Below, piece by piece: positions 1 to 25,564 of a DNA stretch of 25,564 nt. The stretch lies in IMG/VR virus record IMGVR_UViG_3300031885_001008, positions 1 to 25,564 of that record; one strand, given 5' to 3'. Source of the stretch: a virus. The stretch's first letter is position 1, and every line of letters begins with the position of its first letter. The notes beneath the pieces are model-generated. The model was not told the DNA's origin. It saw only the letters and a list, made by a program, of their open reading frames with translations, and searched no databases. The position numbers and the translations under genes are program-made.

Positions 1-1131
1 AAAAAGATTGAGCAGGCTCTAATTTGGAGACTGGTTTGCCATCCGGAAGAGGTAGGCGAGATCGCCGACATCATCTCGCCGTCCGACTTCAGCTTCCCTC
101 TTTACCGAAAAACCTACCAGACGACACTCAGACTGGTTCAGGAGAAAAGGCTTGTCGATCTACCCGCACTCTACATCGAGATGGGAAGGCCTGAGAATAT
201 CTCCGGGCTCATCGACGGTGTTGATGACTTCTTGTTCCCAGCGAGCCACTATGCCGAGCTCCTAAAACAGCAGAACCTAGAGAACGGTATTTTGGAATCG
301 GCAAAAAAGAGGGACTATGAGGACGCGCAATCTAAGATCACCGAGCTAAAGCATCTCGGAAAGGCGGTCGATATCGAGACGATCTGTCAGATTATCGAGA
401 AAGGGGATCCAAAGAAGGAAGCCTACATTACGGGATACTTCGATCTTGATTCGGTTGTCAGGTTTGAGGCTACTGATCTTTTCGTCCTGGCCGGCAAGTC
501 ATCGGTCGGCAAGACGATTCTTGGAACTCAAATCCTGGCGAACATGGCCAAGGAGATCCCGGTCGGGTTCATCTCATTCGAGATGAGTGAGGTAAAGATA
601 GCCAAGCGGCTGAGCATGAGCCATTCGATGGATCAGCTCAACGCCATCAACCAGAATTTCAACATTGCCTGCCCGATTCCTTTCAACCTCAGCTCCGTAC
701 GGAAGGCGCTGAAAGACATGACCTCTCGTAAGGGAGTGAAGGTTGTCTTGATCGACTACCTTCAACTCATGCAGGAGACGAAGGAGTTTAGGTCCCGACA
801 TCTCGAGGTGTCTCATATCATTCGCCAGCTCAAAGAGATCGCCAAAGAATACGGAGTAGGTATGATGGTGATTTCCTCTCTCTCCAGATCGATCGACCAA
901 AAGGGGGAGAATGCGAGGCCTGTCCTTGGGGACCTGAAGGAAAGTGGAGACATCGAATACGCTTCGGACGTCGTCTGTTTTCTTCATCGGCAGCCGAGAG
1001 AGAACGATGCCGAGTTGATTGTGGCCAAGAATCGAAATGGAACGCTTGGGATTGTCAAGCTCGTCTGGTTAAAGCAGAAGGTGACCTATGCCCCATGGGA
1101 ATGGAAACAAGAAAATCTTTATGACGACTAA
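1..1131 (+). CDS. dnaB: Replicative DNA helicase, DnaB family (5' end cut off by window)
   Basis: The frame is open from base 1, so the gene starts upstream of the window; the ATG at 181 is internal. The first 60 or so visible residues look like the DnaB N-terminal helical domain (EQALIWRLV...ADIISPSDF). The RecA-like motor follows: Walker A GKSSVGKT at about residues 165-172 of the visible part, and Walker B VVLIDYLQLM at about 248-257. A DnaB motif close to DLKESGDIEYASDVV comes near the C-terminus. In this family the protein is a ring helicase that unwinds the replication fork 5' to 3' using ATP. The C-terminus (NRNGTLG...) is that of short phage DnaB proteins. It is followed after 13 bases by a small gene with a strong ribosome site. 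The replication role is firm; whether it needs a host or phage loader cannot be seen. Confidence 0.95.
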   Translation, partial: KKIEQALIWRLVCHPEEVGEIADIISPSDFSFPLYRKTYQTTLRLVQEKRLVDLPALYIEMGRPENISGLIDGVDDFLFPASHYAELLKQQNLENGILESAKKRDYEDAQSKITELKHLGKAVDIETICQIIEKGDPKKEAYITGYFDLDSVVRFEATDLFVLAGKSSVGKTILGTQILANMAKEIPVGFISFEMSEVKIAKRLSMSHSMDQLNAINQNFNIACPIPFNLSSVRKALKDMTSRKGVKVVLIDYLQLMQETKEFRSRHLEVSHIIRQLKEIAKEYGVGMMVISSLSRSIDQKGENARPVLGDLKESGDIEYASDVVCFLHRQPRENDAELIVAKNRNGTLGIVKLVWLKQKVTYAPWEWKQENLYDD

Positions 1132-1144
1132 AAAAGGAGATCTT

Positions 1145-1396
1145 ATGGACATTGAAAAGCTGGCGAAGAAGATAGGAGAGAAGACGGAAGGGATGATTAA
1201 AGACTACCAGGCAGAGCTCAACGAGGCCTTCCTGAAGGCGGAGAAAGGGTTGACGGTGAGGATGGGTCATAAGCTCATACCCGAAGGTGGCAAGGTAAAG
1301 ATCGAGAGCTCCATTTCCTTCGTCGAGGGGCAGGTGAAGGATAAGGCTTCTTATTTCCTGGAGGACGAGCCCCAAAAGGAGCTGATACCACATTGA
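1145..1396 (+). CDS. Small conserved-type phage protein, unknown function
   Basis: This is an 83-residue acidic/basic protein without cysteines or membrane segments. The frame also opens earlier, inside the helicase gene, but AAAAAGGAGA at 1131-1140 places the ribosome site just before the ATG at 1145, which settles the start. The first half (residues 1-40) is a charged helix with many Lys and Glu. The second half (KVKIESSISFVEGQVKDK) looks like a short beta hairpin seen in small phage proteins of replication/recombination modules, but I cannot name a family. It lies between DnaB and a VRR-NUC nuclease and its stop overlaps the next start (TTGA), so it is probably part of the DNA-metabolism operon. 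Confidence 0.75.
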   Translation: MDIEKLAKKIGEKTEGMIKDYQAELNEAFLKAEKGLTVRMGHKLIPEGGKVKIESSISFVEGQVKDKASYFLEDEPQKELIPH

Positions 1397-1689
1397 AGAT
1401 GCTCTTCGAAGCGATGAAGCCGAAGGAATCAGAGATCAAGAGGGAGATCAGGGCATATCTCCGGCTCAGGGGGATCTGGCACTATAATTCTTGGCAAGGC
1501 CAGTTCAGCGAGCCAGGGATCGCGGACCTGATCGGAATTTATAAGGGGCGATACCTGGCGATCGAGGTCAAGGTCCCAGGGAGAAAGGCCACCGATAAGC
1601 AGCAGGCGTTTTTAGATCGAGTGAGAGAGGAAGGTGGAATAGGCTTTGTGGCCTGGAGCGTCGAGGATGTGATGGGGGTCTTAAAATGA
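1393..1689 (+). CDS. VRR-NUC domain nuclease
   Basis: This 98-residue protein is essentially one VRR-NUC domain, a minimal PD-(D/E)XK nuclease fold. The signature GIADLIGIYKGRYLAIEVK (about residues 42-60) carries the metal-binding Asp and the E-x-K pair; the tail KQQAFLDRVREEGGIGFVAWS fits the end of the fold. In the family, stand-alone phage VRR-NUC proteins act as structure-specific or Holliday-junction-type nucleases. The chosen start is TTG at 1393, which overlaps the previous stop (TTGA) and sits about 12 bases after AAAAGGA. ATG at 1399 is the alternative and would remove only two residues. Its stop overlaps the next ATG (ATGA at 1686), so it is translationally linked to the sugar cassette although it belongs functionally with DnaB. 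Confidence 0.9.
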   Translation: MKMLFEAMKPKESEIKREIRAYLRLRGIWHYNSWQGQFSEPGIADLIGIYKGRYLAIEVKVPGRKATDKQQAFLDRVREEGGIGFVAWSVEDVMGVLK

Positions 1690-2360
1690 GCTTGCCAACA
1701 GGAACGTTGCAAAAATGCAACGCTCTCATTCCTGCCCGTAGTGGCTCAAAACGTATTAAAGACAAGAACTTACAGAATATCGGAGGAAAGTCCCTAATCC
1801 AATGGGCGGTCGATGTTGCACGAGAATGCAACATGATTGAGCGTGTGGTGGTGAGCACGGAGTCGGAGCATTATGCCGCCCTGGCCACTCTATGGGGGGC
1901 GGAAGTATTGATGCGGCCTCCAGAGCTGGCCTCTGACTTGGCCACAGACGAGGATGTTTTGGGCCACTTCTTTGAGCATTTCCCCTGTGATCTGTGCGTC
2001 TTTCTTAGGCCGACAACACCATTTCGGGATCCGGCTCTCGTTGAGGATGCGATCAGGATGATGCTTAACAACAGGGCAGACTCTCTCCGGTCCGTCGAGG
2101 AGATGGGGGAGAGCGCATGGAAGACGTTTGAGATCGTCGGTGACTATCTTGATCCCATTGTTGGATCGATGCATCAGGCAAACTTACCCAATCAGATTTT
2201 GCGGAAGACTTACCGCGGAAACGGCTACGTCGACATTCTCCGCGGTCCGAAATGGGGGAATAGAGTGCTGGCCTATATCACTCCCAGGGTGATCGAGATC
2301 GACACGCCAGAAGACCTGGAATACGCGAGGTGGTGGCATCAAAAAAAGGAGGCAAAATGA
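1686..2360 (+). CDS. Acylneuraminate/CMP-sugar cytidylyltransferase-like protein
   Basis: The 224-residue protein matches the CTP_transf_3 family (CMP-NeuAc synthetase, KdsB, SpsF). Visible motifs are the nucleotide-binding loop IPARSGSKRIKDKNL (about residues 15-29), the conserved LRPTTPFRDP (107-116), equivalent to QPTSPLR in NeuA, and the C-terminal metal-binding IEIDTPEDLEYA (203-214). Length matches single-domain NeuA enzymes. Family members couple CTP to a nonulosonic acid or Kdo to give the CMP-sugar in the cytoplasm. The neighbouring NeuB-type synthase makes a nonulosonate substrate the likely one; the exact sugar cannot be read from sequence. ATGA overlaps join it to both neighbours, so it is co-translated. 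Confidence 0.88.
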   Translation: MSLPTGTLQKCNALIPARSGSKRIKDKNLQNIGGKSLIQWAVDVARECNMIERVVVSTESEHYAALATLWGAEVLMRPPELASDLATDEDVLGHFFEHFPCDLCVFLRPTTPFRDPALVEDAIRMMLNNRADSLRSVEEMGESAWKTFEIVGDYLDPIVGSMHQANLPNQILRKTYRGNGYVDILRGPKWGNRVLAYITPRVIEIDTPEDLEYARWWHQKKEAK

Positions 2361-3535
2361 TCGACTTAGCGGCAGGAGGAATCTTTGCGGCAATATTGGG
2401 GGCTGACTCATCGATCATACGAACAGCTGTGAAACGGGTTAAGACGTTCTGTTCTTACTCGGAATCAAGGGTGGACAAGTGGAGAGATCGGTACATCGAC
2501 ATGCTCAAGGAGTTTACCGATTTCGAGTCGGTGGCCCTATTCTCCACCGGCGCGGAGGCTACGGAAGCGGCTTGGCGCGCTTGCCGCGCTTACACCGGCA
2601 AGCCAAACGTGTGGGGCGGGTTGATCGATCCGGATGAGGTAGGCGCTGATCATCCTCAATGCGATGCAATGCACGGGTGGACTCTGGGATCGATGATCAT
2701 GGCCGGGAAAATGTCGTGGCACGAGCTGGGTATCTATCCGGAGTTGGGGGATAAACGATTCGGCCAGGCTCCGCACTCGACGGGCATGATGATCATGGAG
2801 CCCTATCACGCACCGTCCGGTCAGTTTCACCGGATCGACCCCACGATTAACAGGATTGTGAGCCTGCAAAAAGAGTTTCCCGACGTCCTTCTCTGTCTCG
2901 ATGAGATCCAGGGTGGGTTCGGCCGGACAGGTAAGCTCTTTGCCTACCAGCACTACGGGGACCTGCTCAAGCCTCAGCTTGTGACGATAGGCAAACTCTG
3001 TGGTGGGGGCCTGCCTCTCTCTGCTCTCCTGGGGCCGAAAGAAATACTCGAGAGCGACGCGGTCAAGGAGTTTGGGCATCTGCACTCAACGCATTCAGGA
3101 AATCCGCTCATGTGCTCTGTGGGGTGTGCGGTGATCGAGGCGATCCGGAAACAACAACTCATTGAGAGGTCAGCCGACTTGGGTGAGCAGATGCATAAGC
3201 GGCTTAAGGATTTGCCGGTCACCGTCCACGGCAAGGGCCTCATGGCAGGCCTGGGGTTCAATTATCCATACGAGGCGAAAAGAATAACTGCCCTTTGCCT
3301 TGAGCGTGGGGTCCAGGTCGTGGACACGGGACGGCGTTGGGTCAAGATCGGACCACAACTCAACATCGAGGAGGAGGTGCTGTTTGAAGGGATCAAGATC
3401 GTCAAAGAAGTCGTCTACCAGGTCATCTCGGAGCGGCCGCCTGAGACATGCGGGGATTCTGGTCAAGGATTTGAGGACGGCGGTTCCGATTTACAAGACA
3501 CTGGGCTTCCGTGTGGTAGCTCGGGAGCGGCTTAG
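2357..3535 (+). CDS. Class III PLP aminotransferase (glutamate-1-semialdehyde aminomutase-like)
   Basis: The frame opens at 2330, but AAAAAGGAGG before the ATG at 2357 and the ATGA overlap with the previous stop fix the start. Motifs are STGAEATEAA (about residues 63-72), LCLDEIQGGFGRTG with the PLP-pyridine Asp (D182), and TIGKLCGGGLPLSA with the Schiff-base Lys (K213). The family moves amino groups to aldehydes or ketones, including sugars in surface-glycan clusters. The domain normally ends near residue 358 (EVVYQVISE). The last 34 or so residues of this frame are low-complexity and lie over the VOC gene in another frame, so the natural stop seems lost, by a frameshift or an assembly indel. 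Relatives in glycan clusters often stand next to NeuB and cytidylyltransferase genes, which supports a role in sugar biosynthesis. Confidence 0.88.
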   Translation: MIDLAAGGIFAAILGADSSIIRTAVKRVKTFCSYSESRVDKWRDRYIDMLKEFTDFESVALFSTGAEATEAAWRACRAYTGKPNVWGGLIDPDEVGADHPQCDAMHGWTLGSMIMAGKMSWHELGIYPELGDKRFGQAPHSTGMMIMEPYHAPSGQFHRIDPTINRIVSLQKEFPDVLLCLDEIQGGFGRTGKLFAYQHYGDLLKPQLVTIGKLCGGGLPLSALLGPKEILESDAVKEFGHLHSTHSGNPLMCSVGCAVIEAIRKQQLIERSADLGEQMHKRLKDLPVTVHGKGLMAGLGFNYPYEAKRITALCLERGVQVVDTGRRWVKIGPQLNIEEEVLFEGIKIVKEVVYQVISERPPETCGDSGQGFEDGGSDLQDTGLPCGSSGAA

Positions 3536-3665
3536 CGTGGTCAAGATGGTCGACGGCAAGGGGCAGATGATCGAGCTTGTCAAGGGCAACTGGCATCCGC
3601 ACATTGCGGTCAACTGGCATGAGGACCAGGATGGGAACTATGTGGAGGTGGTGAATGAGCGTTAA
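3441..3665 (+). CDS. Compact VOC/glyoxalase-superfamily protein with probable CTG start
   Basis: The frame reads RHAGILVKDLRTAVPIYK directly after a CTG codon at 3441, exactly where VOC proteins usually read M-x-H-x-G-I. CGGAG lies 7 bases before the CTG. No ATG, GTG or TTG fits, so either CTG is the start or an indel has shifted the preceding aminotransferase frame. All four positions typical of VOC metal ligands are kept: H3, E45 (QMIELV), H54 (HPHIAV) and E69 (NYVEVV). The protein is only about 74 residues against roughly 115-130 for a usual VOC domain, with the linking loops removed. Family members are epimerases, dioxygenases, lyases and resistance proteins, so no reaction can be assigned. 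The stop overlaps the NeuB start by 11 bases. Confidence 0.6.
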   Translation: MRHAGILVKDLRTAVPIYKTLGFRVVARERLSVVKMVDGKGQMIELVKGNWHPHIAVNWHEDQDGNYVEVVNER

Positions 3666-4491
3666 AATCATCGCAGAGATCGGTATCAACCACAACGGCG
3701 ACATCGGCATCGCCCAGCAGTTGATCAAGATGGCGAAGGAGGTGGGGTGTGACTATGTCAAGTTTCAAAAGAGAGATATCGAGACGGTGTATTCCAAAGA
3801 GATTCTCGATTCTCCGAGAAAGAGCCCATGGGGGACCACGACACGCCATCAGAAGATGGGTCTTGAATTCGGGAAGGAGGAGTATGACTTGATCGATGAA
3901 TATTGCAAACAGATCAACCTTCCCTGGTTCGCCTCGGCCTGGGATCTCAAGAGTCTTGAGTTCCTTGACCAATACAATCTCCCTCACAACAAGGTCGCCT
4001 CAGCGATGATCACCCACTCGGATTTTCTCAAGGTCGTGGCTGAAAGAAAAAAGCACACATTCATCTCAACGGGAATGGCCACAATGCAGATGATCGAGGC
4101 CACTGTTGACATTTTCGCAAGGCGAGGGTGTCCGTACACGCTCATGCACAGCGTTTCGTCCTATCCCTGCGCCGACGAGGAGACGAACATTGAAGCGGTT
4201 AGGAAATTGCTTGATAGGTTTGTGCCTCCGGTTGGCTACTCTGGGCATGAAGTTGGTTTGCTCCCTTCCATCGTCGCAGTGGTGCTCGGTGCATCGGTCA
4301 TCGAGAGGCACATTACTTTGGATCGGGCCATGTATGGATCTGACCAGGCCGCAAGCCTGGAACGAAGAGGTCTTGAACTCCTGGTTAAGGAGTGCAAGGG
4401 GGTTTCCTACTGCCTAGGGGATGGGAGGAAGTCAATCAAGGACATCGAGCAGTCAGTAGCGAAGAAGCTTAGGTACTGGGAGGAGTTATGA
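3655..4491 (+). CDS. neuB: NeuB-type nonulosonate synthase, TIM-barrel domain only
   Basis: The 278-residue protein shows the N-acetylneuraminate/pseudaminate/legionaminate synthase barrel. It starts with IIAEIGINHNGDIGIA (5-20), followed by VKFQKR (35-40), HSVSSYPC (165-172), and the two likely metal-binding His in GYSGHEVG (H198) and IERHITLD (H219). The family condenses phosphoenolpyruvate with a six-carbon amino sugar to form a nine-carbon acid. Usual members have about 330-350 residues because of a C-terminal SAF (antifreeze-like) domain; this one stops at the linker (SVAKKLRYWEEL), so the SAF domain is missing. There is no sign of an SAF remnant downstream; instead a membrane protein begins in the ATGA overlap. 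Gene symbol refers to the family, not a proven substrate. Confidence 0.88.
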   Translation: MSVKIIAEIGINHNGDIGIAQQLIKMAKEVGCDYVKFQKRDIETVYSKEILDSPRKSPWGTTTRHQKMGLEFGKEEYDLIDEYCKQINLPWFASAWDLKSLEFLDQYNLPHNKVASAMITHSDFLKVVAERKKHTFISTGMATMQMIEATVDIFARRGCPYTLMHSVSSYPCADEETNIEAVRKLLDRFVPPVGYSGHEVGLLPSIVAVVLGASVIERHITLDRAMYGSDQAASLERRGLELLVKECKGVSYCLGDGRKSIKDIEQSVAKKLRYWEEL

Positions 4492-4652
4492 AGATTCTTA
4501 AATGGGTTTTTAGAATTGGTACGCCTATTATGGGCTTCTTTATTACAAGAAAAGCCTATCTTGAACATGATTGCTGGGGAATGGCGTTTGTTGCCTCAAT
4601 ACTCGTCATAATGACGGCTTGGGTCGTGACTGACAAGAGAAATATTTCATGA
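4488..4652 (+). CDS. Small two-segment membrane protein, unknown function
   Basis: This 54-residue frame joins NeuB and the radical SAM gene by ATGA overlaps at both ends (4488-4491 and 4649-4652), which argues that it is truly translated. AGGAG at 4481-4485 precedes its ATG closely. It has two hydrophobic stretches, about residues 6-19 (WVFRIGTPIMGFFI) and 30-47 (WGMAFVASILVIMTAWVV), separated by a short charged loop, and a basic C-terminal tail. No family is recognised. Being embedded in the sugar cassette it could anchor a glycan-modifying step at the inner membrane or alter the host envelope, but that is speculation. Confidence 0.6.
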   Translation: MKILKWVFRIGTPIMGFFITRKAYLEHDCWGMAFVASILVIMTAWVVTDKRNIS

Positions 4653-5986
4653 GTAACGTCCTTCTCATCTCCTATGACAACGGCTCCCACATTCCCTTCT
4701 TCCCTCAGCACTTGTTCTATCTCTACGGGGCGCTGAAGAAGGCTGGGCACACCGTGGGCATTTATTTTCAGGACATCCACCATGGCAGCGAGGAGGCCTT
4801 GACTCATGTGGTTGACGGCAATCCCTGGGATATTGTTGGTCTTGGTTTTGTCGCGGGGTATTGGCAATATGCTAAGGCTAAACAGATTGCAGAGGCTGTT
4901 GGAAAAGCAAAGAGGAGAGATCGATTTAACTTCGTCCTGGGGGGTCACGGGCCGGCGGCGGAACCGGAATACTTTCTGAACAAACTTGGAGCGGACACGG
5001 TCGTTGTGGGCGATGGGGAGAACGCGATCTGTGATATCGCGGCCAATAACAAGCGGGGAATCATCCATGGCGTACCATCGGCTTGGGACGGAGCACCCCT
5101 TGATGCTTACGAGGACTTCCCTCTCAATGTCTATCGCCTCATCCGCTGGCCTACCTCGAACCGAACGGACTTCTGCTTTCCTATCCTGTCATCAAGGGGA
5201 TGCAAGTGGTCTTGTTCATTTTGCTACCGGATGAGAGAGGGATTTCACGAGAGAGCAGTTGAGGCTATTATTGAGGAGATTAAGTGGCTTCATGATCGGG
5301 CACAAATCACACACTTTCAATTCAGCGACGAGCTCCTGATGAGCTCCGAAAGGAGGGTTGAGGAGATATGCGAGGCAATTTTAGGATTGAATTTTGGAAT
5401 AAAATGGGATTGCAATGGACGCTTGAACTACGCGACATCGAAGATCCTGGAGCTGATGAAGAAATCTGGATGCGAATACGTCAACTATGGGATCGAATCG
5501 CTGGATCAAAAACTCCTCAACCAGATGGGCAAGGGGCTGACGCTGAACCAGATCGAGAGCGGAGTCGAGGCCACGTTGCGTTCGGGCCTGTCGCCGGGCC
5601 TAAACCTGATCTGGGGATTCCCAGGGGACACGGTGGAGAACCTGCAAAGGGCGGTTCAGTTCCTGATAAAATATGACCCGTGCGACGAGCTGAGAACGAT
5701 CCGGCCTGTGACGCCGTACCCTGGGTGTCGGCTCTATGAGGAAGCGATTGAGAAGGGACTGTTGGAGGGGCCGGAGGACTTTTACGAGCGGAAGCACAAG
5801 AATTCGGACCTCTTCACCGTCAACTTCATGGACATCCCGACGGATCAGGCGCACCTCATGCTCTATGAGGCTAACAGTATGCTGATTAGGAATTACATCC
5901 AGAAGAGGGCGTTGAGGATGAACGATCAGGCTGAGGGGCTTTACATCAAGGGCGACGCGAGCTTTAGGGGGTGGAGGGCGGTATGA
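4649..5986 (+). CDS. Radical SAM enzyme with N-terminal B12-binding-type domain
   Basis: The 445-residue protein has a Rossmann-like N-terminal region (about 1-130) typical of cobalamin-binding radical SAM enzymes, with VLGGHGPAAEPEYFL (96-110) and ADTVVVGDGE (115-124). The radical SAM core follows, with its cluster ligands in SRGCKWSCSFCY (C185, C189, C192). A clear DxHxxG cobalamin motif is absent, so bound B12 is uncertain; many members of this group lack it. Such enzymes carry out radical methylations, ring contractions or other difficult C-C and C-S chemistry. Its place between a NeuB synthase and further SAM enzymes suggests tailoring of the cassette's sugar. Substrate unknown. The next gene starts 10 bases later with its own GGAGG site. 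Confidence 0.88.
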   Translation: MSNVLLISYDNGSHIPFFPQHLFYLYGALKKAGHTVGIYFQDIHHGSEEALTHVVDGNPWDIVGLGFVAGYWQYAKAKQIAEAVGKAKRRDRFNFVLGGHGPAAEPEYFLNKLGADTVVVGDGENAICDIAANNKRGIIHGVPSAWDGAPLDAYEDFPLNVYRLIRWPTSNRTDFCFPILSSRGCKWSCSFCYRMREGFHERAVEAIIEEIKWLHDRAQITHFQFSDELLMSSERRVEEICEAILGLNFGIKWDCNGRLNYATSKILELMKKSGCEYVNYGIESLDQKLLNQMGKGLTLNQIESGVEATLRSGLSPGLNLIWGFPGDTVENLQRAVQFLIKYDPCDELRTIRPVTPYPGCRLYEEAIEKGLLEGPEDFYERKHKNSDLFTVNFMDIPTDQAHLMLYEANSMLIRNYIQKRALRMNDQAEGLYIKGDASFRGWRAV

Positions 5987-5996
5987 GGGAGGAATT

Positions 5997-6458
5997 ATGC
6001 CTGGTAAAATACTAAAAAGAAAAGGATACATTTTGATTTATAAACCTGATCATCCCCGTGCCTCAAAATGGGGATACGTTCAAAGATCACGATTGGTTTG
6101 TGAAGAATCTTGCGGACAAATATTTGATTCCAAAACTGTCTTCCACCATAAGAACGAAATCCATGACGATGATAGGGCAGAAAATCTTGTTCCATTCCCC
6201 ACCTCTAAAGAACACACTGAATACCATCGTAATCAGCGAGCCAAAGAAGCTTGCGGACATGAAGGATGGAGGCAGTGTATTTACTGCGATATCTATGGCG
6301 ACCCGAAAGATGAGGAATGGCATCAATTAAAAAACTGGAACGCCTATCATCGGAAATGTAAAACCAAATACGACAGGGAAAGATATGAACGGTCTGGGCT
6401 TTGTAAATATCGAACTCTCAAGCCTATGTCAGAAAAAATGCCCGATGTGCGGGCGTAG
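5997..6458 (+). CDS. HNH endonuclease, probably a selfish insertion
   Basis: The 153-residue protein has the HNH core: VFHHKNEIHDDDRAENLVP (about residues 48-66, with the HH pair and the later Asn) and EHTEYH (72-77). It is preceded by RLVCEESCGQIF, which carries the first Cys pair. A second small Cys/His cluster (CIYC at 94-97, YHRKC at 117-121) may bind zinc. Free-standing phage HNH genes of this kind often behave as homing endonucleases. GGGAGGAATT precedes the ATG. The gene is visibly more AT-rich than its flanks. Its last 25 or so residues overlap the following radical SAM gene by 74 bases, as if the insertion had read into its neighbour. Confidence 0.85.
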   Translation: MPGKILKRKGYILIYKPDHPRASKWGYVQRSRLVCEESCGQIFDSKTVFHHKNEIHDDDRAENLVPFPTSKEHTEYHRNQRAKEACGHEGWRQCIYCDIYGDPKDEEWHQLKNWNAYHRKCKTKYDRERYERSGLCKYRTLKPMSEKMPDVRA

Positions 6459-7173
6459 GAAATTGGAGAGAGATTTTCCTGATTTGGTTGACTGGGGCAA
6501 TATGGAATTTGGTCTAGTGAAAGAAATCGCTAAACAAATTCCTTCAGGCATTGTCTGCCAGTTCCATTTTAATGGAGAAAGTCTTCTCCATCCTCAATTC
6601 GGTGAATGTGTTTCTCTTTTCAAGCACACGATTCGCTGCATGGATACTAACGCGAAACTTCTTTTAGAAAAGGCTGACGAGATCATCGACAACCTTGAAA
6701 CCCTGACCATATCGGTGGTGCAGGATGACCCGGAGGGAGGTGAGCAGCTTGAAATCGTCAAAGAGTTCATTGGGAAAAAAGGGAGCCGAAGTCCTGCAAT
6801 GGTATATCGGCTCCTTGGAAGGGTGGATCATCCGGAGAGGTGGGAAGCGTTACCTGGGACCATTGCAAAAAGAATACTACACTCGCCTGATGGGTCTCAT
6901 GGTTACGAGCGGAAAGTTACCGTCCCCGAAATAGGCATCTGCCTTGACCTCTTGACCCATATGGCCATCGATCGCTACGGGAATATTTCCCTGTGCGTCA
7001 GGTTCGACCCGAAAGGAGATTTGAGACTTGGAAACATCGCAAATACATCACTCGAAGAAGCGTGGGCGTCCGAGAAAAGAAAGAGATATCTTGAGTACCA
7101 TATTAGGGGAGACAGAAAAGCCCTCCCGGGATGCTCAAAATGTGAGTTCTGGGGTTGCCCTACTTCTCCATGA
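6385..7173 (+). CDS. Radical SAM/SPASM domain enzyme
   Basis: This 262-residue protein has its 4Fe-4S ligands near the N-terminus, in SSLCQKKCPMCG (C15, C19, C22), and the conserved core stretch FHFNGESLLHP (60-70). A C-terminal SPASM-like auxiliary-cluster region has C186, C204 (GNISLCVRFD), C250, C253 and C258 (CSKCEFWGC). Related enzymes modify peptides or sugars by hydrogen abstraction from SAM. The start at 6385 is needed to keep the Cys motif, even though it overlaps the HNH gene by 74 bases; AGGGAAAG lies just upstream. It overlaps the downstream methyltransferase too. Genes of this type are frequent in bacterial surface-polysaccharide islands beside methyltransferases; substrate here is unknown. 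Confidence 0.87.
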   Translation: MNGLGFVNIELSSLCQKKCPMCGRRKLERDFPDLVDWGNMEFGLVKEIAKQIPSGIVCQFHFNGESLLHPQFGECVSLFKHTIRCMDTNAKLLLEKADEIIDNLETLTISVVQDDPEGGEQLEIVKEFIGKKGSRSPAMVYRLLGRVDHPERWEALPGTIAKRILHSPDGSHGYERKVTVPEIGICLDLLTHMAIDRYGNISLCVRFDPKGDLRLGNIANTSLEEAWASEKRKRYLEYHIRGDRKALPGCSKCEFWGCPTSP

Positions 7174-7933
7174 TAACGAAGGACTCAAGGCCAAATACGA
7201 CGAGATGCACTCTCAGGGGCCTACTGCCTGGTTCTCAGATGGGCAGAATGAGAGGGAACTGATCCTGGCGATGGGGGAGCCGTGGGAAAATAAAGGAGTG
7301 ATTGAGATCGGTTGTGGAGAGGGGAATCTAGTGGTTGAAATGGCTAAACGGTGCAGGGCTGGGGTTTGGGGTGTAGATTACTCAGAAGAGGCAATAATAA
7401 AGGCTGTTTCAAATGGATATCCTTCAAATGTCATTTATAGGAATATGAACTATAAAGATTTGTATGAACAAACTGACCGCCTCGTCCTCCAGGGCACCCT
7501 CGAACACCTTGACGACCCTTTTACTGAGTTGAAGTGGATGATTGACAACCTCCTGGTCCCTGGCGGAGACGTGATCACCTCTTCCCCTGGCTTCATCAAC
7601 CCTCGCGGATTCGTTTGGATGGCCCTGCATATGGCCGGAGCCCTGATGTCTAAGACTGACCTTCATCACCTCAACCCGTGGGACTTCGAGAAATTCTGTT
7701 CAGACAACGGGTATTGCCTCACCTACCAGAGCACGGACATGGCGTGGGCAAGCTCGGATGACATGATCAAGGACCTGACCCAGAGGATTCCCCTGGCGCT
7801 GAGGGACGGGAAGATTGCCTATGAACCTGAGCGGCTTGAGGACTTTCTGAGATGGCTTGGAAAGGCCGGGCCTCTCATTCCCCTTGACCGGAAGTGGGGA
7901 GGGGCCTCGATAGTCTACAGGATAGAGACATGA
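7142..7933 (+). CDS. Class I SAM-dependent methyltransferase
   Basis: The Rossmann methyltransferase domain shows motif I VIEIGCGEGNL (about residues 53-63), the acidic residue GVDYSEEAI after strand 2, and LQGTLEHLDDP at motif IV, all as in small-molecule methyltransferases of the Methyltransf_11/23 type. The frame is open to a TTG at 7028 with AAAGGAG before it, but that start would overlap the SPASM gene by 146 bases and read an Arg/Lys-rich shadow. I prefer GTG at 7142 (263 residues, 32-base overlap); ATG at 7205 is another option. Similarity to a known family seems to begin at about DNEGLKAKYDEM. It probably methylates a sugar or lipid in the cassette pathway. The stop overlaps the next ATG (ATGA). 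Confidence 0.85.
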   Translation: MSSGVALLLHDNEGLKAKYDEMHSQGPTAWFSDGQNERELILAMGEPWENKGVIEIGCGEGNLVVEMAKRCRAGVWGVDYSEEAIIKAVSNGYPSNVIYRNMNYKDLYEQTDRLVLQGTLEHLDDPFTELKWMIDNLLVPGGDVITSSPGFINPRGFVWMALHMAGALMSKTDLHHLNPWDFEKFCSDNGYCLTYQSTDMAWASSDDMIKDLTQRIPLALRDGKIAYEPERLEDFLRWLGKAGPLIPLDRKWGGASIVYRIET

Positions 7934-8079
7934 GCGACAGAGAAGCAAAGAGGCTGAGGAAGATTGCTAGAAAGAAGATACGGGACTTCAACCCAAAGAA
8001 TTTCATCCAGGTACTTACCGCGATGCCTTTTTTCATGCGGCTCAAGTTTTGCATCGGAGTGATGCTGAGAAGAACATGA
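7930..8079 (+). CDS. Small basic protein, unknown function
   Basis: This 49-residue protein starts at the ATG overlapping the methyltransferase stop; an upstream GTG/ATG in the same frame lies inside that gene and is less likely. The N-terminal half (MSDREAKRLRKIARKKIRDF) is strongly basic and helical. The C-terminal half has a short hydrophobic stretch (LTAMPFFMRLKFCIGVML) that could be an amphipathic or membrane-associated helix. No family recognised. It is coupled by ATGA overlaps at both ends, which is the main reason to believe it is translated. A membrane-surface binding protein is one possibility. Confidence 0.55.
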   Translation: MSDREAKRLRKIARKKIRDFNPKNFIQVLTAMPFFMRLKFCIGVMLRRT

Positions 8080-8264
8080 AGTGCCCGTTCTGCCAGTCCG
8101 AGGATGTCCACGTCATCGATACCCGAAAATTCGATACCGTCATCATCCGGATACGGCGCTGTAATGTGTGCAACGCAGCATTTCAAACCGAAGAAGAAAT
8201 AAAACTTATGACCCCGATTTATCTCAAAGTCATCATTCCCTCCTCAAGTGACCTCCCTAAATAG
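8076..8264 (+). CDS. Stand-alone NrdR-like zinc-ribbon protein
   Basis: The 62-residue protein begins MKCPFCQSEDVHVIDTR and has a second pair in CNVC, giving C3, C6, C29 and C32. This is the zinc ribbon that opens NrdR, the repressor of ribonucleotide reductase genes (usual opening MRCPFC...VIDSR). NrdR has about 150 residues with an ATP-cone domain; here the ATP cone is absent and only about 20 residues follow the ribbon. It may bind nucleic acid on its own, or be a phage transcription factor of the small zinc-ribbon class. The start overlaps the previous stop (ATGA). The stop codon TAG lies inside an 18-base palindrome (8257-8274). Confidence 0.72.
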   Translation: MKCPFCQSEDVHVIDTRKFDTVIIRIRRCNVCNAAFQTEEEIKLMTPIYLKVIIPSSSDLPK

Positions 8265-8274
8265 CCCTATTTAG
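8257..8274. promoter_or_regulatory. 18-base palindrome at the cassette/packaging boundary
   Basis: CTAAATAGCCCTATTTAG has two perfect 8-base arms around a central CC. It covers the stop of the zinc-ribbon gene and opens the 64-base gap (8265-8328) before the packaging genes. As RNA the tight loop and AT-rich arms make a weak hairpin without a U-run, so an operator or other protein-binding site is likelier than a terminator. The remaining gap shows no convincing -35/-10 pair: TTGCCT at 8286 and TATAAG at 8321 are too far apart. Confidence 0.4.
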
Positions 8275-8328
8275 TAACCAAATCCTTGCCTTCCTCCTAC
8301 GTTTGGCCTCACACTAATCTTATAAGCC

Positions 8329-8631
8329 ATGTGGAAAAAAGGACAGTCCGGAAATCCGAAGGGCGCTCCAAGGAAAGACTTTAGTTGGCGATCCCTGATT
8401 ATCCAGGTAGCGGAGGAATTTGATCAAACCACGAATAAGAAGAACAAGATCGAGGTTGTTCGCTCCGTGTTCAGACAGGCCAAGGCCGGGAATGTTAATG
8501 CAGCGAAGCTGCTCATGGAGAAATCCGTTGAGCCGTCTGCTTTTAGCGGTGAATTCTCGGGGGTTATCACACTTAAACCGGAGCTTTTAGAAAAGTTAAA
8601 TGAAATTTACGACAGTAAAAGAAGCTCATGA
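8329..8631 (+). CDS. DUF5681 protein, probable small terminase subunit
   Basis: The 100-residue protein opens with MWKKGQSGNPKGAPRK, the DUF5681 signature (usually FKKGQSGNPKGRPK). The central part (AKAGNVNAAKLLMEKS) is helical. DUF5681 proteins are common directly before large terminase genes in phages and probably bind the packaging site, so a small-terminase role is inferred from family and position. The signature fixes the ATG at 8329 as start, but there is no Shine-Dalgarno sequence before it (CTTATAAGCC), unusual for this window. It overlaps the large terminase by 32 bases. This gene and the next are more AT-rich than the coat region. Confidence 0.75.
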   Translation: MWKKGQSGNPKGAPRKDFSWRSLIIQVAEEFDQTTNKKNKIEVVRSVFRQAKAGNVNAAKLLMEKSVEPSAFSGEFSGVITLKPELLEKLNEIYDSKRSS

Positions 8632-10150
8632 GTTCTATTGTGACTTTCTGAAAGATGCCCAAAAGAAAGGTTCTGAGCAAGTCGGATTGGGCATGAGGGC
8701 TTTATGCCTCAAAGACCTTTACTTTCTTCTGTATTATGTTCTCAACCGGAAAGACTTGGACCATCAGTGGCTTTTTGAAAGATGTGTTGAGATTCAACAA
8801 GAACCGAACGGATATCTCGACCTTTGGGCACGGGAACATTACAAAACCACTATCATCACCTTCGGCCTGACCATTCAGGATATCCTCTTCGATCCAGAAA
8901 TCACAATCGGTTTGTTCTCATTTAACCGACCCAGCGCAAAAGGATTTCTTAGACAAATCAAATGGGAATTAGAATCTAATCAAACCCTCAAAACTCTCTT
9001 CCAAGATATTCTTTGGGAAGATCCTCAAAAGAAATCTCCGAAATGGTCAGAAGACGATGGTTTGCTCGTCAAACGTAATGAAAACCCAAAAGAAGCAACT
9101 ATCGAGGCCTGGGGTCTTATCGATGCAATGCCGACATCTCGCCACTACAAGATAAGAGTTTATGACGACATCATCACTGAAAGGCAAGTCAGCAATCCAG
9201 ATATGATCAAAAAAGTGACTCAGGCTTTGGAACTCTCGTTGAATCTTGGCAGTGAACAACCCTCAAAGCGGTATGGGGTGGGGAACATTCAAAGGTATGC
9301 AGGCACGCGATATCATCTCAACGATCCCTATGGTGAAATTATAAAGAGAGGAATCGTGAAGAAGAGACAATACCCTGCGACCATTGATGGAACATTTAAC
9401 TCTAAACCTGTCCTTTGGCCGCAGGAGACTATAGAGCGAAAAAGACGAGAGATGGGGCCCTACATTTTTGGCTGTCAGATCCTTCTTGATCCCAAGGCGG
9501 ATCAGATGCAAGGGTTCAAAAACGAATGGCTGAAATATTGGAAACGAGACAACTGGGACATTTTCAACACGTATCTTTTGTGTGACCCAGCCGGAGAGAA
9601 GAAAAAGGAAAATGACTATACCGTCATGCTCATTATTGGTCTGGGAGAAGACGAGAATTATTATCTGATTGATGGAGTCAGGGACAGATTAAATCTGACC
9701 GAAAGAACTCAAAAGTTTTTTGAATTCCATCGGACGTATAAGCCTACAGCCGTAGGCTATGAGAAATACGGTAAAGATTCTGACATTGAGCATATTCGGT
9801 ACATCCAAGAAAAAGAAAATTATCGTTTTCCCATCATTGAACTTGGAGGTTCTACTGCTAAAAGAGACCGGATAGGACGGCTGATCCCGATTTTTGAGCA
9901 AGGCCGTTTCTATATTCCGACCCATCTCCACTATATTGACTACCAACACAAAGATAGGGATTTGGTGGATGAATTTGTAAATGATGAGTTTATCTCTTTT
10001 CCGGTAAGCGCACATGATGACCTCCTTGATTGCACGGCAAGAATCTTGAGCGAAACATTAGGGGCATTGTTCCCGAAAAGAACTGAACTCAAATTGAAAA
10101 CCGGCATAGATAGACGTTCCAATCCTAAAACCGCATGGATGGCAGCATGA
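8600..10150 (+). CDS. terL: Terminase large subunit
   Basis: The 516-residue protein has both motor and nuclease parts of a phage packaging ATPase. A variant Walker A is seen in WAREHYKTT (76-84), with Arg and Lys placed as in terminases, and Walker B with the catalytic acid in IRVYDDIITE (185-194). The RNase H-like nuclease acids are LLCDPAGE (D329), GYEKYG (E388) and AHDDLLDC (D473-D477). The enzyme pumps DNA into the prohead through the portal and cuts the concatemer. The start at 8600 overlaps the DUF5681 gene; no strong ribosome site is visible, suggesting coupled translation. The stop overlaps the portal start (ATGA at 10147). Confidence 0.93.
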   Translation: MKFTTVKEAHEFYCDFLKDAQKKGSEQVGLGMRALCLKDLYFLLYYVLNRKDLDHQWLFERCVEIQQEPNGYLDLWAREHYKTTIITFGLTIQDILFDPEITIGLFSFNRPSAKGFLRQIKWELESNQTLKTLFQDILWEDPQKKSPKWSEDDGLLVKRNENPKEATIEAWGLIDAMPTSRHYKIRVYDDIITERQVSNPDMIKKVTQALELSLNLGSEQPSKRYGVGNIQRYAGTRYHLNDPYGEIIKRGIVKKRQYPATIDGTFNSKPVLWPQETIERKRREMGPYIFGCQILLDPKADQMQGFKNEWLKYWKRDNWDIFNTYLLCDPAGEKKKENDYTVMLIIGLGEDENYYLIDGVRDRLNLTERTQKFFEFHRTYKPTAVGYEKYGKDSDIEHIRYIQEKENYRFPIIELGGSTAKRDRIGRLIPIFEQGRFYIPTHLHYIDYQHKDRDLVDEFVNDEFISFPVSAHDDLLDCTARILSETLGALFPKRTELKLKTGIDRRSNPKTAWMAA

Positions 10151-12012
10151 ACGAACAGGACCTTCTCAAGGAAATCAAAGAACGGTTCAGGACGGCCTCA
10201 GATGCTGTGGATGAGGATTACAAGGAAGCCCTGGAAGACCTGAAATTTAAGAAGGGCGAGCAGTGGTCGACGGATCTTCAGGGCGAAAGGGAAGCCGATG
10301 GAAGGCCATGTCTCATCATCAACAAGGTTCCGACGTTCTGCGATCAGGTGGCCGGGGATATCCGCCAGAACGAGCCTGCGATCAAGGTCAAACCGGTGGA
10401 CAGCAAGGCCGATCCGAAGACAGCCGAGATTTTTACCGGCCTCATCCGAAACATCGAGGTTCAGAGCGACGCTGAAACGGCCTATGACACGGCGGTTGAA
10501 AGCGCGATCGACTGCGGCTTCGGGGCCTGGAGGATCGGGACGAAGTACACGGACGACGATGTTTTTGAACAGGACATTGTCATTCAGCGGATCAAAAATC
10601 CGTTTACCGTGCTTTGGGATCCCATGTCGCAGAATTTTGACAGATCAGATGCTCAGTTTTGCTTTGTCACAGAGAAATTGTCTCGGGACGAGTTCACACG
10701 ACAGTATCCCAAGGCCGGATTGACCTCGTTTGAAGGGAAGAACGACGAGAACGCCTACTGGGGCGATGAGAAAAACATCCGGATCGCCGAGTATTGGAAG
10801 AAGGAATCGATCAAGAAGACGATCTATCTTGTCCAGAACGCAGAAGGGAATATCTATGTGACTGAGATGAAGCCGGATGTTGAGAAGTTGGCTCCGTTTG
10901 GATGGAAACTGATCCGGGAAAGAAGCGTCGATAGTTACAAACTCCTCTGGTACAAGGTCAACTCGAACGAACTCCTTGAAAAAGAGGTTCAGTGGCCGGG
11001 GAAATACATCCCCATCGTCATGGTCTATGGGAAAGAAATCAACATTGAGGGACACAGCTTTTACCGTGGTGTCATCCGAAACGCAAAAGATGCTCAGAGG
11101 CTCTATAATTACTCCCGATCTTCCTCTGCGGAAATGATCTCTCTTGCCCCGAAGGCACCATATCTTGTCTCGGCTCGGATGATCGCAAATTATCAAAAGA
11201 TCTGGGAAAATGCCAACAAAAAGAACTATCCCTATTTACCATACGAAGCAGATTCATCGGCTCCGACGTTAATGCCAAAAAGGGCGGAACCCATTTCCGC
11301 CAATACGGGCATCCAGGCCGAGATTATGATGGCGGATCAGGAACTGCACGATACCACAGGCCTTCAACTTGCTTCATTGGGTAAAAAGAGCAATGAGCAA
11401 TCAGGCCGGGCGATCGTGGCGAGGCAGAGGGAAGGGGATGTCGCTAATTTTGCCTATTATGACAACTTGGCTAGGGCTCTAAGGTACGCTGGCCGGGTCT
11501 TGGTAGATCTGATCCCCAAAATCTATGATACGCCCCGGATCGTCAGGATTTTGAACAGGGATGGCACGGATAGATTTGTCCCTGTCAATCAGCAGTTCGA
11601 AGAGCAGGGAAAGCAGCAGATTTTTGATCTAACGGTTGGCAAGTATGACGTGGTTGTGAGCATAGGACCTTCCTACACGACTCAAAGAGAAGAAGCCGCT
11701 AGTAATATCTTCGAGTTTCTGAAAGCCATGCCTACCGCTGGCCCGTTAATTTCTGATCTCCTGGTCAAGAACATGGATTGGCCAGGTGCTGATGAAATTG
11801 AAAAACGCTTAAAACTTCTCCTCCCTCCCCAACTCCAGTCCCAAGGGGGTGATGGTGCCCCTCCATCGCCCCCCCCTCCTCCTGATCCGATGCAGATTAT
11901 GCAGATGAGAGGGATGGCTGCGGATATTCAAGGCAGGGAGTTAGAGAACGAAGGGAAGTTCAATGCAAACCTGAGAGAGAAAGCAGGAGAGGGTGAGACT
12001 TCAAATCCATGA
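10147..12012 (+). CDS. Portal protein, P22 gp1-like
   Basis: The 621-residue product resembles the P22 portal family. It has an N-terminal helix-rich part (EIKERFRTASDAVDED), the typical RPCLIINKVPTFCDQVAGD stretch, RQNEPAIKVKP, and a dispersed stem/wing region. The C-terminal portion carries a proline run (residues about 573-583) followed by MQIMQMRGMAADIQ. Portals form a dodecameric ring at one vertex, take in DNA during packaging and hold the tail. An in-frame ATG at 10135 would add four residues; the ATGA overlap with the terminase stop at 10147 is preferred. The gene following starts 20 bases before its stop. Assignment is supported by the adjacent terminase, scaffold and P22-type coat. 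Confidence 0.9.
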   Translation: MNEQDLLKEIKERFRTASDAVDEDYKEALEDLKFKKGEQWSTDLQGEREADGRPCLIINKVPTFCDQVAGDIRQNEPAIKVKPVDSKADPKTAEIFTGLIRNIEVQSDAETAYDTAVESAIDCGFGAWRIGTKYTDDDVFEQDIVIQRIKNPFTVLWDPMSQNFDRSDAQFCFVTEKLSRDEFTRQYPKAGLTSFEGKNDENAYWGDEKNIRIAEYWKKESIKKTIYLVQNAEGNIYVTEMKPDVEKLAPFGWKLIRERSVDSYKLLWYKVNSNELLEKEVQWPGKYIPIVMVYGKEINIEGHSFYRGVIRNAKDAQRLYNYSRSSSAEMISLAPKAPYLVSARMIANYQKIWENANKKNYPYLPYEADSSAPTLMPKRAEPISANTGIQAEIMMADQELHDTTGLQLASLGKKSNEQSGRAIVARQREGDVANFAYYDNLARALRYAGRVLVDLIPKIYDTPRIVRILNRDGTDRFVPVNQQFEEQGKQQIFDLTVGKYDVVVSIGPSYTTQREEAASNIFEFLKAMPTAGPLISDLLVKNMDWPGADEIEKRLKLLLPPQLQSQGGDGAPPSPPPPPDPMQIMQMRGMAADIQGRELENEGKFNANLREKAGEGETSNP

Positions 12013-12583
12013 GGCAAAGAGGGTTCCGACTCCCAAAGAAAATGTCTGTCTTATCACTGGCGATGGACGTTCACTCCCCAGGGATGTCGAAAAGTTTCTA
12101 TCCTGGGGGATCCCGCATGACGTCATGGCTATTGGACGTTCGGTCGGTTTCTACCCCGGAGATGTGCTTCACTGGGCGAATGTTGACGGAAGCTCCTCAG
12201 TGTGGTGGGCTGAACACCTCCAGAGAAAAAACAATGGTGAGATGCCCATTCGACACACATTGGGAGAATGCCGTGGCTTCGACGTTGATTGGGAGATCAT
12301 AGATGAAATCGAACTCTGGAGTCCGGACGAACAATCCTGGCACGGTTCAACGGCCCTTTTTGCGGTCTATGCGTGCCTGGCGCTGGGTTATCAGAAAATC
12401 ATTCTTACTGGATGCCCTTTGGACTGTAAGGGTCACTGGTTTTTTCCTGAAGAATATCCTGGCCCGCCGTGGAGGGCTTCGGACTATCAGGCCTGGCTTG
12501 AGTTTAGCCGCGATCCTCAAGCGCACAAGGTCAAGAGCATGAGTGGGTACACGGCGATAATGATAGGGGAAGCAGTTGAATAA
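11993..12583 (+). CDS. Rossmann-fold Maf(DUF115)/GT42-like protein, copy 1
   Basis: This 196-residue protein starts at GTG 11993 with AGGAG 5 bases before it. It has the N-terminal phosphate-loop-like VCLITGDGRSL (18-28) and a second signature HGSTALFAVYACLALGYQKI then ILTGCPLD (117-144). Together they resemble DUF115/Maf proteins and the GT42 sialyltransferase CstII, where G-N-G-P-S-L and A-L-G-Y-K-E-I-Y-L-S-G-I-D occupy the same places. Maf and GT42 enzymes transfer nonulosonic acids from CMP. Paralogues lie at 12576 and 19367. Being between portal and scaffold suggests it acts on a structural protein, or uses the CMP-sugar made upstream. The match is from motifs read by eye, so fold is likely and activity is inference. 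Confidence 0.6.
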   Translation: MRLQIHEAKRVPTPKENVCLITGDGRSLPRDVEKFLSWGIPHDVMAIGRSVGFYPGDVLHWANVDGSSSVWWAEHLQRKNNGEMPIRHTLGECRGFDVDWEIIDEIELWSPDEQSWHGSTALFAVYACLALGYQKIILTGCPLDCKGHWFFPEEYPGPPWRASDYQAWLEFSRDPQAHKVKSMSGYTAIMIGEAVE

Positions 12584-13283
12584 GGTCATCTCAAACAACA
12601 CCATTTTTCCTACAAGGATCGTCAAGGGCGACTGGTACGCCATGCCGATCATTGACGACTATATGAAGCTGAAGCCGAAACCAGAAAAGGACGTCTGTCT
12701 GATTCTAGGGGATGGGACAAATCTGTTTCAGGACATTGAGGCCTTCTACGCCATGGCTGAAGGGATTGTCGAGTACGACACGATGTGTGTCAACTATTCG
12801 GCCCTGGTCTGCCCTCATGCGTTTCAGCACTTCGCCGCCGGAGACGCTCACCTTCCAGACATGCAGGCCGTGGCAAAGAGGGTCCCAAAGGCCGTCCTGA
12901 AACACGCCTGGAACCCTGGCTGCTATGACTTCGATATCCGATGGATCAGGAATGGTCGGGGAGGATGGAGCGGTACGAGTGCGAATCTGGCTTTCAAGAT
13001 CGCCCTGTCCTTCGACTACACGAGGATCGTTCTTGCCGGTTGTCCGATGGATGACAGCGGAAACTGGTATAGGCCTTTCATTCCAGACAACGATATCAAG
13101 AAGAACAAGGATCATCGACACCACTTGTGGAAGTGGTGCGAACTGGCCACTCGTCCCGTAGGAAGATTTCTAAAATCATTAAGCGGAAACACTATGGATT
13201 TATTTGGAGCGCCAACAAGAGAATGGCTACTTCATGAAACCGAGATCACTGATGATAATTTACAAAGTTGTGAATCGAATTAA
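12576..13283 (+). CDS. Rossmann-fold Maf(DUF115)/GT42-like protein, copy 2
   Basis: This 235-residue paralogue of the preceding protein begins at TTG 12576 after AGGGGAAG, overlapping the previous stop by 8 bases. It repeats the same two signatures: VCLILGDGTNLFQDIEAF (40-57) and GTSANLAFKIALSFDY then RIVLAGCPMDD (133-160). The region between them differs most (HFAAGDAHLPD, AWNPGCYDFDIRW), which suggests a different acceptor or sugar. Near the end SLSGNTMDLFGAPTREWL aligns with the tail of copy 3. The last 15 residues overlap the start of the GIY-YIG endonuclease and may have been changed by its insertion. Function as in copy 1 is an inference from motif shape and the upstream CMP-sugar cassette. 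Confidence 0.58.
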   Translation: MNKVISNNTIFPTRIVKGDWYAMPIIDDYMKLKPKPEKDVCLILGDGTNLFQDIEAFYAMAEGIVEYDTMCVNYSALVCPHAFQHFAAGDAHLPDMQAVAKRVPKAVLKHAWNPGCYDFDIRWIRNGRGGWSGTSANLAFKIALSFDYTRIVLAGCPMDDSGNWYRPFIPDNDIKKNKDHRHHLWKWCELATRPVGRFLKSLSGNTMDLFGAPTREWLLHETEITDDNLQSCESN

Positions 13284-13827
13284 TGGAAAATGCTATGTGG
13301 GACAAACGGTTAGAAAGTTCGATACCAGGATTTATTGGCACATTCATTCAGCGAAAGTCGGACCCACAAGTTTTCTACATAGGGCGATTAGAAAGTATGG
13401 GCCACAATCTTTTGAGTGGTTTGTCATAGATACCGCTGACACAAGGGACGTACTTAACCAGAAGGAAAGATATTGGATCTGGAATCTAAACACGATGATT
13501 CCTAATGGCTATAACATGACTGAGGGTGGAACAGGCGGCGCTAATAATAAAGGGAAATCCCATTCAAAAGATACAATCCTTAAAATGTCAAAGCGACACA
13601 TGGGGGAAGCAAATCCGTTTTTTGGGAGACATCATTCAGAAGAAAATATGAGAAAGATGTCTGAAAGACTAAGAGGGAATAAACACCTTCTGGGGCATAA
13701 GCATACGGAGGAAACCAGGCACAGGATGTCTGAGTCACACAAATGCAGATATGAAAAACAAATCTATCCCGCTTCTGTTATAGCGGAGAACCCTGAAAAG
13801 GAGGATGTAAAATGCCAGATGAATTGA
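13252..13827 (+). CDS. GIY-YIG homing endonuclease with NUMOD3 repeats
   Basis: With start ATG 13252 the protein has 191 residues. The GIY-YIG domain is visible as IIYKVVNRINGKCYVGQT (2-19), the catalytic Glu in QKERYWIW (E72) and GYNMTEGG (87-94). Three DNA-binding NUMOD3-type repeats follow, at about 101-165 (GKSHSKDTILKMSK, FFGRHHSEENMRKMSE, LLGHKHTEETRHRMSE). This architecture is typical of mobile homing endonucleases in phage genomes. The frame also opens at 13204 and 13234, inside the previous gene. Sequence is more AT-rich than the surroundings. The final residues read through the ribosome site and first codons of the scaffold gene, so the element is wedged between two structural-region genes without a gap. 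Confidence 0.88.
   Translation: MIIYKVVNRINGKCYVGQTVRKFDTRIYWHIHSAKVGPTSFLHRAIRKYGPQSFEWFVIDTADTRDVLNQKERYWIWNLNTMIPNGYNMTEGGTGGANNKGKSHSKDTILKMSKRHMGEANPFFGRHHSEENMRKMSERLRGNKHLLGHKHTEETRHRMSESHKCRYEKQIYPASVIAENPEKEDVKCQMN
13796..13804 (+). promoter_or_regulatory. Strong Shine-Dalgarno of the scaffold gene
   Basis: AAAAGGAGG lies 7 bases before the ATG at 13812, inside the coding end of the homing endonuclease. It fixes the scaffold start and lets scaffold be translated well regardless of the inserted gene. Confidence 0.8.
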
Positions 13828-14618
13828 TCATCAGTGAACAGGTCGTGACGAGTGAAGTCATAGCGACAGGAACCCTACCCGAAGGCAAGGTTGACCTTGC
13901 ACCAGATCCGACAGCACTTCAGGCCGATATTGATCGGCTGAAAGAGGTTAGGGACAAGGCAAAAACTGATTCAGAATACTGGAGACGGCAGAAAGCAGAG
14001 GCCCGGGCCGACTATTTCAGGTCGAGAAAACCAGACGAGCCTCCTCCCCCTCCTCCACCTTCGGATCAAAATGCTCCACGGAAAGAGGATTTTGACGACT
14101 ATGACAAGTTCATGGAGGCCAAGATCTCCCATGAAGTGAAAAAGGCGAGAACCCAATGGGATGTTGATGTCGAGAAAAAATCTTCTGAAACCGTGCATCA
14201 GCAGCGCATGACAGGTCTCCAGGCCAAGATTCAGGAGGGGATCAGAAAGTATCCCGACTTCGAAGAGGTGGCCATGGCACCGGAAGTGCCGATTACACCT
14301 GTCATCGTCGATATCCTTGCGGAGTCAGAGATTGCCCATGATGTAGCCTATTACCTCGGTAAAAACCGAGCGGAAGCGATAAGGATTTCACACATGACAC
14401 CGATCCAGGCGGCAAGAGCAATCGCCAAGATCGAGGTCGAGATAGCGAAGGCCGGTAATCCGCCGCCTCAGAATCCCAATCCACCTAAAATCACGAACGC
14501 TCCACCGCCAATCACTCCAGTGGGCTCCGCTAATCCGGTGGCCAAAGACCCCGAGAAGATGAGTCCGAAGGAGTTTGAGGACTGGCTGTTCAACCAGCAG
14601 AAGGTGAAGCGTTTTTAG
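13812..14618 (+). CDS. Capsid scaffolding protein
   Basis: The 268-residue protein is highly charged, with a predicted coiled coil (about 35-70, ADIDRLKEVRDKAKTDSEYW) and a proline run (residues 76-83). A helical middle part follows (KISHEVKKARTQWDVDVEKK), then a second proline-rich linker (215-240), and it ends in a basic tail EFEDWLFNQQKVKRF that looks like the coat-binding helix-turn-helix of scaffold proteins. It directly precedes the coat gene, the usual scaffold position. Scaffold guides coat assembly into a prohead and then leaves. The sequence is not closely conserved with P22 gp8, as expected for scaffolds; the assignment rests on position, composition and architecture. Confidence 0.83.
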   Translation: MPDELIISEQVVTSEVIATGTLPEGKVDLAPDPTALQADIDRLKEVRDKAKTDSEYWRRQKAEARADYFRSRKPDEPPPPPPPSDQNAPRKEDFDDYDKFMEAKISHEVKKARTQWDVDVEKKSSETVHQQRMTGLQAKIQEGIRKYPDFEEVAMAPEVPITPVIVDILAESEIAHDVAYYLGKNRAEAIRISHMTPIQAARAIAKIEVEIAKAGNPPPQNPNPPKITNAPPPITPVGSANPVAKDPEKMSPKEFEDWLFNQQKVKRF

Positions 14619-14631
14619 AAGGAGATGAAAA

Positions 14632-15900
14632 ATGGCTCTTAACGCAACCCTAAGCCCGACGATCATTGCCAAGACCGCCCTCAAGCTCTTGGTCAATAAC
14701 CTCGTCATGGGCCAGCAGGTCTACCGCGACTATGAAGCGGAATTCCCTGGCAACCCGAAGAAGGGCGGAACGGTCACAATCCGGAAACCCGTGAAGTTCA
14801 GGGCGACCAAAGCACGGACCAGAACCTCTTCGGTCATCACAGAGAATTCCATCACCCTGACCGTCTCTACTCAGGCTCATATATCCTGGGCGTTTGAGAT
14901 GGACCAGTTAACCCTAACCATCGAAGAGTATGCCGACCGGTATCTGAGACCCGCTTGCGCTCAGCTCGCAAACGTGATCGATCAGGATCTCTGTGCTCTT
15001 TACGATGATGTCTACATGAGCGTCGTTGAATCAACGGGTTTTGTCTCTCCTCATACCTTCATGGTGCTCGGAAAGGCCATGCAGAAACTGGATGAGGAAG
15101 CGGCCGAAACAAACGACAGAGTTGTCGTCCTTAACCCGGCGGCTCACTGGTCACTGGCCAATGCGCTGACGGCTCTCTATCAGCAGGAACCGGGAACGGC
15201 GGCCTTGAGGAAGGGCTACCTTGGTCGGATCGCCGGAGCCGAAATCTTCATGGACCAGAACATCAAGGTTCACTCTACAGGAACCTGGGGTGGCTCTGGT
15301 GCTGTTGCTTCAACGGATGCAACCGGGAAAGAGGTTGCCACAGCGGCTCCTACCGGGACCAGAACGGCGGTGCTTCAGCTCTGCGATTTCGATCTTATTG
15401 ACACGGTCGTTCTCAATGCCGGTGATGTCTTCACGATCGCCGGTGTCTATGCAGTCAACCCGATGTCCGGTGAATCAACGGGTTCTCTCCGTCAGTTCTG
15501 CGTGACGGCGGCGGCCTCCTGCGGATCAACCGGAACGACTACGGAAGTGGCGATTTCGGTTTATATCGCCCCAGAGATTTGCGCAACGGGACCGTACAAG
15601 ACAGTCGGTTCTTTTCCTTCTGGCGGAGCAGTCGTGGATGTCCTTGGTCTTGCCAATCACGACTATCCCCAGAACCTCGCGTTTCATAAGAACGCTTTCG
15701 CCCTGGTCATGGTTCCTCTCGAAAAGCCTACCGATGAGTGGGGGGCAACCTACACGGAAAACGGATACAGCATCCGGGTGGTAAAGCAGTACGCCATTGA
15801 CAACGATGTCGAAGTCTGCCGTCTTGATGTACTCTACGGTGTCAAGACGATCTACCCCGAACTCGCCGTCCGTATGTGGGGTCAGGAAGCCGGAACTTAA
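14632..15900 (+). CDS. Major capsid protein, P22 coat (gp5) family
   Basis: The 422-residue length fits P22 coat (about 430). The N-terminus reads ALNATLSPTIIAKTALKLLVNN, then GGTVTIRKPVKFRA, and the HK97-fold core continues with DQDLCALYDDVY and VVLNPAAHWSLANAL. A Gly/Thr/Ser-rich segment, about residues 215-335, fits the inserted I-domain of P22-type coats (GDVFTIAGVYAVNP is typical). The C-terminus GVKTIYPELAVRMWG is a family hallmark. AAGGAGATGAAAA gives a strong ribosome site. Coat forms the icosahedral shell around the scaffold core. A hairpin with a short T-rich tail follows at 15914. The region is GC-richer than the terminase genes, as highly expressed coat genes often are. Confidence 0.94.
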   Translation: MALNATLSPTIIAKTALKLLVNNLVMGQQVYRDYEAEFPGNPKKGGTVTIRKPVKFRATKARTRTSSVITENSITLTVSTQAHISWAFEMDQLTLTIEEYADRYLRPACAQLANVIDQDLCALYDDVYMSVVESTGFVSPHTFMVLGKAMQKLDEEAAETNDRVVVLNPAAHWSLANALTALYQQEPGTAALRKGYLGRIAGAEIFMDQNIKVHSTGTWGGSGAVASTDATGKEVATAAPTGTRTAVLQLCDFDLIDTVVLNAGDVFTIAGVYAVNPMSGESTGSLRQFCVTAAASCGSTGTTTEVAISVYIAPEICATGPYKTVGSFPSGGAVVDVLGLANHDYPQNLAFHKNAFALVMVPLEKPTDEWGATYTENGYSIRVVKQYAIDNDVEVCRLDVLYGVKTIYPELAVRMWGQEAGT

Positions 15901-15913
15901 TCTAACCTTTAGC

Positions 15914-15944
15914 CGGGAGGGGGTAACTCCCCTCCCGTATCTTT
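15914..15944 (+). terminator. Hairpin terminator or attenuator after the coat gene
   Basis: CGGGAGGGG (15914-15922) pairs perfectly with CCCCTCCCG (15929-15937) around the six-base loop GTAACT. The stem is followed by TATCTTT, an imperfect U-rich tail. It lies in the 53-base gap between coat and the next gene, where partial termination would keep coat mRNA above tail mRNA. Confidence 0.7.
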
Positions 15945-15953
15945 GGAGTCAGT

Positions 15954-16145
15954 ATGGCGAAGAAGAAGTGGATCCAGGAGGCCATTAAGAAACCCGGATC
16001 TTTCACGGCGCAGGCAAAGAAAGCTGGGACAACCGTGCTTCAGTTCTCTCGCAGAGTTGCAGGTAATCCGAACCGGTATAACACGGTGACGAGAAAAAGG
16101 GCGGCCCTGGCTCAGACGTTGAGCAAGATGCGAAAGAAGAAATGA
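15954..16145 (+). CDS. Small basic phage protein, unknown function
   Basis: This 63-residue, Lys/Arg-rich protein (MAKKKWIQEAIKKPGSF at the start, KMRKKK at the end) follows the coat gene and hairpin. GGAG lies 5 bases before its ATG. Short proteins with the W-I-x-x-A-I-K-K-P-G motif are common in phage genomes, often near capsid genes, but I know of no proven function. It could bind DNA or RNA because of its charge. The stop overlaps the next ATG (ATGA). Confidence 0.75.
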   Translation: MAKKKWIQEAIKKPGSFTAQAKKAGTTVLQFSRRVAGNPNRYNTVTRKRAALAQTLSKMRKKK

Positions 16146-16612
16146 CAGAAACAGGGCCGACGAAACCTGGGATTTATTTTAAAGGTATTCCTGGTATGGA
16201 TGGATATAAACAGTATCCGGCTTGGAGATACCACAGAATCAATGATCCTCTCATCGTTCAGAACACGGAAGAAGATGAGAAAGTCAGACTCGATGGCTAT
16301 GAACCGATCAACATCCCAATTACTTGCAATAAGAATCTTTCAAACTGGTTCTGGGATCTCGAAGATCTTAGCCCTAAGCAGCTCGTCGTTTTTGCAAGGG
16401 AAGAGTTTGGGGTTGATCTTCCCATCGAGGCAGGACAGGAGAGACTTTTGAAGGCGGTCCTGGAGCTATCGAAATCGGCCCCACAGAACCGAGGAAGGAT
16501 CGCTTTGATGGCTCACACGATCAAGATGAACTATGACGAAACGCTCCTGGAGATCAGGAAGATGGCCGACAGCGGAATGTCCGAAGTCGAGACGATGGAG
16601 TTCACGAGATGA
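16142..16612 (+). CDS. Phage protein of unknown function in the head-completion region
   Basis: This 156-residue protein starts in an ATGA overlap. The N-terminal third is Pro/Tyr-rich and contains YKQYPAWRYHRIND, which looks like a segment that lies over another protein. It is followed by an acidic middle (TEEDEKVRLDGYEP) and a mostly helical C-terminal half with SPKQLVVFAREEFGVDLP and LLEIRKMADSGMS. No cysteine pair, signal or membrane segment is seen. It lies between the coat gene and a gp4-like protein, so it may be a minor head or accessory virion component. I do not recognise a family. Confidence 0.72.
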   Translation: MTETGPTKPGIYFKGIPGMDGYKQYPAWRYHRINDPLIVQNTEEDEKVRLDGYEPINIPITCNKNLSNWFWDLEDLSPKQLVVFAREEFGVDLPIEAGQERLLKAVLELSKSAPQNRGRIALMAHTIKMNYDETLLEIRKMADSGMSEVETMEFTR

Positions 16613-16806
16613 CAGATGAATTGATTACTGGGTTTACCAAAGTTGGGTACACGGATGATGGAATGGTTTTTTTCCTACTTGTCACGTCTCTTGAGGGGAA
16701 GCCTATCAAGACGATCAATCAGTGGGAACCCAAGAGGGCTCTTGAGATTTCTGAGAGCATTAAACAGGCCGCGACCCATGCTCAGTTAAAGAGGCAAGGG
16801 AAATGA
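16609..16806 (+). CDS. Small phage protein, unknown function
   Basis: This 65-residue protein has a short beta-rich N-terminal half (GFTKVGYTDDGMVFFLLVTSLEG) and a C-terminal helix (EPKRALEISESIKQAATHAQ). The ATG overlaps the preceding stop (ATGA), and the stop overlaps the gp4-like gene (ATGA). No recognisable family. Coupling to the structural operon suggests a virion or assembly helper. Confidence 0.68.
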   Translation: MTDELITGFTKVGYTDDGMVFFLLVTSLEGKPIKTINQWEPKRALEISESIKQAATHAQLKRQGK

Positions 16807-17492
16807 GCGAAACCGCACAGACGTTGATCAAAGCCGCTCTGAGATCGATTGGAGTGATCGCTCCAGGTGAGACGCCGACGGACGATGAGATCCAGGATGG
16901 CCTTGAAGCGTTGAAATTCATGTTCCGTCACTGGTCAGCCAACGATATCAGAATTTACTCTGTGACGGTTGAGAATTTCCCGCTTACCGGTGCAACATCC
17001 TACACGATCGGCTCAAGTGGTACGTTCAACACTGTAAGGCCTGCATCGATCCGTGGGGCCTACGTCAGGGATGCCTACAATTTCGACAATCCCCTGAAGA
17101 TCATCGATGAGGCCAAATACAGGGAACTGCATCTCAAGACCATCGTGGCGACCGCCGGATATCTCTGGTACAACCCGACTTACCCACTGGGAACGATCTA
17201 TCTCTACCCACTCGATGGATCGACGATTTATCTACACTCCTTAAAACCGTTGAGCGATCCTTCGGCAATCACAACAGACGTTGCCTTTCCTCCTGAATAC
17301 GACGAGGCGATCAAGTTCAACCTTGCCGTGAGGTTAGCCCCTGAGTACGGGAAAGAGCCCTTGCAGATGTGCATGGCTCTCGCGGCAAGCGCCATGAAAG
17401 ATATTGAAACGAGAAACTTTGCTTCTCAAATCAATGCGGTGAAGCCTGAAGTGATTAAAATCGCACGGAGGTATTCAATCGATGAAGGCTAA
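16803..17492 (+). CDS. Head-completion/tail accessory factor, P22 gp4-like
   Basis: The 229-residue protein begins with the hallmark of the P22 gp4 family (TLIKAALRSIGVIAPGE, then EIQDGLEALKFMFRHWS). Later parts (PPEYDEAIKFNLAVRLAPEYG, then a terminal helix) also match longer members. In P22, gp4 binds beneath the portal after packaging, stabilises the DNA-filled head and forms the seat for gp10. P22 gp4 has 166 residues, so this copy is longer, as in many relatives from other hosts. ATGA coupling joins it to the preceding gene. The next start lies 11 bases inside its end. Confidence 0.88.
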   Translation: MSETAQTLIKAALRSIGVIAPGETPTDDEIQDGLEALKFMFRHWSANDIRIYSVTVENFPLTGATSYTIGSSGTFNTVRPASIRGAYVRDAYNFDNPLKIIDEAKYRELHLKTIVATAGYLWYNPTYPLGTIYLYPLDGSTIYLHSLKPLSDPSAITTDVAFPPEYDEAIKFNLAVRLAPEYGKEPLQMCMALAASAMKDIETRNFASQINAVKPEVIKIARRYSIDEG

Positions 17493-17817
17493 AATGTTTT
17501 TGGTCTTGGCTTTGGTGTTGATGCCATGTCTAGCATTTGGAGCTCCTTTCGTCATCTGTGATTACGTGCCGACGACGCAGACTCAGCCGACCTATTATCA
17601 TTTGGTCAAGGACGGGGGAGTGACTGAAGATTCAACGGCTCAAGTCCAGGCAGATAATTCCGTAAGGCTTCATTACGACCTGGCAATCGTTACGACTGGG
17701 GCTCATAGTTGGACCGTCTCAGCATGTAACGAATGGGGGTGCAGTAGCACCGTCCCTTTCGCGTTTTCAAAAGCTGTTCCGTCCGGACCTGCAAATTTAA
17801 GATTGTCCAATCAGTAA
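17482..17817 (+). CDS. Signal-peptide protein with Fn3-like beta domain
   Basis: The 111-residue product begins with a short basic N-terminus and a hydrophobic core (MFLVLALVLMPCLAFGAPF). This is a likely signal peptide cut near residue 20-22, with no clear lipobox. The rest is a fibronectin-type-III-like beta sandwich ending TGAHSWTVSACNEWGCSST, where two Cys could form a disulfide. GGAGG precedes the ATG by about 10 bases. A signal peptide in the middle of tail genes suggests export to the periplasm or cell surface, or an inherited leader. The frame ends at 17817, but a -1 shift at A AAT TTA (17793-17799) would add 62 residues and end exactly at the next gene's start. Confidence 0.75.
   Translation: MKAKMFLVLALVLMPCLAFGAPFVICDYVPTTQTQPTYYHLVKDGGVTEDSTAQVQADNSVRLHYDLAIVTTGAHSWTVSACNEWGCSSTVPFAFSKAVPSGPANLRLSNQ
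17793..17799 (+). promoter_or_regulatory. Candidate -1 slippery heptamer A AAT TTA
   Basis: The seven bases fit X XXY YYZ and lie in the exact register of the Fn3-like gene (codons AAT TTA). Five bases downstream GTCCA (17805-17809) can pair with TGGAC (17823-17827). The zero frame stops at 17815-17817. The -1 frame stays open to 17987. The same heptamer serves Rous sarcoma virus; efficiency in bacteria is uncertain. Confidence 0.35.
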
Positions 17818-17987
17818 ATGGGTGGACCTGGCAGGCGGTCCTTGTGTTGACAAAACCCAAGGACGGAACGTGGGATGAAGCGGGAGTCAAACTCTACGTT
17901 GAAATGTTAGGAACAGCGGCTAACCAAAACTGGGAACAGGAAATGAATGAGTTGTTTAACTCGATGATTCTGAAATTGGAGCCATAA
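17799..17987 (+). CDS. Open frame without usual start: frameshift extension or separate small gene
   Basis: The stretch encodes KIVQSVNGWTWQAVLVL and continues to MNELFNSMILKLEP, 62 residues after the putative shift. Codon use and the Trp-rich start look genuinely coding. Its TAA overlaps the next gene's ATG (TAATG), like other real junctions here. No ATG, GTG or TTG lies near the apparent beginning. GTG at 17844 would remove the GWTWQ part, and ATT at 17802 lacks a ribosome site. Either -1 frameshifting from the Fn3-like gene, a rare start codon, or a sequence indel explains it. Function unknown. Confidence 0.5.
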   Translation, partial: KIVQSVNGWTWQAVLVLTKPKDGTWDEAGVKLYVEMLGTAANQNWEQEMNELFNSMILKLEP

Positions 17988-18682
17988 TGGCAATCGTCAT
18001 CACCGCAGACTATACGACCAAGGCTTGGGGTAACACAACCAACACCACGATGAACCGTCCGGCCAACGTGGTGGATGGTGATTTTTTACTTGCTTTCTTG
18101 ATATTGTATTCTTCTGCCGCAGTAACCCCACCCACAGGATGGACGTTAATCGTTGCGGTCGCAAATACGAGTGGCTGTTATACGCACCTTTACTATAAAA
18201 GAGCGGCGAGCGAGGGAGCAAGTTGGGTATGGACCCATGCCAATACAAGTACCTCTGGATTTGTCCAACGATTGACTGGTGTTGTTGCCTCCGGTGATCC
18301 TGAAGACTGCACACGAAGCACAGCAACGGCCGAGGGTACTTCTATTTCATGTGCGTCCATTACCACTGCTACGGCTGGGGCTTGCCTTTGTCAGGCATTG
18401 GGTGCAACGGATACCACCGGACTTTGGAGTGGTGAAACATTAACAGAGCGGATAGATGTTGCAACGGTTGCCCTTGCTTCCGATCTTCAAGCCTCCGCAG
18501 GGGCAAGCGGCGCTAAGGCTGCAACTCACGCTGATGGGTATTCTCTCGCAGCGGTTTTGATAGCATTGAGGCCAGCGGCGGGCGGTGGCCCTTACACCGG
18601 AAGCAAAGCAGGAGTTTTGACAGAAGCCGGTGCCTATTCGAGAAAACTAGAAGCCGGAAGAACAAAAGGTGGAATTTTATGA
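17987..18682 (+). CDS. Beta-rich virion-type protein with one C-terminal 20-residue repeat
   Basis: The 231-residue protein is rich in Thr, Ala and Ser with alternating beta strands. Its pattern (VDGDFLLAFLILYSS, then PPTGWTLIVAVANTS, then YYKRAASEGASWVW) is common in uncharacterised phage structural proteins with a jelly-roll-like, possibly sugar-binding fold. The last 30 residues change character: GSKAGVLTEAGAYSRKLEAG matches the repeat unit of the protein encoded at 20094. It starts in a TAATG overlap. The role is probably a tail or decoration component; no enzyme motif is visible. Confidence 0.72.
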   Translation: MAIVITADYTTKAWGNTTNTTMNRPANVVDGDFLLAFLILYSSAAVTPPTGWTLIVAVANTSGCYTHLYYKRAASEGASWVWTHANTSTSGFVQRLTGVVASGDPEDCTRSTATAEGTSISCASITTATAGACLCQALGATDTTGLWSGETLTERIDVATVALASDLQASAGASGAKAATHADGYSLAAVLIALRPAAGGGPYTGSKAGVLTEAGAYSRKLEAGRTKGGIL

Positions 18683-18879
18683 TCAGGAAGAGAATCTATC
18701 ACTTTTTCAAGGGAAGGCTGAACAAGCCTAAATACAAAGTCACAAAGGAGGGTCAAAAATGTTACTCAGTCACTTTATCCCGTACACTGAATCTTGGAGA
18801 CTTGCAAAAATTGCAAAGCAAGTCAGGTCGGGGATCGTTCCTAAAGGGGTTGACAAAGAAACTATTTGGAAAGCCCTGA
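18679..18879 (+). CDS. Possible short basic ORF, doubtful
   Basis: The frame starts in an ATGA overlap and gives a 66-residue basic protein (MIRKRIYHFFKGRLNKPKYK at the start). Only the first 27 or so residues are outside the next gene, which has a far better ribosome site. The rest lies in a second frame of that gene. The ATGA junction argues for translation; the 121-base overlap argues that the original stop was lost or the frame is chance. Confidence 0.3.
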   Translation: MIRKRIYHFFKGRLNKPKYKVTKEGQKCYSVTLSRTLNLGDLQKLQSKSGRGSFLKGLTKKLFGKP

Positions 18880-19361
18880 AACAGACGAGACCAAGAAACG
18901 TCACGGAGATGTTCGGCTTTCTCTTCGCTAAAGTTCAAAGGGCGGACGGAACGACAAAGGACTATGGCCTTGTCTCTGTGAAGGAAGTCACGGCGGTTTT
19001 TACCAAGCGGCTTGTTGATGCCATGGTCACATCCGGAGATGTGCTTGACAACTTCAATCAGCACAAGATGGGGTCAGGATCGACGGCGGAGACAGATACC
19101 GAAACCGCTCTTGTCACAGCAAGGGCTGGGGCGCAGGGTGCCACCGGAAATGCCGCGGCTACCCATGGGGCCACTTCGAACATCTACAGGACCGTCGGGA
19201 CGTTGACCGCTGATGCGGCCTACGGTTGCAGGGAGCATGGAGTTTTCAACGCCTCCACGGGTGGGATCCTGCTCGACCGTTCAGTCGTTACGGCTATCGA
19301 TCTTAATACGGACGATATTGTCACCTGGACCTATGAACTCACGGCCAACGCGGGAGGATAG
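18759..19361 (+). CDS. Conserved phage structural-type protein
   Basis: AAAGGAGGG lies 7 to 8 bases before the ATG at 18759, fixing the start of this 200-residue protein. The C-terminal two thirds show a recognisable phage pattern: GSGSTAETDTETALVTA, NIYRTVGTLTADAAYGCREHG, and GGILLDRSVVTAIDLNTDD followed by a closing beta strand TWTYELTANAGG. Proteins with this RTVGT...EHG...LLDRS...NAGG signature occur in many tailed phages near tail or head-decoration genes, but no exact function is established to my knowledge. Likely a virion protein. It is followed after 5 bases by a Maf/GT42-like gene whose GGAGGA ribosome site lies in this gene's last codons. Confidence 0.8.
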   Translation: MLLSHFIPYTESWRLAKIAKQVRSGIVPKGVDKETIWKALKQTRPRNVTEMFGFLFAKVQRADGTTKDYGLVSVKEVTAVFTKRLVDAMVTSGDVLDNFNQHKMGSGSTAETDTETALVTARAGAQGATGNAAATHGATSNIYRTVGTLTADAAYGCREHGVFNASTGGILLDRSVVTAIDLNTDDIVTWTYELTANAGG

Positions 19362-19366
19362 TTTTA

Positions 19367-20116
19367 TTGAAAACCCTCATGCAGTGGGAGTGGCAGAAGC
19401 TCTATATTCCTCCGTCTGTGGCGAAGAAACGTAATAACATCGTCAAGGTGTTAAACGTTATACCTTCGGAACCGGAGAAGTTTCCACCTATCGAATCTCT
19501 GAGGGAACATGACACCGTATTCATCACAGGTGACGGAAAGTGTCTTGCTCAGGATGTTGAAGAATTTACTTCCTGGGGGATAGGTCACGACATCTACGCA
19601 GTCAACCGATCCCTTATTTTCCATGAAAGGCAGGTGCTTCACTGGGCGGCGGTTGATGTTGAAGAGGCGACATGGTTCACTCAGTATGTAAATGGAAACG
19701 TTGAACCGAGAAGAAGGATCATCCGTCATTCCATCGGAGGGGAAACTCACTTCGGGAATACAGACGGAGTCGGACTCTATGACATCTATTGGACGATGGA
19801 CTACCAGTGGGAGAATGAGTATCAGCGTCGTGTCTTCGTCGGGAATACGGGCTATTTCTCCGTTCTAACGGCCCTGAAGATGGGATATTCGAAGGTGGTG
19901 CTAGGTGGTATGCCCTTGAACCAAGATCCTCATTGGTACGATCCTGACGATGCTGACGGGCCAAACTGGACCGGGTTGACGTACTGCCAGTGGATGGATT
20001 TCAAAATGAAGCATTCTGGGGCGGACAGGGTACGGAGCCTTCAGGGCTACTCCTCCTTCATTTTAGGGCAGGCAACGAAGGATTGGGTATTAAATGGCGC
20101 TATTAGGAACAACTAG
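19367..20116 (+). CDS. Rossmann-fold Maf(DUF115)/GT42-like protein, copy 3
   Basis: This 249-residue third paralogue starts at TTG 19367 about 8 bases after GGAGGA. It has a longer N-terminal extension (about 45 residues) than copy 1. The shared signatures are VFITGDGKCLAQDVEEF (51-67), HDIYAVNRS (74-82), and VGNTGYFSVLTALKMGYSKV followed by VLGGMPL (158-184). It agrees more closely with copy 1 than copy 2 (TGDG, SWGI, VLHWA, IRH). The T-G-x-x-x-x-x-x-A-x-x-x-G-Y pattern resembles the Campylobacter sialyltransferase CstII. It sits between tail-region genes, 6 kb from the other two, so the copies are dispersed and not a fresh tandem duplicate. CMP-sugar transfer is inferred, not shown. Confidence 0.6.
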   Translation: MKTLMQWEWQKLYIPPSVAKKRNNIVKVLNVIPSEPEKFPPIESLREHDTVFITGDGKCLAQDVEEFTSWGIGHDIYAVNRSLIFHERQVLHWAAVDVEEATWFTQYVNGNVEPRRRIIRHSIGGETHFGNTDGVGLYDIYWTMDYQWENEYQRRVFVGNTGYFSVLTALKMGYSKVVLGGMPLNQDPHWYDPDDADGPNWTGLTYCQWMDFKMKHSGADRVRSLQGYSSFILGQATKDWVLNGAIRNN

Positions 20117-21152
20117 ACGTTATTCGATTCTTGCAAGACTAAAAGACGGAGTCCTTTCGTCTGCGGGTGCACTCACCAGAAAGATCCAAGGATTAAGGAC
20201 CTACACTGGAGGTCTGTCTTTCTCTGGTGTGTACTCTTATTTAAGAAGTCTCCCTGGGGGGACGAGGGCCGGAGTTCTTTTGCTTGCCGGATCTCTTCTA
20301 AGATCGATTCAGGATCTTAGGACTTATTTGGGAACTCTTTCTTTAACCGGAGCAACAACTAGACTTCTTAATCTCTCCAGGGTCTATACCGGAGTCCTCT
20401 CCTTAACCGGTGCCCTCTCGAAGGTCTTTAATCTACCCAAACTCTACGCTGGGGTTTTATCTTTCGCAGGAATCGTAACTGGTGTAGTCTCAGGCGGCCA
20501 GGAATTCTACACATATACGGCAACAGGAATAAAGAATTTTGCCGGGGCGATCACTCGGAATTTCAATGGATCAAGAACTTTTTCAGGTGTTATTTCATGG
20601 TCTGGTACTGTTCTAAGATCATTAATTTCGGCAAGGACTTATTCGGGGATGCTCTCCTTTTCGGGTGTGTTTCTCAGATCCCTAATTTCCGCAAGAACCT
20701 ATTCCGGGATCTTGTCTTTTGCCGGGAGTGTCTATTATTCGGTTCAAGCAGCAGGGATCGAAGGCGGTATCCTTGCGATAGCGGCCCAGCTTACCCGATG
20801 GCTCCAACTGAATAGGCTTCGTTCGGGTGTCTTAACCTGTGTCGGCGCATTAACGAGATATTCTGTCCTTTCCAGATTAAGAGCAGGGGTTATTTCATCC
20901 AGCGGTGCTCTTTTAAGGCGCATAAATGCGGCAAGGCTTTATTCATCTGTCCTAAATTTCGCCGGTGCGGTTACGAGTTATGTTGGTAATTTTGGCACTG
21001 GCTCAGGGATTCTATCGATAAACGGGGCCATGACTAGGCAAGCTCATTATTTTAGGACAATCACATCCGGATTAATCATGGTCGGCCCATCCGCCGGAGG
21101 GTTGGCTAGAAGGGGTCTTTTGAGATTAGGTTTCGCTCCCAACATGAGGTAG
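20094..21152 (+). CDS. Protein made almost wholly of 20-residue repeats
   Basis: The 352-residue protein consists of about 15-16 copies of a unit close to R-x-Y-S-G-V-L-S-F-A-G-A-L-T-R. The conserved second Gly of each unit falls at residues 25, 45, 66, 86, 106, 126, 151, 171, 191, 211, (Ala 231), 251, 271, 291, 311 and 331, a strict spacing of 20 with one one-residue and one five-residue insertion. The units alternate hydrophobic and small residues and carry a basic position, suiting a beta solenoid or amphipathic hairpin array. There is no signal peptide or Cys pair. It overlaps copy 3 of the Maf-like genes by 23 bases. Function unknown; a fibrous virion or membrane-contact protein is possible. 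Confidence 0.75.
   Translation: MALLGTTRRYSILARLKDGVLSSAGALTRKIQGLRTYTGGLSFSGVYSYLRSLPGGTRAGVLLLAGSLLRSIQDLRTYLGTLSLTGATTRLLNLSRVYTGVLSLTGALSKVFNLPKLYAGVLSFAGIVTGVVSGGQEFYTYTATGIKNFAGAITRNFNGSRTFSGVISWSGTVLRSLISARTYSGMLSFSGVFLRSLISARTYSGILSFAGSVYYSVQAAGIEGGILAIAAQLTRWLQLNRLRSGVLTCVGALTRYSVLSRLRAGVISSSGALLRRINAARLYSSVLNFAGAVTSYVGNFGTGSGILSINGAMTRQAHYFRTITSGLIMVGPSAGGLARRGLLRLGFAPNMR
20145..21104 (+). repeat. Sixty-base protein-coding repeats (20 codons per unit)
   Basis: About 16 degenerate units occur in tandem. The best-conserved neighbours are 20613-20672 and 20673-20732, sharing twelve residues in a row (LRSLISARTYSG) while 7 of those 12 codons differ silently. The repeat is therefore conserved as protein, not as DNA. 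Confidence 0.75.
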
Positions 21153-21155
21153 AAA

Positions 21156-21485
21156 ATGACAACTGAAAATGAACTGAGAGGCGGTCTTGAACTTACGGAG
21201 ATAGCAGCAGATTGGGACTACTCGGCTTCAAGGCCCCCTAATTGGCCTAATCTCCCAAGAATCTCCAGCATCCACTTTGATCCGGCAGCGGCCAACGACA
21301 AACTTGTCGTAAAGGACGGAACGGAAGATGGACCCCGGAGATGTGTTCTCGGCCCCTGTGACAATGCAAACGATCAGCGAATCAAGTATTTTCACGGGGC
21401 AAGATTGTCTCCGTTTATCGATTTTTCGGAGTGTGTGCTAACGGCCGGACATAGAGTGACCATCGAACTATGGAGCGAAAGATAG
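21156..21485 (+). CDS. Phage protein of unknown function
   Basis: This 109-residue protein starts 3 bases after the repeat protein's stop, with GAGGT before the ATG. It contains PPNWPNLPRISSIHFDPAAA and a beta-rich end (GHRVTIELWSER), with DKLVVKDGTEDGPRRC in the middle. The pattern resembles small beta-sandwich phage proteins placed in tail operons, but no family can be named. Two Cys (RRCVLGPC) are close together. Likely a virion component because of its neighbours. Confidence 0.68.
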   Translation: MTTENELRGGLELTEIAADWDYSASRPPNWPNLPRISSIHFDPAAANDKLVVKDGTEDGPRRCVLGPCDNANDQRIKYFHGARLSPFIDFSECVLTAGHRVTIELWSER

Positions 21486-21493
21486 GAGGTGAT
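21484..21493 (+). promoter_or_regulatory. Full-length Shine-Dalgarno before a 13-residue ORF
   Basis: AGGAGGTGAT is complementary to ten bases of the usual 16S rRNA 3' end and is the strongest ribosome site in the window. The core GGAGG ends 7 bases before the ATG at 21497. Confidence 0.8.
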
Positions 21494-21496
21494 CCC

Positions 21497-21538
21497 ATGC
21501 CCTGCAAGGGAAAGAAAAAGAAAGTGAGACGTAGGTAA
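21497..21538 (+). CDS. 13-residue basic mini-ORF coupled to the gp10-like gene
   Basis: The peptide reads MPCKGKKKKVRRR. It follows a perfect Shine-Dalgarno sequence and ends in TAATG, where the last base of its stop is the first base of the gp10-like start. It has ten basic positions or neighbours and one Cys. It probably serves to deliver ribosomes to the next gene, or is a tiny basic virion peptide; both are inference. The strong site and exact coupling make chance unlikely. Confidence 0.55.
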   Translation: MPCKGKKKKVRRR

Positions 21539-23058
21539 TGGAGATCCCGTTTGTCGGCGGATCCTATAAGGGGCCGTCGAGCAATATCAACGCTCAGATC
21601 TGTCAAAACCTGTTCCCGATCGCAGACCAGCAGGGTGGCAAACCCTTGAGCCTTATCGGGACGCCCGGACTCCGTTTCTTTTGTTCCTATGTCGAACCTG
21701 AGCATACGGTAAAGGGGAAACTCACATTCGCAGGTTCTGTCGTTGGAAATTATAAACAAGGAGTAAGTCACAGCACAGACCTTCCACCTTCCGCCGATCT
21801 TCCTGTCTCCCTAGAGGTAAGGGGCGTCCACGTCATGGGGTCCTATCTCTACGCCGTGATCGGTCCATCTATTTATCGAGTGGATTCATCCGGCGGTATG
21901 ACAATTATGAGAGGGAGTCTCCTAACTTCGACTGGCCTCGTCTGGATGGAGAACAACGGCACTCAGTTGATGATCGTCGATGGGACCTATGGGTATATCT
22001 TGTCAGGGACGACCCTTTCTCAGATCACGGATTCTGATTTCCCTGTTCCTTTCTCTCTTGCCTACCAGGACGGATATTTCATCGTCTCCGAAAAAGATAC
22101 GGGAAGATTTTACATCTCAGAATCCTATGACGGGACTTTGTGGGATGCCTTAGATTATGCGACGGCTGAAAGCTATCCTGACAATCTTCAGACCATTATT
22201 TCAGCCCATCGGGAACTGTGGCTCCTAGGGAAGGAATCTTATGAGGTCTGGTATAACTCGGGGGACGCGACTTTCCCATTTGAGAGAGTCCCCGGAGCAA
22301 CAAATCGCCTTGGTTGCATCGCTCCTCATTCAGCGGCTGAGTACCGTGGGACTGTCGTATGGCTCGATAACTTCAGGGGAGTCCAGGCTTCGAACGGATA
22401 CCAGGCTCAAAAGATCTCGACGGACCATATCGACTACCAGATTTCGCAACTTACGACGGTCACTGATGCAATCGGATTTATCTACTCACAGGAAGGGCAT
22501 ACTTTCTATGTGCTGACTTTTCCCTCGGAGAATAAGACCTTTGCTTATGACTTCATGACAAGCATTTGGCACACGAGGGCTTCCGGACCATTTGATCTGA
22601 GACACCCTGCGAACTGCTACGCTTACTTCGAGGGAATGCACATTGTCGGGGATTATGGGTCTGGTAAACTCTATAAGTACGATCTCTCGAAATATGACGA
22701 CGATGGGGTTGAACTTCGAAGGGTAAGGGCGGCTCAGGCTGTCCGCTCGGACAGGAAAGTTGCCTTTCACTCATCCCTTGAGATCGAGTTTGAGGCAGGC
22801 ATGGGGCTTGCCGTTGATCACCCTGATATTGACAGTGGAGATGATCCCCAGGCGATGCTTCAATGGTCTGACGATGGAGGTCATACCTGGAGCAATGAGC
22901 ACTGGACGGATATCGGAGTCATTGGGAAGTACAAGACAAGGGCAATATGGAGAAGGTTAGGATCATCGAGAGACAGGATTTACAAGGTGACGATCTCCGA
23001 TCCGGTCAAGGTGGTCATTCTCGGGGCCTATCTTGAGGCACAGGCGGCAGCAGCATGA
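21538..23058 (+). CDS. Packaged DNA stabilisation/tail hub protein, P22 gp10-like
   Basis: The 506-residue protein opens with IPFVGGSYKGPSSNINAQIC and LIGTPGLRFF, the clear start of the gp10 family (Phage_stabilise). Later matches include LYAVIGPSIYRVDSSG, LQTIISAHRELWLLG, ESYEVWYNSGD and FERVPGATNRLGC, with a beta-propeller-like body. In P22 (472 residues) gp10 follows gp4 under the portal, plugs the DNA channel and holds tailspikes and needle. An insertion at about residues 52-93 (VKGKLTFAGSVVGNYKQG within it) is absent from the usual sequence I recall and resembles the 20-residue repeat of the upstream protein. Translation probably couples to the 13-residue ORF; there is no ribosome site of its own. 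Confidence 0.9.
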   Translation: MEIPFVGGSYKGPSSNINAQICQNLFPIADQQGGKPLSLIGTPGLRFFCSYVEPEHTVKGKLTFAGSVVGNYKQGVSHSTDLPPSADLPVSLEVRGVHVMGSYLYAVIGPSIYRVDSSGGMTIMRGSLLTSTGLVWMENNGTQLMIVDGTYGYILSGTTLSQITDSDFPVPFSLAYQDGYFIVSEKDTGRFYISESYDGTLWDALDYATAESYPDNLQTIISAHRELWLLGKESYEVWYNSGDATFPFERVPGATNRLGCIAPHSAAEYRGTVVWLDNFRGVQASNGYQAQKISTDHIDYQISQLTTVTDAIGFIYSQEGHTFYVLTFPSENKTFAYDFMTSIWHTRASGPFDLRHPANCYAYFEGMHIVGDYGSGKLYKYDLSKYDDDGVELRRVRAAQAVRSDRKVAFHSSLEIEFEAGMGLAVDHPDIDSGDDPQAMLQWSDDGGHTWSNEHWTDIGVIGKYKTRAIWRRLGSSRDRIYKVTISDPVKVVILGAYLEAQAAAA

Positions 23059-23303
23059 GCACATTTCCTGATCCACCGTTGAGGGATAAAGATAGAGCCA
23101 GTAAGGTATGGGATAACTGGTTTTTGAAAGTTTCAAAAAAGTTTCCTGAAAAGCAAGCCTATATAGGAGATGTTACGCCTCCCGTTAATATAACAAGTTT
23201 TGCCGAAGTAGAACAACTGCTTGGTGAGTATTGCAATGCGATTAATCTTATTTTGGATTTACTCGAAGCTGCCAAGATAATGAAAGGTGTATCAGAGGAA
23301 TAG
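23055..23303 (+). CDS. Small phage protein after gp10, unknown function
   Basis: This 82-residue protein starts in an ATGA overlap. It opens with FPDPPLRDKDR, continues SKVWDNWFLKVSKKF, and ends in a helix (EYCNAINLILDLLEAAK). The proline-rich opening with a W-x-x-W-F segment is seen in short phage proteins near tail genes. In P22 the next gene after gp10 encodes the needle gp26, but this one lacks the long coiled coil, so it is not a clear needle. More AT-rich than gp10. Role not assigned. Confidence 0.7.
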   Translation: MSTFPDPPLRDKDRASKVWDNWFLKVSKKFPEKQAYIGDVTPPVNITSFAEVEQLLGEYCNAINLILDLLEAAKIMKGVSEE

Positions 23304-23304
23304 G

Positions 23305-23778
23305 ATGAATGAAATTACAAAAGTAGAAGGACGGACAGTTTCCAGGGGCCGCAGGATCAGAGAATTCATACTTTCTCTTGAATCGAAAATGTATGAGATG
23401 CCCGATGCGTTGGTGGGGGACTCTTGCCCGCTGGAGCATACGTTCGCCGAAGGGATGTATGTTAGACAAATCACTATGCCAAAAGGGATGATATTTGTCA
23501 CCAAAATCCACAAATTTTCCCACCCTGCTTTTATCTTAAAGGGTGAGGTTTCGATCCTAGAGGAAAGCGGACCGAGACGGGTTATGGCTCCGGCGGCATT
23601 CATAACCCCTGCCGGAACAAAACGGATCGTGTATACGCATGAAGAGACGGTATGGACAACTGTTCATCTCAACCCGAATAACCATAGGGATATCGACAAA
23701 ATCGAGGGTGAGATAATAGCCACGAGTTTTGATGAAATCGAAATGGTTATCGAGGTTCAAATGGAGGTAGAAAAATGA
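23305..23778 (+). CDS. Cupin-fold phage protein
   Basis: The start ATG at 23305 follows AGAGGAATAGG; an upstream GTG at 23287 is less likely. The 157-residue protein has a cupin-like barrel: YVRQITMPKGMIFVTKIHKFSHPAFILKGEVSILEES is the two-strand core in pieces, with HKFSH as possible metal or sugar-facing residues. ITPAGTKRIVYTHEE and WTTVHLNP follow. Cupin proteins of this length recur in tail/ejection regions of podovirus-like phages and are of unknown role; they may be small virion or assembly components. The usual full set of cupin metal ligands is not clear, so catalysis should not be assumed. Stop overlaps the next start (ATGA). Confidence 0.78.
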   Translation: MNEITKVEGRTVSRGRRIREFILSLESKMYEMPDALVGDSCPLEHTFAEGMYVRQITMPKGMIFVTKIHKFSHPAFILKGEVSILEESGPRRVMAPAAFITPAGTKRIVYTHEETVWTTVHLNPNNHRDIDKIEGEIIATSFDEIEMVIEVQMEVEK

Positions 23779-24464
23779 CCTGGGCGGCTATAGGAGTAGG
23801 GGCTGGTTCCACTCTTCTCTCGGCAGGTGGAAATTATCTATCTTCTCTCACGGGGGCCAATGCCTCAAGAGATGCCTCTCACGCGATGGCCCGGGCGGCA
23901 GAGGAGGCCAGACGGCAGCAGGCCGACCAATATTGGCAGAACATCGCGATGATGGCTCCCTGGAGAAGGGCTGGGAAAAAGGCTCTCAACCAGCTCACGG
24001 GGATGCTCAAGGCTGGCCCTGGAGAATATGAGAAGAGTCCTTATTATGATTTTCTCATGGAACAAGGGACCGAGGGTCTTGAAAGGGGAGCTGCGGCAAG
24101 GGGAAGTCAATTCAGTGGAAGCCAGGCAAAAGCTCTCACAAAATACGGTCAGAACCTTGCTTCGACCGATTACGATAACTGGCTGAAGCGCTGGTATCAG
24201 AGTCTCACTCCTTATCAAAGCCTCGCTGGGGTAGGTCAGACGACATCGGGACAGATGGCACAGATGGGTTCCGAGTCTGCAAACCAAATCTCGAACTATA
24301 TGATGCAAGGTGGCCAGGCTCAGGCGGCAGGCCAGTTAGGCCAGGCGAACGCATGGGCTCCTTTTTATCAGTGGGGTGGGAACCAAGCGGCGAACCTTCT
24401 GACTCAATTTGGTCAACAGAAACCACAGGGCGGTCAATTTGCCTCAAACTACATGAACTGGTAG
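23775..24464 (+). CDS. DNA ejection-type internal virion protein
   Basis: The 229-residue protein has a hydrophobic, Gly/Ala-rich N-terminus (AAIGVGAGSTLLSAGGNYLS), an Ala/Arg/Gln helix (AMARAAEEARRQQADQY) and a Gln/Gly/Ala-rich C-terminal half. This composition, and the place after gp10 and cupin genes, match the ejection or DNA-transfer proteins (gp7/gp20/gp16 group of P22-like phages) that leave the virion with DNA and form a conduit across the envelope. A conserved-looking middle piece is ERGAAARGSQFSGSQAKALT, frequent in such proteins. Sequence identity to P22 gp7 is not evident by eye. AGGTAG lies upstream of the ATG. Confidence 0.78.
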   Translation: MTWAAIGVGAGSTLLSAGGNYLSSLTGANASRDASHAMARAAEEARRQQADQYWQNIAMMAPWRRAGKKALNQLTGMLKAGPGEYEKSPYYDFLMEQGTEGLERGAAARGSQFSGSQAKALTKYGQNLASTDYDNWLKRWYQSLTPYQSLAGVGQTTSGQMAQMGSESANQISNYMMQGGQAQAAGQLGQANAWAPFYQWGGNQAANLLTQFGQQKPQGGQFASNYMNW

Positions 24465-24474
24465 GAGAATAAAG

Positions 24475-25564
24475 ATGGACGGAATCAATGCTCTCATAGC
24501 ACAGGGAGTCTCACCTAAGCCGACTTGGGATCTGTTCACGGCTCAGAGAAATGCTTTGGCTAACCAGAGACTAGGTCAAGAGGTCTCTGCCTTTCCCGAA
24601 GAGCAGAACTGGCTCAGGAAATCCAGGGGATGGGCTGAAGAGGATAGGACTAGGGTTGAATCAAGGAGACCTTTTGAGGAACACCAGAAGGCCCTCGGGA
24701 TGCTCGTAGAAGAGGGAGACATGATCTCCTACGATATGTGGGATGATTCGAAATCATTCCTGGAGAAGTACGGTCTTCGCCCAGGATTACTTCCCTCTCG
24801 AGACTTTTTTGAAAGGAGTGCGCCAAAGGGTGTATCTCCTGAAGAATACTTTGAAGCATGGAAGGAATCTTTCATCGGGAAGTCGAAACGCCAGCTCGAG
24901 GGATACAAAGCGGAAACCGAACGATTCAAGGCAACGAAAGAGGCTCAGTCTGCTCCAGAAAAGCAGATGAGGGATTATGAGATACGTAAGAAAGCAATAT
25001 TAGGTCGGAAGATCGAGAAAATTAAAACCTCCTTGGGACCAGAAACGACAGACGAGGAGGCTGAGGAATACCTAGCCGAAGCAGACAAGAAGATGTTGGA
25101 GAACCTGAAGGCGACCTTTAAGATCGGCGAGAAACACGCCGTAGAAAAGCCGCCGACTCCAACTGAGCTTGCGAAACTGATTGAGGAATATAATAACCTC
25201 GCCCCGAATGATCCTAATCGGTCTTTTTACCAAGCGGCGATCGCAAAGAAAGTTCAGTCCACAGGTATGCAGGTCACGGTAGATAAAGATGGGACTGTGC
25301 GGGTTACTCAAGGGCCGATCGGGGCAGGGGGTGAACTTACAAAACCTACAGAAACCAAAGTCCAGGAAGAGATGGTGTTTTCGATGGACCAACTTCAGCA
25401 ACTTGAAGAAGTTGGAAAGTCCTTCAGCCGTGAATTTTTGACATATAAAGGACGAGGAAAAAGATTCGTTCTTAACCAGATGTCAAGGCTTGAGGATGTA
25501 ATCGGTCCCCTCAAGCAAAAAGATAGGGATTTTGTGGCAAGATCTAGGGGATTCACTGAAGGTG
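24475..25564 (+). CDS. Second ejection-type internal virion protein (3' end outside window)
   Basis: The frame is open from ATG 24475 to the last base, at least 363 residues, with TAGGAGAATAAAG before the start. The N-terminus MDGINALIAQGVSPKP resembles the opening of phage internal virion proteins (N-A-L-x-x-Q-G). The body is charged and helical with coiled-coil stretches (LEGYKAETERFKATKEAQ, EEAEEYLAEADKKMLENLK). In P22-like genomes the ejection genes lie together in this place, so a gp16/gp20-type role is inferred from position and composition. Membrane segments are not seen in the visible part. The missing end prevents length comparison. Confidence 0.75.
   Translation, partial: MDGINALIAQGVSPKPTWDLFTAQRNALANQRLGQEVSAFPEEQNWLRKSRGWAEEDRTRVESRRPFEEHQKALGMLVEEGDMISYDMWDDSKSFLEKYGLRPGLLPSRDFFERSAPKGVSPEEYFEAWKESFIGKSKRQLEGYKAETERFKATKEAQSAPEKQMRDYEIRKKAILGRKIEKIKTSLGPETTDEEAEEYLAEADKKMLENLKATFKIGEKHAVEKPPTPTELAKLIEEYNNLAPNDPNRSFYQAAIAKKVQSTGMQVTVDKDGTVRVTQGPIGAGGELTKPTETKVQEEMVFSMDQLQQLEEVGKSFSREFLTYKGRGKRFVLNQMSRLEDVIGPLKQKDRDFVARSRGFTEG

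What the first reader, a model, noticed from the sequence alone, without database searches (positions are those of the whole stretch)
21484..21538. 13-residue basic peptide with the best ribosome site in the window
A ten-base match to the anti-Shine-Dalgarno and a TAATG link to the gp10-like gene make this tiny frame likely translated. gp10 has no ribosome site of its own, so the peptide may set gp10 level, or itself be a small DNA-binding virion peptide (MPCKGKKKKVRRR).
Basis: partly seen in the sequence, partly recalled or inferred. Interest (0 to 1): 0.5.

Follow-up and report, generated by a model that had tools for sequence, protein, structure and literature searches.

The report
Widespread tiny cysteine-lysine phage peptide
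A 13-residue peptide gene that looked like a one-off next to a phage head gene belongs to a large, apparently undescribed family of tiny, strongly positively charged peptides with a conserved cysteine, carried by many different bacterial viruses, so it probably works as a peptide in its own right rather than as a switch for the neighbouring gene.

Summary
MPCKGKKKKVRRR is at 21497-21538, behind the longest Shine-Dalgarno match before any start codon in the window (AGGAGGTGATCC), with a TAATG overlap onto a P22 gp10-like gene.

The peptide is not a local curiosity. IMG/VR scans gave 113 members (94 distinct peptides, 8-29 aa) in diverse tailed phages: M-[P/A/G]-C-[G/K] followed by Lys, Gly, Arg and Pro, with 4 acidic residues among 1216. 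Cys-3 marks the family: with codon 3 left free, 22 of 22 Cys starts are frames of at most 40 aa, against 12 of 87 others (p=9e-15). An SD-free scan still finds SDs of 5 nt or more before 58 of 72 basic frames, against 2 of 23 others.

Control of gp10 is not the shared function. Only 26 of 113 members overlap or abut an ATG, 15 precede an intrinsic terminator within 80 nt (control 16 of 914, p=1e-7), and 68 of 75 gp10 relatives start gp10 at another long frame's stop.

A head-module association failed a placement test (9 records observed, 9.5 expected). Best reading: a trans-acting thiol-polycation binding nucleic acid, probably made with late genes; target (phage DNA or ribosome) unresolved. 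Its N-terminus resembles ribosomal protein bS22. I found no description in open papers.

The parts
21484..21495 (+). Shine-Dalgarno AGGAGGTGATCC of the tiny frame; overlaps the stop of the upstream 109-aa frame
   Evidence: sequence; longest SD match in the window
21497..21538 (+). tiny gene, MPCKGKKKKVRRR and stop
   Evidence: sequence; member of the M[PAG]C-basic family
21536..21540 (+). TAATG stop/start overlap with the gp10-like gene
   Evidence: sequence
21538..23058 (+). gp10-like head closure protein (506 aa), no ribosome site of its own
   Evidence: PHROG 578, E 9e-114; 52 phage records matched by tblastn
21156..21485 (+). 109-aa frame of unknown function just upstream; its stop overlaps the SD
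   Evidence: ORF list; no PHROG match
16803..17492 (+). gp4-like head-tail adaptor; in the two closest loci this gene stands directly before the tiny frame, here about 4 kb of other frames lie between
   Evidence: PHROG 12985 / 637; 32% identity to the gene before the tiny frame in L087
8600..10150 (+). terminase large subunit (start of the late block, for orientation)
   Evidence: PHROG 38, 1e-54

Best explanation
The tiny frame encodes a member of an unannotated family of 8-29-residue phage peptides, M-[P/A/G/S]-C-[G/K]-(K/G/R/P)n. Shown here by computation: the family exists, keeps its amino-acid make-up while codons and neighbours change, has SD sites well above background, occurs once in nearly all records tested, and is not tied to a downstream gene. 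Inferred: the peptide is made in quantity with the late genes, loses its initiator Met (residue 2 is usually Pro, Ala or Gly), and acts in trans as a short polycation with a free thiol next to the N-terminus that binds nucleic acid. I think phage DNA at packaging or in the head somewhat more likely than the ribosome, but the evidence does not decide. In this window translation of the tiny frame probably also feeds ribosomes to gp10, as a local side effect of where the gene landed.
For: Independent recovery: L003, found by gp10 homology alone, carries MPCGGKKGKGKGKGGKGK with TAAGGAGGTG at the same place. A pattern scan with SD + MPC gave 28 loci; 25 of them encode basic frames of 10-26 aa (the others 40, 100 and 157 aa). 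Cys-3 control: with codon 3 free, Cys 22 of 22 at most 40 aa, all other residues 12 of 87 (p=9e-15). Residue 2 control: with codon 2 free (51 frames), P 22 of 22, A 14 of 15, G 8 of 8, S 1 of 1 at most 45 aa, Y 0 of 2, T 0 of 1. SD-free scan: of 95 located frames, 72 basic tiny ones have an SD of 5 nt or more in 58, the 23 others in 2; background 8.8% of 29,465 ATGs in the same loci. Composition: 1216 residues after residue 3, K 661, G 317, R 98, P 52, D 3, E 1; from residue 9 on, where no pattern acts, D+E 1 of 651. Purine-only codons AAR 685 against GAR 3, so charge is selected, not a polypurine tract. Codon positions in disjoint similar pairs: 30 of 45 differences at position 3 (p=5e-6); for codons 9 onward 14 of 22 (p=0.003) or 23 of 37 (p=3e-4). 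Exactly one place in 19 of 20 records, reversed-pattern control 0. Trans: terminator within 80 nt after 15 of 113 (13 distinct peptides) against 16 of 914 control frames. Same strand as terminase or portal in 32 of 34 records.
Against: No expression, proteomic or binding data. No cultured phage with the peptide was found: 15 regions of cultured or named phages, 208 kb, 0 members, though five basic Cys-3 frames outside the family's make-up do occur there, probably by chance, one starting MPC (MPCADDDRMHRGRSHRRR). Placement next to terminase or portal is not above chance (9 of 34 records within 3.5 kb, 9.5 expected), so a capsid role has no clear positional support. With the looser pattern only 43 of 50 records show exactly one place (4 show two, 3 none). 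In one search one frame each with Cys or Leu at residue 2 is also tiny, so the small-residue rule is not strict; and the merged list of 113 was filtered to P, A, G, S or T at residue 2, so that column is partly imposed. The scans fixed parts of residues 2-8, and every pattern scan of the viral collection but that required AGGAGG. The shortest members (8 aa) would be weak DNA condensers. The conserved Cys is not explained by a plain polycation role.
Confidence: 0.45

Rival explanations
1. Ribosome-directed peptide. It resembles the first eight residues of small-subunit protein bS22 (MPCG[KR]K[KR]K) and may occupy or block the same 16S rRNA pocket late in infection, as phage-encoded bS21 is proposed to act on host ribosomes.
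For: Of 117 bacterial-genome hits of a similar pattern (a capped list), 95 are basic frames of 28-33 aa; one of them searched against the PDB matches bS22 in solved ribosomes: Flavobacterium 7jil, Borrelia 8fmw, and 9i5v (the organisms of these entries are recalled). The 8fmw chain begins MPCGRKRK. Passages read in PMC10618245 place bS22 in a pocket of 16S h2, h27, h44, h45. Abstract of PMC9723584: phage bS21 is linked to late replication.
Against: The similarity covers eight residues that my pattern partly imposed; the phage peptides lack the HKRKKRLRKNRHKKK body; bS22 tolerates Ser or Asn at residue 3 whereas phage tiny frames hold to Cys; a 20-aa phage member has no PDB hit.
Confidence: 0.2
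2. Translation-coupling cassette: the SD and overlap load ribosomes for gp10 and the peptide itself is of no account.
For: TAATG, gp10 without SD; the RNA fold masks the gp10 start together with the tiny SD; 26 of 113 members overlap or abut an ATG; in this lineage the tiny frame stays with gp10 although the gene upstream differs.
Against: Identical peptides occur with different codons and flanks; neighbours differ; 15 of 113 sit within 80 nt before a terminator; 68 of 75 gp10 relatives start gp10 at the stop of a long frame without any tiny frame; the fold is not seen in L087 and L097.
Confidence: 0.12
3. Cationic membrane-active or lysis-related late peptide.
For: Some members lie between tail fibre and endolysin genes (L092: tail fibre upstream, endolysin downstream; L100: tail fibre upstream; L093 has like frame sizes), others about half a record's length downstream of terminase.
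Against: Residues after the third are almost all polar or Gly: no hydrophobic face; others lie beside portal, scaffold or terminase genes.
Confidence: 0.08
4. Chance frame behind a purine-rich stretch.
For: An SD match of 10 or more before an ATG arises in 12 of 200 random windows.
Against: The family, Cys-3 control, SD-free scan, near-absence of Glu and Asp, and codon-position results.
Confidence: 0.03

Closest known systems
Ribosomal protein bS22 (AURKAIP1/COX24 type; mS38 in mitochondria)
   Same: Tiny, more than half Lys/Arg, unannotated in Borrelia until its structure (passage), start MP[C/S/N]G[KR]K[KR][KR]
   Different: 28-33 aa with a conserved HKRKKR..NRHKK body; cellular; residue 3 variable; phage peptides end after 8-29 residues of K/G/R/P
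Phage-encoded ribosomal protein bS21
   Same: Small protein carried by phages and tied to late replication (abstract of PMC9723584)
   Different: A recognisable homologue of a host protein; for the present family no host homologue over its length was found
Protamine-like virion peptides such as adenovirus mu/pX, and T4 internal peptides (recalled)
   Same: Very short, highly charged, late
   Different: mu is cut from a precursor and is Arg-rich, T4 internal peptides are cleavage products and acidic (recalled); here a free-standing 8-29-aa gene with a Cys at residue 3
P22 gene 10 (head completion / Hc3) neighbourhood
   Same: The downstream gene is a clear gp10 relative
   Different: No tiny frame before gp10 in 74 of 75 relatives examined, nor the M[PA]C pattern anywhere in the 20 records of such relatives searched whole (20 of the 80 loci; several are fragments)

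Membership tests
M[P/A/G]C-basic tiny phage peptides (family proposed here) | ATG, small residue 2, Cys 3, then almost only K/G/R/P/S/T, 8-29 aa | tested here: met
   MPCKGKKKKVRRR; similar in make-up MPCKGKKKSKKKR (L321) and MPCKGKKKRRKRRKK (L324)
M[P/A/G]C-basic tiny phage peptides (family proposed here) | own SD of at least 5 nt (100 of the 113 members; 58 of 72 in the SD-free scan) | tested here: met
   12-nt SD here
M[P/A/G]C-basic tiny phage peptides (family proposed here) | one copy per genome | tested here: inconclusive
   19 of 20 records have exactly one place, 43 of 50 with a looser pattern; many may be fragments, as is the window's 25.6-kb record
Ribosomal protein bS22 | HKRKKR..NRHKK helical body, about 30 aa | tested here: not met
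   The window peptide ends at 13 residues; the one phage member searched (20 aa) has no PDB hit, a cellular member does
Ribosomal protein bS22 | binding to the 16S h2/h27/h44/h45 pocket | not testable with these tools
   needs binding or structure work
Leader peptide / translation coupler for gp10 | tiny frame kept before gp10 in relatives | tested here: not met
   1 of 75 relatives; seen in the window, L003/L087 and L097 only
Head-module (capsid) peptide | location near terminase and portal above chance | tested here: inconclusive
   Placement: 9 of 34 within 3.5 kb, 9.5 expected, but head-adjacent members without a terminase or portal match (L083, L442) drop out of that test; neighbour tallies show more portals than the background (phrog_156 7 against 2, phrog_1216 5 against at most 1) but like numbers of terminase phrog_2 (6 against 5) and adaptor phrog_332 (5 against 4)
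Head-module (capsid) peptide | presence in virions | not testable with these tools
   needs proteomics suited to tiny Lys-rich peptides

The most novel reading that the evidence does not exclude
Tailed phages of many kinds carry a common, overlooked class of 8-29-residue thiol-polycation genes whose product is made in bulk late in infection and binds packaged phage DNA (a free-standing phage counterpart of protamine or adenovirus mu), the conserved Cys-Gly end anchoring or cross-linking it.
Probability: 0.22. Interest if true: 0.88.

Novelty: categorically new. Interest (0 to 1): 0.72.

Why it matters
If right, a conserved gene family among the shortest has gone unseen because gene finders skip frames of this size and trypsin would cut the product to nothing (both recalled). 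Patterns alone found 113 members, nearly all from one viral collection, in phages with different kinds of head genes. That makes a direct test possible: a ten-residue gene whose role can be probed with synthetic peptide. The novelty grade refers to the family: no named family or paper was found for it here, but the novelty tests were limited (Pfam on two padded peptides; the PDB on one; strings and topics in open papers; the peptides themselves were not run against PHROGs), and the function may prove to be of a known kind.

Tried and rejected
Head-module peptide: I first read the neighbours (portal, terminase, scaffold, head protease, gp10) as a packaging association. The placement test does not support it (9 of 34 within 3.5 kb, 9.5 expected). 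The PHROG tallies are mixed: terminase phrog_2 6 among neighbours against 5 among genes more than 2.5 kb away, phrog_979 5 against 3, head-tail adaptor phrog_332 5 against 4, but portal phrog_156 7 against 2 and phrog_1216 5 against at most 1 (not among the 25 families shown). A weak portal link is therefore not excluded, and the placement test leaves out head-adjacent members whose record had no terminase or portal match (for example L083 and L442).

Polypurine tract instead of a protein: rejected, GAR codons 3 against AAR 685. bS22 truncated in phages: none of the 34 short frames listed has the bS22 body. Conserved regulatory hairpin at the junction: z -2.07 in the window but not seen in L087 or L097. 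Cultured phages with the peptide: not found in stretches of pelagiphages HTVC010P, Baldr, Skadi-2 or of two Manatee Spring records, Brevibacillus phages Jimmer1 and Abouo, phiOH2, A118, EW, phiPaco, ppBeUSDA76-2, Mvi-Yong1342-1, MIF8, SABI; only MW202557, ppBeUSDA76-2 and Mvi-Yong1342-1 were read whole. DNA and protein searches meant to lead to such phages. Papers: string searches for MPCGGKK, MPCGKK, MPCKGK, MPCGGKKG, MPCKKK, MPCKGG and MACGGKK, MACGKK, MPCGGK, MGCGKK, MPCGSKK, MACGGKR and topic searches showed nothing on such a family in their listings and abstract beginnings. One paper holds MPCKKK; only its listing was seen. The paper on small phage genes sought by title was not among the ten listed.

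Rows dropped before counts: 119 unique frames became 113 after removing six judged chance or doubtful (L025, L117, L359, L384, L084 and a second frame in L360). L084 still counts among the 22 Cys frames. L001 and L003 were left out as copies of the window and L087; loci from bacterial genomes (L197-L313) were left out of the phage family counts. One search reported 98 stretches, 95 were located. Neighbour tally used 148 of 151 representatives of 150-760 aa; background 148 of 320 clusters. Placement test used 33 of 50 records (those with a terminase or portal match and a readable peptide place) plus the window, treating records as circular. The gp10 start test used 75 of the 80 loci, itself the best 80 of at least 600 matches. 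The codon-position test used the 119-frame set; one search repeats it on the 113. The list is capped (117 stretches, more exist).

Full report
Observation. The frame 21497-21538 (MPCKGKKKKVRRR) follows AGGAGGTGATCC at 21484-21495 with a 7-nt gap after AGGAGG and ends TAATG on the gp10-like gene 21538-23058. That gene matches PHROG 578, head closure Hc3, at 9e-114. The site is the longest SD match before any start codon in the window, but an SD of that length appears in about 6% of random windows (12 of 200), so the window alone cannot settle it. The record is a 25.6-kb virus record, probably a fragment. Its other genes show a P22-like late block: terminase 8600, portal 10135, scaffold 13812, coat 14632, gp4-like 16803, gp10-like 21538, tail fibre 23287, DNA ejection 23775.

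Relatives of gp10. A scan with gp10 gave at least 600 matches, of which the best 80 loci were kept. Of 75 examined, 68 begin gp10 at the stop of a long upstream frame, 52 of those with no SD, and 1 (L003) has a tiny frame. That one reads TAAGGAGGTG..MPCGGKKGKGKGKGGKGK, TAA, ATG of gp10. A second such locus is L097. gp10 of L097 and L087 (the same contig as L003) is 46% and 45% identical to the window's. There the gp4-like gene stands directly before the tiny frame. In the window the gp4-like gene lies about 4 kb upstream with other frames between, yet the tiny frame still overlaps gp10. Twenty records of other gp10 relatives, searched whole, have no M[PA]C pattern, 0 of 20 (several are fragments). 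So gp10 does not need the peptide for coupling.

The family. Scanning IMG/VR for SD + ATG CCN TGY + purine-rich codons gave 28 loci, 25 of them with basic frames of 10-26 aa. Leaving codon 3 free gave 109 frames: Cys at residue 3 in 22, all 22 at most 40 aa; other residues in 87, 12 at most 40 aa (Fisher 9e-15). Leaving codon 2 free gave 51 frames and showed that residue 2 is mostly one that allows Met removal: P 22 of 22, A 14 of 15, G 8 of 8, S 1 of 1 at most 45 aa; but one frame with Cys and one with Leu there is tiny too, and Y 0 of 2, T 0 of 1 are not. A looser Arg/Lys pattern gave 42 loci. An SD-free pattern for MPCG.KK with TAA nearby gave 98 loci, 95 located; this pattern favours short frames and fixes Gly-4 and Lys-6/7 by design. 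Of these, 72 are basic tiny frames, and 58 of the 72 have an SD of at least 5 nt; of the other 23, 2 do; background is 8.8% of 29,465 ATGs in the same loci. Merged, pruned and de-duplicated: 113 members, 94 distinct peptides, 8-29 aa. Leaving out the 47 members known only from the SD-free scan, residue 4 is G in 48 and K in 14 of 66.

Signs that the protein is what counts. After residue 3 there are 1216 residues: K 661, G 317, R 98, P 52, S 35, T 23, D 3, E 1; from residue 9 on, beyond every pattern, 651 residues hold 411 K or R and 1 acidic residue. A composition filter (at least a third K or R) helped define members. In the slightly larger set of 119, AAR codons number 685 and GAR codons 3. 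A purine tract would not spare Glu. Identical peptides occur with different codons and dissimilar flanks (for example L090 and L106: 7 of 16 codons differ, upstream identity 28%). In disjoint pairs of similar frames 30 of 45 differences fall at codon position 3 (p 5e-6); for codons 9 onward 14 of 22 (p 0.003) or, with a looser pairing, 23 of 37 (p 3e-4). Records hold exactly one place in 19 of 20 cases; the twentieth, L083, has a variant that the pattern misses but that finds. With that looser pattern 43 of 50 records show one place, 4 two and 3 none.

Cis or trans. Of 113, 19 have TAATG-type overlaps and 7 a directly following ATG; 15 (13 distinct peptides) are followed within 80 nt by a hairpin and T-run, against 16 of 914 control frames (odds ratio 8.6, p 1e-7). 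The 201 large neighbours fall into 159 BLAST clusters. Genes next door or nearby include terminase, portal, scaffold, head protease, gp10, tail fibre, endolysin, RtcB, Sak4 and DNA ligase, and many are unknown. A gene that stays itself while its neighbours change, and that not rarely ends a transcription unit, most likely acts through its product. In 32 of 34 records it lies on the strand of terminase or portal, as late genes do, though many phages have most genes on one strand.

A lead that did not hold. The neighbours suggested a head-packaging role. Placing the peptide relative to terminase and portal in 34 records gave 9 within 3.5 kb with 9.5 expected. Neighbour and background PHROG tallies were alike for terminase and adaptor families, but portals were commoner among neighbours (phrog_156 7 against 2; phrog_1216 5 against at most 1). 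I therefore do not claim a head-module link, and do not exclude a weak one.

What it resembles. One such sequence matches ribosomal protein bS22 in PDB 7jil, 8fmw and 9i5v at 6e-7 to 3.5e-10. Passages of PMC10618245 describe bS22 as 61% Lys/Arg and lodged among 16S h2, h27, h44 and h45. The phage peptides share only its first eight residues or so, and hold to Cys where bS22 may have Ser or Asn, so membership fails while a like target stays possible. Four tiny frames of phage type also turned up in bacterial bins (L216, L254, L277, L279); L254 has a portal gene just upstream, so it is phage DNA.

Conclusion. Supported by computation: a real, widespread tiny peptide family, probably acting in trans, of which the window frame is a member. 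Inferred: bulk late synthesis, Met removal, nucleic-acid binding. Open: DNA or ribosome, and why Cys-3 is kept. No cultured phage with a member was found in the 15 regions read.

Noticed in passing
L120, L129, L140 (MPASGRRKKPMSGRRKPRKPSGRRK type); L164, L176 (MPGKKKKKVKKPYGY); L154, L147, L150: Other tiny basic phage frames behind strong SDs without Cys-3; some may be separate small families.
   Followed up: no
among L197-L313, bacterial genome contigs: bS22-like frames starting MPCG (95 of 117 hits are basic and 28-33 aa) in Omnitrophota, WOR-3, Ignavibacteriota, Cloacimonadota, Bacteroidota and others; Pfam and NCBIfam gave no match for the two searched.
   Followed up: partly
L236, L253, L296: Three contigs share a 22-aa frame MPCG[KR][RK][RK]P[TM]AISW.SEGF behind AGGAGGG (L236 and L253 titled Nitrospira); not of the basic family.
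   Followed up: no
window 17482-21485: About 4 kb between gp4-like and gp10 genes; of six frames there run against PHROGs, 17987 (hydrolase family) and 18759 (unknown family 5417) matched, 18679, 19367, 20094 and 21156 did not (17482-17817 was not searched). Looks like an insertion relative to L087.
   Followed up: partly
L092, L325, L335, L371 (just after the tiny frame): The tiny frame is followed within about a dozen bases by a strong intrinsic-terminator-like hairpin and T-run, so it can be the last gene of its unit.
   Followed up: yes
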